Positions 1 through 25,458 of a stretch of 25,458 nucleotides of DNA are shown here, in pieces. Origin of the DNA: a virus. The translations under genes and the position numbers were made by a program. Numbering within the stretch: position 1 is the stretch's first letter; every line of letters begins with the position of its first letter. The notes beneath the pieces are model-generated. The model searched no databases. It had not been told where the DNA came from and saw nothing but the letters and a program-made list of their open reading frames with translations. The stretch spans positions 1-25,458 of IMG/VR virus record IMGVR_UViG_3300013014_000120, one strand, 5' to 3'.

Positions 1-92
1 AAATGATGGTAGAGCGGTTGGTTGAGGTTGACCCGGGCACTGCCTACGTGCTACAATGCAAACTGACTGAACTTGAAAAGGAAATGGCATGA
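1..92 (+). CDS. 3' end of an unidentified CDS (partial)
   Basis: An open frame enters from the left edge and stops at TGA 90-92. It encodes about 29 visible residues with a charged helical end (LTELEKEM). The stop overlaps the next start as ATGA, so the two are translationally coupled. An ATG at position 3 is in frame, but with no upstream sequence it cannot be shown to be the real start. Function unknown. Confidence 0.55.
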   Translation, partial: MMVERLVEVDPGTAYVLQCKLTELEKEMA

Positions 93-181
93 GCGGCGAA
101 CAAGGTGACAAGTTGGTAGCCTATGCAATGGTTGCTTGTCTTATTGTGTTGAGTTATTTGGTATTCATTGGAGCTGTATAA
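89..181 (+). CDS. 30-aa single-pass membrane microprotein
   Basis: A 30-codon frame beginning MSGEQGDKL, followed by about 20 hydrophobic residues forming one membrane segment and ending at TAA 179-181. It is coupled on both sides: its ATG overlaps the previous TGA (ATGA), and its TAA overlaps the next ATG (TAATG). Tiny one-helix membrane proteins are common in early regions of T4-like phages, where some act on host membrane functions. That role is inference here, and no family is recognised. Confidence 0.6.
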   Translation: MSGEQGDKLVAYAMVACLIVLSYLVFIGAV

Positions 182-402
182 TGGATTATGAGATGTTCAC
201 CGAAGAGGGCAACGCCGCAGTGGCGGATGTCGTTGACCATGCTCGTGCCAACGGTCTGAACTGGGCCGCCACGCTGAGACTGCTGTCAGGGCTGAGCCGC
301 GTTGACGGCGGGATCTACGCCGAGTGCCTGGATACCGCCGTGCGTGAGTGTGTGTTCATTGAGCTGGGCTTTGACCAGCTAGAAGACGAATTCTATCTGT
401 AG
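181..402 (+). CDS. hypothetical early protein, 73 aa
   Basis: The start at 181 is chosen because GGAG lies 7 nt upstream and the ATG overlaps the stop of the preceding microprotein. The protein (MDYEMFTEEG to LEDEFYL) is acidic, soluble and mostly helical in appearance, with no recognisable motif. It closes the first small operon. A new promoter follows within about 20 nt. Function unknown. Confidence 0.75.
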   Translation: MDYEMFTEEGNAAVADVVDHARANGLNWAATLRLLSGLSRVDGGIYAECLDTAVRECVFIELGFDQLEDEFYL

Positions 403-411
403 CACCTACAC

Positions 412-447
412 AACAGGGTTGACACCGACCCTGTTCCAAGTTATACT
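412..447 (+). promoter_or_regulatory. early sigma-70 promoter within a stem-loop
   Basis: TTGACA (419-424) and TATACT (442-447) are separated by 17 bp. An 8-bp inverted repeat (AACAGGGT 412-419 / ACCCTGTT 428-435) surrounds the -35 box, so most of the hexamer lies in the loop. The 5' leader has the motif GAAACTGTAAC that recurs after other promoters in this window. Confidence 0.85.
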
Positions 448-478
448 GTTGAAACTGTAACACAACACGGAGATGGTA

Positions 479-961
479 ATGGGAACTCGCAGTCGTATTG
501 GTATTGAGCGTGACGGTATGATCCTCAGCATCTACTGTCACTGGGATGGTTATCCCGCCCACAATGGTGCTATCCTGCAACAACACTATGATCACGCAAA
601 GACAGCAGACCTACTGTGCTTGGGCGACCTGAGTGTACTAGCAAAGGACATTGGCGAGAAACATGCCTTCGGTGCTATGGAGGCTGAAATGAGTCGTGAG
701 GAATACGATGCTCTTTACGATAACTGGTGCCTCTTTTACGGGCGTGATCGCGGCGAGAAAGGTACAGAGTTTCGAACTGCCAAGTCGTTCAATGAGTTTC
801 TGAATCAATGCGATGCTTGTGGTGCTGAATACTACTACGTTCTAAAGAACGATGAATGGCTTGTGGGCGACACATACGACTGCACTCCACTCAGCAAACA
901 ATTGGTATCGTTGGCACAGATTTTGGCAGATGAGCGTAAACTAAAGGAGCTGGCAGCATGA
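479..961 (+). CDS. conserved phage protein of the GTRSRIGIE type
   Basis: 160 aa. Start 479 is preferred over the in-frame ATG at 473 because CACGGAG then sits 6 nt upstream. The N-terminus (MGTRSRIGIE), the following YCHWDGYP and the LGDLS segment near residue 50 match, from memory, a family of uncharacterised proteins common in T4-like and other large phages. No catalytic motif is visible; several Trp/Tyr/Cys residues suggest a compact globular fold. It is first in its transcription unit and coupled (ATGA) to the small acidic gene after it. Function unknown, probably an early accessory protein. Confidence 0.85.
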   Translation: MGTRSRIGIERDGMILSIYCHWDGYPAHNGAILQQHYDHAKTADLLCLGDLSVLAKDIGEKHAFGAMEAEMSREEYDALYDNWCLFYGRDRGEKGTEFRTAKSFNEFLNQCDACGAEYYYVLKNDEWLVGDTYDCTPLSKQLVSLAQILADERKLKELAA

Positions 962-1092
962 GCCGTTTTGCATTCACTTATGAGAATCCAGACTACTACG
1001 ACGTAGAGAATGTCTACGACACGGGCGAGTGGCAAGAATACAACGAATTGGAATTGGTTGACGTAGAGTTCGAAGACCAGTATAATGATTGA
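958..1092 (+). CDS. small acidic protein, 44 aa
   Basis: ATG 958 overlaps the preceding TGA (ATGA), and GGAG lies 8-9 nt upstream. The 44-aa product (MSRFAFTYENPDYY... to QYND) is strongly acidic with about 14 Asp/Glu and many Tyr. Small acidic phage proteins sometimes mimic DNA or bind basic host factors; that is only a possibility here. Confidence 0.65.
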   Translation: MSRFAFTYENPDYYDVENVYDTGEWQEYNELELVDVEFEDQYND

Positions 1093-1139
1093 AGTTGAGT
1101 AGTTCAACTAACTTTACACACACATAGGAGTATTTTACA

Positions 1140-1580
1140 ATGACTGAGAAACTTTTCACCCACGCAGGTACCAGCCGTCTTAACGGTGTTGTCAAGGCCC
1201 GCTTCGCTAACGACGCACTCCGCGTTAAGGTTCTGGCAAAGAACGATCACACTGACATCGACATCATTGAGCTTAAAGAGCCAATGACCAAAGCGGCCGC
1301 CGTAGAGTTCCTGCTCAGCATCCAGTTTGCTACTAACGACGCAGGTGAGGTCAATGCTGAGGTGCAGGCTGCCCTGGAAGAGGCCCTAGAGAGCCGTACG
1401 CCACAGGCTGCTAAGAAAGAGCAGAAAGGCAACAAAGAGGCCAAGAAGCCCAAGAAGGAAAAGCCCGCCGCGGCTGCTCCTACGCTGGCCGCCATCCGTG
1501 CTAAGGCAGTGCCAAAGAGCACCAAGTCCAAAGCGACGATTGAAGCTGAGCTGGCTGACTTGGAAGACGCACCATTCTAA
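1140..1580 (+). CDS. conserved phage protein with Lys-rich linker and SSB-like acidic tip
   Basis: 146 aa, with GGAG about 10 nt upstream of the ATG. Residues 1-85 form a globular domain (MTEKLFTHAG..., a segment similar to other phage proteins). Residues 88-125 are a Lys/Ala/Pro-rich flexible stretch. The C-terminus ends ADLEDAPF, an acidic tail with terminal Pro-Phe like the tip with which bacterial SSBs recruit partners. No OB-fold signature is recognised, so calling it an SSB would go too far. The basic linker suggests nucleic-acid contact. No strong promoter is seen directly upstream; a 6-bp inverted repeat (AGTTGA/TCAACT) lies at about 1093-1109. Confidence 0.8.
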   Translation: MTEKLFTHAGTSRLNGVVKARFANDALRVKVLAKNDHTDIDIIELKEPMTKAAAVEFLLSIQFATNDAGEVNAEVQAALEEALESRTPQAAKKEQKGNKEAKKPKKEKPAAAAPTLAAIRAKAVPKSTKSKATIEAELADLEDAPF

Positions 1581-1591
1581 AGTGCCAGGGG

Positions 1592-1639
1592 TGTGGCTGA
1601 TCAGCCACAGTTGACAGCGACACCCCTCCCTGCTATACT
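1592..1639 (+). promoter_or_regulatory. early promoter with 18-bp perfect palindrome abutting -35
   Basis: TTGACA (1611-1616), 17-bp spacer, TATACT (1634-1639). A perfect 18-bp palindrome, TGTGGCTGATCAGCCACA (1592-1609), ends one base before the -35 box. A second, outer inverted repeat (AGGGGTGT 1587-1594 / ACACCCCT 1620-1627) encloses the -35. The leader carries GAACTGTAACGCAA and then AAGGAG. The palindrome could be an operator or a transcript-ending hairpin for the upstream gene. Confidence 0.85.
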
Positions 1640-1670
1640 GCTTGAACTGTAACGCAAAGGAGTTGATACC

Positions 1671-1928
1671 ATGTACCAGGTTGTCGATCGTCGCACTAGT
1701 ACTCCAGTTAAGGCATACAAGACACAGCGTGGAGCACTGATTGCCATGCGAGCATTCAACAAAGGTGAAGGCTTTGCAGAGCGACTCAGCCGTGCTTGGA
1801 CTAACGGACAGAGCATTGAATGGTGCCGTAAGACAGTGGGCTTCCTTGCTCCGCAACACACCTATGCCTACGGTCCTTATGCTGTAGAACACTGCATGCA
1901 ATGGGTCGGTCCGAAAGGGTCAGATTGA
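1671..1928 (+). CDS. hypothetical basic protein, 85 aa
   Basis: AAGGAG lies about 8 nt upstream of ATG 1671. The product (MYQVVDRRTS... to GPKGSD) is basic, with several aromatic residues and no recognised motif. Its stop overlaps the start of the membrane protein after it (TGATG), so the two form a promoter-led pair. Function unknown. Confidence 0.75.
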   Translation: MYQVVDRRTSTPVKAYKTQRGALIAMRAFNKGEGFAERLSRAWTNGQSIEWCRKTVGFLAPQHTYAYGPYAVEHCMQWVGPKGSD

Positions 1929-2188
1929 TGAATCGAATTGTTTTTACCTATACACAAATTGACCTTTTCCTACAATGGAGTGGCACAGCATTAATCCTAT
2001 TAGGACATATCTTAACCAGTGTGGGACCAGAGACTTGGCCCTATAACGTATTCAGTTTCTTTTGTGGAGCCATATTGTTTTTGTGGTGGGCGGTGCGGGT
2101 ACGTATTCCCTCACAGATAGTTGTCAATGCTGCCAGCATAGTACTAACCGGAGCCGGTGTTGTTAGAGGTATCTGGAATCTCCTGTAG
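1928..2188 (+). CDS. small multi-pass membrane protein, 86 aa
   Basis: The start at 1928 overlaps the previous stop (TGATG). The protein has about three hydrophobic segments (roughly residues 13-32, 38-56 and 62-83) with few charges between them, as expected of an inner-membrane protein. No family is recognised. Position in an early-type operon suggests an effect on the host envelope, which is inference. Confidence 0.7.
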   Translation: MNRIVFTYTQIDLFLQWSGTALILLGHILTSVGPETWPYNVFSFFCGAILFLWWAVRVRIPSQIVVNAASIVLTGAGVVRGIWNLL

Positions 2189-2198
2189 GTACCAAGGT

Positions 2199-2246
2199 TG
2201 TGGCACAACTGCCACAGTTGACAGCACCGCCCACTGACACTATACT
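2199..2246 (+). promoter_or_regulatory. early promoter with hairpin abutting -35
   Basis: TTGACA (2218-2223), 17-bp spacer, TATACT (2241-2246). A 7-bp inverted repeat with 4-nt loop (TGTGGCA 2199-2205 / TGCCACA 2210-2216) ends one base before the -35. This is the same geometry as the promoter at 1611, and both share GCCACAGTTGACAGC. The leader contains GAAACTGTAACGCACAACGG. Confidence 0.85.
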
Positions 2247-2278
2247 ATTGAAACTGTAACGCACAACGGAAAAACGTA

Positions 2279-2602
2279 ATGCCAAAAGCAATCGCACCCA
2301 GCAAACTTGTTCCAGGGACTACTTACACGCTACAATACGGGGCTTCCCTACAGCAGGCCACATATGAGGGCGTGGGTATGCACAACATCAACCGGCCCGG
2401 ACCGCTGAAGCCCTATATGCGTAATGGCTTTGCCACTGCCGCATACGGCGACCGCTTTATCTTTAACGTAGAGGGGCAGCAGGTACTACTGCGTAAAGCA
2501 TTCCTCAAGTCCTTTAAAAGCGGGCTAGTGTTTGAGGATGTTGTGGCAAAGACTGGTAGCACATTCGTCGACAATGTCGTAAAGTTCTACGCTGTGGCGT
2601 AA
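2279..2602 (+). CDS. hypothetical protein, 107 aa
   Basis: ATG 2279 follows an ACGGAAAAACGTA leader with a weak ribosome site. The 107-aa product (MPKAIAPSKL... to VKFYAVA) looks like a small beta-rich domain rich in Gly/Phe/Tyr. It is a single-gene unit between two strong promoters. Its 3' end, GTGGCGTAAAAACAACA, recurs around two other gene ends in the region. Function unknown. Confidence 0.75.
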   Translation: MPKAIAPSKLVPGTTYTLQYGASLQQATYEGVGMHNINRPGPLKPYMRNGFATAAYGDRFIFNVEGQQVLLRKAFLKSFKSGLVFEDVVAKTGSTFVDNVVKFYAVA

Positions 2603-2612
2603 AAACAACACA

Positions 2613-2668
2613 GGAGCCCGGTGCTTGACAAGGGTGCCGGGTTCCAGTATACTACACACACTAACACA
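2613..2668 (+). promoter_or_regulatory. early promoter with -35 in hairpin loop; copy 1 of 35-bp repeat
   Basis: TTGACA (2625-2630), 17-bp spacer, TATACT (2648-2653). GGAGCCCGG (2613-2621) can pair with CCGGGTTCC (2637-2645), 9 bp with one G-T pair, leaving the -35 hexamer in the loop. Bases 2634-2668 are identical to 2925-2959 at the next promoter. Confidence 0.85.
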
Positions 2669-2680
2669 ACGGAGCAAGAG

Positions 2681-2911
2681 ATGATTCCAGCAGAAGTCCT
2701 CAAGACACTGACCAGCTTCACTGCACCGGCTCTGACTCGTGCCATCCGAGACTCTGGCTACAAAGGCGATACCTTTACCAGTGCCAAGTTCGTGGGCCTA
2801 ACCGCTGGCAATCAGTTCTGTTACCACTGCACCTTTCCTGCAGATGGTGGCACCGACAGCACCAAAGTATTTCTTACCTACCGCGAAGGCACAGTCACAG
2901 TAGACTATTAA
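2681..2911 (+). CDS. hypothetical protein, 76 aa
   Basis: Start 2681 is chosen because GGAG is 6 nt upstream and the promoter TATACT lies about 27 nt before it; an earlier in-frame start would lie inside the promoter. The protein (MIPAEVLKTL... to GTVTVDY) looks like an alpha/beta mini-domain. It is monocistronic. Function unknown. Confidence 0.75.
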   Translation: MIPAEVLKTLTSFTAPALTRAIRDSGYKGDTFTSAKFVGLTAGNQFCYHCTFPADGGTDSTKVFLTYREGTVTVDY

Positions 2912-2915
2912 CAGG

Positions 2916-2959
2916 TTGACAACTGTGCCGGGTTCCAGTATACTACACACACTAACACA
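2916..2959 (+). promoter_or_regulatory. early promoter; copy 2 of 35-bp repeat
   Basis: TTGACA (2916-2921), 17-bp spacer, TATACT (2939-2944). The spacer's downstream part, the -10 and the first transcribed bases (2925-2959) are a perfect 35-bp repeat of 2634-2668. An imperfect inverted repeat (ACAG...CTGT) surrounds the -35. Confidence 0.85.
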
Positions 2960-2972
2960 TAGCGGGGCATTT

Positions 2973-3185
2973 ATGGGAAAGGTCGCTGGATTCAATACTA
3001 TGAGTAGTTTGGCTGCCAATCGTATACGGCTATTGATGCAACAGACCGACATGGATCGACCGGCCGATCTAATCGCAGACATCCTACACTACTGTAGGGA
3101 AGAGGGCATTGACTTCAGCGTAGAGTTAGACGCGGCTGAATGCTATGTCACCGAAGAAGATTCATTTGATACAGGAGTACAGTAA
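2973..3185 (+). CDS. hypothetical protein, 70 aa
   Basis: ATG 2973, preceded by AGCGGGG, is chosen because an earlier in-frame start would overlap the promoter; ATG 3000 is an alternative. The product (MGKVAGFNTM... to DSFDTGVQ) has a helical start and an acidic end. Its stop overlaps the start of the DUF1281-like gene (TAATG), so the two are co-translated. Function unknown. Confidence 0.7.
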   Translation: MGKVAGFNTMSSLAANRIRLLMQQTDMDRPADLIADILHYCREEGIDFSVELDAAECYVTEEDSFDTGVQ

Positions 3186-3688
3186 TGCCTAATTGGTGTG
3201 CCAACGTAGTGACCGTCGGTCACAGTGATCCAGCCATGATCGAGCGTGTCCGGGTTGCCTTTGAAGCAGGACGGCTGTGCAACGAGTTCCTTCCACATCC
3301 TACCAACGAGTGGTCTTGGGAGCACTCAGTGAACACCTGGGGCACCAAGTGGGAAGTAGAAGGTGAGTGGGCAGAGACTGACGAAGGTGGAGTCCACCTA
3401 ACCTTTGACAGTGCCTGGTCACCGCCCACTGGCTTGTACGAGCACTTGCATTCGCTGGGCTATGAAGTCCATGCTCGCTACTACGAGCCGGGCATGGCGT
3501 TCTGCGGTGTGTTCGACAATGGAGTCGACGATCACTACGACTACGGCGGAATGAACAGCGACGAAATCGATGAGTACCTGCCGCAGGATCTGGACGACTA
3601 CTTCGGCATCTCGTCCAGTGTGGCTGATTGGGAAAGTGAGAACCAGGAGATCGATCTAGACGACGGAGTCTCCGCAACCAACGAGTGA
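3185..3688 (+). CDS. DUF1281 / Api92-like ferredoxin-fold protein
   Basis: 167 aa, starting MPNWCANVVTV. This N-terminus followed by an F/W-rich middle (SVNTWGTKW, DSAWSPP) is typical of the phage- and plasmid-borne YubB/Api92 family (DUF1281), which has a ferredoxin-like fold and no established reaction. The final 60 residues are very acidic (GGMNSDEIDEY, QDLDDYFG, QEIDLDDG). AGGAG sits 7 nt upstream of the ATG, which overlaps the previous stop. The family call rests on remembered motif similarity. Confidence 0.85.
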   Translation: MPNWCANVVTVGHSDPAMIERVRVAFEAGRLCNEFLPHPTNEWSWEHSVNTWGTKWEVEGEWAETDEGGVHLTFDSAWSPPTGLYEHLHSLGYEVHARYYEPGMAFCGVFDNGVDDHYDYGGMNSDEIDEYLPQDLDDYFGISSSVADWESENQEIDLDDGVSATNE

Positions 3689-3733
3689 ATGATACGGCGG
3701 CCTGGGCTGGGCCGTCAATCCCAATTGGGGCCG

Positions 3734-3801
3734 TGGCGTAAAAACAACAGAAATGTGGCTTTTACGCCATAATTGACACGTGTGCTGTGTTACGCTATAC
3801 T
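3734..3801 (+). promoter_or_regulatory. early promoter preceded by long inverted repeat
   Basis: TTGACA (3773-3778), 17-bp spacer, TATACT (3796-3801). A perfect 10-bp inverted repeat (TGGCGTAAAA 3734-3743 / TTTTACGCCA 3760-3769) ends 3 bases before the -35. Its left arm belongs to the recurring gene-end motif GTGGCGTAAA-ACAACA. An ATG lies at 3808, exactly 7 nt downstream of the -10, at the predicted transcription start. Confidence 0.85.
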
Positions 3802-3828
3802 GTGAACATGGACACACAGGAGACAGCG

Positions 3829-4158
3829 ATGCGTACAGTGAACTTGAACACCGAAGAAGCCCCCAACAAGTTCTGGGCCCTGCAAGACCGCCGCATGCGG
3901 AATGCGGTTAACAAGTCGCTCTACTCCTACGCCCAGCAGACACAATTGGGTCGCATCAAGTTGGCCCTGGAAGAGGTCATCAGCGGTGTGGTCTACGATG
4001 TGGGCTACGGTAAGAAGAGTGCCGCAGTGAAGGTGCAGGCAGGTGCTCAGGTCAGGGACCGCAAACTGTTGGCTCTGCTGGAGGCGGACTGGGCCGCGGC
4101 GGGCATCTATAAGAAGGTGTCGCCACAAGGATTCCAATACCATTTGACGCGGGTCTGA
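3829..4158 (+). CDS. hypothetical basic protein, 109 aa (alternative leaderless start at 3808)
   Basis: ATG 3829 has AGGAG about 7 nt upstream and is the conventional start. An in-frame ATG at 3808 lies at the predicted transcription start and would add MDTQETA, giving 116 aa. The protein is basic and helical (LQDRRMRNAVNK, KLALEEVI), ending in a basic segment that resembles a small winged-helix (LEADWAAAGIYKKVSPQGF). DNA binding is therefore possible but unproven. Monocistronic start, then coupled by proximity to the zinc-ribbon gene. The dual start is unusual and shared with the gene at 5121. Confidence 0.75.
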   Translation: MRTVNLNTEEAPNKFWALQDRRMRNAVNKSLYSYAQQTQLGRIKLALEEVISGVVYDVGYGKKSAAVKVQAGAQVRDRKLLALLEADWAAAGIYKKVSPQGFQYHLTRV

Positions 4159-4172
4159 GCAGAAGGTACAAT

Positions 4173-4469
4173 ATGACTATGATCAAAGCAAGAGGCACTT
4201 GCCCAGCATGCCAGGGCACTACCCGAGTTCCGGCCTACGGAGAGATACGTGACTACATCAGCGGATACGACCGAGAAACCGACACCTTTCCCTGCTCCAA
4301 CTGCGGTGCTCAATATATGTACGGGAAGCCCACAGGCCAAGTCGCTCTTAGAGCAGATGGCACACCCTGCCAGCATGATTACTGGCGGACGCCAACACGA
4401 TGGAGATCAGTCACCAACTACAAGTGTGCCGAATGCGGCGACAGTTTCGAAATCGATTCCGGAGATTAA
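4173..4469 (+). CDS. double zinc-ribbon protein, 98 aa
   Basis: AGAAGG lies about 7 nt upstream of ATG 4173. Three Cys pairs are visible: CPAC (residues 10-13), CSNC (about 41-44) and CAEC (about 85-88). CPAC and CSNC could chelate one zinc in the manner of DnaJ-type or rubredoxin-like knuckles, and CAEC would complete a second site with the nearby Cys/His. Such proteins bind nucleic acid or protein. No enzyme motif is seen. Small early phage zinc proteins of this form are common and uncharacterised. Confidence 0.75.
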   Translation: MTMIKARGTCPACQGTTRVPAYGEIRDYISGYDRETDTFPCSNCGAQYMYGKPTGQVALRADGTPCQHDYWRTPTRWRSVTNYKCAECGDSFEIDSGD

Positions 4470-4472
4470 GCA

Positions 4473-4535
4473 ATGAGCGGATATTGGATTGAACAGGACG
4501 GACGGTGGATCTTTGTGCGAGAGGATGAGCAATGA
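4473..4535 (+). CDS. 20-aa microprotein
   Basis: ATG 4473 has GGAG 8 nt upstream, and its TGA overlaps the next ATG (ATGA at 4532-4535). The product (MSGYWIEQDGRWIFVREDEQ) has 20 residues. The spacing, ribosome site and coupled stop argue for a translated leader or microprotein, but homology cannot be judged at this length. Confidence 0.45.
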   Translation: MSGYWIEQDGRWIFVREDEQ

Positions 4536-4738
4536 ACGAACGAATTCGAGAACTGATGGAACAGGCAACCGAGGAGGAACTGGACTACACTGAAAGCGGT
4601 GTGCCTTTCGTTGTTAGGGAGTTTGTTCCAGAAAAGTTTGCCGAATTGATCATTACCGAAACTTGTCGTATGCTGGTAGAGAACAGTGAACTTAGAGCCG
4701 CTACTCTCGTAGGCCGACACTTTCCACTCTGGAAATAA
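4532..4738 (+). CDS. conserved phage protein, 68 aa (MNERIRELMEQA type)
   Basis: Starts at the ATGA overlap. The N-terminus MNERIRELMEQA and the later EKFAELIITE match, from memory, a very widespread small family in T4-like phages of diverse hosts. It appears as an N-terminal helix followed by a short alpha/beta stretch, usually present in several copies per genome. No activity is known. It is one of three tightly spaced genes sharing the promoter at 3773. Confidence 0.8.
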   Translation: MNERIRELMEQATEEELDYTESGVPFVVREFVPEKFAELIITETCRMLVENSELRAATLVGRHFPLWK

Positions 4739-4742
4739 CAAG

Positions 4743-5048
4743 ATGAATAAAGTAATCCGCGACGGTAAAGTGGCTGTGATCTACAGCCCGAATTATGGAG
4801 CCGGCTGGTATAGTTGGCACCTGATCCCTGAACTGATATTTGATCCGGTACTGGTGGAGATGATCGAAACAGATCACTATGAAGGCATCGAAGCCTACTG
4901 TACGGAACACTGGCCTGACACCTACCTTGGCGATCCAGAAGACCTGACCATTGCCTGGGTGGAGGAGGGGCGTGAGTTCCAGATCGAAGAGTATGACGGC
5001 TCGGAGAAGCTGAGGTTTAAGGACCAGGAACAGTGGATTGTGGCGTAA
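4743..5048 (+). CDS. conserved phage protein, 101 aa (RDGKVAVIYSP type)
   Basis: The start follows the preceding stop by 4 nt. The sequence RDGKVAVIYSPNYGAGWYSW, then a central acidic half with EEYDGSEK near the end, fits a recurrent family of uncharacterised proteins in large phages. Many Trp/Tyr residues and net acidity are visible. The gene ends GTGGCGTAA, merging into the recurring ACAACA-promoter module. Function unknown. Confidence 0.8.
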   Translation: MNKVIRDGKVAVIYSPNYGAGWYSWHLIPELIFDPVLVEMIETDHYEGIEAYCTEHWPDTYLGDPEDLTIAWVEEGREFQIEEYDGSEKLRFKDQEQWIVA

Positions 5049-5058
5049 ACACAACAGG

Positions 5059-5087
5059 TTGACGGTTCCAGCGGGCTGCCATACAAT
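5059..5087 (+). promoter_or_regulatory. early sigma-70 promoter
   Basis: TTGACG (5059-5064), 17-bp spacer, TACAAT (5082-5087). It is preceded by the recurring GTGGCGTAAACACAACAG. An ATG (5094) lies exactly 7 nt downstream of the -10, at the predicted transcription start. Confidence 0.8.
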
Positions 5088-5120
5088 ACGTATATGGACA
5101 CTGCAAACAAGGAGCAGGCA

Positions 5121-5507
5121 ATGAGCGAATACACTTACAAAAGCTGGGAAGAGTACACGCCGCTTGAGAAGGCTGCTGCCACGTGGTGGGACATGTACAA
5201 GGATGCCTATAACTTCCGTCCACGCGGTGTAGACACCAGCGACTGGACGCTGGAGACCTTTGAGTCGGAGATGGAGTACCTCCAAACAGTTATCCAGCGT
5301 AACGAAGCCCAGCGGCTGGTTAACGAGGACGCGGCTATCCAGGACTTTGAGGAGCGGATTAGGAAGATCATCGCCCTGGGAGCACAGGACCGTGCAATGG
5401 CCATCCGCTGGATACACGAAGCCGAAGGCACAGCCGGCGACGACGAGTTCCTCTGCTATTGTGTCGGCGTGCCCTACGGCTACATTAAGAGTGGCGTGGC
5501 AGCATGA
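5121..5507 (+). CDS. hypothetical acidic protein, 128 aa (alternative leaderless start at 5094)
   Basis: AAGGAG upstream of ATG 5121 marks the conventional start. An in-frame ATG at 5094, at the predicted transcription start, would add MDTANKEQA. The protein (MSEYTYKSWEEY... to IKSGVAA) has a Trp/Tyr-rich N-terminus, then a long helical, coiled-coil-like middle (residues about 45-95). No motif is recognised. Its TGA overlaps the next ATG. Confidence 0.75.
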   Translation: MSEYTYKSWEEYTPLEKAAATWWDMYKDAYNFRPRGVDTSDWTLETFESEMEYLQTVIQRNEAQRLVNEDAAIQDFEERIRKIIALGAQDRAMAIRWIHEAEGTAGDDEFLCYCVGVPYGYIKSGVAA

Positions 5508-5704
5508 AGATCATGCAGGAGACCACCGAGTGGCCAGAGGGGTCAGGCGACTGCAACCACATCTACATCTTTGAGGACTACAAGGCCGGCGGCCGTAGTG
5601 CCCGGGCCGTGGCCTATGTGCCGCATGGTGTAGATCCGGTTCAGAAGTTTAAGACACCGTTGGACCTGGACCTGCGTGGCAGGACCTTTGTCTCAGTACA
5701 GTAA
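5504..5704 (+). CDS. conserved small phage protein, 66 aa
   Basis: ATG 5504 overlaps the previous stop (ATGA). The pattern WP...IYIFEDYKAGGRSARAVAYVP followed by KFKTPLDLDLRGRTFV is familiar from small uncharacterised proteins of T4-like phages. It is probably a compact beta-hairpin domain. Function unknown. Confidence 0.75.
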   Translation: MKIMQETTEWPEGSGDCNHIYIFEDYKAGGRSARAVAYVPHGVDPVQKFKTPLDLDLRGRTFVSVQ

Positions 5705-5717
5705 TAAGGAGCAGCAA

Positions 5718-5897
5718 ATGGACTATCGAGTCACCTGGATCTTCCGCAACGGACACGAGTGGAACAGCACCTTCGCCACAGCCGACGAGCGGATAGACCA
5801 CATCAATCGCGTGGGCTTGGTCAGTCATCCGGACATTGACCGTGTCTACACCACCGATCCCAACGGTGTAGAGAAGGACCTCAAGCGTGTGGCATAA
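5718..5897 (+). CDS. hypothetical protein, 59 aa
   Basis: Start 5718 has AAGGAG about 7 nt upstream and lies past the preceding stop; the longer frame would run back into the upstream gene. The product (MDYRVTWIFRNG... to DLKRVA) has a beta-rich start. It is third in the operon behind the promoter at 5059. Function unknown. Confidence 0.7.
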   Translation: MDYRVTWIFRNGHEWNSTFATADERIDHINRVGLVSHPDIDRVYTTDPNGVEKDLKRVA

Positions 5898-5906
5898 CAG
5901 CAACAG

Positions 5907-5935
5907 TTGACGGGACCCCTGGTCCCCTGTATACT
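5907..5935 (+). promoter_or_regulatory. early promoter with palindrome in the spacer
   Basis: TTGACG (5907-5912), 17-bp spacer, TATACT (5930-5935). The spacer holds the inverted repeat GGGACC-CCT-GGTCCC (5912-5926), which starts on the last base of the -35. It is placed where a repressor could block the polymerase. The leader carries GAACTGAAGCAAGGAG. Confidence 0.85.
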
Positions 5936-5961
5936 ACATGAACTGAAGCAAGGAGTTGATG

Positions 5962-6078
5962 ATGTTGAAGTTCATAGGATTCTGTTTTGTGGCTTGGTTC
6001 ATGATCACCAGTGGAATTGCTCAAAGCATCCTGTTGTTCTTCGCCAACTTCCTTGCCACACTGGCAACCATTCTATAA
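5962..6078 (+). CDS. 38-aa membrane microprotein
   Basis: AAGGAG lies 6 nt upstream of ATG 5962; the adjacent ATG 5959 is a possible alternative. The 38 residues are almost wholly hydrophobic (starting MLKFIGFCFVAWFM) apart from one Lys near the N-terminus, so this is a one- or two-helix membrane peptide. It is first in its operon and is followed after 11 nt by a second membrane protein, suggesting a pair that acts in the host envelope (inference). Confidence 0.65.
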   Translation: MLKFIGFCFVAWFMITSGIAQSILLFFANFLATLATIL

Positions 6079-6089
6079 GGAAAAACACA

Positions 6090-6341
6090 ATGTTTCAATT
6101 AAGCCCTCCTAGTCCCCAAGTTCGTGCTCTAGTCAAGATGGCCAGTATCGCTGGTATCATCGTTGGTTTGCAGATCCTGCTACAGTTGTTGACTCGTTGG
6201 TTCACCGGCGAAGAGATCGTGTTTGGCATCTGTATGCTGTTGATCGCTGGTGTTCTCTACGGCATGTTTCAGCTGTTCGTTGAGCAGGAACGTCGCAAAG
6301 ATGAAACTCAGAAGATGATCGATCGCCAAGGACAAGAATAA
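6090..6341 (+). CDS. small membrane protein with charged C-terminal tail, 83 aa
   Basis: Start 6090, preceded by AAGG about 10 nt upstream. Two hydrophobic segments are visible (about residues 17-36 and 44-64), followed by a charged tail (EQERRKDETQ) ending the protein. No family is recognised. It sits between the microprotein at 5962 and the conserved gene at 6342, and its stop directly abuts the next ATG. Confidence 0.7.
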   Translation: MFQLSPPSPQVRALVKMASIAGIIVGLQILLQLLTRWFTGEEIVFGICMLLIAGVLYGMFQLFVEQERRKDETQKMIDRQGQE

Positions 6342-6557
6342 ATGGAAATCCAGGGGTTGAACCCCTTGTACCAAACACTGGCCGACATGATATGGGCTTG
6401 TGAAACTCAAGGCCAAGTACAGGCCTTGATCGATGAGTATGGTCGCCCGGCCTTTACGATCTACGAATTGATGATCGCCGCACACTACGACGACGCCGTC
6501 CAAACTGATCAAGATGTGGCACTTGCACAACAGGTCATTGACGATCTCTGTAAATAA
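6342..6557 (+). CDS. conserved T4-like phage protein, 71 aa
   Basis: Starts on the base after the preceding stop. The pattern ADMIWACETQGQVQALIDEYG followed by AAHYDD and AQQVIDDL resembles a small helical family seen in many marine and freshwater T4-like phages. No function is known. The last codons contain the -35 of the next promoter (TTGACG 6538-6543). Confidence 0.75.
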   Translation: MEIQGLNPLYQTLADMIWACETQGQVQALIDEYGRPAFTIYELMIAAHYDDAVQTDQDVALAQQVIDDLCK

Positions 6558-6566
6558 TTGTATAAT
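6538..6566 (+). promoter_or_regulatory. sigma-70 promoter for the AAA+ ATPase
   Basis: TTGACG (6538-6543), 17-bp spacer, consensus TATAAT (6561-6566). It overlaps the 3' end of the upstream gene. The leader TTAACGCACCAAGGAA is reminiscent of the GTAACGCA leaders at other promoters in this window. Confidence 0.85.
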
Positions 6567-6597
6567 AGACTTTTAGTTAACGCACCAAGGAACACAA

Positions 6598-7458
6598 ATG
6601 GCAGCAGCATCCAGCAAAGGCAGCACCGTACTCGAGTTCGACATGGACGCCATCAAACAGCGTGAGCGTGAAGTAGCCCGAGAGTCAGACGAACAGATCC
6701 TTACCCGACTGCAAGAGCGTTTCGACATTCTTACCGACATGACCAAGGCAGTCAAGGCCGGTGACATCCGTGCTATGATCGTCAGTGGTCCTCCAGGTGT
6801 AGGCAAAAGCCATAACGTTGAAGCAGTACTGCAGAAAGAAGATCTGTTCAACAAGTTGGCCGAACGCAAGCCCAAGTATGAAGTGGTCAAAGGTGCTATG
6901 AGTGCGATCGGGCTGTATGGCAAGCTGTATGAGTACGCAGCCAAGGGCAATGTGGTTGTGTTCGACGACTGTGACTCAATCCTCTTAGAAGACCTTAGCC
7001 TTAACATTCTCAAAGGCGCATTAGACTCAAGTCGCCGTCAATTCATCAGCTGGAACACCGACAGTCGCATCTTACGTAGTGAAGGTATTCCAAACCGTTT
7101 CGAGTTCTGTGGTAGTGCCATCTTTATCACCAACATCAAGTTCGAGCACATCAAGTCAAAGAAACTGCGTGATCACCTGGATGCATTGGAAAGCCGTTGC
7201 CACTACATCGATCTTCAAATGGACACCACACGTGAGAAGCTACTGCGTATCCGTCAGATTGTCAAAGGTGGTATGCTGGACGATCGTGACAATCTGTCAG
7301 ACGTGGCCAAGGACGAGATCGTTGACTTTATCACCTCCAATGCAGATCGCCTGCGTGAGCTGAGCCTGCGTATGGTACTGAAGATTGCAGACCTGCGTGG
7401 AGGCTTTCCTACCAACTGGCAGGCCATGGCTCGTACCACCTGTATGCGGAGGGCATGA
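6598..7458 (+). CDS. AAA+ family ATPase
   Basis: 286 aa, with AAGGA about 7 nt upstream of the ATG. Walker A GPPGVGKS spans residues 64-71 and Walker B VVVFDDCD residues 119-126; a sensor-like IFITN follows after about 55 residues. The single-domain layout matches an AAA ATPase often seen in T4-like phages near recombination or host-takeover genes. Its substrate is unknown; MoxR/CobS-type remodelling or nucleic-acid handling are possible. It is under its own consensus promoter, which suggests strong early expression, and is coupled (ATGA) to a small gene that may be its partner. Confidence 0.9.
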   Translation: MAAASSKGSTVLEFDMDAIKQREREVARESDEQILTRLQERFDILTDMTKAVKAGDIRAMIVSGPPGVGKSHNVEAVLQKEDLFNKLAERKPKYEVVKGAMSAIGLYGKLYEYAAKGNVVVFDDCDSILLEDLSLNILKGALDSSRRQFISWNTDSRILRSEGIPNRFEFCGSAIFITNIKFEHIKSKKLRDHLDALESRCHYIDLQMDTTREKLLRIRQIVKGGMLDDRDNLSDVAKDEIVDFITSNADRLRELSLRMVLKIADLRGGFPTNWQAMARTTCMRRA

Positions 7459-7691
7459 TGGGTGCGGCTAGGGCCCTATGCTATGCTCTTGCGGCCCTAG
7501 TCTGCAGTAGCCTCAACAGCGAAATGGATTGGGCTTGGCAGGGCCCCGTACTGATCGCCCTGATGTGGGCTGTGGAGACACTGACCAAGGTGCGTGAAGA
7601 AGAAGAGTGGTCGGCTACCGTAGACTATCTGCATCAACAGATGGAACGACTACGCAAGGGCTTGCCCCCAGAGACCAAAGAAGAAAGCTAA
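7455..7691 (+). CDS. hypothetical membrane-associated protein, 78 aa
   Basis: ATG 7455 overlaps the stop of the ATPase gene (ATGA); ATG 7458 is equally possible. A hydrophobic N-terminal half (residues about 3-45, ALCYALAALVCSS and GPVLIALMWAV) is followed by an amphipathic charged helix (LHQQMERLRKG) and an acidic end. It may anchor or regulate the ATPase, an inference from coupling alone. Confidence 0.7.
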   Translation: MMGAARALCYALAALVCSSLNSEMDWAWQGPVLIALMWAVETLTKVREEEEWSATVDYLHQQMERLRKGLPPETKEES

Positions 7692-7721
7692 TTAGTCTGC
7701 TGTGGTGCCGGTGTTGCACAC

Positions 7722-7772
7722 GTGCCACAGTTCGGCACTTCAGTTGACGCAGACCACAGTCCCGTGTATTAT
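7722..7772 (+). promoter_or_regulatory. sigma-70 promoter with upstream hairpin; leaderless geometry
   Basis: TTGACG (7744-7749), 17-bp spacer, TATTAT (7767-7772). An inverted repeat GTGCC (7722-7726) / GGCAC (7734-7738) lies just upstream. The gene's ATG (7779) is 7 nt after the -10, so the transcript should begin at or next to the start codon. Confidence 0.8.
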
Positions 7773-7778
7773 ACACAC

Positions 7779-8129
7779 ATGGACACAGCCTACACTACCC
7801 CAGTAGCCGCTCGCAAGAAGCGTAGCGATCGTAACCATATCATCTACGAGCTGATCGTAAATGGACTCAACTACATTGGAGTTACTGCTAAGACAGAGTC
7901 AACAGTGCTCAAGTCCGTTAAGAGTCGTGCTGCCAAGCATTGGTACCGTGCCCAAAAAGAGCAGAAGGATTGGACACTTTGTCAAGCACTGCGCCAGCTC
8001 AATGACAAGAGTGAGATTGAGATTCGTGTGCATGAGATCGTGCGTGGCAAAGCCGCTGCCCACCGGCGTGAAGTAGAGATCCGTCGCTTGCTCAAGCCCG
8101 CACTCAACACCGATGTGAGAGGCGACTGA
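7779..8129 (+). CDS. GIY-YIG-like nuclease-domain protein, 116 aa
   Basis: Start 7779 (MDTAYTTPVA) is the only ATG downstream of the promoter, and no ribosome site can exist in so short a leader. IYELIVNGLNYIGVT (residues 22-36) fits the beta-hairpin of the GIY-YIG fold, followed by a Ser/Arg/His helix (SVKSRAAKHWYRA) and a Glu-bearing region (EVEIRRL). The first motif is degenerate (IYE rather than GIY), so activity is uncertain. Stand-alone GIY-YIG proteins in phages are homing or host-DNA-degrading nucleases. Its monocistronic placement fits a mobile gene. Confidence 0.65.
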   Translation: MDTAYTTPVAARKKRSDRNHIIYELIVNGLNYIGVTAKTESTVLKSVKSRAAKHWYRAQKEQKDWTLCQALRQLNDKSEIEIRVHEIVRGKAAAHRREVEIRRLLKPALNTDVRGD

Positions 8130-8331
8130 GGGGCCGGTGGCGGCATCAGGGGGTGGGGGGTAGTAAATCTAAAACTGTTGCACACACGCAACAAACCGCT
8201 TGCAAAAAAGTTGGTGTTAGACTAGATCACCAGCACCAGAGATCTCCATACCTTAAAAATTTTGCGCGGCAATTTTTTTGGGCTACACTATAGGGGCCCC
8301 TCTCAGTCTAGCGCAGATAAATACCCGCATA
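8130..8331 (+). other. intergenic region with A/T-flanked hairpin
   Basis: No gene is seen. A G-rich start (GGGGGTGGGGGG near 8149) is followed by AAAAATTTTGCGCGGCAATTTTTTT (about 8256-8279 region), whose TTGC/GCAA core and A/T arms form a hairpin ending in a T-run. It resembles a factor-independent terminator, possibly for the GIY-YIG transcript or a small RNA. TTGCAA near 8201 might be a weak -35, but no convincing -10 was found. Confidence 0.4.
8317..8323 (+). promoter_or_regulatory. T4-late-type promoter
   Basis: ATAAATA, 8 bases before the ATG at 8332. T4 late promoters are TATAAATA centred near -10, so the transcript would start within a few bases of the start codon. Confidence 0.6.
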
Positions 8332-8970
8332 ATGCCAGCTGTACATCTCTATGGTGATGTCATCAATGTCACCTTTATACACATTCCAAGAACCGGCGGA
8401 ACCAGTATAGGAAACTGGATGCTGTCGCAGATCGATCATGCGGTCACCAAGACCTGGATCGATTACACACATCCCTCACTGCAACAGATACAGCAGCAGT
8501 GTGGCACCACTGCCAGTTCTTTTGCGGTAGTTAGAAATCCCTGGGACAGAATTGTCAGTCAATATCACTACTGTCTAACTCCGCCTGACACTCGTCCTGG
8601 AATGGCTGAAGCCAGTCCTCAAATGGTGCGACACTACATCGATCTGCTCAACAACTATTCAGACCAGTTTCCCAGTTTTACAGAATGGGTATTGAAATTA
8701 GATCAGTTTGTCATGCCTCCAGGTTGGTGGTGGAATTTGACCACTCCTCTGTCTCATTGGATTGATTCAAGTACTCATGTGCTGCGTTTTGAAAATCTTG
8801 CAGAGGACTTTGGACAGATACAGCAGTTTTTCCGCAGTGATCAACCACTGCCTTTTCTAAACAGTGTTCAGCACGATCACTATGCCCATTACTACACAGA
8901 TCAAACTCGTCAAATAGTACATAAATGGTTTCGAGTTGACATTGACAGATGGAACTATCAATTTCTATAG
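8332..8970 (+). CDS. sulfotransferase-family protein, 212 aa
   Basis: The start at 8332 follows the late-type promoter and precedes the first conserved strand. The 5'-phosphosulfate-binding loop IHIPRTGGTS lies at residues 16-25. The 3'-phosphate motif VVRNPWDRIVSQYHY lies at residues 66-80, with the family Arg and Ser (R68, S76). These are the PAPS-binding elements of the sulfotransferase fold. The acceptor cannot be predicted; carbohydrate sulfation of a phage or host surface glycan would be typical. It stands alone in a mosaic region, and late expression hints at a virion or lysis-stage role. Confidence 0.85.
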   Translation: MPAVHLYGDVINVTFIHIPRTGGTSIGNWMLSQIDHAVTKTWIDYTHPSLQQIQQQCGTTASSFAVVRNPWDRIVSQYHYCLTPPDTRPGMAEASPQMVRHYIDLLNNYSDQFPSFTEWVLKLDQFVMPPGWWWNLTTPLSHWIDSSTHVLRFENLAEDFGQIQQFFRSDQPLPFLNSVQHDHYAHYYTDQTRQIVHKWFRVDIDRWNYQFL

Positions 8971-9042
8971 ATCCTCTTAACTCTGTGGTCTATTTCTCAA
9001 CACTATGTCCATGTTATTCTCACTGTTGTTTTATTTACTACT

Positions 9043-9324
9043 CTAAAATAGCCAGTGCCAGAATTGCAGCCAGCAGTCCCACAGCCACATGCAGCCTTTG
9101 TACAGTAACCACAGCATGCCACCTACTATGATAAACCCGGCAAACTCAGCTTCAGTTTGCTGTTGTTGTGGTGTGGGCGGTTGATACTGTGGTATATGAG
9201 GCTGTTGTTGTGGTGGTCTAGCTATACTGCCGGTCCAGCCATCCAACTGTGTGGTACAGTGGGGACAGCGAGTAGCGTAGATATGTACCTGTTGTCTACA
9301 GGCCGAACAAAAGATTGTACTCAT
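9043..9324 (-). CDS. zinc-ribbon membrane protein, 93 aa
   Basis: An N-terminal zinc ribbon has Cys at residues 6, 9, 20 and 23 (CSAC...CPHC). A Pro/Gln-rich linker spans residues about 37-58, and a C-terminal hydrophobic, Trp-rich segment (residues about 62-93) should insert in the membrane. This domain order recalls the host zinc-ribbon/TM proteins of the DUF2628/zf-ribbon type. On the minus strand, it converges with the sulfotransferase gene. Function unknown. Confidence 0.7.
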   Translation of the reverse strand: MSTIFCSACRQQVHIYATRCPHCTTQLDGWTGSIARPPQQQPHIPQYQPPTPQQQQTEAEFAGFIIVGGMLWLLYKGCMWLWDCWLQFWHWLF

Positions 9325-9369
9325 TCTATTATAGTCATTTCCTTGTCATTACCAGTGTATGCTGTTGTG

Positions 9370-9750
9370 TCATCTATAGTATTTCCAGCCATCGTAGTCT
9401 CCAGCTCGCCTGCCTTTTTCTCTATGGCATATACTGCACAACTCCTGCAGATTGCAAGGATCGTTGTCTGTTGAATTACCGTTCTTGTGATCCACTTCAG
9501 TGCTTATCCTAAAGCCTGCGGCCTTGGCCAGACTCCAATTGATCACGCAAGGAAATCCCAAAAGACCATCAATATTACTGCATATTCCAGTCTTGTATGG
9601 TGTTACTCCGTACCGGTGTTCCCACTTGCCCCAACTGGCCGCTTGGCAATGACTGCAGTGAATTCTCCATCGTTTATTGTCATTTTTATCTGTAGAAGAA
9701 AATGTTACAGGTTTACCACATCCATAATTAATACAAATTGGTCTTTTCAT
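9370..9750 (-). CDS. HNH endonuclease (probable free-standing homing enzyme)
   Basis: 126 aa. The HNH core is visible: DHKNGN (residues 87-92), then N100 and the C105/C108-H109 knuckle (LCSICHREKG), preceded by Cys pairs at residues 32/35. Size and form match phage homing-type HNH enzymes that nick double-stranded DNA at inserted sites. It lies alone on the minus strand between unrelated genes, as expected of a mobile intergenic gene. No clear promoter or ribosome site was seen upstream, and no intron boundaries are evident. Confidence 0.85.
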   Translation of the reverse strand: MKRPICINYGCGKPVTFSSTDKNDNKRWRIHCSHCQAASWGKWEHRYGVTPYKTGICSNIDGLLGFPCVINWSLAKAAGFRISTEVDHKNGNSTDNDPCNLQELCSICHREKGRRAGDYDGWKYYR

Positions 9751-9810
9751 GTTTCTGCGCCCATTGGTTTCTGTGTAAGTGTGTCTAAGTTGTAGAACTG
9801 TCTACTACAG

Positions 9811-9828
9811 TCTTATAAAATTATAAGA
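9811..9828. repeat. 18-bp AT-rich palindrome
   Basis: TCTTATAAAATTATAAGA is a palindrome with 8-bp arms and AA between them. It lies between the divergent HNH and cupin genes, so it could be an operator or a bidirectional -10-like element. Role inferred from position only. Confidence 0.5.
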
Positions 9829-9883
9829 TCAGTTTTAGGAGATGTCAATAAAAAAATCGCTAAAAACCGCTTTTCTGCTTCGC

Positions 9884-9933
9884 AGCCCTTTGGGCTCGGG
9901 CCTCTTGACAGCGGGGTACTGTCGCTGTATACT
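9884..9933 (+). promoter_or_regulatory. sigma-70 promoter preceded by hairpin
   Basis: TTGACA (9905-9910), 17-bp spacer, TATACT (9928-9933). A hairpin, AGCCC-TTT-GGGCT (9884-9896), lies just upstream, and ACAGCG/CGCTGT (within 9908-9928) form an inverted repeat across the spacer. The ATG at 9944 leaves a leader of only about 4 nt. Confidence 0.8.
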
Positions 9934-9943
9934 GATCACTATT

Positions 9944-10447
9944 ATGAATCAACAGACAAACTCAGTAGTAGACTTTTTCATCAGCAATGGCTGCAGGCAT
10001 ATGACCAATATACCTGGCAATCAAGTGTTTTTAACAGATGTCAGTGCCAGCACCTTGGTGTGGCATGAAGGACCAGTGGTCATTGAACTCTATCTCATGT
10101 ATCCCAATTTGACCACTGGACTACACAGTCATCCCTTTGATAATCAGGTCATATATCTACATGGACAGATGTATGGACATCGGAAAGATCCAGACACCGG
10201 GGCTGTCATAGAGGGAGAACTGTTTGAAAAATTGGGTGGGCCACCCCGGCTGGGACCTCTGCTGCCCGCCGGAACACCGCATGGGTTTAGAGCCGGGCCT
10301 CGGGGAGCCGTGGTCTACAACGTGCAGATCTGGCCTGAATCTGTCCGTGATCCGCTCAGCGCCGCACTGAATATTCATGGTAATTTTTCTCTAGGACCTA
10401 TACATACCGAATTCCTGAGAAGTTTGGGGCGTGTCGTAGACGAATAA
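9944..10447 (+). CDS. cupin-fold protein, 167 aa
   Basis: Start 9944 is chosen because the longer frame (from 9842) would run through the promoter. Cupin motif 1 elements LHSHPFDNQVIYLHGQMYG (residues about 65-83) and motif 2 LPAGTPHGF (about 107-115) supply His residues for a metal site. It is a single beta-barrel of unknown substrate. Enzymes of this type modify sugars or small acids. It lies next to the tmRNA gene and has its own strong promoter. Confidence 0.75.
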   Translation: MNQQTNSVVDFFISNGCRHMTNIPGNQVFLTDVSASTLVWHEGPVVIELYLMYPNLTTGLHSHPFDNQVIYLHGQMYGHRKDPDTGAVIEGELFEKLGGPPRLGPLLPAGTPHGFRAGPRGAVVYNVQIWPESVRDPLSAALNIHGNFSLGPIHTEFLRSLGRVVDE

Positions 10448-10450
10448 ATA
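10444..10450 (+). promoter_or_regulatory. T4-late-type promoter in front of tmRNA
   Basis: ATAAATA (preceded by GA) overlaps the stop of the cupin gene. Transcription from it would start near 10457, which is where pairing of the tmRNA acceptor piece begins. Late timing is inferred from the motif. Confidence 0.5.
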
Positions 10451-10739
10451 AAGAATTGTTGTAACCACCGAGAGGAAAGAAGCAAGTCCAAAGACGGGCA
10501 AGACGAGGGTTCGACTCCCTCCCGGTCCACCAAAAGCATACTCAAGTGACGCTGGGGAAGAGTAATAGTCAGCGGTTGATAAATCTTCCAAGTATGCTTT
10601 TGATGGGCCGGCCATGGTATCGATTGACGGATCAGTAGACGAGTGGACAACAGGGCAGGCGATCTCCCTAAAAGAAGCAAAACTAGTAAATGCAACAGCA
10701 TCTACACTTGAGTTCTTGAACAACAGTTCTATCGTTGTA

Positions 10740-10772
10740 GCCAACGATGAGCAGTTTGCTCTAGCTGCCTGA
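10740..10772 (+). other. tmRNA proteolysis-tag reading frame
   Basis: Resume codon GCC followed by codons for NDEQFALAA and TGA. The end ALAA is the signal for ClpXP-type proteases and the AND start is the SspB-type region. Resembles betaproteobacterial tags such as ANDERFALAA. Confidence 0.9.
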
Positions 10773-10822
10773 ACAGCGGCGACTCCGAGGTAGGAAAGAC
10801 CTCGTCACCGAACCCAACCAGG

Positions 10823-10848
10823 ACCCGCTGTAATGGCGGGTTTCTTTT
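10823..10848 (+). terminator. rho-independent terminator of tmRNA
   Basis: ACCCGC (10823-10828) pairs with GCGGGT (10836-10841) with a 7-nt loop, followed by the T-rich TTTCTTTT. Confidence 0.85.
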
Positions 10849-10945
10849 GGGCAAATGCATGTCAACGAGATCATTAACTCGTGCGTTAATAGTATATGTA
10901 TAGAGCAGTTTCTGTACATAATATAAACTTAAAGGAAGTTCTAAA

Positions 10946-11143
10946 ATGAAAACAATCGCAACTCTAATCGCTGGTCTATTTGCTGTTACCGCTTTCGCCG
11001 CTGAGCCAGCCAAGGCACCGGCCGCTCCTGCTGCTGCACCCAAGGTTGACGCCAAGCCTGCAAAAAGTGAAGACAAGGCTCCTGCCAAAGCCGACGCAAA
11101 GGCTGCTACGCCTGCTGCCACCACAGCACCGGCCGCTAAGTAA
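10946..11143 (+). CDS. secreted Ala/Pro/Lys-rich protein, 65 aa
   Basis: AAAGGAAG lies about 7 nt upstream of ATG 10946. The N-terminus MKTIATLIAGLFAVTAFA is a typical Sec signal peptide with likely cleavage after AFA at residues 16-18. The mature part is low-complexity Ala/Pro/Lys/Asp (EPAKAPAAP..., KAPAKADAKAA). Similar short proteins are frequent in Burkholderiales chromosomes and are likely periplasmic and disordered. A host-derived gene is therefore possible. It lies between the tmRNA terminator and a second terminator. No clear promoter was identified in the 97 nt upstream. Confidence 0.75.
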   Translation: MKTIATLIAGLFAVTAFAAEPAKAPAAPAAAPKVDAKPAKSEDKAPAKADAKAATPAATTAPAAK

Positions 11144-11144
11144 T

Positions 11145-11327
11145 CTCTGTTGGGATGATGACGACGATGGCACCACTGTTGAGGACCTGGACCTACACAC
11201 GGGCTATCGTCGTCCAGACGTTGTTGTGGGCTCTGCTGCTGATGATCTTCCTGATCTTGTGCGTGACCGCCTGCGTCGAGCCAGACTAGCAGCAGTTATA
11301 CTGTATATGGCTAAATGGACCGTTTAA
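11145..11327 (+). pseudogene. coding-like frame without a start codon (WDDDDDG frame)
   Basis: From about 11145 a frame runs to TAA 11325-11327, encoding WDDDDDGTTVEDLDLH..., then a basic helix ending YMAKWTV. Its codons are strongly G-first (gat, gac, gtt, gct), as in real genes of the left arm, yet no ATG/GTG/TTG opens it near its beginning. It could be a gene decayed by a frameshift, or be reached by +1 shifting at the end of the secreted-protein gene (GCT AAG TAA). A competing frame (11155-11289, 44 aa, MMTTMAPLLR..., one membrane segment ending VTACVEPD) has an ATG but no ribosome site. Only one is likely real. Confidence 0.4.
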
Positions 11328-11347
11328 TCGCGGTCCATTTTGTTTTT
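11313..11347 (+). terminator. rho-independent terminator
   Basis: AAATGGACC (11313-11321) and GGTCCATTT (11332-11340) form a perfect 9-bp stem followed by TTGTTTTT. It overlaps the last codons of the WDDDDDG frame. Confidence 0.9.
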
Positions 11348-11385
11348 GCGGCTAAGTAATGGTCTATACTACGGGGATTTTTTTT

Positions 11386-11946
11386 ATGACACCAACACTG
11401 TATCTTGACATGGATGGCGTGGTCGCAGATTTTGATGCCGCGGCCGCACAACATTTAGGACGCGATCTATCCGGCTACACACAAGATGGAATTTTTACTT
11501 TTGTAGGCGATGAATGGCCGAAGATTCAGGCCATAGAACGGTTTTATCGTGACTTGCCACCTATGAAGGGCTGCTGGCAGTTGGTTGACACAGCACGACA
11601 GTACAGAGATCGATTGGGCTGGCAGTTGTTATTTTTAACAGCTATTCCTAGACTGAACGACATGCCTTGGGCACAGTACGACAAGATCTTGTGGGTCAAT
11701 CAACACTTTCCTGACATTGCCGTACACTTTGGTCCCTATAGTCATGACAAACAACATCACTGTCGTCCAGGAGATATCTTAGTTGACGATCGTCTGACCA
11801 ACTGCATTGAGTGGCGTGCCGTAGGCGGCAGGGCGTTTCATGTGGTCAATCGTGATGTGGTGGCCTCGGCCCAGGAACTAGAACAGAATTTTCAACAGCT
11901 GGTAGAATCAGCTGTTGAACTACAGACTCAACTGACTATCTTCTAG
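11386..11946 (+). CDS. HAD-family 5'(3')-deoxyribonucleotidase
   Basis: 186 aa. Start 11386 puts the catalytic strand at the N-terminus, as in the family; the in-frame ATG 11359 is an alternative. TLYLDMDGVVADFD (residues 4-17) holds the nucleophile D8 and acid/base D10. The NT5C-type middle (FLTAIPR near 85) supplies the Thr of motif II, and DILVDDRLTNC (about 133-143) the acidic motif. The enzyme dephosphorylates nucleoside monophosphates and adjusts dNTP pools. TATACT at 11365-11370 may be its -10 box, but no good -35 is present. It converges with the next gene, overlapping by 27 nt. Confidence 0.85.
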   Translation: MTPTLYLDMDGVVADFDAAAAQHLGRDLSGYTQDGIFTFVGDEWPKIQAIERFYRDLPPMKGCWQLVDTARQYRDRLGWQLLFLTAIPRLNDMPWAQYDKILWVNQHFPDIAVHFGPYSHDKQHHCRPGDILVDDRLTNCIEWRAVGGRAFHVVNRDVVASAQELEQNFQQLVESAVELQTQLTIF

Positions 11947-12612
11947 ATCTGTAATCTGCTGTCGCAGCTGATCTACCAGTCCAGAATTACGTAGACTTTT
12001 GAACACCAGGTTGGCCACTCCGTATTCACCGCTACGAGCCAGGCCCTTGCGACGATAATCCTTTAACACTGACATGACTTTGCGAGCCTGGTCAATGCTA
12101 TTAATAGTGGCAGTGGCCTGTATGATCTGTTGCCAACGAGCCGCATATTGCGCCACACGATCAAGATCTAATGGACCTTGAGGTTCTGTGCTGGGGCGTA
12201 TCCATTGATCTCGAATCAGGCTATAGGCACCGCCTACCGCAGGTTCTGCACTATCTTCTACGTACAGCTCTACCGGGATACCTCGTATCTCAATCTTGTG
12301 CTGCTGCTTGTACAGCAGCCGCTTGGTGTCAAACAGTTCGGCCAGCTCTTGATCGCAATCAATGCTGGTGTAGTCAGTGATCAGGTGCAGATCTAGGTCA
12401 CTGTGCTTGGTCCAATATCGGCCAGTCTGTCCTCCGGTGATCTGCAGGTCCAATACTTCAAAATCTAGATCTACAAATCGTTTGAAATGATTGGCAATTT
12501 TAATCAAATGAGATCTGACCATGGGATCTAACTGCTTTTGATCAGACCACAACAGACTGTTAAGTTCGGGGTGGGCTTCTATGCCCGGGCTAAGGAATTC
12601 TCGAATCAGCAT
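11920..12612 (-). CDS. nucleotidyltransferase-fold protein, 230 aa
   Basis: ITGGQTGRYWTKHSDLDLHLITDY (about residues 58-81) contains the Gly-Gly helix turn and the DxD metal motif (DLDLH) of the Pol-beta/nucleotidyltransferase superfamily. A third carboxylate is plausible in the later strand PVELYVED. The remainder is helical. Related proteins of unknown substrate occur in many marine and freshwater T4-like phages. A late-type promoter sits 6 nt before the ATG, so the mRNA is probably leaderless. It is divergent from the AlgH gene. Confidence 0.75.
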   Translation of the reverse strand: MLIREFLSPGIEAHPELNSLLWSDQKQLDPMVRSHLIKIANHFKRFVDLDFEVLDLQITGGQTGRYWTKHSDLDLHLITDYTSIDCDQELAELFDTKRLLYKQQHKIEIRGIPVELYVEDSAEPAVGGAYSLIRDQWIRPSTEPQGPLDLDRVAQYAARWQQIIQATATINSIDQARKVMSVLKDYRRKGLARSGEYGVANLVFKSLRNSGLVDQLRQQITDLEDSQLSL

Positions 12613-12618
12613 AATTGG

Positions 12619-12625
12619 TATTTAT
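12619..12625 (-). promoter_or_regulatory. T4-late-type promoter (minus)
   Basis: ATAAATA on the minus strand, 6 nt before ATG 12612. It forms a divergent pair with TAAATA at 12631-12636 on the plus strand. Confidence 0.65.
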
Positions 12626-12630
12626 TTGTG

Positions 12631-12636
12631 TAAATA
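12631..12636 (+). promoter_or_regulatory. possible late-type promoter for the AlgH gene
   Basis: TAAATA (context TGTAAATA) ends 5 nt before ATG 12642, mirroring the minus-strand late promoter. It lacks the first TA match, so it is weaker. Confidence 0.45.
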
Positions 12637-12641
12637 TCATT

Positions 12642-13208
12642 ATGGAAGACATAGAAAATTATCAGGGTCATTTACTGGCCGCACATCCCAAAAGAGCCAA
12701 GGGATTCCTCAGTCATGGAGTTGTATTGGTCATAGATCAAGATCACACCGGCAGCCTGGGTCTGCAGATCAACAAACAGCTGAACAATGGCAGCACACTG
12801 GCTTCGGTCATGAGCAACATAGATTTGACCTTGGACACAGATCAACCTCTGTACATGGGAGGGGCCGAAAACACCAATCGTATCATGATGCTGCACAGCA
12901 TGGACTGGACATCTCCTACCACCACTGCTATCAATGGCTGCCTAGGGCTCAGTAATGATGTCAGCGTGTTGGCTGCTATATCAGCAGGAGAAGGTCCACA
13001 GTATTATCGTGCCATTGCAGGATTCCTAAAATGGCCGCCTGGGCATCTAGAAGGTGAAATATCAGGAGATGCTCCTTGGCATGATTTATCCACCAGCTGG
13101 AGCACCGTGCCTGCAGATCTCGATCTGGTATTTGGCCTGGATGGCGAAGAACAGTGGCACCATGTGATCGAGTCACATGCACGACTGCAGATCGCCACCT
13201 GGTTCTAA
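12642..13208 (+). CDS. YqgE/AlgH family (UPF0301) protein
   Basis: 188 aa. The family's N-terminus is clear: GHLLAAHPKRAKGFLSHGVVLVIDQD (residues about 7-32), then GSLGLQINKQ (about 35-44) and a GGAENTNRIMMLHS segment. The C-terminal half has YYRAIAGFLKWPPGHLEGEI in place of the usual AGYAGWGPGQLE. Cellular members are conserved and of uncertain role (AlgH was linked to alginate regulation). Start 12642 is the first ATG; a TTG at 12615 would overlap the promoter. It converges with the helicase gene (4-nt overlap). A complete AlgH in a phage is uncommon. Confidence 0.88.
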   Translation: MEDIENYQGHLLAAHPKRAKGFLSHGVVLVIDQDHTGSLGLQINKQLNNGSTLASVMSNIDLTLDTDQPLYMGGAENTNRIMMLHSMDWTSPTTTAINGCLGLSNDVSVLAAISAGEGPQYYRAIAGFLKWPPGHLEGEISGDAPWHDLSTSWSTVPADLDLVFGLDGEEQWHHVIESHARLQIATWF

Positions 13209-14623
13209 TCCCGTTCTGCGTTGAGGCTAGCCAACATATTTCTAATGTCGGCACCTGACTTGGCTTGAGGTTTGGCTCGGGGTACTGGTGAACCCACAGT
13301 GGGATCTGGTTCTGCAGTAGTTATACTGGTGCGTTTAAGTCCCTGATAGACACTGCTGCTAGACGGACCGGGGCTAGCAGCAGCAGTTTCACCGTCCTCT
13401 CCCAGATCTAGAATACGCAGTGTTTCTACATTAAATTCCAAATCAACCTTTTGACCTACTCCGCTTGAACTACGAGTTTTCATAAACTGAATTTGATAGC
13501 GTCCACGCTCCTTCATAGCACGACTAGTAAAAATACCTATTACATTATCTGCCGTCATGATCTTGCTGAGTCCGCCACTGATATGGCTATGATCAAATTC
13601 AATTTCTTCAACTGCACTACGATTCAATTGACTGGCCGTTACGGTGATACACTGTGTTTCCATTGCCAAGTTACGGATCTCTTCTGACACATATTTGTCT
13701 TTAACAAACAAATCACTGGGCGATACCTTCACGCTTAAAGGCATCATCAAATCGAGGTAATCTATTAACAAAACGTCTGGTTTTTGACCTTTTTTGACCT
13801 GATATTCCTTCAAATAGGCACGAATATCGTTGCAATTTTTTCCACTGGGCATATACTTGATCTGTACGCTTCCGGCTCGTTTTCCAGCCATTTTAACTTT
13901 GAGTTCTACTTCGTCAATGCTGCGAAAAATCTCACGAGTGCTAATGCCAGTAACCATACTGTCCAGCCTCATAGCTACTAGTGCTTCACTGAGTTCAAAG
14001 GTCAAGTATATAACATTGAGTCCTGCTGTAGCCCAGTTGACTCCCAAATTGGCCAAGAACAAACTCTTACCACCGCCCGATGCCGCACAGAAAATATTGA
14101 GCTCTCCGCGATTAAATCCACCATAGAGTTTTTTGTCTACAGTGGGCCAGCCAGTTGAAATTTGCCCGTTGCTGTCTTTTAACATGCTGAGCCTGGCTCT
14201 AGGATCAGCAAAGTAATCAGTGCCCATATCTTTGTTCAAGCTGATCTGTATGGCGTCTTTAATTAGCTTTTCTACAGGACCATAATCGCCACTTTCTAAC
14301 AAGTCGGCCGATTTGAGAATAGCCCTTTCAAGTCCTTTGTGTCTGCTGAATCGTTCAAATTCATCCAATAGCCAATCATAATGTTCTTTGGACAAAACTT
14401 CAGATTTTAGATCGCAGCCTAGTGCTGCATTGATAATGGCCGCGTCTGGCATGACCTTGTACTTGTCCACATATTCATGAATAAATTTAGCCTGCTCCTG
14501 CAGCCTTCTATCAAAATTTTCTGGGTCGAATATATTTTGGCATCGAGCAAATGATTCTGCATCGGACAGAAACATTTCTAGATAAAGTTTTTGCACTTCT
14601 AGAGTATAGTCGGGTTTAATCAT
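13205..14623 (-). CDS. replicative DNA helicase, DnaB/gp41 type
   Basis: 472 aa from ATG 14623. An N-terminal helical domain (about 1-135) precedes a RecA-like motor: Walker A ASGGGKS (181-187), catalytic Glu in TFELSE (208-213) and Walker B DVLLIDYLDLM (283-293). The C-terminus (about 400-472) is a Ser/Pro-rich flexible tail. This is the SF4 hexameric helicase that unwinds the fork 5' to 3' and binds primase. Its start overlaps the primase stop by 8 nt, so helicase and primase are co-made. T4 names this gene 41. Confidence 0.93.
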   Translation of the reverse strand: MIKPDYTLEVQKLYLEMFLSDAESFARCQNIFDPENFDRRLQEQAKFIHEYVDKYKVMPDAAIINAALGCDLKSEVLSKEHYDWLLDEFERFSRHKGLERAILKSADLLESGDYGPVEKLIKDAIQISLNKDMGTDYFADPRARLSMLKDSNGQISTGWPTVDKKLYGGFNRGELNIFCAASGGGKSLFLANLGVNWATAGLNVIYLTFELSEALVAMRLDSMVTGISTREIFRSIDEVELKVKMAGKRAGSVQIKYMPSGKNCNDIRAYLKEYQVKKGQKPDVLLIDYLDLMMPLSVKVSPSDLFVKDKYVSEEIRNLAMETQCITVTASQLNRSAVEEIEFDHSHISGGLSKIMTADNVIGIFTSRAMKERGRYQIQFMKTRSSSGVGQKVDLEFNVETLRILDLGEDGETAAASPGPSSSSVYQGLKRTSITTAEPDPTVGSPVPRAKPQAKSGADIRNMLASLNAERD

Positions 14624-15599
14624 CAAGTCTCTCTAATTGTCGTTTCATCAGTTGTATTTTTATCTTATTTGTTTCTCGGTAGTGCAGAATTGTGGTTAGT
14701 GTATACAGTCTACCATATTTCTTGACCGCATCTGCTACATCTTTAACATCATCGCCCCACGGTGGCAAGCTCATAGACCATTCATGTGTCAGTGCGGCCG
14801 TCAGCAGTTTAGCCCCTGCTCGATCACGATCGGGCACTATAATGACCTGTCGATTAAGTGCAGAAATCCTAGCCGCTTGTGTGGAATTGACATCATTGCT
14901 CATTATAGCCACGCCATCTACAGCTATAGCATCCATTTGCCCTTCTACCACGATGATATACTGTCTGTCATAGTCCTCAACCTGCCTATCCATGTTGAAC
15001 ACATAGCCCGGTTGACTATGTGTGAGATATTTGGGCTTGCCCGCTGTAATTTTACGAGCCGTATACCCCACTATCTTGCCCAGGTGATAAAAAGGTATCA
15101 ATACACGATCAGCATAGCCTTTTTGATCGGTCCAATGCCACGGATACCAATCTAGCCCAAGTCCTCGATTTAACACATACTGTTTGATCGATGCTACCTC
15201 TGATTCAGGCCATTGATCTAATAATCTGGCATCTCCCGGCAATGCTCTTTCTTCTAGTTCAAAATTTTGTCCAGGCAGAGGCTTTTCTGTGCTCTGCTGT
15301 TTCATAGCGGCTAAATTAATTTTTTGAATTTCCTGTGGACTCATGCCCAGCCAAGAAAACAAACTGCGGGTATTTTGACTCAATAGCTTGCCCGGGCTCC
15401 AGCCTGCTTTGAAATTGCAGTTAAAGCAGTGAAAGGTAAATCCCCCTTCTGGAGCTAGTAAAATTCCGCCACGCTGCCTGGTATCGGTACCGTGACCTCT
15501 ATGATGACAACAGGGCGCATTAAACCCTGTCCAGCCACTGGGGGTAGTTTTACGGCGAGCCGGAAGTAGAGCTAGAATAGCTGTGTGTAGACCTTGCAT
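14616..15599 (-). CDS. DNA primase (TOPRIM, gp61/DnaG-like)
   Basis: 327 aa from ATG 15599. A zinc-binding domain carries C30, C31/H32-H33 and C58-x2-C61 (FHCFNCNFKAG), as in DnaG/gp61. TOPRIM motifs are VVEGQMDA (217-224, catalytic E219) and PDRDRAGAK (256-264, D257/D259). It makes RNA primers for lagging-strand synthesis with the adjacent helicase. A near-consensus promoter (15606-15634) in the upstream gene's 3' end should start its mRNA at the ATG itself. A TTG one codon earlier is a less likely start. Confidence 0.92.
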   Translation of the reverse strand: MQGLHTAILALLPARRKTTPSGWTGFNAPCCHHRGHGTDTRQRGGILLAPEGGFTFHCFNCNFKAGWSPGKLLSQNTRSLFSWLGMSPQEIQKINLAAMKQQSTEKPLPGQNFELEERALPGDARLLDQWPESEVASIKQYVLNRGLGLDWYPWHWTDQKGYADRVLIPFYHLGKIVGYTARKITAGKPKYLTHSQPGYVFNMDRQVEDYDRQYIIVVEGQMDAIAVDGVAIMSNDVNSTQAARISALNRQVIIVPDRDRAGAKLLTAALTHEWSMSLPPWGDDVKDVADAVKKYGRLYTLTTILHYRETNKIKIQLMKRQLERLDD

Positions 15600-15605
15600 C
15601 AAGCT

Positions 15606-15634
15606 ATTTTAGCTTCTATACAGGATTTTGTCAA
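15606..15634 (-). promoter_or_regulatory. sigma-70 promoter for primase-helicase operon
   Basis: On the minus strand TTGACA (15634-15629), 17-bp spacer, TAAAAT (15611-15606). ATG 15599 is 7 nt past the -10, giving a leaderless mRNA. The promoter overlaps the 3' end of the virion-type gene. Confidence 0.8.
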
Positions 15635-16442
15635 CCTTGCCGTAATAACTGGGATCGTCGTTGTCTATACCTGCAGGTGCTTTTGCTGGAATATGTCTAA
15701 CTCTGATATAAGAATAGACTCCGTTAAAATTTTGATAATCTATCCCGCTAAATCCTGTATAATTTCTACTGCTGATCACCGAGTAGTTTTCGCCTGACCC
15801 TGGAGTGTTTTCCAATGTGCCTTCTACAATTATGGTCCCACGATAGGCTGTAAGATAAAAGGCTATGGTATGTAATGCACTGTTGCCGTTAAATTCTGGT
15901 TGGGCGTAGATATTACCTGTAGTATGTTCGTATAGAGATATACCTAGATTAAAGGCTTTGGTTAATGCCGTGATAGAAACACTAGGTTGTAGTACAGGAT
16001 AGGTATCTTGGTTAAGTTTCAGGGTGCCTGCTGCTCCGTAATAGGTATTAGTGTATGCCGGCACATAGCTGCCATCATCATCTAGCATTTTGATGCTGTA
16101 CTGATAGCTGGTTCTATCTAGATCAACTGTGTCACTTTCAGTCAATGTCAGTACTGCCACTCCACGAGTGCCGGTTGTCTCAGCTAATACTTCTAAAGGT
16201 TTTTCAATCAACAATCTTTGATCAATGGCATCAAACATGCTGAAAACGTAAGTCGATGCAGTAGAAATAGAAATTCTCTTTTCATCGCTGTTCTTAAACT
16301 GAATTCTAACTTGATTTTTAATACCTTTTTGTATGATGAGATCTCGTTGATACATGACCTGGTTAACTCCCTTAACGGTGGCATCTCTATCTAAAATTAC
16401 ATTGAGAATATTCTGATATAAATAGATTGGTAATTTTTGCAT
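15609..16442 (-). CDS. probable virion structural protein, 277 aa
   Basis: Starts MQKLPIYLYQNILNVILDRDATVKGVNQVMYQRDLIIQKG. Beta-rich with repeated Tyr/Asn/Gly/Thr stretches, no signal peptide and no enzyme motif; the C-terminus contains YSYIRVRHIPA followed by a terminal GKVDKILYRS. The style is that of baseplate or tail-associated proteins of marine T4-like phages, where such genes often sit apart from the main structural block. A late-type promoter lies 5 nt before the ATG, which supports late expression. The exact virion role is unknown. Confidence 0.7.
   Translation of the reverse strand: MQKLPIYLYQNILNVILDRDATVKGVNQVMYQRDLIIQKGIKNQVRIQFKNSDEKRISISTASTYVFSMFDAIDQRLLIEKPLEVLAETTGTRGVAVLTLTESDTVDLDRTSYQYSIKMLDDDGSYVPAYTNTYYGAAGTLKLNQDTYPVLQPSVSITALTKAFNLGISLYEHTTGNIYAQPEFNGNSALHTIAFYLTAYRGTIIVEGTLENTPGSGENYSVISSRNYTGFSGIDYQNFNGVYSYIRVRHIPAKAPAGIDNDDPSYYGKVDKILYRS
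16417..16424 (+). promoter_or_regulatory. T4-late-type promoter, exact TATAAATA
   Basis: A full match to the T4 late consensus, 40 nt upstream of ATG 16465, lying inside the opposite-strand virion gene. Confidence 0.5.
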
Positions 16443-16447
16443 ACTAA

Positions 16448-16454
16448 TATTTAT
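16448..16454 (-). promoter_or_regulatory. T4-late-type promoter for the virion gene
   Basis: ATAAATA on the minus strand, ending 5 nt before ATG 16442, so the mRNA is expected to be leaderless. Confidence 0.65.
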
Positions 16455-16464
16455 TGAACCCTGG

Positions 16465-16836
16465 ATGAAAGATCAATTTCAAGTTAACTTTCCCTTTATA
16501 TCGTGCATCAAGTCAAACGAAAAAGAGTATGTAGGAATCATACTTAATGCCGATTCATATGTGACCAGTATCTATGACCTAGGAATGATCATAGACGAAG
16601 ACACTAGAAAATTATTATTAGAGCTAGGCGAAGTTTGGTGGTGGGAAAGCAATCGTAAAATACCCATTAACATATTTCTAAAAAAAGAAATGATTGCATT
16701 TCGTTCTTATATCAAAACATTTAATTCTAAAGATGTAAAAATTATATTTGGTCCTACCATCAATCTCAGCGAGATTGCTGAAAAACGAATTAAAAGAAAA
16801 AGCATTCAGCTGGTTAGAAATCTCAAAGGTCTTTAA
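16465..16836 (+). CDS. conserved T4-like phage protein, 123 aa
   Basis: The sequence (MKDQFQVNFPFISCIKSNEKEYVGII..., LGEVWWWESNRKIPINIFL near the middle, and RIKRKSIQLVRNL at the end) matches, from memory, a conserved uncharacterised family of marine and freshwater T4-like phages. It has a mixed alpha/beta body, a Trp-Trp-Trp cluster near residue 58 and a basic C-terminus suited to nucleic-acid or acidic-protein contact. It is the only plus-strand gene between about 13.2 kb and the right end, behind a possible late promoter, and converges with the DnaE-like gene. Confidence 0.75.
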   Translation: MKDQFQVNFPFISCIKSNEKEYVGIILNADSYVTSIYDLGMIIDEDTRKLLLELGEVWWWESNRKIPINIFLKKEMIAFRSYIKTFNSKDVKIIFGPTINLSEIAEKRIKRKSIQLVRNLKGL

Positions 16837-17408
16837 GAATACTCGTGACTAAGTGACTCACAGATAAGATTCATATGTACTATGACTACCATAGCGTAGG
16901 AGATGGCATGAGCCTTTTTAAAGTAGTATTCATCACCTGTTGGTTTAATCCAAATTTCCTTCATTACACTGCTCCAATCTTGACCAATCAGATGTTTTTT
17001 TCCTGGTCTGATCATGGCCAGTACGGCAGCTAATTGTTCTATGTTTCTCGGTTTCATTTGCCGTAAAGTTGATCCATGACCACTGACGTGAAACAGGAGG
17101 TTGACAAATTCGTCTTGTTCTAATAGATCCCATAAAGGCTCAGTTGACATCAATTGTTCAAGATGTTGATTGTCTTTGACATCTCGGTAGACACTGACAT
17201 TAAGAAAATCTATCTTGAAGTATCCTCTACCTTCCGCTGTTTTATAGTCGATGTTACTGAGTCCAGTAATGGGATTGTAGGGAATGTTATGACAGTAGAC
17301 ACCTGTATTGTGTTTTTTAAAAACACCATCTTCTAATCTAGAGGCGGGGACATGCTGAACAATGTCAAGTATTTTTGATCTGTCCGCAAAATCTAAATCA
17401 ATGTCCAT
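16833..17408 (-). CDS. miniature DnaE (Pol III alpha) core-like protein, 191 aa
   Basis: MDIDLDFADR (1-10) corresponds to the PDxDxDF motif of DnaE that carries two catalytic Asp. HNTGVY (33-38) parallels the HxAGV segment, GYFKIDFLNV (62-71, D67) the KFDFLGL motif with the third catalytic Asp, MIRPG (132-136) the ALxRPG motif, and KKAHAISYA (164-172) the NKSHAxxYA motif. Motif order is that of DnaE, but PHP, most fingers, clamp-binding and OB domains are absent. Family resemblance is motif-based. It may be a relic, a regulator or a tiny polymerase. Starts inside the kinase stop (11-nt overlap), last gene of the operon. Confidence 0.7.
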   Translation of the reverse strand: MDIDLDFADRSKILDIVQHVPASRLEDGVFKKHNTGVYCHNIPYNPITGLSNIDYKTAEGRGYFKIDFLNVSVYRDVKDNQHLEQLMSTEPLWDLLEQDEFVNLLFHVSGHGSTLRQMKPRNIEQLAAVLAMIRPGKKHLIGQDWSSVMKEIWIKPTGDEYYFKKAHAISYAMVVIVHMNLICESLSHEYS

Positions 17409-18168
17409 TTATTTCTTCTAGACTAGGGGAGTAGTTTCCCTGATGTTGAACAGACACAGCTCCCGCCTTATTGGCAAACAGTATAGCCTCTTCTACGCTA
17501 GCAGTCATTAGATATTGATATACTAACGCTGCCAAAAAAGTATCTCCTGCTCCACAGACATCTACCAGTCCTACCTTAGGTGCTGGGTAAATTTTTCCAT
17601 TATATCTGGCACCTTGATCTCCCATGGTTGTAATTATGTTTGAGCAAAATGTTTTGGCCAGACTGAATTCTTTGTTATTGATTTTTACAAATGCTCCTTC
17701 AAATCTGGCCAGGTTAGTTTTTTTACTGTCGATGAATACAGGACCATGACATTCTTTAATAATGATTTCTATGTGTTCGTAGGTGATAAAACCTTTGTCA
17801 TAATCTGAAATTACCACAACATCATAATCTGTCAAGGGATGTGTAATATGGCCAGACCATTCTGGAAGGTAAGGTTCGTCATCTACCCTTAACAGGTGTT
17901 GCCCTGATCTTTGATCAATATATCTAGTCTTGGTAATTGCTGACTCATTAGTGATAAAATCAACCTCTATTCCCAGACTGGAAAAATTATTCTTCACATT
18001 AGAAGCCATACCTTGAGTGGTATAGTGATTGTGGATTTTCATAACAGGTACAGGTGCTTCAGGACTGAGTCTGTCACAGGTGCCTGTGAAATATTCATCA
18101 ATACAACTATCGCCGATTAGCAATACGTTGAATAATTTCTGTGGTTGAGTATTTTTCAATTCGTTCAT
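17398..18168 (-). CDS. PfkB/ribokinase-family kinase (HldE N-domain-like)
   Basis: 256 aa. The N-terminal strand FNVLLIGDSCIDEYFTGTCDRLSPEAPVPV (13-42) is the substrate-side motif of heptose-7-phosphate kinases (HldE/RfaE N-domain). SDYDKG (121-126) and the anion hole GAGDTF (206-211, catalytic D209) complete the fold. It should phosphorylate a sugar phosphate at C1, for example a heptose. Its start overlaps the nucleotidyltransferase gene by 62 nt, an unusually long overlap. In E. coli both activities are one polypeptide; here they are separate and in reversed order. Confidence 0.85.
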   Translation of the reverse strand: MNELKNTQPQKLFNVLLIGDSCIDEYFTGTCDRLSPEAPVPVMKIHNHYTTQGMASNVKNNFSSLGIEVDFITNESAITKTRYIDQRSGQHLLRVDDEPYLPEWSGHITHPLTDYDVVVISDYDKGFITYEHIEIIIKECHGPVFIDSKKTNLARFEGAFVKINNKEFSLAKTFCSNIITTMGDQGARYNGKIYPAPKVGLVDVCGAGDTFLAALVYQYLMTASVEEAILFANKAGAVSVQHQGNYSPSLEEINGH

Positions 18169-18508
18169 AAAATTTTATTTCTTTGCAATATTCTGAACCT
18201 ATAATAGGTCGTCCTTGATAATCACTGCCTTTGACCATTATATCACAGTGTTGTTTTATCAATTCTACTAATTCTTCGTCGGTGTCAAAAACATATACCT
18301 CGTCAACCATATATAGACATTCTAACATGGTTTTACGGTCTTGTTGGGTGTTTATGGGTCTGTCGAGCCCTTTCAATTCACAAATACGACGATCACTGTC
18401 TATGGCAACTGTCAACTTTTCCCCGTGACTGAATGCATATTCTAGAAGTGCTAAATGACCTATGTGCAGTATGTCAAAGGTGCCGTTAACAAATACTTTT
18501 GTGTTCAT
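18107..18508 (-). CDS. cytidylyltransferase-fold nucleotidyltransferase (HldE C-domain-like)
   Basis: 133 aa, close to the size of the isolated HldE/RfaE adenylyltransferase domain. VFVNGTFDILHIGH (5-18) carries the HxGH nucleotide-binding motif. DSDRRICELKGLDRPINTQ (about 37-55) and the KGSDYQ motif near 94-99 complete the active site. It transfers AMP or CMP to a sugar-1-phosphate. It is coupled by ATGA to the cupin gene upstream and overlaps the kinase gene downstream, so all three are made together. The exact sugar is not shown. Confidence 0.88.
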   Translation of the reverse strand: MNTKVFVNGTFDILHIGHLALLEYAFSHGEKLTVAIDSDRRICELKGLDRPINTQQDRKTMLECLYMVDEVYVFDTDEELVELIKQHCDIMVKGSDYQGRPIIGSEYCKEIKFYERIEKYSTTEIIQRIANRR

Positions 18509-18861
18509 CGTTGACTGTCTCCTGGCAGGACTCGATAGTTGTCTTCAACACTATCTGCGGTACTAACTTCAATAATAGTGCCTTCTTCTATACAGTACAG
18601 TTGATGAGGCAGCAGTGGAGGATTGTGCCATACATCTCCAGGATTCAGCAGCAGCTCACTGATCTTAGCCGTAGTGGTGTCAATGAATCTCACAGTGAAT
18701 TTACCATCTAACACATACCAGGTCTCATCTTTCACTGAATGAAAATGCATACTGAATTGAGCACCAGTATTAAATTTCATCAATTTGCCGCAGTATTTGT
18801 CGTTAGTGGCCCAGATATTTTCATATCCCCACCCCTTTTCTACAAAACCATCTAGTCTCAT
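18505..18861 (-). CDS. cupin / mannose-6-phosphate isomerase type II-like protein
   Basis: 118 aa. EKGWGYENIWATNDKYCGK (8-26) is the opening of ManC/MPI-type cupins, and FSMHFHSVKDETWYVLDG (36-53) and NPGDVWHNPPLLPHQL (about 72-87) carry the metal-binding His/Glu set. It probably isomerises or epimerises a sugar in the pathway of the next two genes. ATGA overlaps on both sides bind it into the operon. Confidence 0.8.
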   Translation of the reverse strand: MRLDGFVEKGWGYENIWATNDKYCGKLMKFNTGAQFSMHFHSVKDETWYVLDGKFTVRFIDTTTAKISELLLNPGDVWHNPPLLPHQLYCIEEGTIIEVSTADSVEDNYRVLPGDSQR

Positions 18862-19556
18862 TCTATTCCTACCTCTTCAACAATTTCTTTTACTAGGGCA
18901 ACATCTGCCGGAGTTTCCTTAAATTTCTTTAACCAAAATTGAATATCAAACGCTGGAGCAATCATATCCAGTTGCTCATCGCTCATTTTACTGATCATGT
19001 TTTTTCCCGATCTACTATTTAAAATAAGCCATGCAGTAATTTTACCATTCTTGATATCATGTACTGCTCGGCTCAGGCTTACATAATTAAAATAATGTGC
19101 AAAATTTGCGTTGTGTTCATCACCCCATTCCATCATGGTCTGCAGACTTCTTCGAACAGCATCTTCCACAGATTCCAGTTTGATCATTTCATAGAGGTAC
19201 CGATCATACAATTCATCACGGCACCAATGATCTAATTTTATACCGCTTTTGATCACATAGTCAACAAATCTATCTGGGTAAAGAGGATCTACATTGTTAA
19301 CAAAACTGCCAAATTTCACAAAGGCATTATAATAACTGCTGTCACAGAATTCCTCGTAGGTCTTGGATTTTTTAGCACCTTGTGTCAATTTCCAAAATCT
19401 ATTAAATGCCACAAATCCGGCCTGTACACGTTTTTCTTTTTCCTGTAGGGCCCGCCTTTTTCTTTCACACATATGAGCCAGCGAAGTTTTTTCTTTCATA
19501 AAACTTTTATCGCAATGCATACATTTAAAGGGTTGAGCCAACAGCAGTTTACTCAT
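18858..19556 (-). CDS. conserved T4-like phage protein with N-terminal zinc finger, 232 aa
   Basis: Start 19556 (MSKLLLAQPF) is chosen because zinc-finger residues follow at once and earlier starts lie inside the upstream gene. FKCMHCDKSFMKEKTSLAHMCERKRR (10-35) is C-x2-C...H-x2-C, a C2HC-type finger. The long helical body has YYNAFVKFGSFV near 75 and HWCRDELYDRY. Similar proteins are conserved next to replication genes in marine T4-like phages and have no assigned function. DNA or protein contact at the fork is plausible. Confidence 0.8.
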   Translation of the reverse strand: MSKLLLAQPFKCMHCDKSFMKEKTSLAHMCERKRRALQEKEKRVQAGFVAFNRFWKLTQGAKKSKTYEEFCDSSYYNAFVKFGSFVNNVDPLYPDRFVDYVIKSGIKLDHWCRDELYDRYLYEMIKLESVEDAVRRSLQTMMEWGDEHNANFAHYFNYVSLSRAVHDIKNGKITAWLILNSRSGKNMISKMSDEQLDMIAPAFDIQFWLKKFKETPADVALVKEIVEEVGIE

Positions 19557-20031
19557 ATTCTTTTCTTTCCTTTGCATCAAAGCCCATTTTGTCAAAGAGA
19601 TCTTGTCGTTCTTCTCGAGTCATTAGACTGGCTAGTAATTTAACATCTTCAATTTTCCAGGCAGGATAAAGATCACACAGTAATTTTTCAAATCGATCGA
19701 TGCTAACTGTTAATGGTTTGAGATATTGATAGGCTGTTTTCTCTCCGGTTCCTGTTGCTGCGTATAGCTTCCACAATAGTTCTTTATGACGTGACCCAAA
19801 TTGCCAGTGATTTTTATTCACAAATTCATTAGTAGTCTCAACATACCATTCTTCTACGTCTGGAACATTATGAGACCTGTTACTGGAAAAACTCATCAGT
19901 GCATAAGGGCTGAATTCTTTAAGTTCTTTCTCATTCAATGAATTGTAAAAATCATAATTTTTATAGTCAATCGCAGACAACACCCTATTGAGGTCTAGTT
20001 CTCTTTTCTTTTTAGGTTTTGCGGTTGCCAT
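19549..20031 (-). CDS. clamp-loader small subunit-like protein (gp62-like)
   Basis: 160 aa. After a basic start (MATAKPKKKRELDLNRVLSAIDYKNYDFYNSLNEKE) the segment FSPYALMSFSSNR (about 39-51) resembles the gp62 motif of T4-like phages, where a similar Ser/Pro-rich stretch follows a short N-terminal helix. The rest is helical with no ATPase site, as expected of the non-catalytic clamp-loader subunit. No gp44 or gp45 gene is in this window, so the call rests on pattern and operon position. The start overlaps the preceding gene by 20 nt. Confidence 0.55.
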   Translation of the reverse strand: MATAKPKKKRELDLNRVLSAIDYKNYDFYNSLNEKELKEFSPYALMSFSSNRSHNVPDVEEWYVETTNEFVNKNHWQFGSRHKELLWKLYAATGTGEKTAYQYLKPLTVSIDRFEKLLCDLYPAWKIEDVKLLASLMTREERQDLFDKMGFDAKERKEYE

Positions 20032-20206
20032 TGTCTTTACTCAGATAGTATATTACTTTAACACGCTCTAAGGCTTCTTGTAAAGTAGGATTGGTCAGGG
20101 CCGCACGATGAATATTTCCCCACAGTTGATTTTCTCTAATCTCCTCGATTAAACTTTCTCTTCGCAGGCTTACACTAGCATCTTGAGATTTGTGAGCATA
20201 GGCCAT
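20012..20206 (-). CDS. conserved small helical protein, 64 aa
   Basis: Start 20206 (MAYAHKSQDASVS) is 2 nt beyond the stop of the upstream gene; a TTG at 20215 is a possible earlier start. The core QLWGNIHRAALTNPTLQEALERVKVIYYLSKD (about 29-60) is a helical segment conserved, from memory, in marine T4-like phages. Function unknown. Translationally linked to the gp62-like gene. Confidence 0.75.
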   Translation of the reverse strand: MAYAHKSQDASVSLRRESLIEEIRENQLWGNIHRAALTNPTLQEALERVKVIYYLSKDNGNRKT

Positions 20207-20208
20207 TT

Positions 20209-20712
20209 TTACCAAGCCTGTGTATAACTGATCAATTCACTTTGACGGCTGACTTCTTTGACAAAATAGGCGCAGAGAGGATTGTCTCCTTCATGTAAGG
20301 GAGTGCAAAGAAGTTGGCCAGGTTTCATTTTGGGGAAATACCATTTGACATCTTGATATACATCAACAATATCAATATCTAAAAATTCCGGACGATAACT
20401 GCTCAATGGGTTAAAGCAGAATGTTTTAAATCCTCTGTCATTGAGGCTAGTCAAAGGCAGCACTTCCATTTCGAGGCCTTCAGTGTCTCCTACAATAGTA
20501 CACCAATCTAGTGGCATGGTAATTTCATGTGATCCGATTTTTAATACCACAGCGGGTCCTGTAAAACTTTCTAAAAAAATCAAAGGAACAAAAAAATAGT
20601 CAGGATTGCTACTGTCGCTATTGTCTAGCACAGCAAATCTCAGGTCATGTTCTATTTCTTCAGGTAGTTCATTTAGACTGAACATTCGGTCTTCAAGCGT
20701 AAGTATCTGCAT
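20209..20712 (-). CDS. conserved T4-like phage protein, 167 aa
   Basis: ATG 20712 overlaps the uvsW stop (TAATG). The protein is beta-rich, with PLIFLESFTGPAVVLKIGSHEITMPLDWCTIVGD (about 44-77) and LPLTSLNDRGFKTFCFNPLSS (86-106), followed by VKWYFPKMKPGQLLCTPL. This form is conserved beside uvsW in cyanophage-like genomes and not characterised. No catalytic motif is seen. Position suggests a role with UvsW or clamp loading. Confidence 0.75.
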   Translation of the reverse strand: MQILTLEDRMFSLNELPEEIEHDLRFAVLDNSDSSNPDYFFVPLIFLESFTGPAVVLKIGSHEITMPLDWCTIVGDTEGLEMEVLPLTSLNDRGFKTFCFNPLSSYRPEFLDIDIVDVYQDVKWYFPKMKPGQLLCTPLHEGDNPLCAYFVKEVSRQSELISYTQAW

Positions 20713-22169
20713 TATTGGTATTTTACCTTTTCTATTGTAAATGGATAGTGAGCATCTTTATAAAATTTCTTGCGTTCTGTAAGATGTCTTTTGGCGTATT
20801 TGGTAGCTGCGGTTATGTCCCAGATTTGGACACTGTCTTTGTCGTCGGCTTTCCTAATTCCTCGTCCAATGCTTTGAATAACTCTAACAAAACTTTTTCC
20901 TGGTTCCAGCAAGACCAGATTAAAAATCCTGGGGATATTAATCCCAACGGCAGCAACGCCATAAGTGGCCACGATAAGTTTATTGTCGCTAGTTTTGATT
21001 TCATCATATTCTTCTTTCCTATCCTTAGTTTTAACTTCCCCTGATACAAATACTCCATCTGGGATCTGTTCAATGAGAAATTTGCCACTTTCAATCCTAT
21101 CTACCAATACCAGGGTATTTCCTGACTCAGTAATCTTCTTGATCATATTGGCAATATAGGTCATTCTGTTTTCATCAGTGACCAAATATTTCAATTCTTC
21201 TTGGTAGCCGCTAAATTCTTTCCATTCAGCAGTCTGTACAATATTTACATGACAATCACTAAGGACACCACGTTGTTGTAAATCATAGGCACTGACACGA
21301 TTTATCACATCTCCTAGACTGGCCCGTAGTGCTTGATACTCATGTTCAGCTTTTGGAATAGTGCCAGTTAGTCCCCAACGAATTGGTGCCTGACTTAAAT
21401 TCTGTGTCAGCAGTTTTTTTAATACGTCAGCTTTGGCCATATGTACTTCATCAACTACTACAGTTTGAACGCCGTCTAAAAATTCTGCTAGTGTTAATAA
21501 TTCTGTATCGTCATGCGATTTTTTGTCTAAAATATTCAAACTTTGCCAAGTACAAATAGTGTGCGTTCTATTTAGATCTTTGCGGTCTCCATAATAAACT
21601 CCTACGTCTAATTGGCAGTTGATAAAATCTTCTTCGGTCTGTTCCACAAGACTTTTGTTGGGCACAATGGTTATAGTTCGACCATATTTTTCACAGATTT
21701 TTGCCAATGTTGCGGTAATAATGGTTTTGCCTGCACCGGTGGCCACTTCCTGCAGACATTGTGGATTATCTAAAAAATTATTGATCACAGTACATTGATA
21801 ATCACGTAAGCGGATTGGTTTCCCCTCCATTACGTGTCCTTTAGGCCAGGCTAAATCTCCCCAAAAATCTTCAGAAATTTTGGTGAATTCTAGGGGAGGA
21901 CTGGTCCTTAGATCTTCTACCTCAATATAGTAATTACGTTCTTCAAGGAACGACAGAGCTTGTTCCAGCATACTGATATAGGTGGTTCCACCTAGACCAA
22001 AAAAGTTGATGCTGCCATCCCATCTTCCTAGTCGATAACTGGGCCTATATCTGGCCGTAGGGTCCTCATACTTGAATTTTTTAACCAAAGCCTTGCGAGT
22101 ATCTAAATCTAAATTTAGAAATTTACAATTGACTTCATCAAGTATTTTAAGATGTGCTGTTTTGCTCAT
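20712..22169 (-). CDS. uvsW: UvsW DNA/RNA helicase
   Basis: 485 aa from ATG 22169; a TTG three codons earlier is not needed. An N-terminal domain (1-115, with YRLGRWDGSINFF) precedes SF2 motifs: Q-like LRDYQ (121-125), Walker A ATGAGKT (143-149), DEVH (240-243), LTGT (267-270), and QSIGRGIR near 435 as motif VI. T4 UvsW unwinds D-loops, Holliday junctions and R-loops and shifts replication from origins to recombination. Its start overlaps the upstream gene by 4 nt (ATGA). Confidence 0.94.
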   Translation of the reverse strand: MSKTAHLKILDEVNCKFLNLDLDTRKALVKKFKYEDPTARYRPSYRLGRWDGSINFFGLGGTTYISMLEQALSFLEERNYYIEVEDLRTSPPLEFTKISEDFWGDLAWPKGHVMEGKPIRLRDYQCTVINNFLDNPQCLQEVATGAGKTIITATLAKICEKYGRTITIVPNKSLVEQTEEDFINCQLDVGVYYGDRKDLNRTHTICTWQSLNILDKKSHDDTELLTLAEFLDGVQTVVVDEVHMAKADVLKKLLTQNLSQAPIRWGLTGTIPKAEHEYQALRASLGDVINRVSAYDLQQRGVLSDCHVNIVQTAEWKEFSGYQEELKYLVTDENRMTYIANMIKKITESGNTLVLVDRIESGKFLIEQIPDGVFVSGEVKTKDRKEEYDEIKTSDNKLIVATYGVAAVGINIPRIFNLVLLEPGKSFVRVIQSIGRGIRKADDKDSVQIWDITAATKYAKRHLTERKKFYKDAHYPFTIEKVKYQ

Positions 22170-23365
22170 AATTCCCAAAAATTAATTTCTTTTAGAACGT
22201 TTGATTTAGGAGTTTTATCCCAAACTTCAATAATATTTGACTGTGTGTTCAAAAAATCTCTAGATGAATAATGTGTTTGAAAGTTGCTGAAATTTACAAC
22301 GCAATGAAAATGAATTTTTGACTCAATCACTGGTTTGGGGATTTTCTGACTGATCAGTACTGCACGAGTTTTTGCTGTTAGCGGTAAATTTAGTCCATTT
22401 TCTCGCACGTAATCATTAAATTCTTTACCGTGTTCTGATGGTAGCCTAAAAAGCACCGAGATCTCTTCTTCCTTAATGTTCATGCTTCGTAAAATATCAA
22501 TAACTTGTTCTGTGACGTCAAATTCTCGACCACCTGGAATAAAGAAAATACAGGGGGTAAGGTATTTTAGCAGTTTTTTTAAACAATAAACAGTGTTTTC
22601 TTCCAGGCTGAGAATAAAATGATCTTTGGTATCATATTTTAAAAATTTTCTAACCAGAGGATCGATGTCAATACTTTGCAGTTGTTGTTCAACTGCATCT
22701 GACCAGGTAAAGATCCCCAGTTTTCTTGCCAAAAACAGAGATTCTACTAAATTTTCAGAGTCAGGTTGAACCATTTTATCTACAACATTGATAAATTTAT
22801 ATTTTTCATTTTCGATTACAACCATGGGCACATATTTTTCAACATTTTTTTTAATCTCGACCACCTGAGAGGCATACCCTGCAAATTCTTCACAGAATTC
22901 AAATTTTTTCTCAGTTCCTAACGAGGCTAAAAAATCAATATTTTCTGCATCGACAGAAAATATCCAATATTTTTCTTCTGCATCCCAAATTGCTAAATTT
23001 AGCTGGGATTTTGCTGATCGAATTTTACCAATAATGCTGTCATCGAACGGAAATTCAACCTTTATAATTTTTCCATGATCTTTATGCTGGACAATTGATA
23101 TTTTTTTTGTAGAATTTGCAATTCTTATGGGATATCTAAATACTGGAGTATTCAAATATGGCATAATATCTTTTGATAACGCAGAACTCATTGCAATAAC
23201 ATGTTTTTTTAAAATTTTTACTGCAATATTGGCCTGTTTTTGAGTCAAGGCTTTCCCTTGACTGATTTGATCGCTAAAACTACTAACCAAATTGAAATCC
23301 CAAGTGGTCATGTTGTTAACCATGACGTTATGAGAAAGAAAAAAAATTAAAGATTCGATATCCAT
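22166..23365 (-). CDS. helicase-operon protein with HARP-like segment, 399 aa
   Basis: ATG 23365 lies 7 nt after a consensus -10, so it is probably leaderless. The segment KVEFPFDDSIIGKIRSAKSQLNLAIWDAEEKYWIFSVDAENIDFLASL (about residues 103-150) matches the pattern of HARP domains (aromatic, basic-patterned strand then WxF) found in SMARCAL1-type annealing helicases. The C-terminal third (TKTRAVLISQKIPK..., HFHCVVNF) looks like the second lobe of a helicase fold, but no Walker A or DEAD/H motif is visible. It may be a helicase-derived partner of UvsW. Weak family assignment. Confidence 0.6.
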   Translation of the reverse strand: MDIESLIFFLSHNVMVNNMTTWDFNLVSSFSDQISQGKALTQKQANIAVKILKKHVIAMSSALSKDIMPYLNTPVFRYPIRIANSTKKISIVQHKDHGKIIKVEFPFDDSIIGKIRSAKSQLNLAIWDAEEKYWIFSVDAENIDFLASLGTEKKFEFCEEFAGYASQVVEIKKNVEKYVPMVVIENEKYKFINVVDKMVQPDSENLVESLFLARKLGIFTWSDAVEQQLQSIDIDPLVRKFLKYDTKDHFILSLEENTVYCLKKLLKYLTPCIFFIPGGREFDVTEQVIDILRSMNIKEEEISVLFRLPSEHGKEFNDYVRENGLNLPLTAKTRAVLISQKIPKPVIESKIHFHCVVNFSNFQTHYSSRDFLNTQSNIIEVWDKTPKSNVLKEINFWEL

Positions 23366-23371
23366 ATTGCT

Positions 23372-23409
23372 ATTATACAGAAAAAACGAGGGGAAGTCAA
23401 TTCCCCTCG
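23372..23409 (-). terminator. terminator fused with a promoter
   Basis: On the minus strand CGAGGGGAA (23409-23401), loop TTGAC, TTCCCCTCG (23395-23387) and a run of six T (23386-23381) form a strong rho-independent terminator for the upstream genes. The loop with the next T is the -35 TTGACT (23400-23395) of a promoter with a 17-bp spacer and TATAAT (23377-23372), reading into ATG 23365 with leaderless geometry. Confidence 0.92.
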
Positions 23410-23412
23410 GTG

Positions 23413-23868
23413 TTACAAACTGATATCTTCTAAACCAGCGGTTCTTAATTTGATAATGTTACTCAATTGCCACTGTTTGATATCAATGGCCTTGATAATG
23501 CCTAACCATTGATTACGTAGCATGGCAAATTCATTGATAATTTTTTCCATATCAACAACATCATCTTCGCCATCCACATATTTTTCTACATCTCTGCTGC
23601 TCAATGCTCTTTGATAGTTTTCTAGATATTTTTTAAAGATTCTGCTGCGAATCCTACGTAATTCAATGTTGAGAAATTCTAGTATGGCCTCAATTTCTTG
23701 AAGTTGATTAAACCTATGCTCAACGATTCCGGGGAGAGCAGCAGAAGCTCGTTCTATATTACCAGAAATTTTTGATTCAATTTTAGCATGAGTTAATTCT
23801 TGATAAAAATATTCTATACAGTCAGGCAGGGCAGCAAGGTCCCTGCTGACCTTTGAATACCATGTCAT
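23413..23868 (-). CDS. uvsY: UvsY-like recombination mediator
   Basis: 151 aa from ATG 23868; a TTG one codon earlier is the alternative. Highly helical and charged, with ERASAALPGIVEHRFNQLQEIEAIL (about 38-62), LRRIRSRIFKKYLENYQRALSSRDVEKYVDGEDDVVDM, and a C-terminal helix ending IIKLRTAGLED. Length and the helical pattern at the end resemble T4 UvsY (137 aa), which loads UvsX onto SSB-coated ssDNA; sequence identity to T4 is low. The neighbour genes uvsX and uvsW support the call. The terminator follows directly. Confidence 0.65.
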   Translation of the reverse strand: MTWYSKVSRDLAALPDCIEYFYQELTHAKIESKISGNIERASAALPGIVEHRFNQLQEIEAILEFLNIELRRIRSRIFKKYLENYQRALSSRDVEKYVDGEDDVVDMEKIINEFAMLRNQWLGIIKAIDIKQWQLSNIIKLRTAGLEDISL

Positions 23869-24125
23869 CAATAATCCTCATCTTCCTCGTAACAATCCCG
23901 ATCTTCCTCATCGTCCTCAGAGTCATAACCTCCTTCTTCATCAACTACCAATTCAATAGCTGAATCAAGATGGGGATCGAACCCTGCTAGATTTTCGATA
24001 ACGCTTAATTCTACATCACGACCGAGAAGAAAATCAATGAACTGTGCTGCCGCATTTTCACGATTTTTTTCCGGAACATATTCCTTAAAAGTGTCCCAAA
24101 TTCCAATGATAACATCTTCTTCCAT
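23868..24125 (-). CDS. acidic-tailed conserved protein between uvsX and uvsY, 85 aa
   Basis: ATG overlaps the uvsX stop (TAATG). MEEDVIIGIWDTFKEYVPEKNRENAAAQFIDFL (1-33) is helical, and the final 25 residues are almost all Asp/Glu/Tyr (EDDEEDRDCYEEDEDY). Such a gene follows uvsX in many marine T4-like phages. The acid tail may mimic nucleic acid or modulate UvsX. No tested function is known to me. Confidence 0.75.
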   Translation of the reverse strand: MEEDVIIGIWDTFKEYVPEKNRENAAAQFIDFLLGRDVELSVIENLAGFDPHLDSAIELVVDEEGGYDSEDDEEDRDCYEEDEDY

Positions 24126-25183
24126 TACGATTCCTCCGTGGTTTCAACCGTTGCTAGTGGAATAGTCAAAGCCGAATTATCCCATTCCAGCATGATTGTC
24201 ATTAATTTATCTTCTGTCCAATTTTTTCTAAATTCAGAGCCGATTTCTCCGGTCTTTTTACTGACATATTGTAGCTTATTTCCGCTCTTTGTCAATATGC
24301 CTAGTTTTTCAAATAAATCAACAAGCCCGCTAGTAGGACTCATTCCGGTCGAATAAGGAATTTTAACTTGGACAGTTTCAAAAGGTTTAGCATAACGAGT
24401 TTTCATGATCTTACAGGCCGATCTAATACCTAACACATCACTAACTTTGTTACCATCCTCATCCTCTTTGAGTTTAAGTTTTTTCATGGCAACCACGATA
24501 GAACTTGCGTAAACGAAGCCTTGACCACCTGAAATTTTGTCGTCAGGATCAAACATATCTTGGCTAGCATATGTGTGATTAGTAGCAACCAATCCTACAT
24601 TATGACTACCAAACATATTAACACAGTTACGAACAAGTGCGGTTAGTGCTTTAGGCTTACGGCCCATATCACCTTTTAGGTCTCCTGCTTCAAATTGATT
24701 AACGTCAGTTGGAGTCAGCAACATGCCCAAACTATCAATGACAAAAAGAACTTTGGGTCGTTCTTCTGCCGGCATGAGTTTGTATTCTTTCATAAACTCA
24801 TGGATAGTTTTGGCTACATCGTCAATCATGGCCATGTTGAGTTTGAGCAGTTTATCTTCGTGTGTATCAACACCCAAGTCCAGTAACCATTTTTCGTCCA
24901 GAGCGTTTTCTGTATCTACAAGAACGACATAAATTCCTTGTTCTTGAGCATGACGAATAATATTGCCAGAACAAATGTAACTCTTACCAGCACCACTTTC
25001 ACCGGCAAACACCGTGACTTTACCTAGTGGAATACCTTTGAAAAAGTCCCCACTGATAAGATAGTTTAGGGCGTAGTTGCCTGTACTGACCCAATCAGTG
25101 GGATCGTTAAAACCAATACCAAGCCCGTCAATGGACTTGGTAAGGCTTTTGCGAAATTTTGTAATATCAAAAGCCTTACCCAT
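24125..25183 (-). CDS. uvsX: UvsX RecA-like recombinase
   Basis: 352 aa. Walker A GESGAGKS (61-68), Walker B VLFVIDS (145-151), and a RecA loop region (QFEAGDLKGDMGRKPKAL, about 163-180) with TNHTYAS as the switch Asn/His stretch, followed by GGQGF. Size and motif order are those of T4-type UvsX rather than bacterial RecA. It forms filaments on ssDNA and drives strand exchange for repair and recombination-dependent replication. It is next to a small gene upstream and the UvsY group downstream in one operon. Confidence 0.95.
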   Translation of the reverse strand: MGKAFDITKFRKSLTKSIDGLGIGFNDPTDWVSTGNYALNYLISGDFFKGIPLGKVTVFAGESGAGKSYICSGNIIRHAQEQGIYVVLVDTENALDEKWLLDLGVDTHEDKLLKLNMAMIDDVAKTIHEFMKEYKLMPAEERPKVLFVIDSLGMLLTPTDVNQFEAGDLKGDMGRKPKALTALVRNCVNMFGSHNVGLVATNHTYASQDMFDPDDKISGGQGFVYASSIVVAMKKLKLKEDEDGNKVSDVLGIRSACKIMKTRYAKPFETVQVKIPYSTGMSPTSGLVDLFEKLGILTKSGNKLQYVSKKTGEIGSEFRKNWTEDKLMTIMLEWDNSALTIPLATVETTEES

Positions 25184-25184
25184 A

Positions 25185-25394
25185 TCAGTCGTCCCTTGGC
25201 ATTTCTGTAGCTTCTTGTACTAGAGCAGTCAGTTGTGATAAATCGGAGACCATAATTTTTGCAGACTTATAGTCACCTTCCTCATCGCGACCTGAGATTT
25301 CAAACAAGTAGCCATTGTCATACATATTGACAGTGAATGATTCACTTACCTTGGCAAGTTTATCGCCAATCGAAGAGATTGATTTTTTGGTCAT
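25185..25394 (-). CDS. small protein upstream of uvsX, 69 aa
   Basis: TAGGAG lies 7 nt before ATG 25394. MTKKSISSIGDKLAKVSESFTVNMYDNGYLFEISGRDEEGDYKSA... looks like a small beta-sheet domain with a helical end (LTALVQEATEM). One base separates its stop from the uvsX ATG. Conserved, from memory, in this position in marine T4-like phages. Function unknown. Confidence 0.75.
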   Translation of the reverse strand: MTKKSISSIGDKLAKVSESFTVNMYDNGYLFEISGRDEEGDYKSAKIMVSDLSQLTALVQEATEMPRDD

Positions 25395-25406
25395 AGCAAT
25401 CTCCTA

Positions 25407-25458
25407 TTAAGTTGATTGACGTTTGCGAATCATAGCAATGATGTCTGCGGCACGGCCG
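25407..25458 (-). CDS. 3' end of a CDS (partial)
   Basis: A minus-strand frame enters from the right edge and ends at TAA 25409-25407; the visible residues are GRAADIIAMIRKRQST. It stops 12 nt before the ATG of the next gene, whose ribosome site it nearly contacts, so it is likely the next upstream member of the operon. Not identifiable from 16 residues. Confidence 0.6.
   Translation of the reverse strand, partial: GRAADIIAMIRKRQST

Follow-up and report, generated by a model that had tools for sequence, protein, structure and literature searches.

A two-piece tmRNA is known to work in Caulobacter, where RNase P and tRNase Z are probably involved (PMC3985003). Among phages, two-piece tmRNAs were reported in the OM43 phage Melnitz and in about 50 other aquatic phages (PMC9004378), and phage entries are included in tmRNA databases (PMC11915505). 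In this study, we analysed a 25,458-nt stretch of DNA (the window), an IMG/VR record classed as viral, which carries a gene of this kind on its plus strand. The preliminary description of the window had presented a late promoter in front of an ssrA as unusual; rarity was overstated there, since the aquatic phage tmRNAs had already been published.

Melnitz resembles the window in that a circularly permuted ssrA is carried by a T4-related myophage and the host SmpB is presumably used. On the other hand, the Melnitz tmRNA is alpha-like and is preceded by an early promoter together with a glutamine riboswitch, while the window gene scores best with the beta model, although below its cut-off, and has a predicted tag of 26 residues. 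The closest named nucleotide match is the permuted tmRNA of the cyanophage Synechococcus phage BUCT-ZZ01 (85% over 53 nt, in the acceptor piece), which scores 111.9 bits with the Rfam model RF04321 and has a proximal P2 of the same type (CGGGTAA/TTGCGCG), but differs in its 12-residue tag ANDETFSMALAA and in its spacer. The Sinorhizobium phage Phosso is, like the source of the window, a jumbo phage with a related UvsX (68% identity) and a permuted tmRNA, but its tmRNA is of the alpha type with a spacer of roughly 400 nt. This Phosso gene (L262, 349596-350198) is unannotated and was found in the present analysis of the cultured phage. Mycobacteriophage DS6A also encodes a tmRNA-like RNA, but that RNA has no tag frame and inhibits the host tmRNA.

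Phage origin of the window and anatomy of the tmRNA gene

In the minus-strand half of the window lie genes for a UvsX-like recombinase, UvsY, a UvsW-type helicase, a DnaB-like helicase, a primase, a DNA polymerase fragment and a virion protein. Among cultured phages, the closest relatives of the UvsX and the helicase are found in the jumbo phages Vibrio 2.275.O, Phosso, CBB, Atu_ph07 and PA5oct. This gene content makes the phage origin secure, and on the same grounds the window was confirmed as a fragment of a T4-related jumbo phage. Permuted tmRNA genes do occur in some bacteria, and the locus might in principle be the host's own ssrA on a bacterial chromosome; we consider this to have practically no chance of being right, as phage replication, recombination and virion genes fill the window, IMG/VR classifies the record as viral, and no convincing bacterial contig carries a permuted tmRNA with the ANDEQFALAA tag. 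A bacterial-chromosome origin was thus ruled out by the gene content. A second contig, L018, is near-identical to the window (99.98% over 12.3 kb). The window also encodes a PfkB-type kinase, a heptose-1-phosphate adenylyltransferase-like protein and a cupin (17398-18861, minus strand), directly upstream of the gene for the 191-aa DNA polymerase fragment, and an AlgH-like (DUF179) protein (12645-13208, plus strand).

The region 10456-10845 on the plus strand was confirmed to be a circularly permuted tmRNA gene. RF04321 (tmRNA_permuted) matches positions 10471-10772 with 79.3 bits (E 6e-14; curated cut-off 47 bits), and membership of this family is supported by the score, the gene order, the acceptor stem and T-arm, P2, and a resume codon with a tag frame closed by a stop. 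The score is among the lowest of the sampled set, in which 47 of the 48 records over the cut-off reach 97-143 bits. The beta_tmRNA model RF01850 gave 68.9 bits, under its curated cut-off of 84, and assignment of the window gene to the beta type was dropped, although many phage relatives do exceed that cut-off. The gene shares with the beta type the gene order, the GUUGU/ACAAC distal P2 and a tag end of the ANDE-FALAA kind, but has 16 extra tag codons and a longer 5' arm of the acceptor piece. ARAGORN gave no match to the gene.

The acceptor (3') piece precedes the coding piece and spans 10456-10532, its start being placed from the position of the upstream box and the family alignment. It contains the distal P2 strand GTTGT (10458-10462), the proximal P2 strand CGGGCAA (10495-10501), the T-arm GAGGG-TTCGACT-CCCTC (10505-10521), and the acceptor 3' strand CCGGTCC (10522-10528) followed by A73 and an encoded CCA (10530-10532). 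A 72-nt spacer (10533-10604) without an ORF follows, closed by a perfect 10-bp stem (10533-10542/10591-10600). The coding (5') piece (10605-10845, 3' end approximate) begins with the acceptor 5' strand GGGCCGG (10605-10611), which forms all seven pairs with its partner, including G3-U70. The proximal P2 forms five of its seven pairs with 10624-10630. About a dozen extra bases caused the covariance model to misalign the distal P2 strand; nevertheless GTTGT pairs perfectly (5/5) with ACAAC at 10647-10651. Further along lie a hairpin at the PK1 position (AGGG...CCCT, 10652-10669), upstream of the resume codon, the tag frame, a hairpin GAGGTAGGAAAGACCTC (10787-10803) that matches the conserved post-tag hairpin of the relatives, and a terminator-like hairpin, ACCCGC/GCGGGT with a T-rich tail (10823-10848), which is absent from the consensus-scan list. 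The permuted order, the 7-bp acceptor stem with G3-U70, the T-arm, the P2-like pairing between the pieces and the downstream terminator in the preliminary description were all borne out, as was the gene itself by the covariance search that it proposed.

The same elements are conserved among phage relatives. G3-U70 is present in every one of the 81 parsed loci (80 from relatives, one from the window), and acceptor positions 4-7 vary in a compensatory manner, with three or four pair types at positions 4, 5 and 6. Proximal P2 is paired in 547 of 560 cells, against 430 (maximum 456) with shuffled partners, and distal P2 in 57 of 76, against 26 (maximum 35); the shuffles ignore the relatedness of the loci, so these P2 figures are supportive rather than exact. 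In many phage tmRNAs (L010, L014, L020, L021, L066, L068 and others) the T-loop TTCGA is replaced by GGCAG-- or TGC-A--, and the GGC-G form resembles the alpha-type T-loop.

The resume codon and the length of the tag

The sequence ANDEQFALAA, which the preliminary description took for the whole tag, is present at 10740-10769, but it is probably only the degron-like C-terminal end of a longer one. In 79 of the 81 parsed loci it is directly preceded by the hexamer GTAAAC or GTAAAT or by a close variant; in the window and L018, GTTGTA stands there instead, and GTAAAT|GCA is found 48 nt upstream, in frame and without an intervening stop. This context points to GCA at 10692-10694 as the most likely resume codon, which gives a predicted 26-residue tag, ATASTLEFLNNSSIVVANDEQFALAA, with a TGA stop (10692-10772), that is, 16 codons beyond ANDEQFALAA. 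It has been reported that the choice of resume codon is tied to UAG/UAA-type bases just upstream (PMC4236655). Should translation resume instead at GCC 10740, the tag would be the ordinary ANDEQFALAA, as it is in by far the most of the phage relatives that were parsed, and the 48-nt stretch would be an untranslated insertion. We regard this as unlikely, because the six bases before GCC 10740 are GTTGTA rather than GTAAAC/T, while the spacing between GTAAAT|GCA and the PK1-position hairpin is the usual one (22 nt in the window, 20 in L068), and the GTAAAT|GCA context recurs in long-tag phage tmRNAs that lack ANDEQFALAA.

A search with the start pattern recovered three further types of permuted phage tmRNA, each scoring above the RF04321 cut-off. 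They share the AGTAAATGCAACAGCATCTAC start but differ in their ends; their tags are ATASTKGSFKFSGKGVKLASARREAVMA, a one-residue variant of ATASTKGSFKFSGKGVKLASARREAVMA in another tmRNA, and ATASTSEVVVSGKNVKFSARTVKAQSFAV. Since the window supplied the search pattern, selection accounts in part for the shared ATAST start. The place of the pattern was not selected for, and in seven matching contigs, including L018, it coincides precisely with the resume site of a permuted tmRNA. In the contig pairs L279/L280, L289/L292 and L288/L291 the tags have 28-29 residues, with AVMA or SFAV in place of LAA at the end, and the first 21 nt of the tag are identical, wobble bases included.

Promoters, proposed function and alternatives

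Directly upstream of the tmRNA gene is an ORF (9944-10447, plus strand) with no PHROGs or Pfam match. Its stop codon overlaps AATAAATA (10443-10450, plus strand), a box of the NATAAATA late-promoter type, one mismatch from TATAAATA and with no TTGACA at -35. The motif NATAAATA was reported as a cyanophage late motif (PMC2984593). In the window alone, near-TATAAATA matches number 33 where 26 were expected, which does not exceed chance, and the position of the box was therefore examined across relatives, using 65 non-redundant phage permuted tmRNAs aligned on the T-arm and boxes 40-75 nt upstream. A near-TATAAATA box occurs at the conserved position in 19 of these loci, against 4.3 in shuffles (maximum 12), and an exact one in 4, against 0.27. 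A TATAAT box is found in the same region in 19 of the 65 as well (2.4 in shuffles), TTGACA-like sites rise about 20 nt further up, and some TATAAT boxes are accompanied by TTGACA. The two box classes partly overlap, and the window belongs to the NATAAATA group without a -35 element. In addition, a sigma-70 promoter-like site (TTGACA-17-TATACT, 11/12; 9905-9933, plus strand) lies upstream of the preceding ORF, about 0.5 kb from the tmRNA, and could read through that ORF into the gene. It is plausible, from its sequence and position, that AATAAATA acts as a late promoter as previously proposed: the box does sit just upstream and its position is enriched across the family, though its presence in the window is no more than chance predicts. 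The proposed late timing agrees with the published motif, but TATAAT boxes are about as common, and these boxes together with the upstream sigma-70 site make mixed early and late control as likely as late-only control.

We propose that the T4-related jumbo phage encodes a complete two-piece tmRNA for ribosome rescue with a 26-residue tag, and we assign this reading a probability of about 0.73. It builds on what was observed of the gene order, the pairings, the tag frame and the conservation within the family, while processing, charging and tagging are proposed from the Caulobacter two-piece precedent and the features of the family. A single precursor would be transcribed from the promoter just 5' of the acceptor piece, the upstream sigma-70 promoter, or both, and the spacer hairpin would bring its ends together. 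Host RNase P may cut at G10605 and host 3' processing may trim the acceptor piece to its encoded CCA, so that two RNAs would remain, held together by the acceptor stem and P2. The host AlaRS would charge the tmRNA via G3-U70, and host SmpB would bring it to ribosomes stalled on broken messages. Translation would then resume at GCA 10692 and add the 26-residue tag, and since this ends in ANDEQFALAA, the chain would be degradable and the ribosome recycled. The benefit for the phage may be that ribosomes stay free while messages are cut during infection.

SmpB has been reported in some huge phages by a survey of these phages (PMC7162821). The preliminary description had suggested looking for SmpB elsewhere in the genome; none turned up in the 30 records with a tmRNA that were searched, several of which are 300-357 kb long, with positive search controls, while the window itself is a fragment and its SmpB gene could lie outside. 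The phage tmRNA presumably relies on host SmpB, as these 30 records suggest.

Two proximal P2 mismatches, the low RF04321 score and the beta_tmRNA score below its cut-off were counted against a role in rescue. The mismatches and the low score would suit a decaying passenger gene acquired from a host, and permuted tmRNA is absent from 6 of 7 cultured jumbo relatives, with none over the cut-off in the sampled UvsX-relative records. These records are fragments, however, and are uninformative on vertical inheritance; as most fragments are incomplete, such absence is weak evidence. Moreover, the tag frame, acceptor, T-arm and terminator of the window gene are intact, a near-identical copy exists in L018 and long-tag relatives occur elsewhere, so that decay appears improbable. 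Slightly less improbable, but still doubtful, is that the RNA interferes with the host, either by competing for its SmpB and ribosomes or by re-tagging proteins to alter their fate. The tag-less tmRNA of DS6A inhibits the host tmRNA in E. coli (PMC11915505), and the long-tag relatives end in AVMA or SFAV, not LAA/VAA; yet the window gene still has a complete ANDEQFALAA end, a stop codon and G3-U70, the parts required for normal tagging. Ribosome rescue is thus the reading that we prefer.

Phage relatives and their spacers

A search for the ANDEQFALAA tag in viral contigs gave at least 120 stretches, and 48 of 50 viral records sampled from it contain a permuted tmRNA over the cut-off. These make at least 48 additional viral records, besides the jumbo phage Phosso. 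The tag pattern was found in only 17 of the bacterial genomes searched, and a single short contig among these matches, L127, scores as permuted. This 3-kb contig of a Gammaproteobacteria MAG has the phage-type tag, a permuted tmRNA and many tRNAs, and is probably a misbinned phage piece. The cellular permuted beta-type genes that were read have other tags (ANDERFALAA, ANDEHFAIAA, ANDENFAMAA). A search with the pattern CGGGYAAGACG... retrieved phage contigs with only T-arm-like ends, and a permuted tmRNA over the cut-off in L018 alone. Two phage contigs, L140 (7197-7227) and L141, have tmRNAs in which the last 31 nt (T-arm, acceptor and CCA) are identical to the window acceptor piece; they were rejected as permuted relatives because these are one-piece tmRNAs, and the shared T-arm and acceptor may be due to chance.

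In at least 12 relatives, an ORF with a ribosome-binding site fills the excised spacer and ends within 4 nt of the coding piece, against 0.84 in shuffles (maximum 4). Pfam matches among the spacer reading frames were DUF2061 (4e-21), Oxidored-like (4e-12; in L013/L040, without a clear start) and CxxCxxCC (1e-5). The pN/pS of the spacer ORFs is about 0.2-0.35 in three groups, and by this measure they are under purifying selection, with the cargo swapped. L010 and L021 have unrelated spacer genes between tmRNA sides that are 96-100% identical, which gives the spacer the look of a cargo site.

Our results indicate that aquatic phages, jumbo phages included, commonly carry permuted tmRNA genes. 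Tags that are long, constant at the start and variable at the end, as well as spacers with small protein genes under purifying selection, were not found in the literature searched, which is not proof of novelty. We tentatively suggest, as a possibility of rather less than even odds, that the tmRNAs with 26-29 residue tags, an ATAST start and interchangeable ends (ANDEQFALAA here; REAVMA and QSFAV elsewhere) form an undescribed subfamily by which phages may set the fate of rescued proteins, and that permuted phage ssrA loci more widely are cassettes with small exchangeable protein genes in the excised spacer. What a phage gains from its own trans-translation RNA, and whether a small messenger is released from inside a tmRNA precursor by tRNA-type processing, can now be tested. 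Small ORFs preceded by a ribosome-binding site were seen in the spacers of L008, L010, L015, L019, L021, L022 and L023, and also of L025, L039, L041, L069, L076, L086 and L089, and the spacer ORFs often stop at a TGA immediately before the coding piece.
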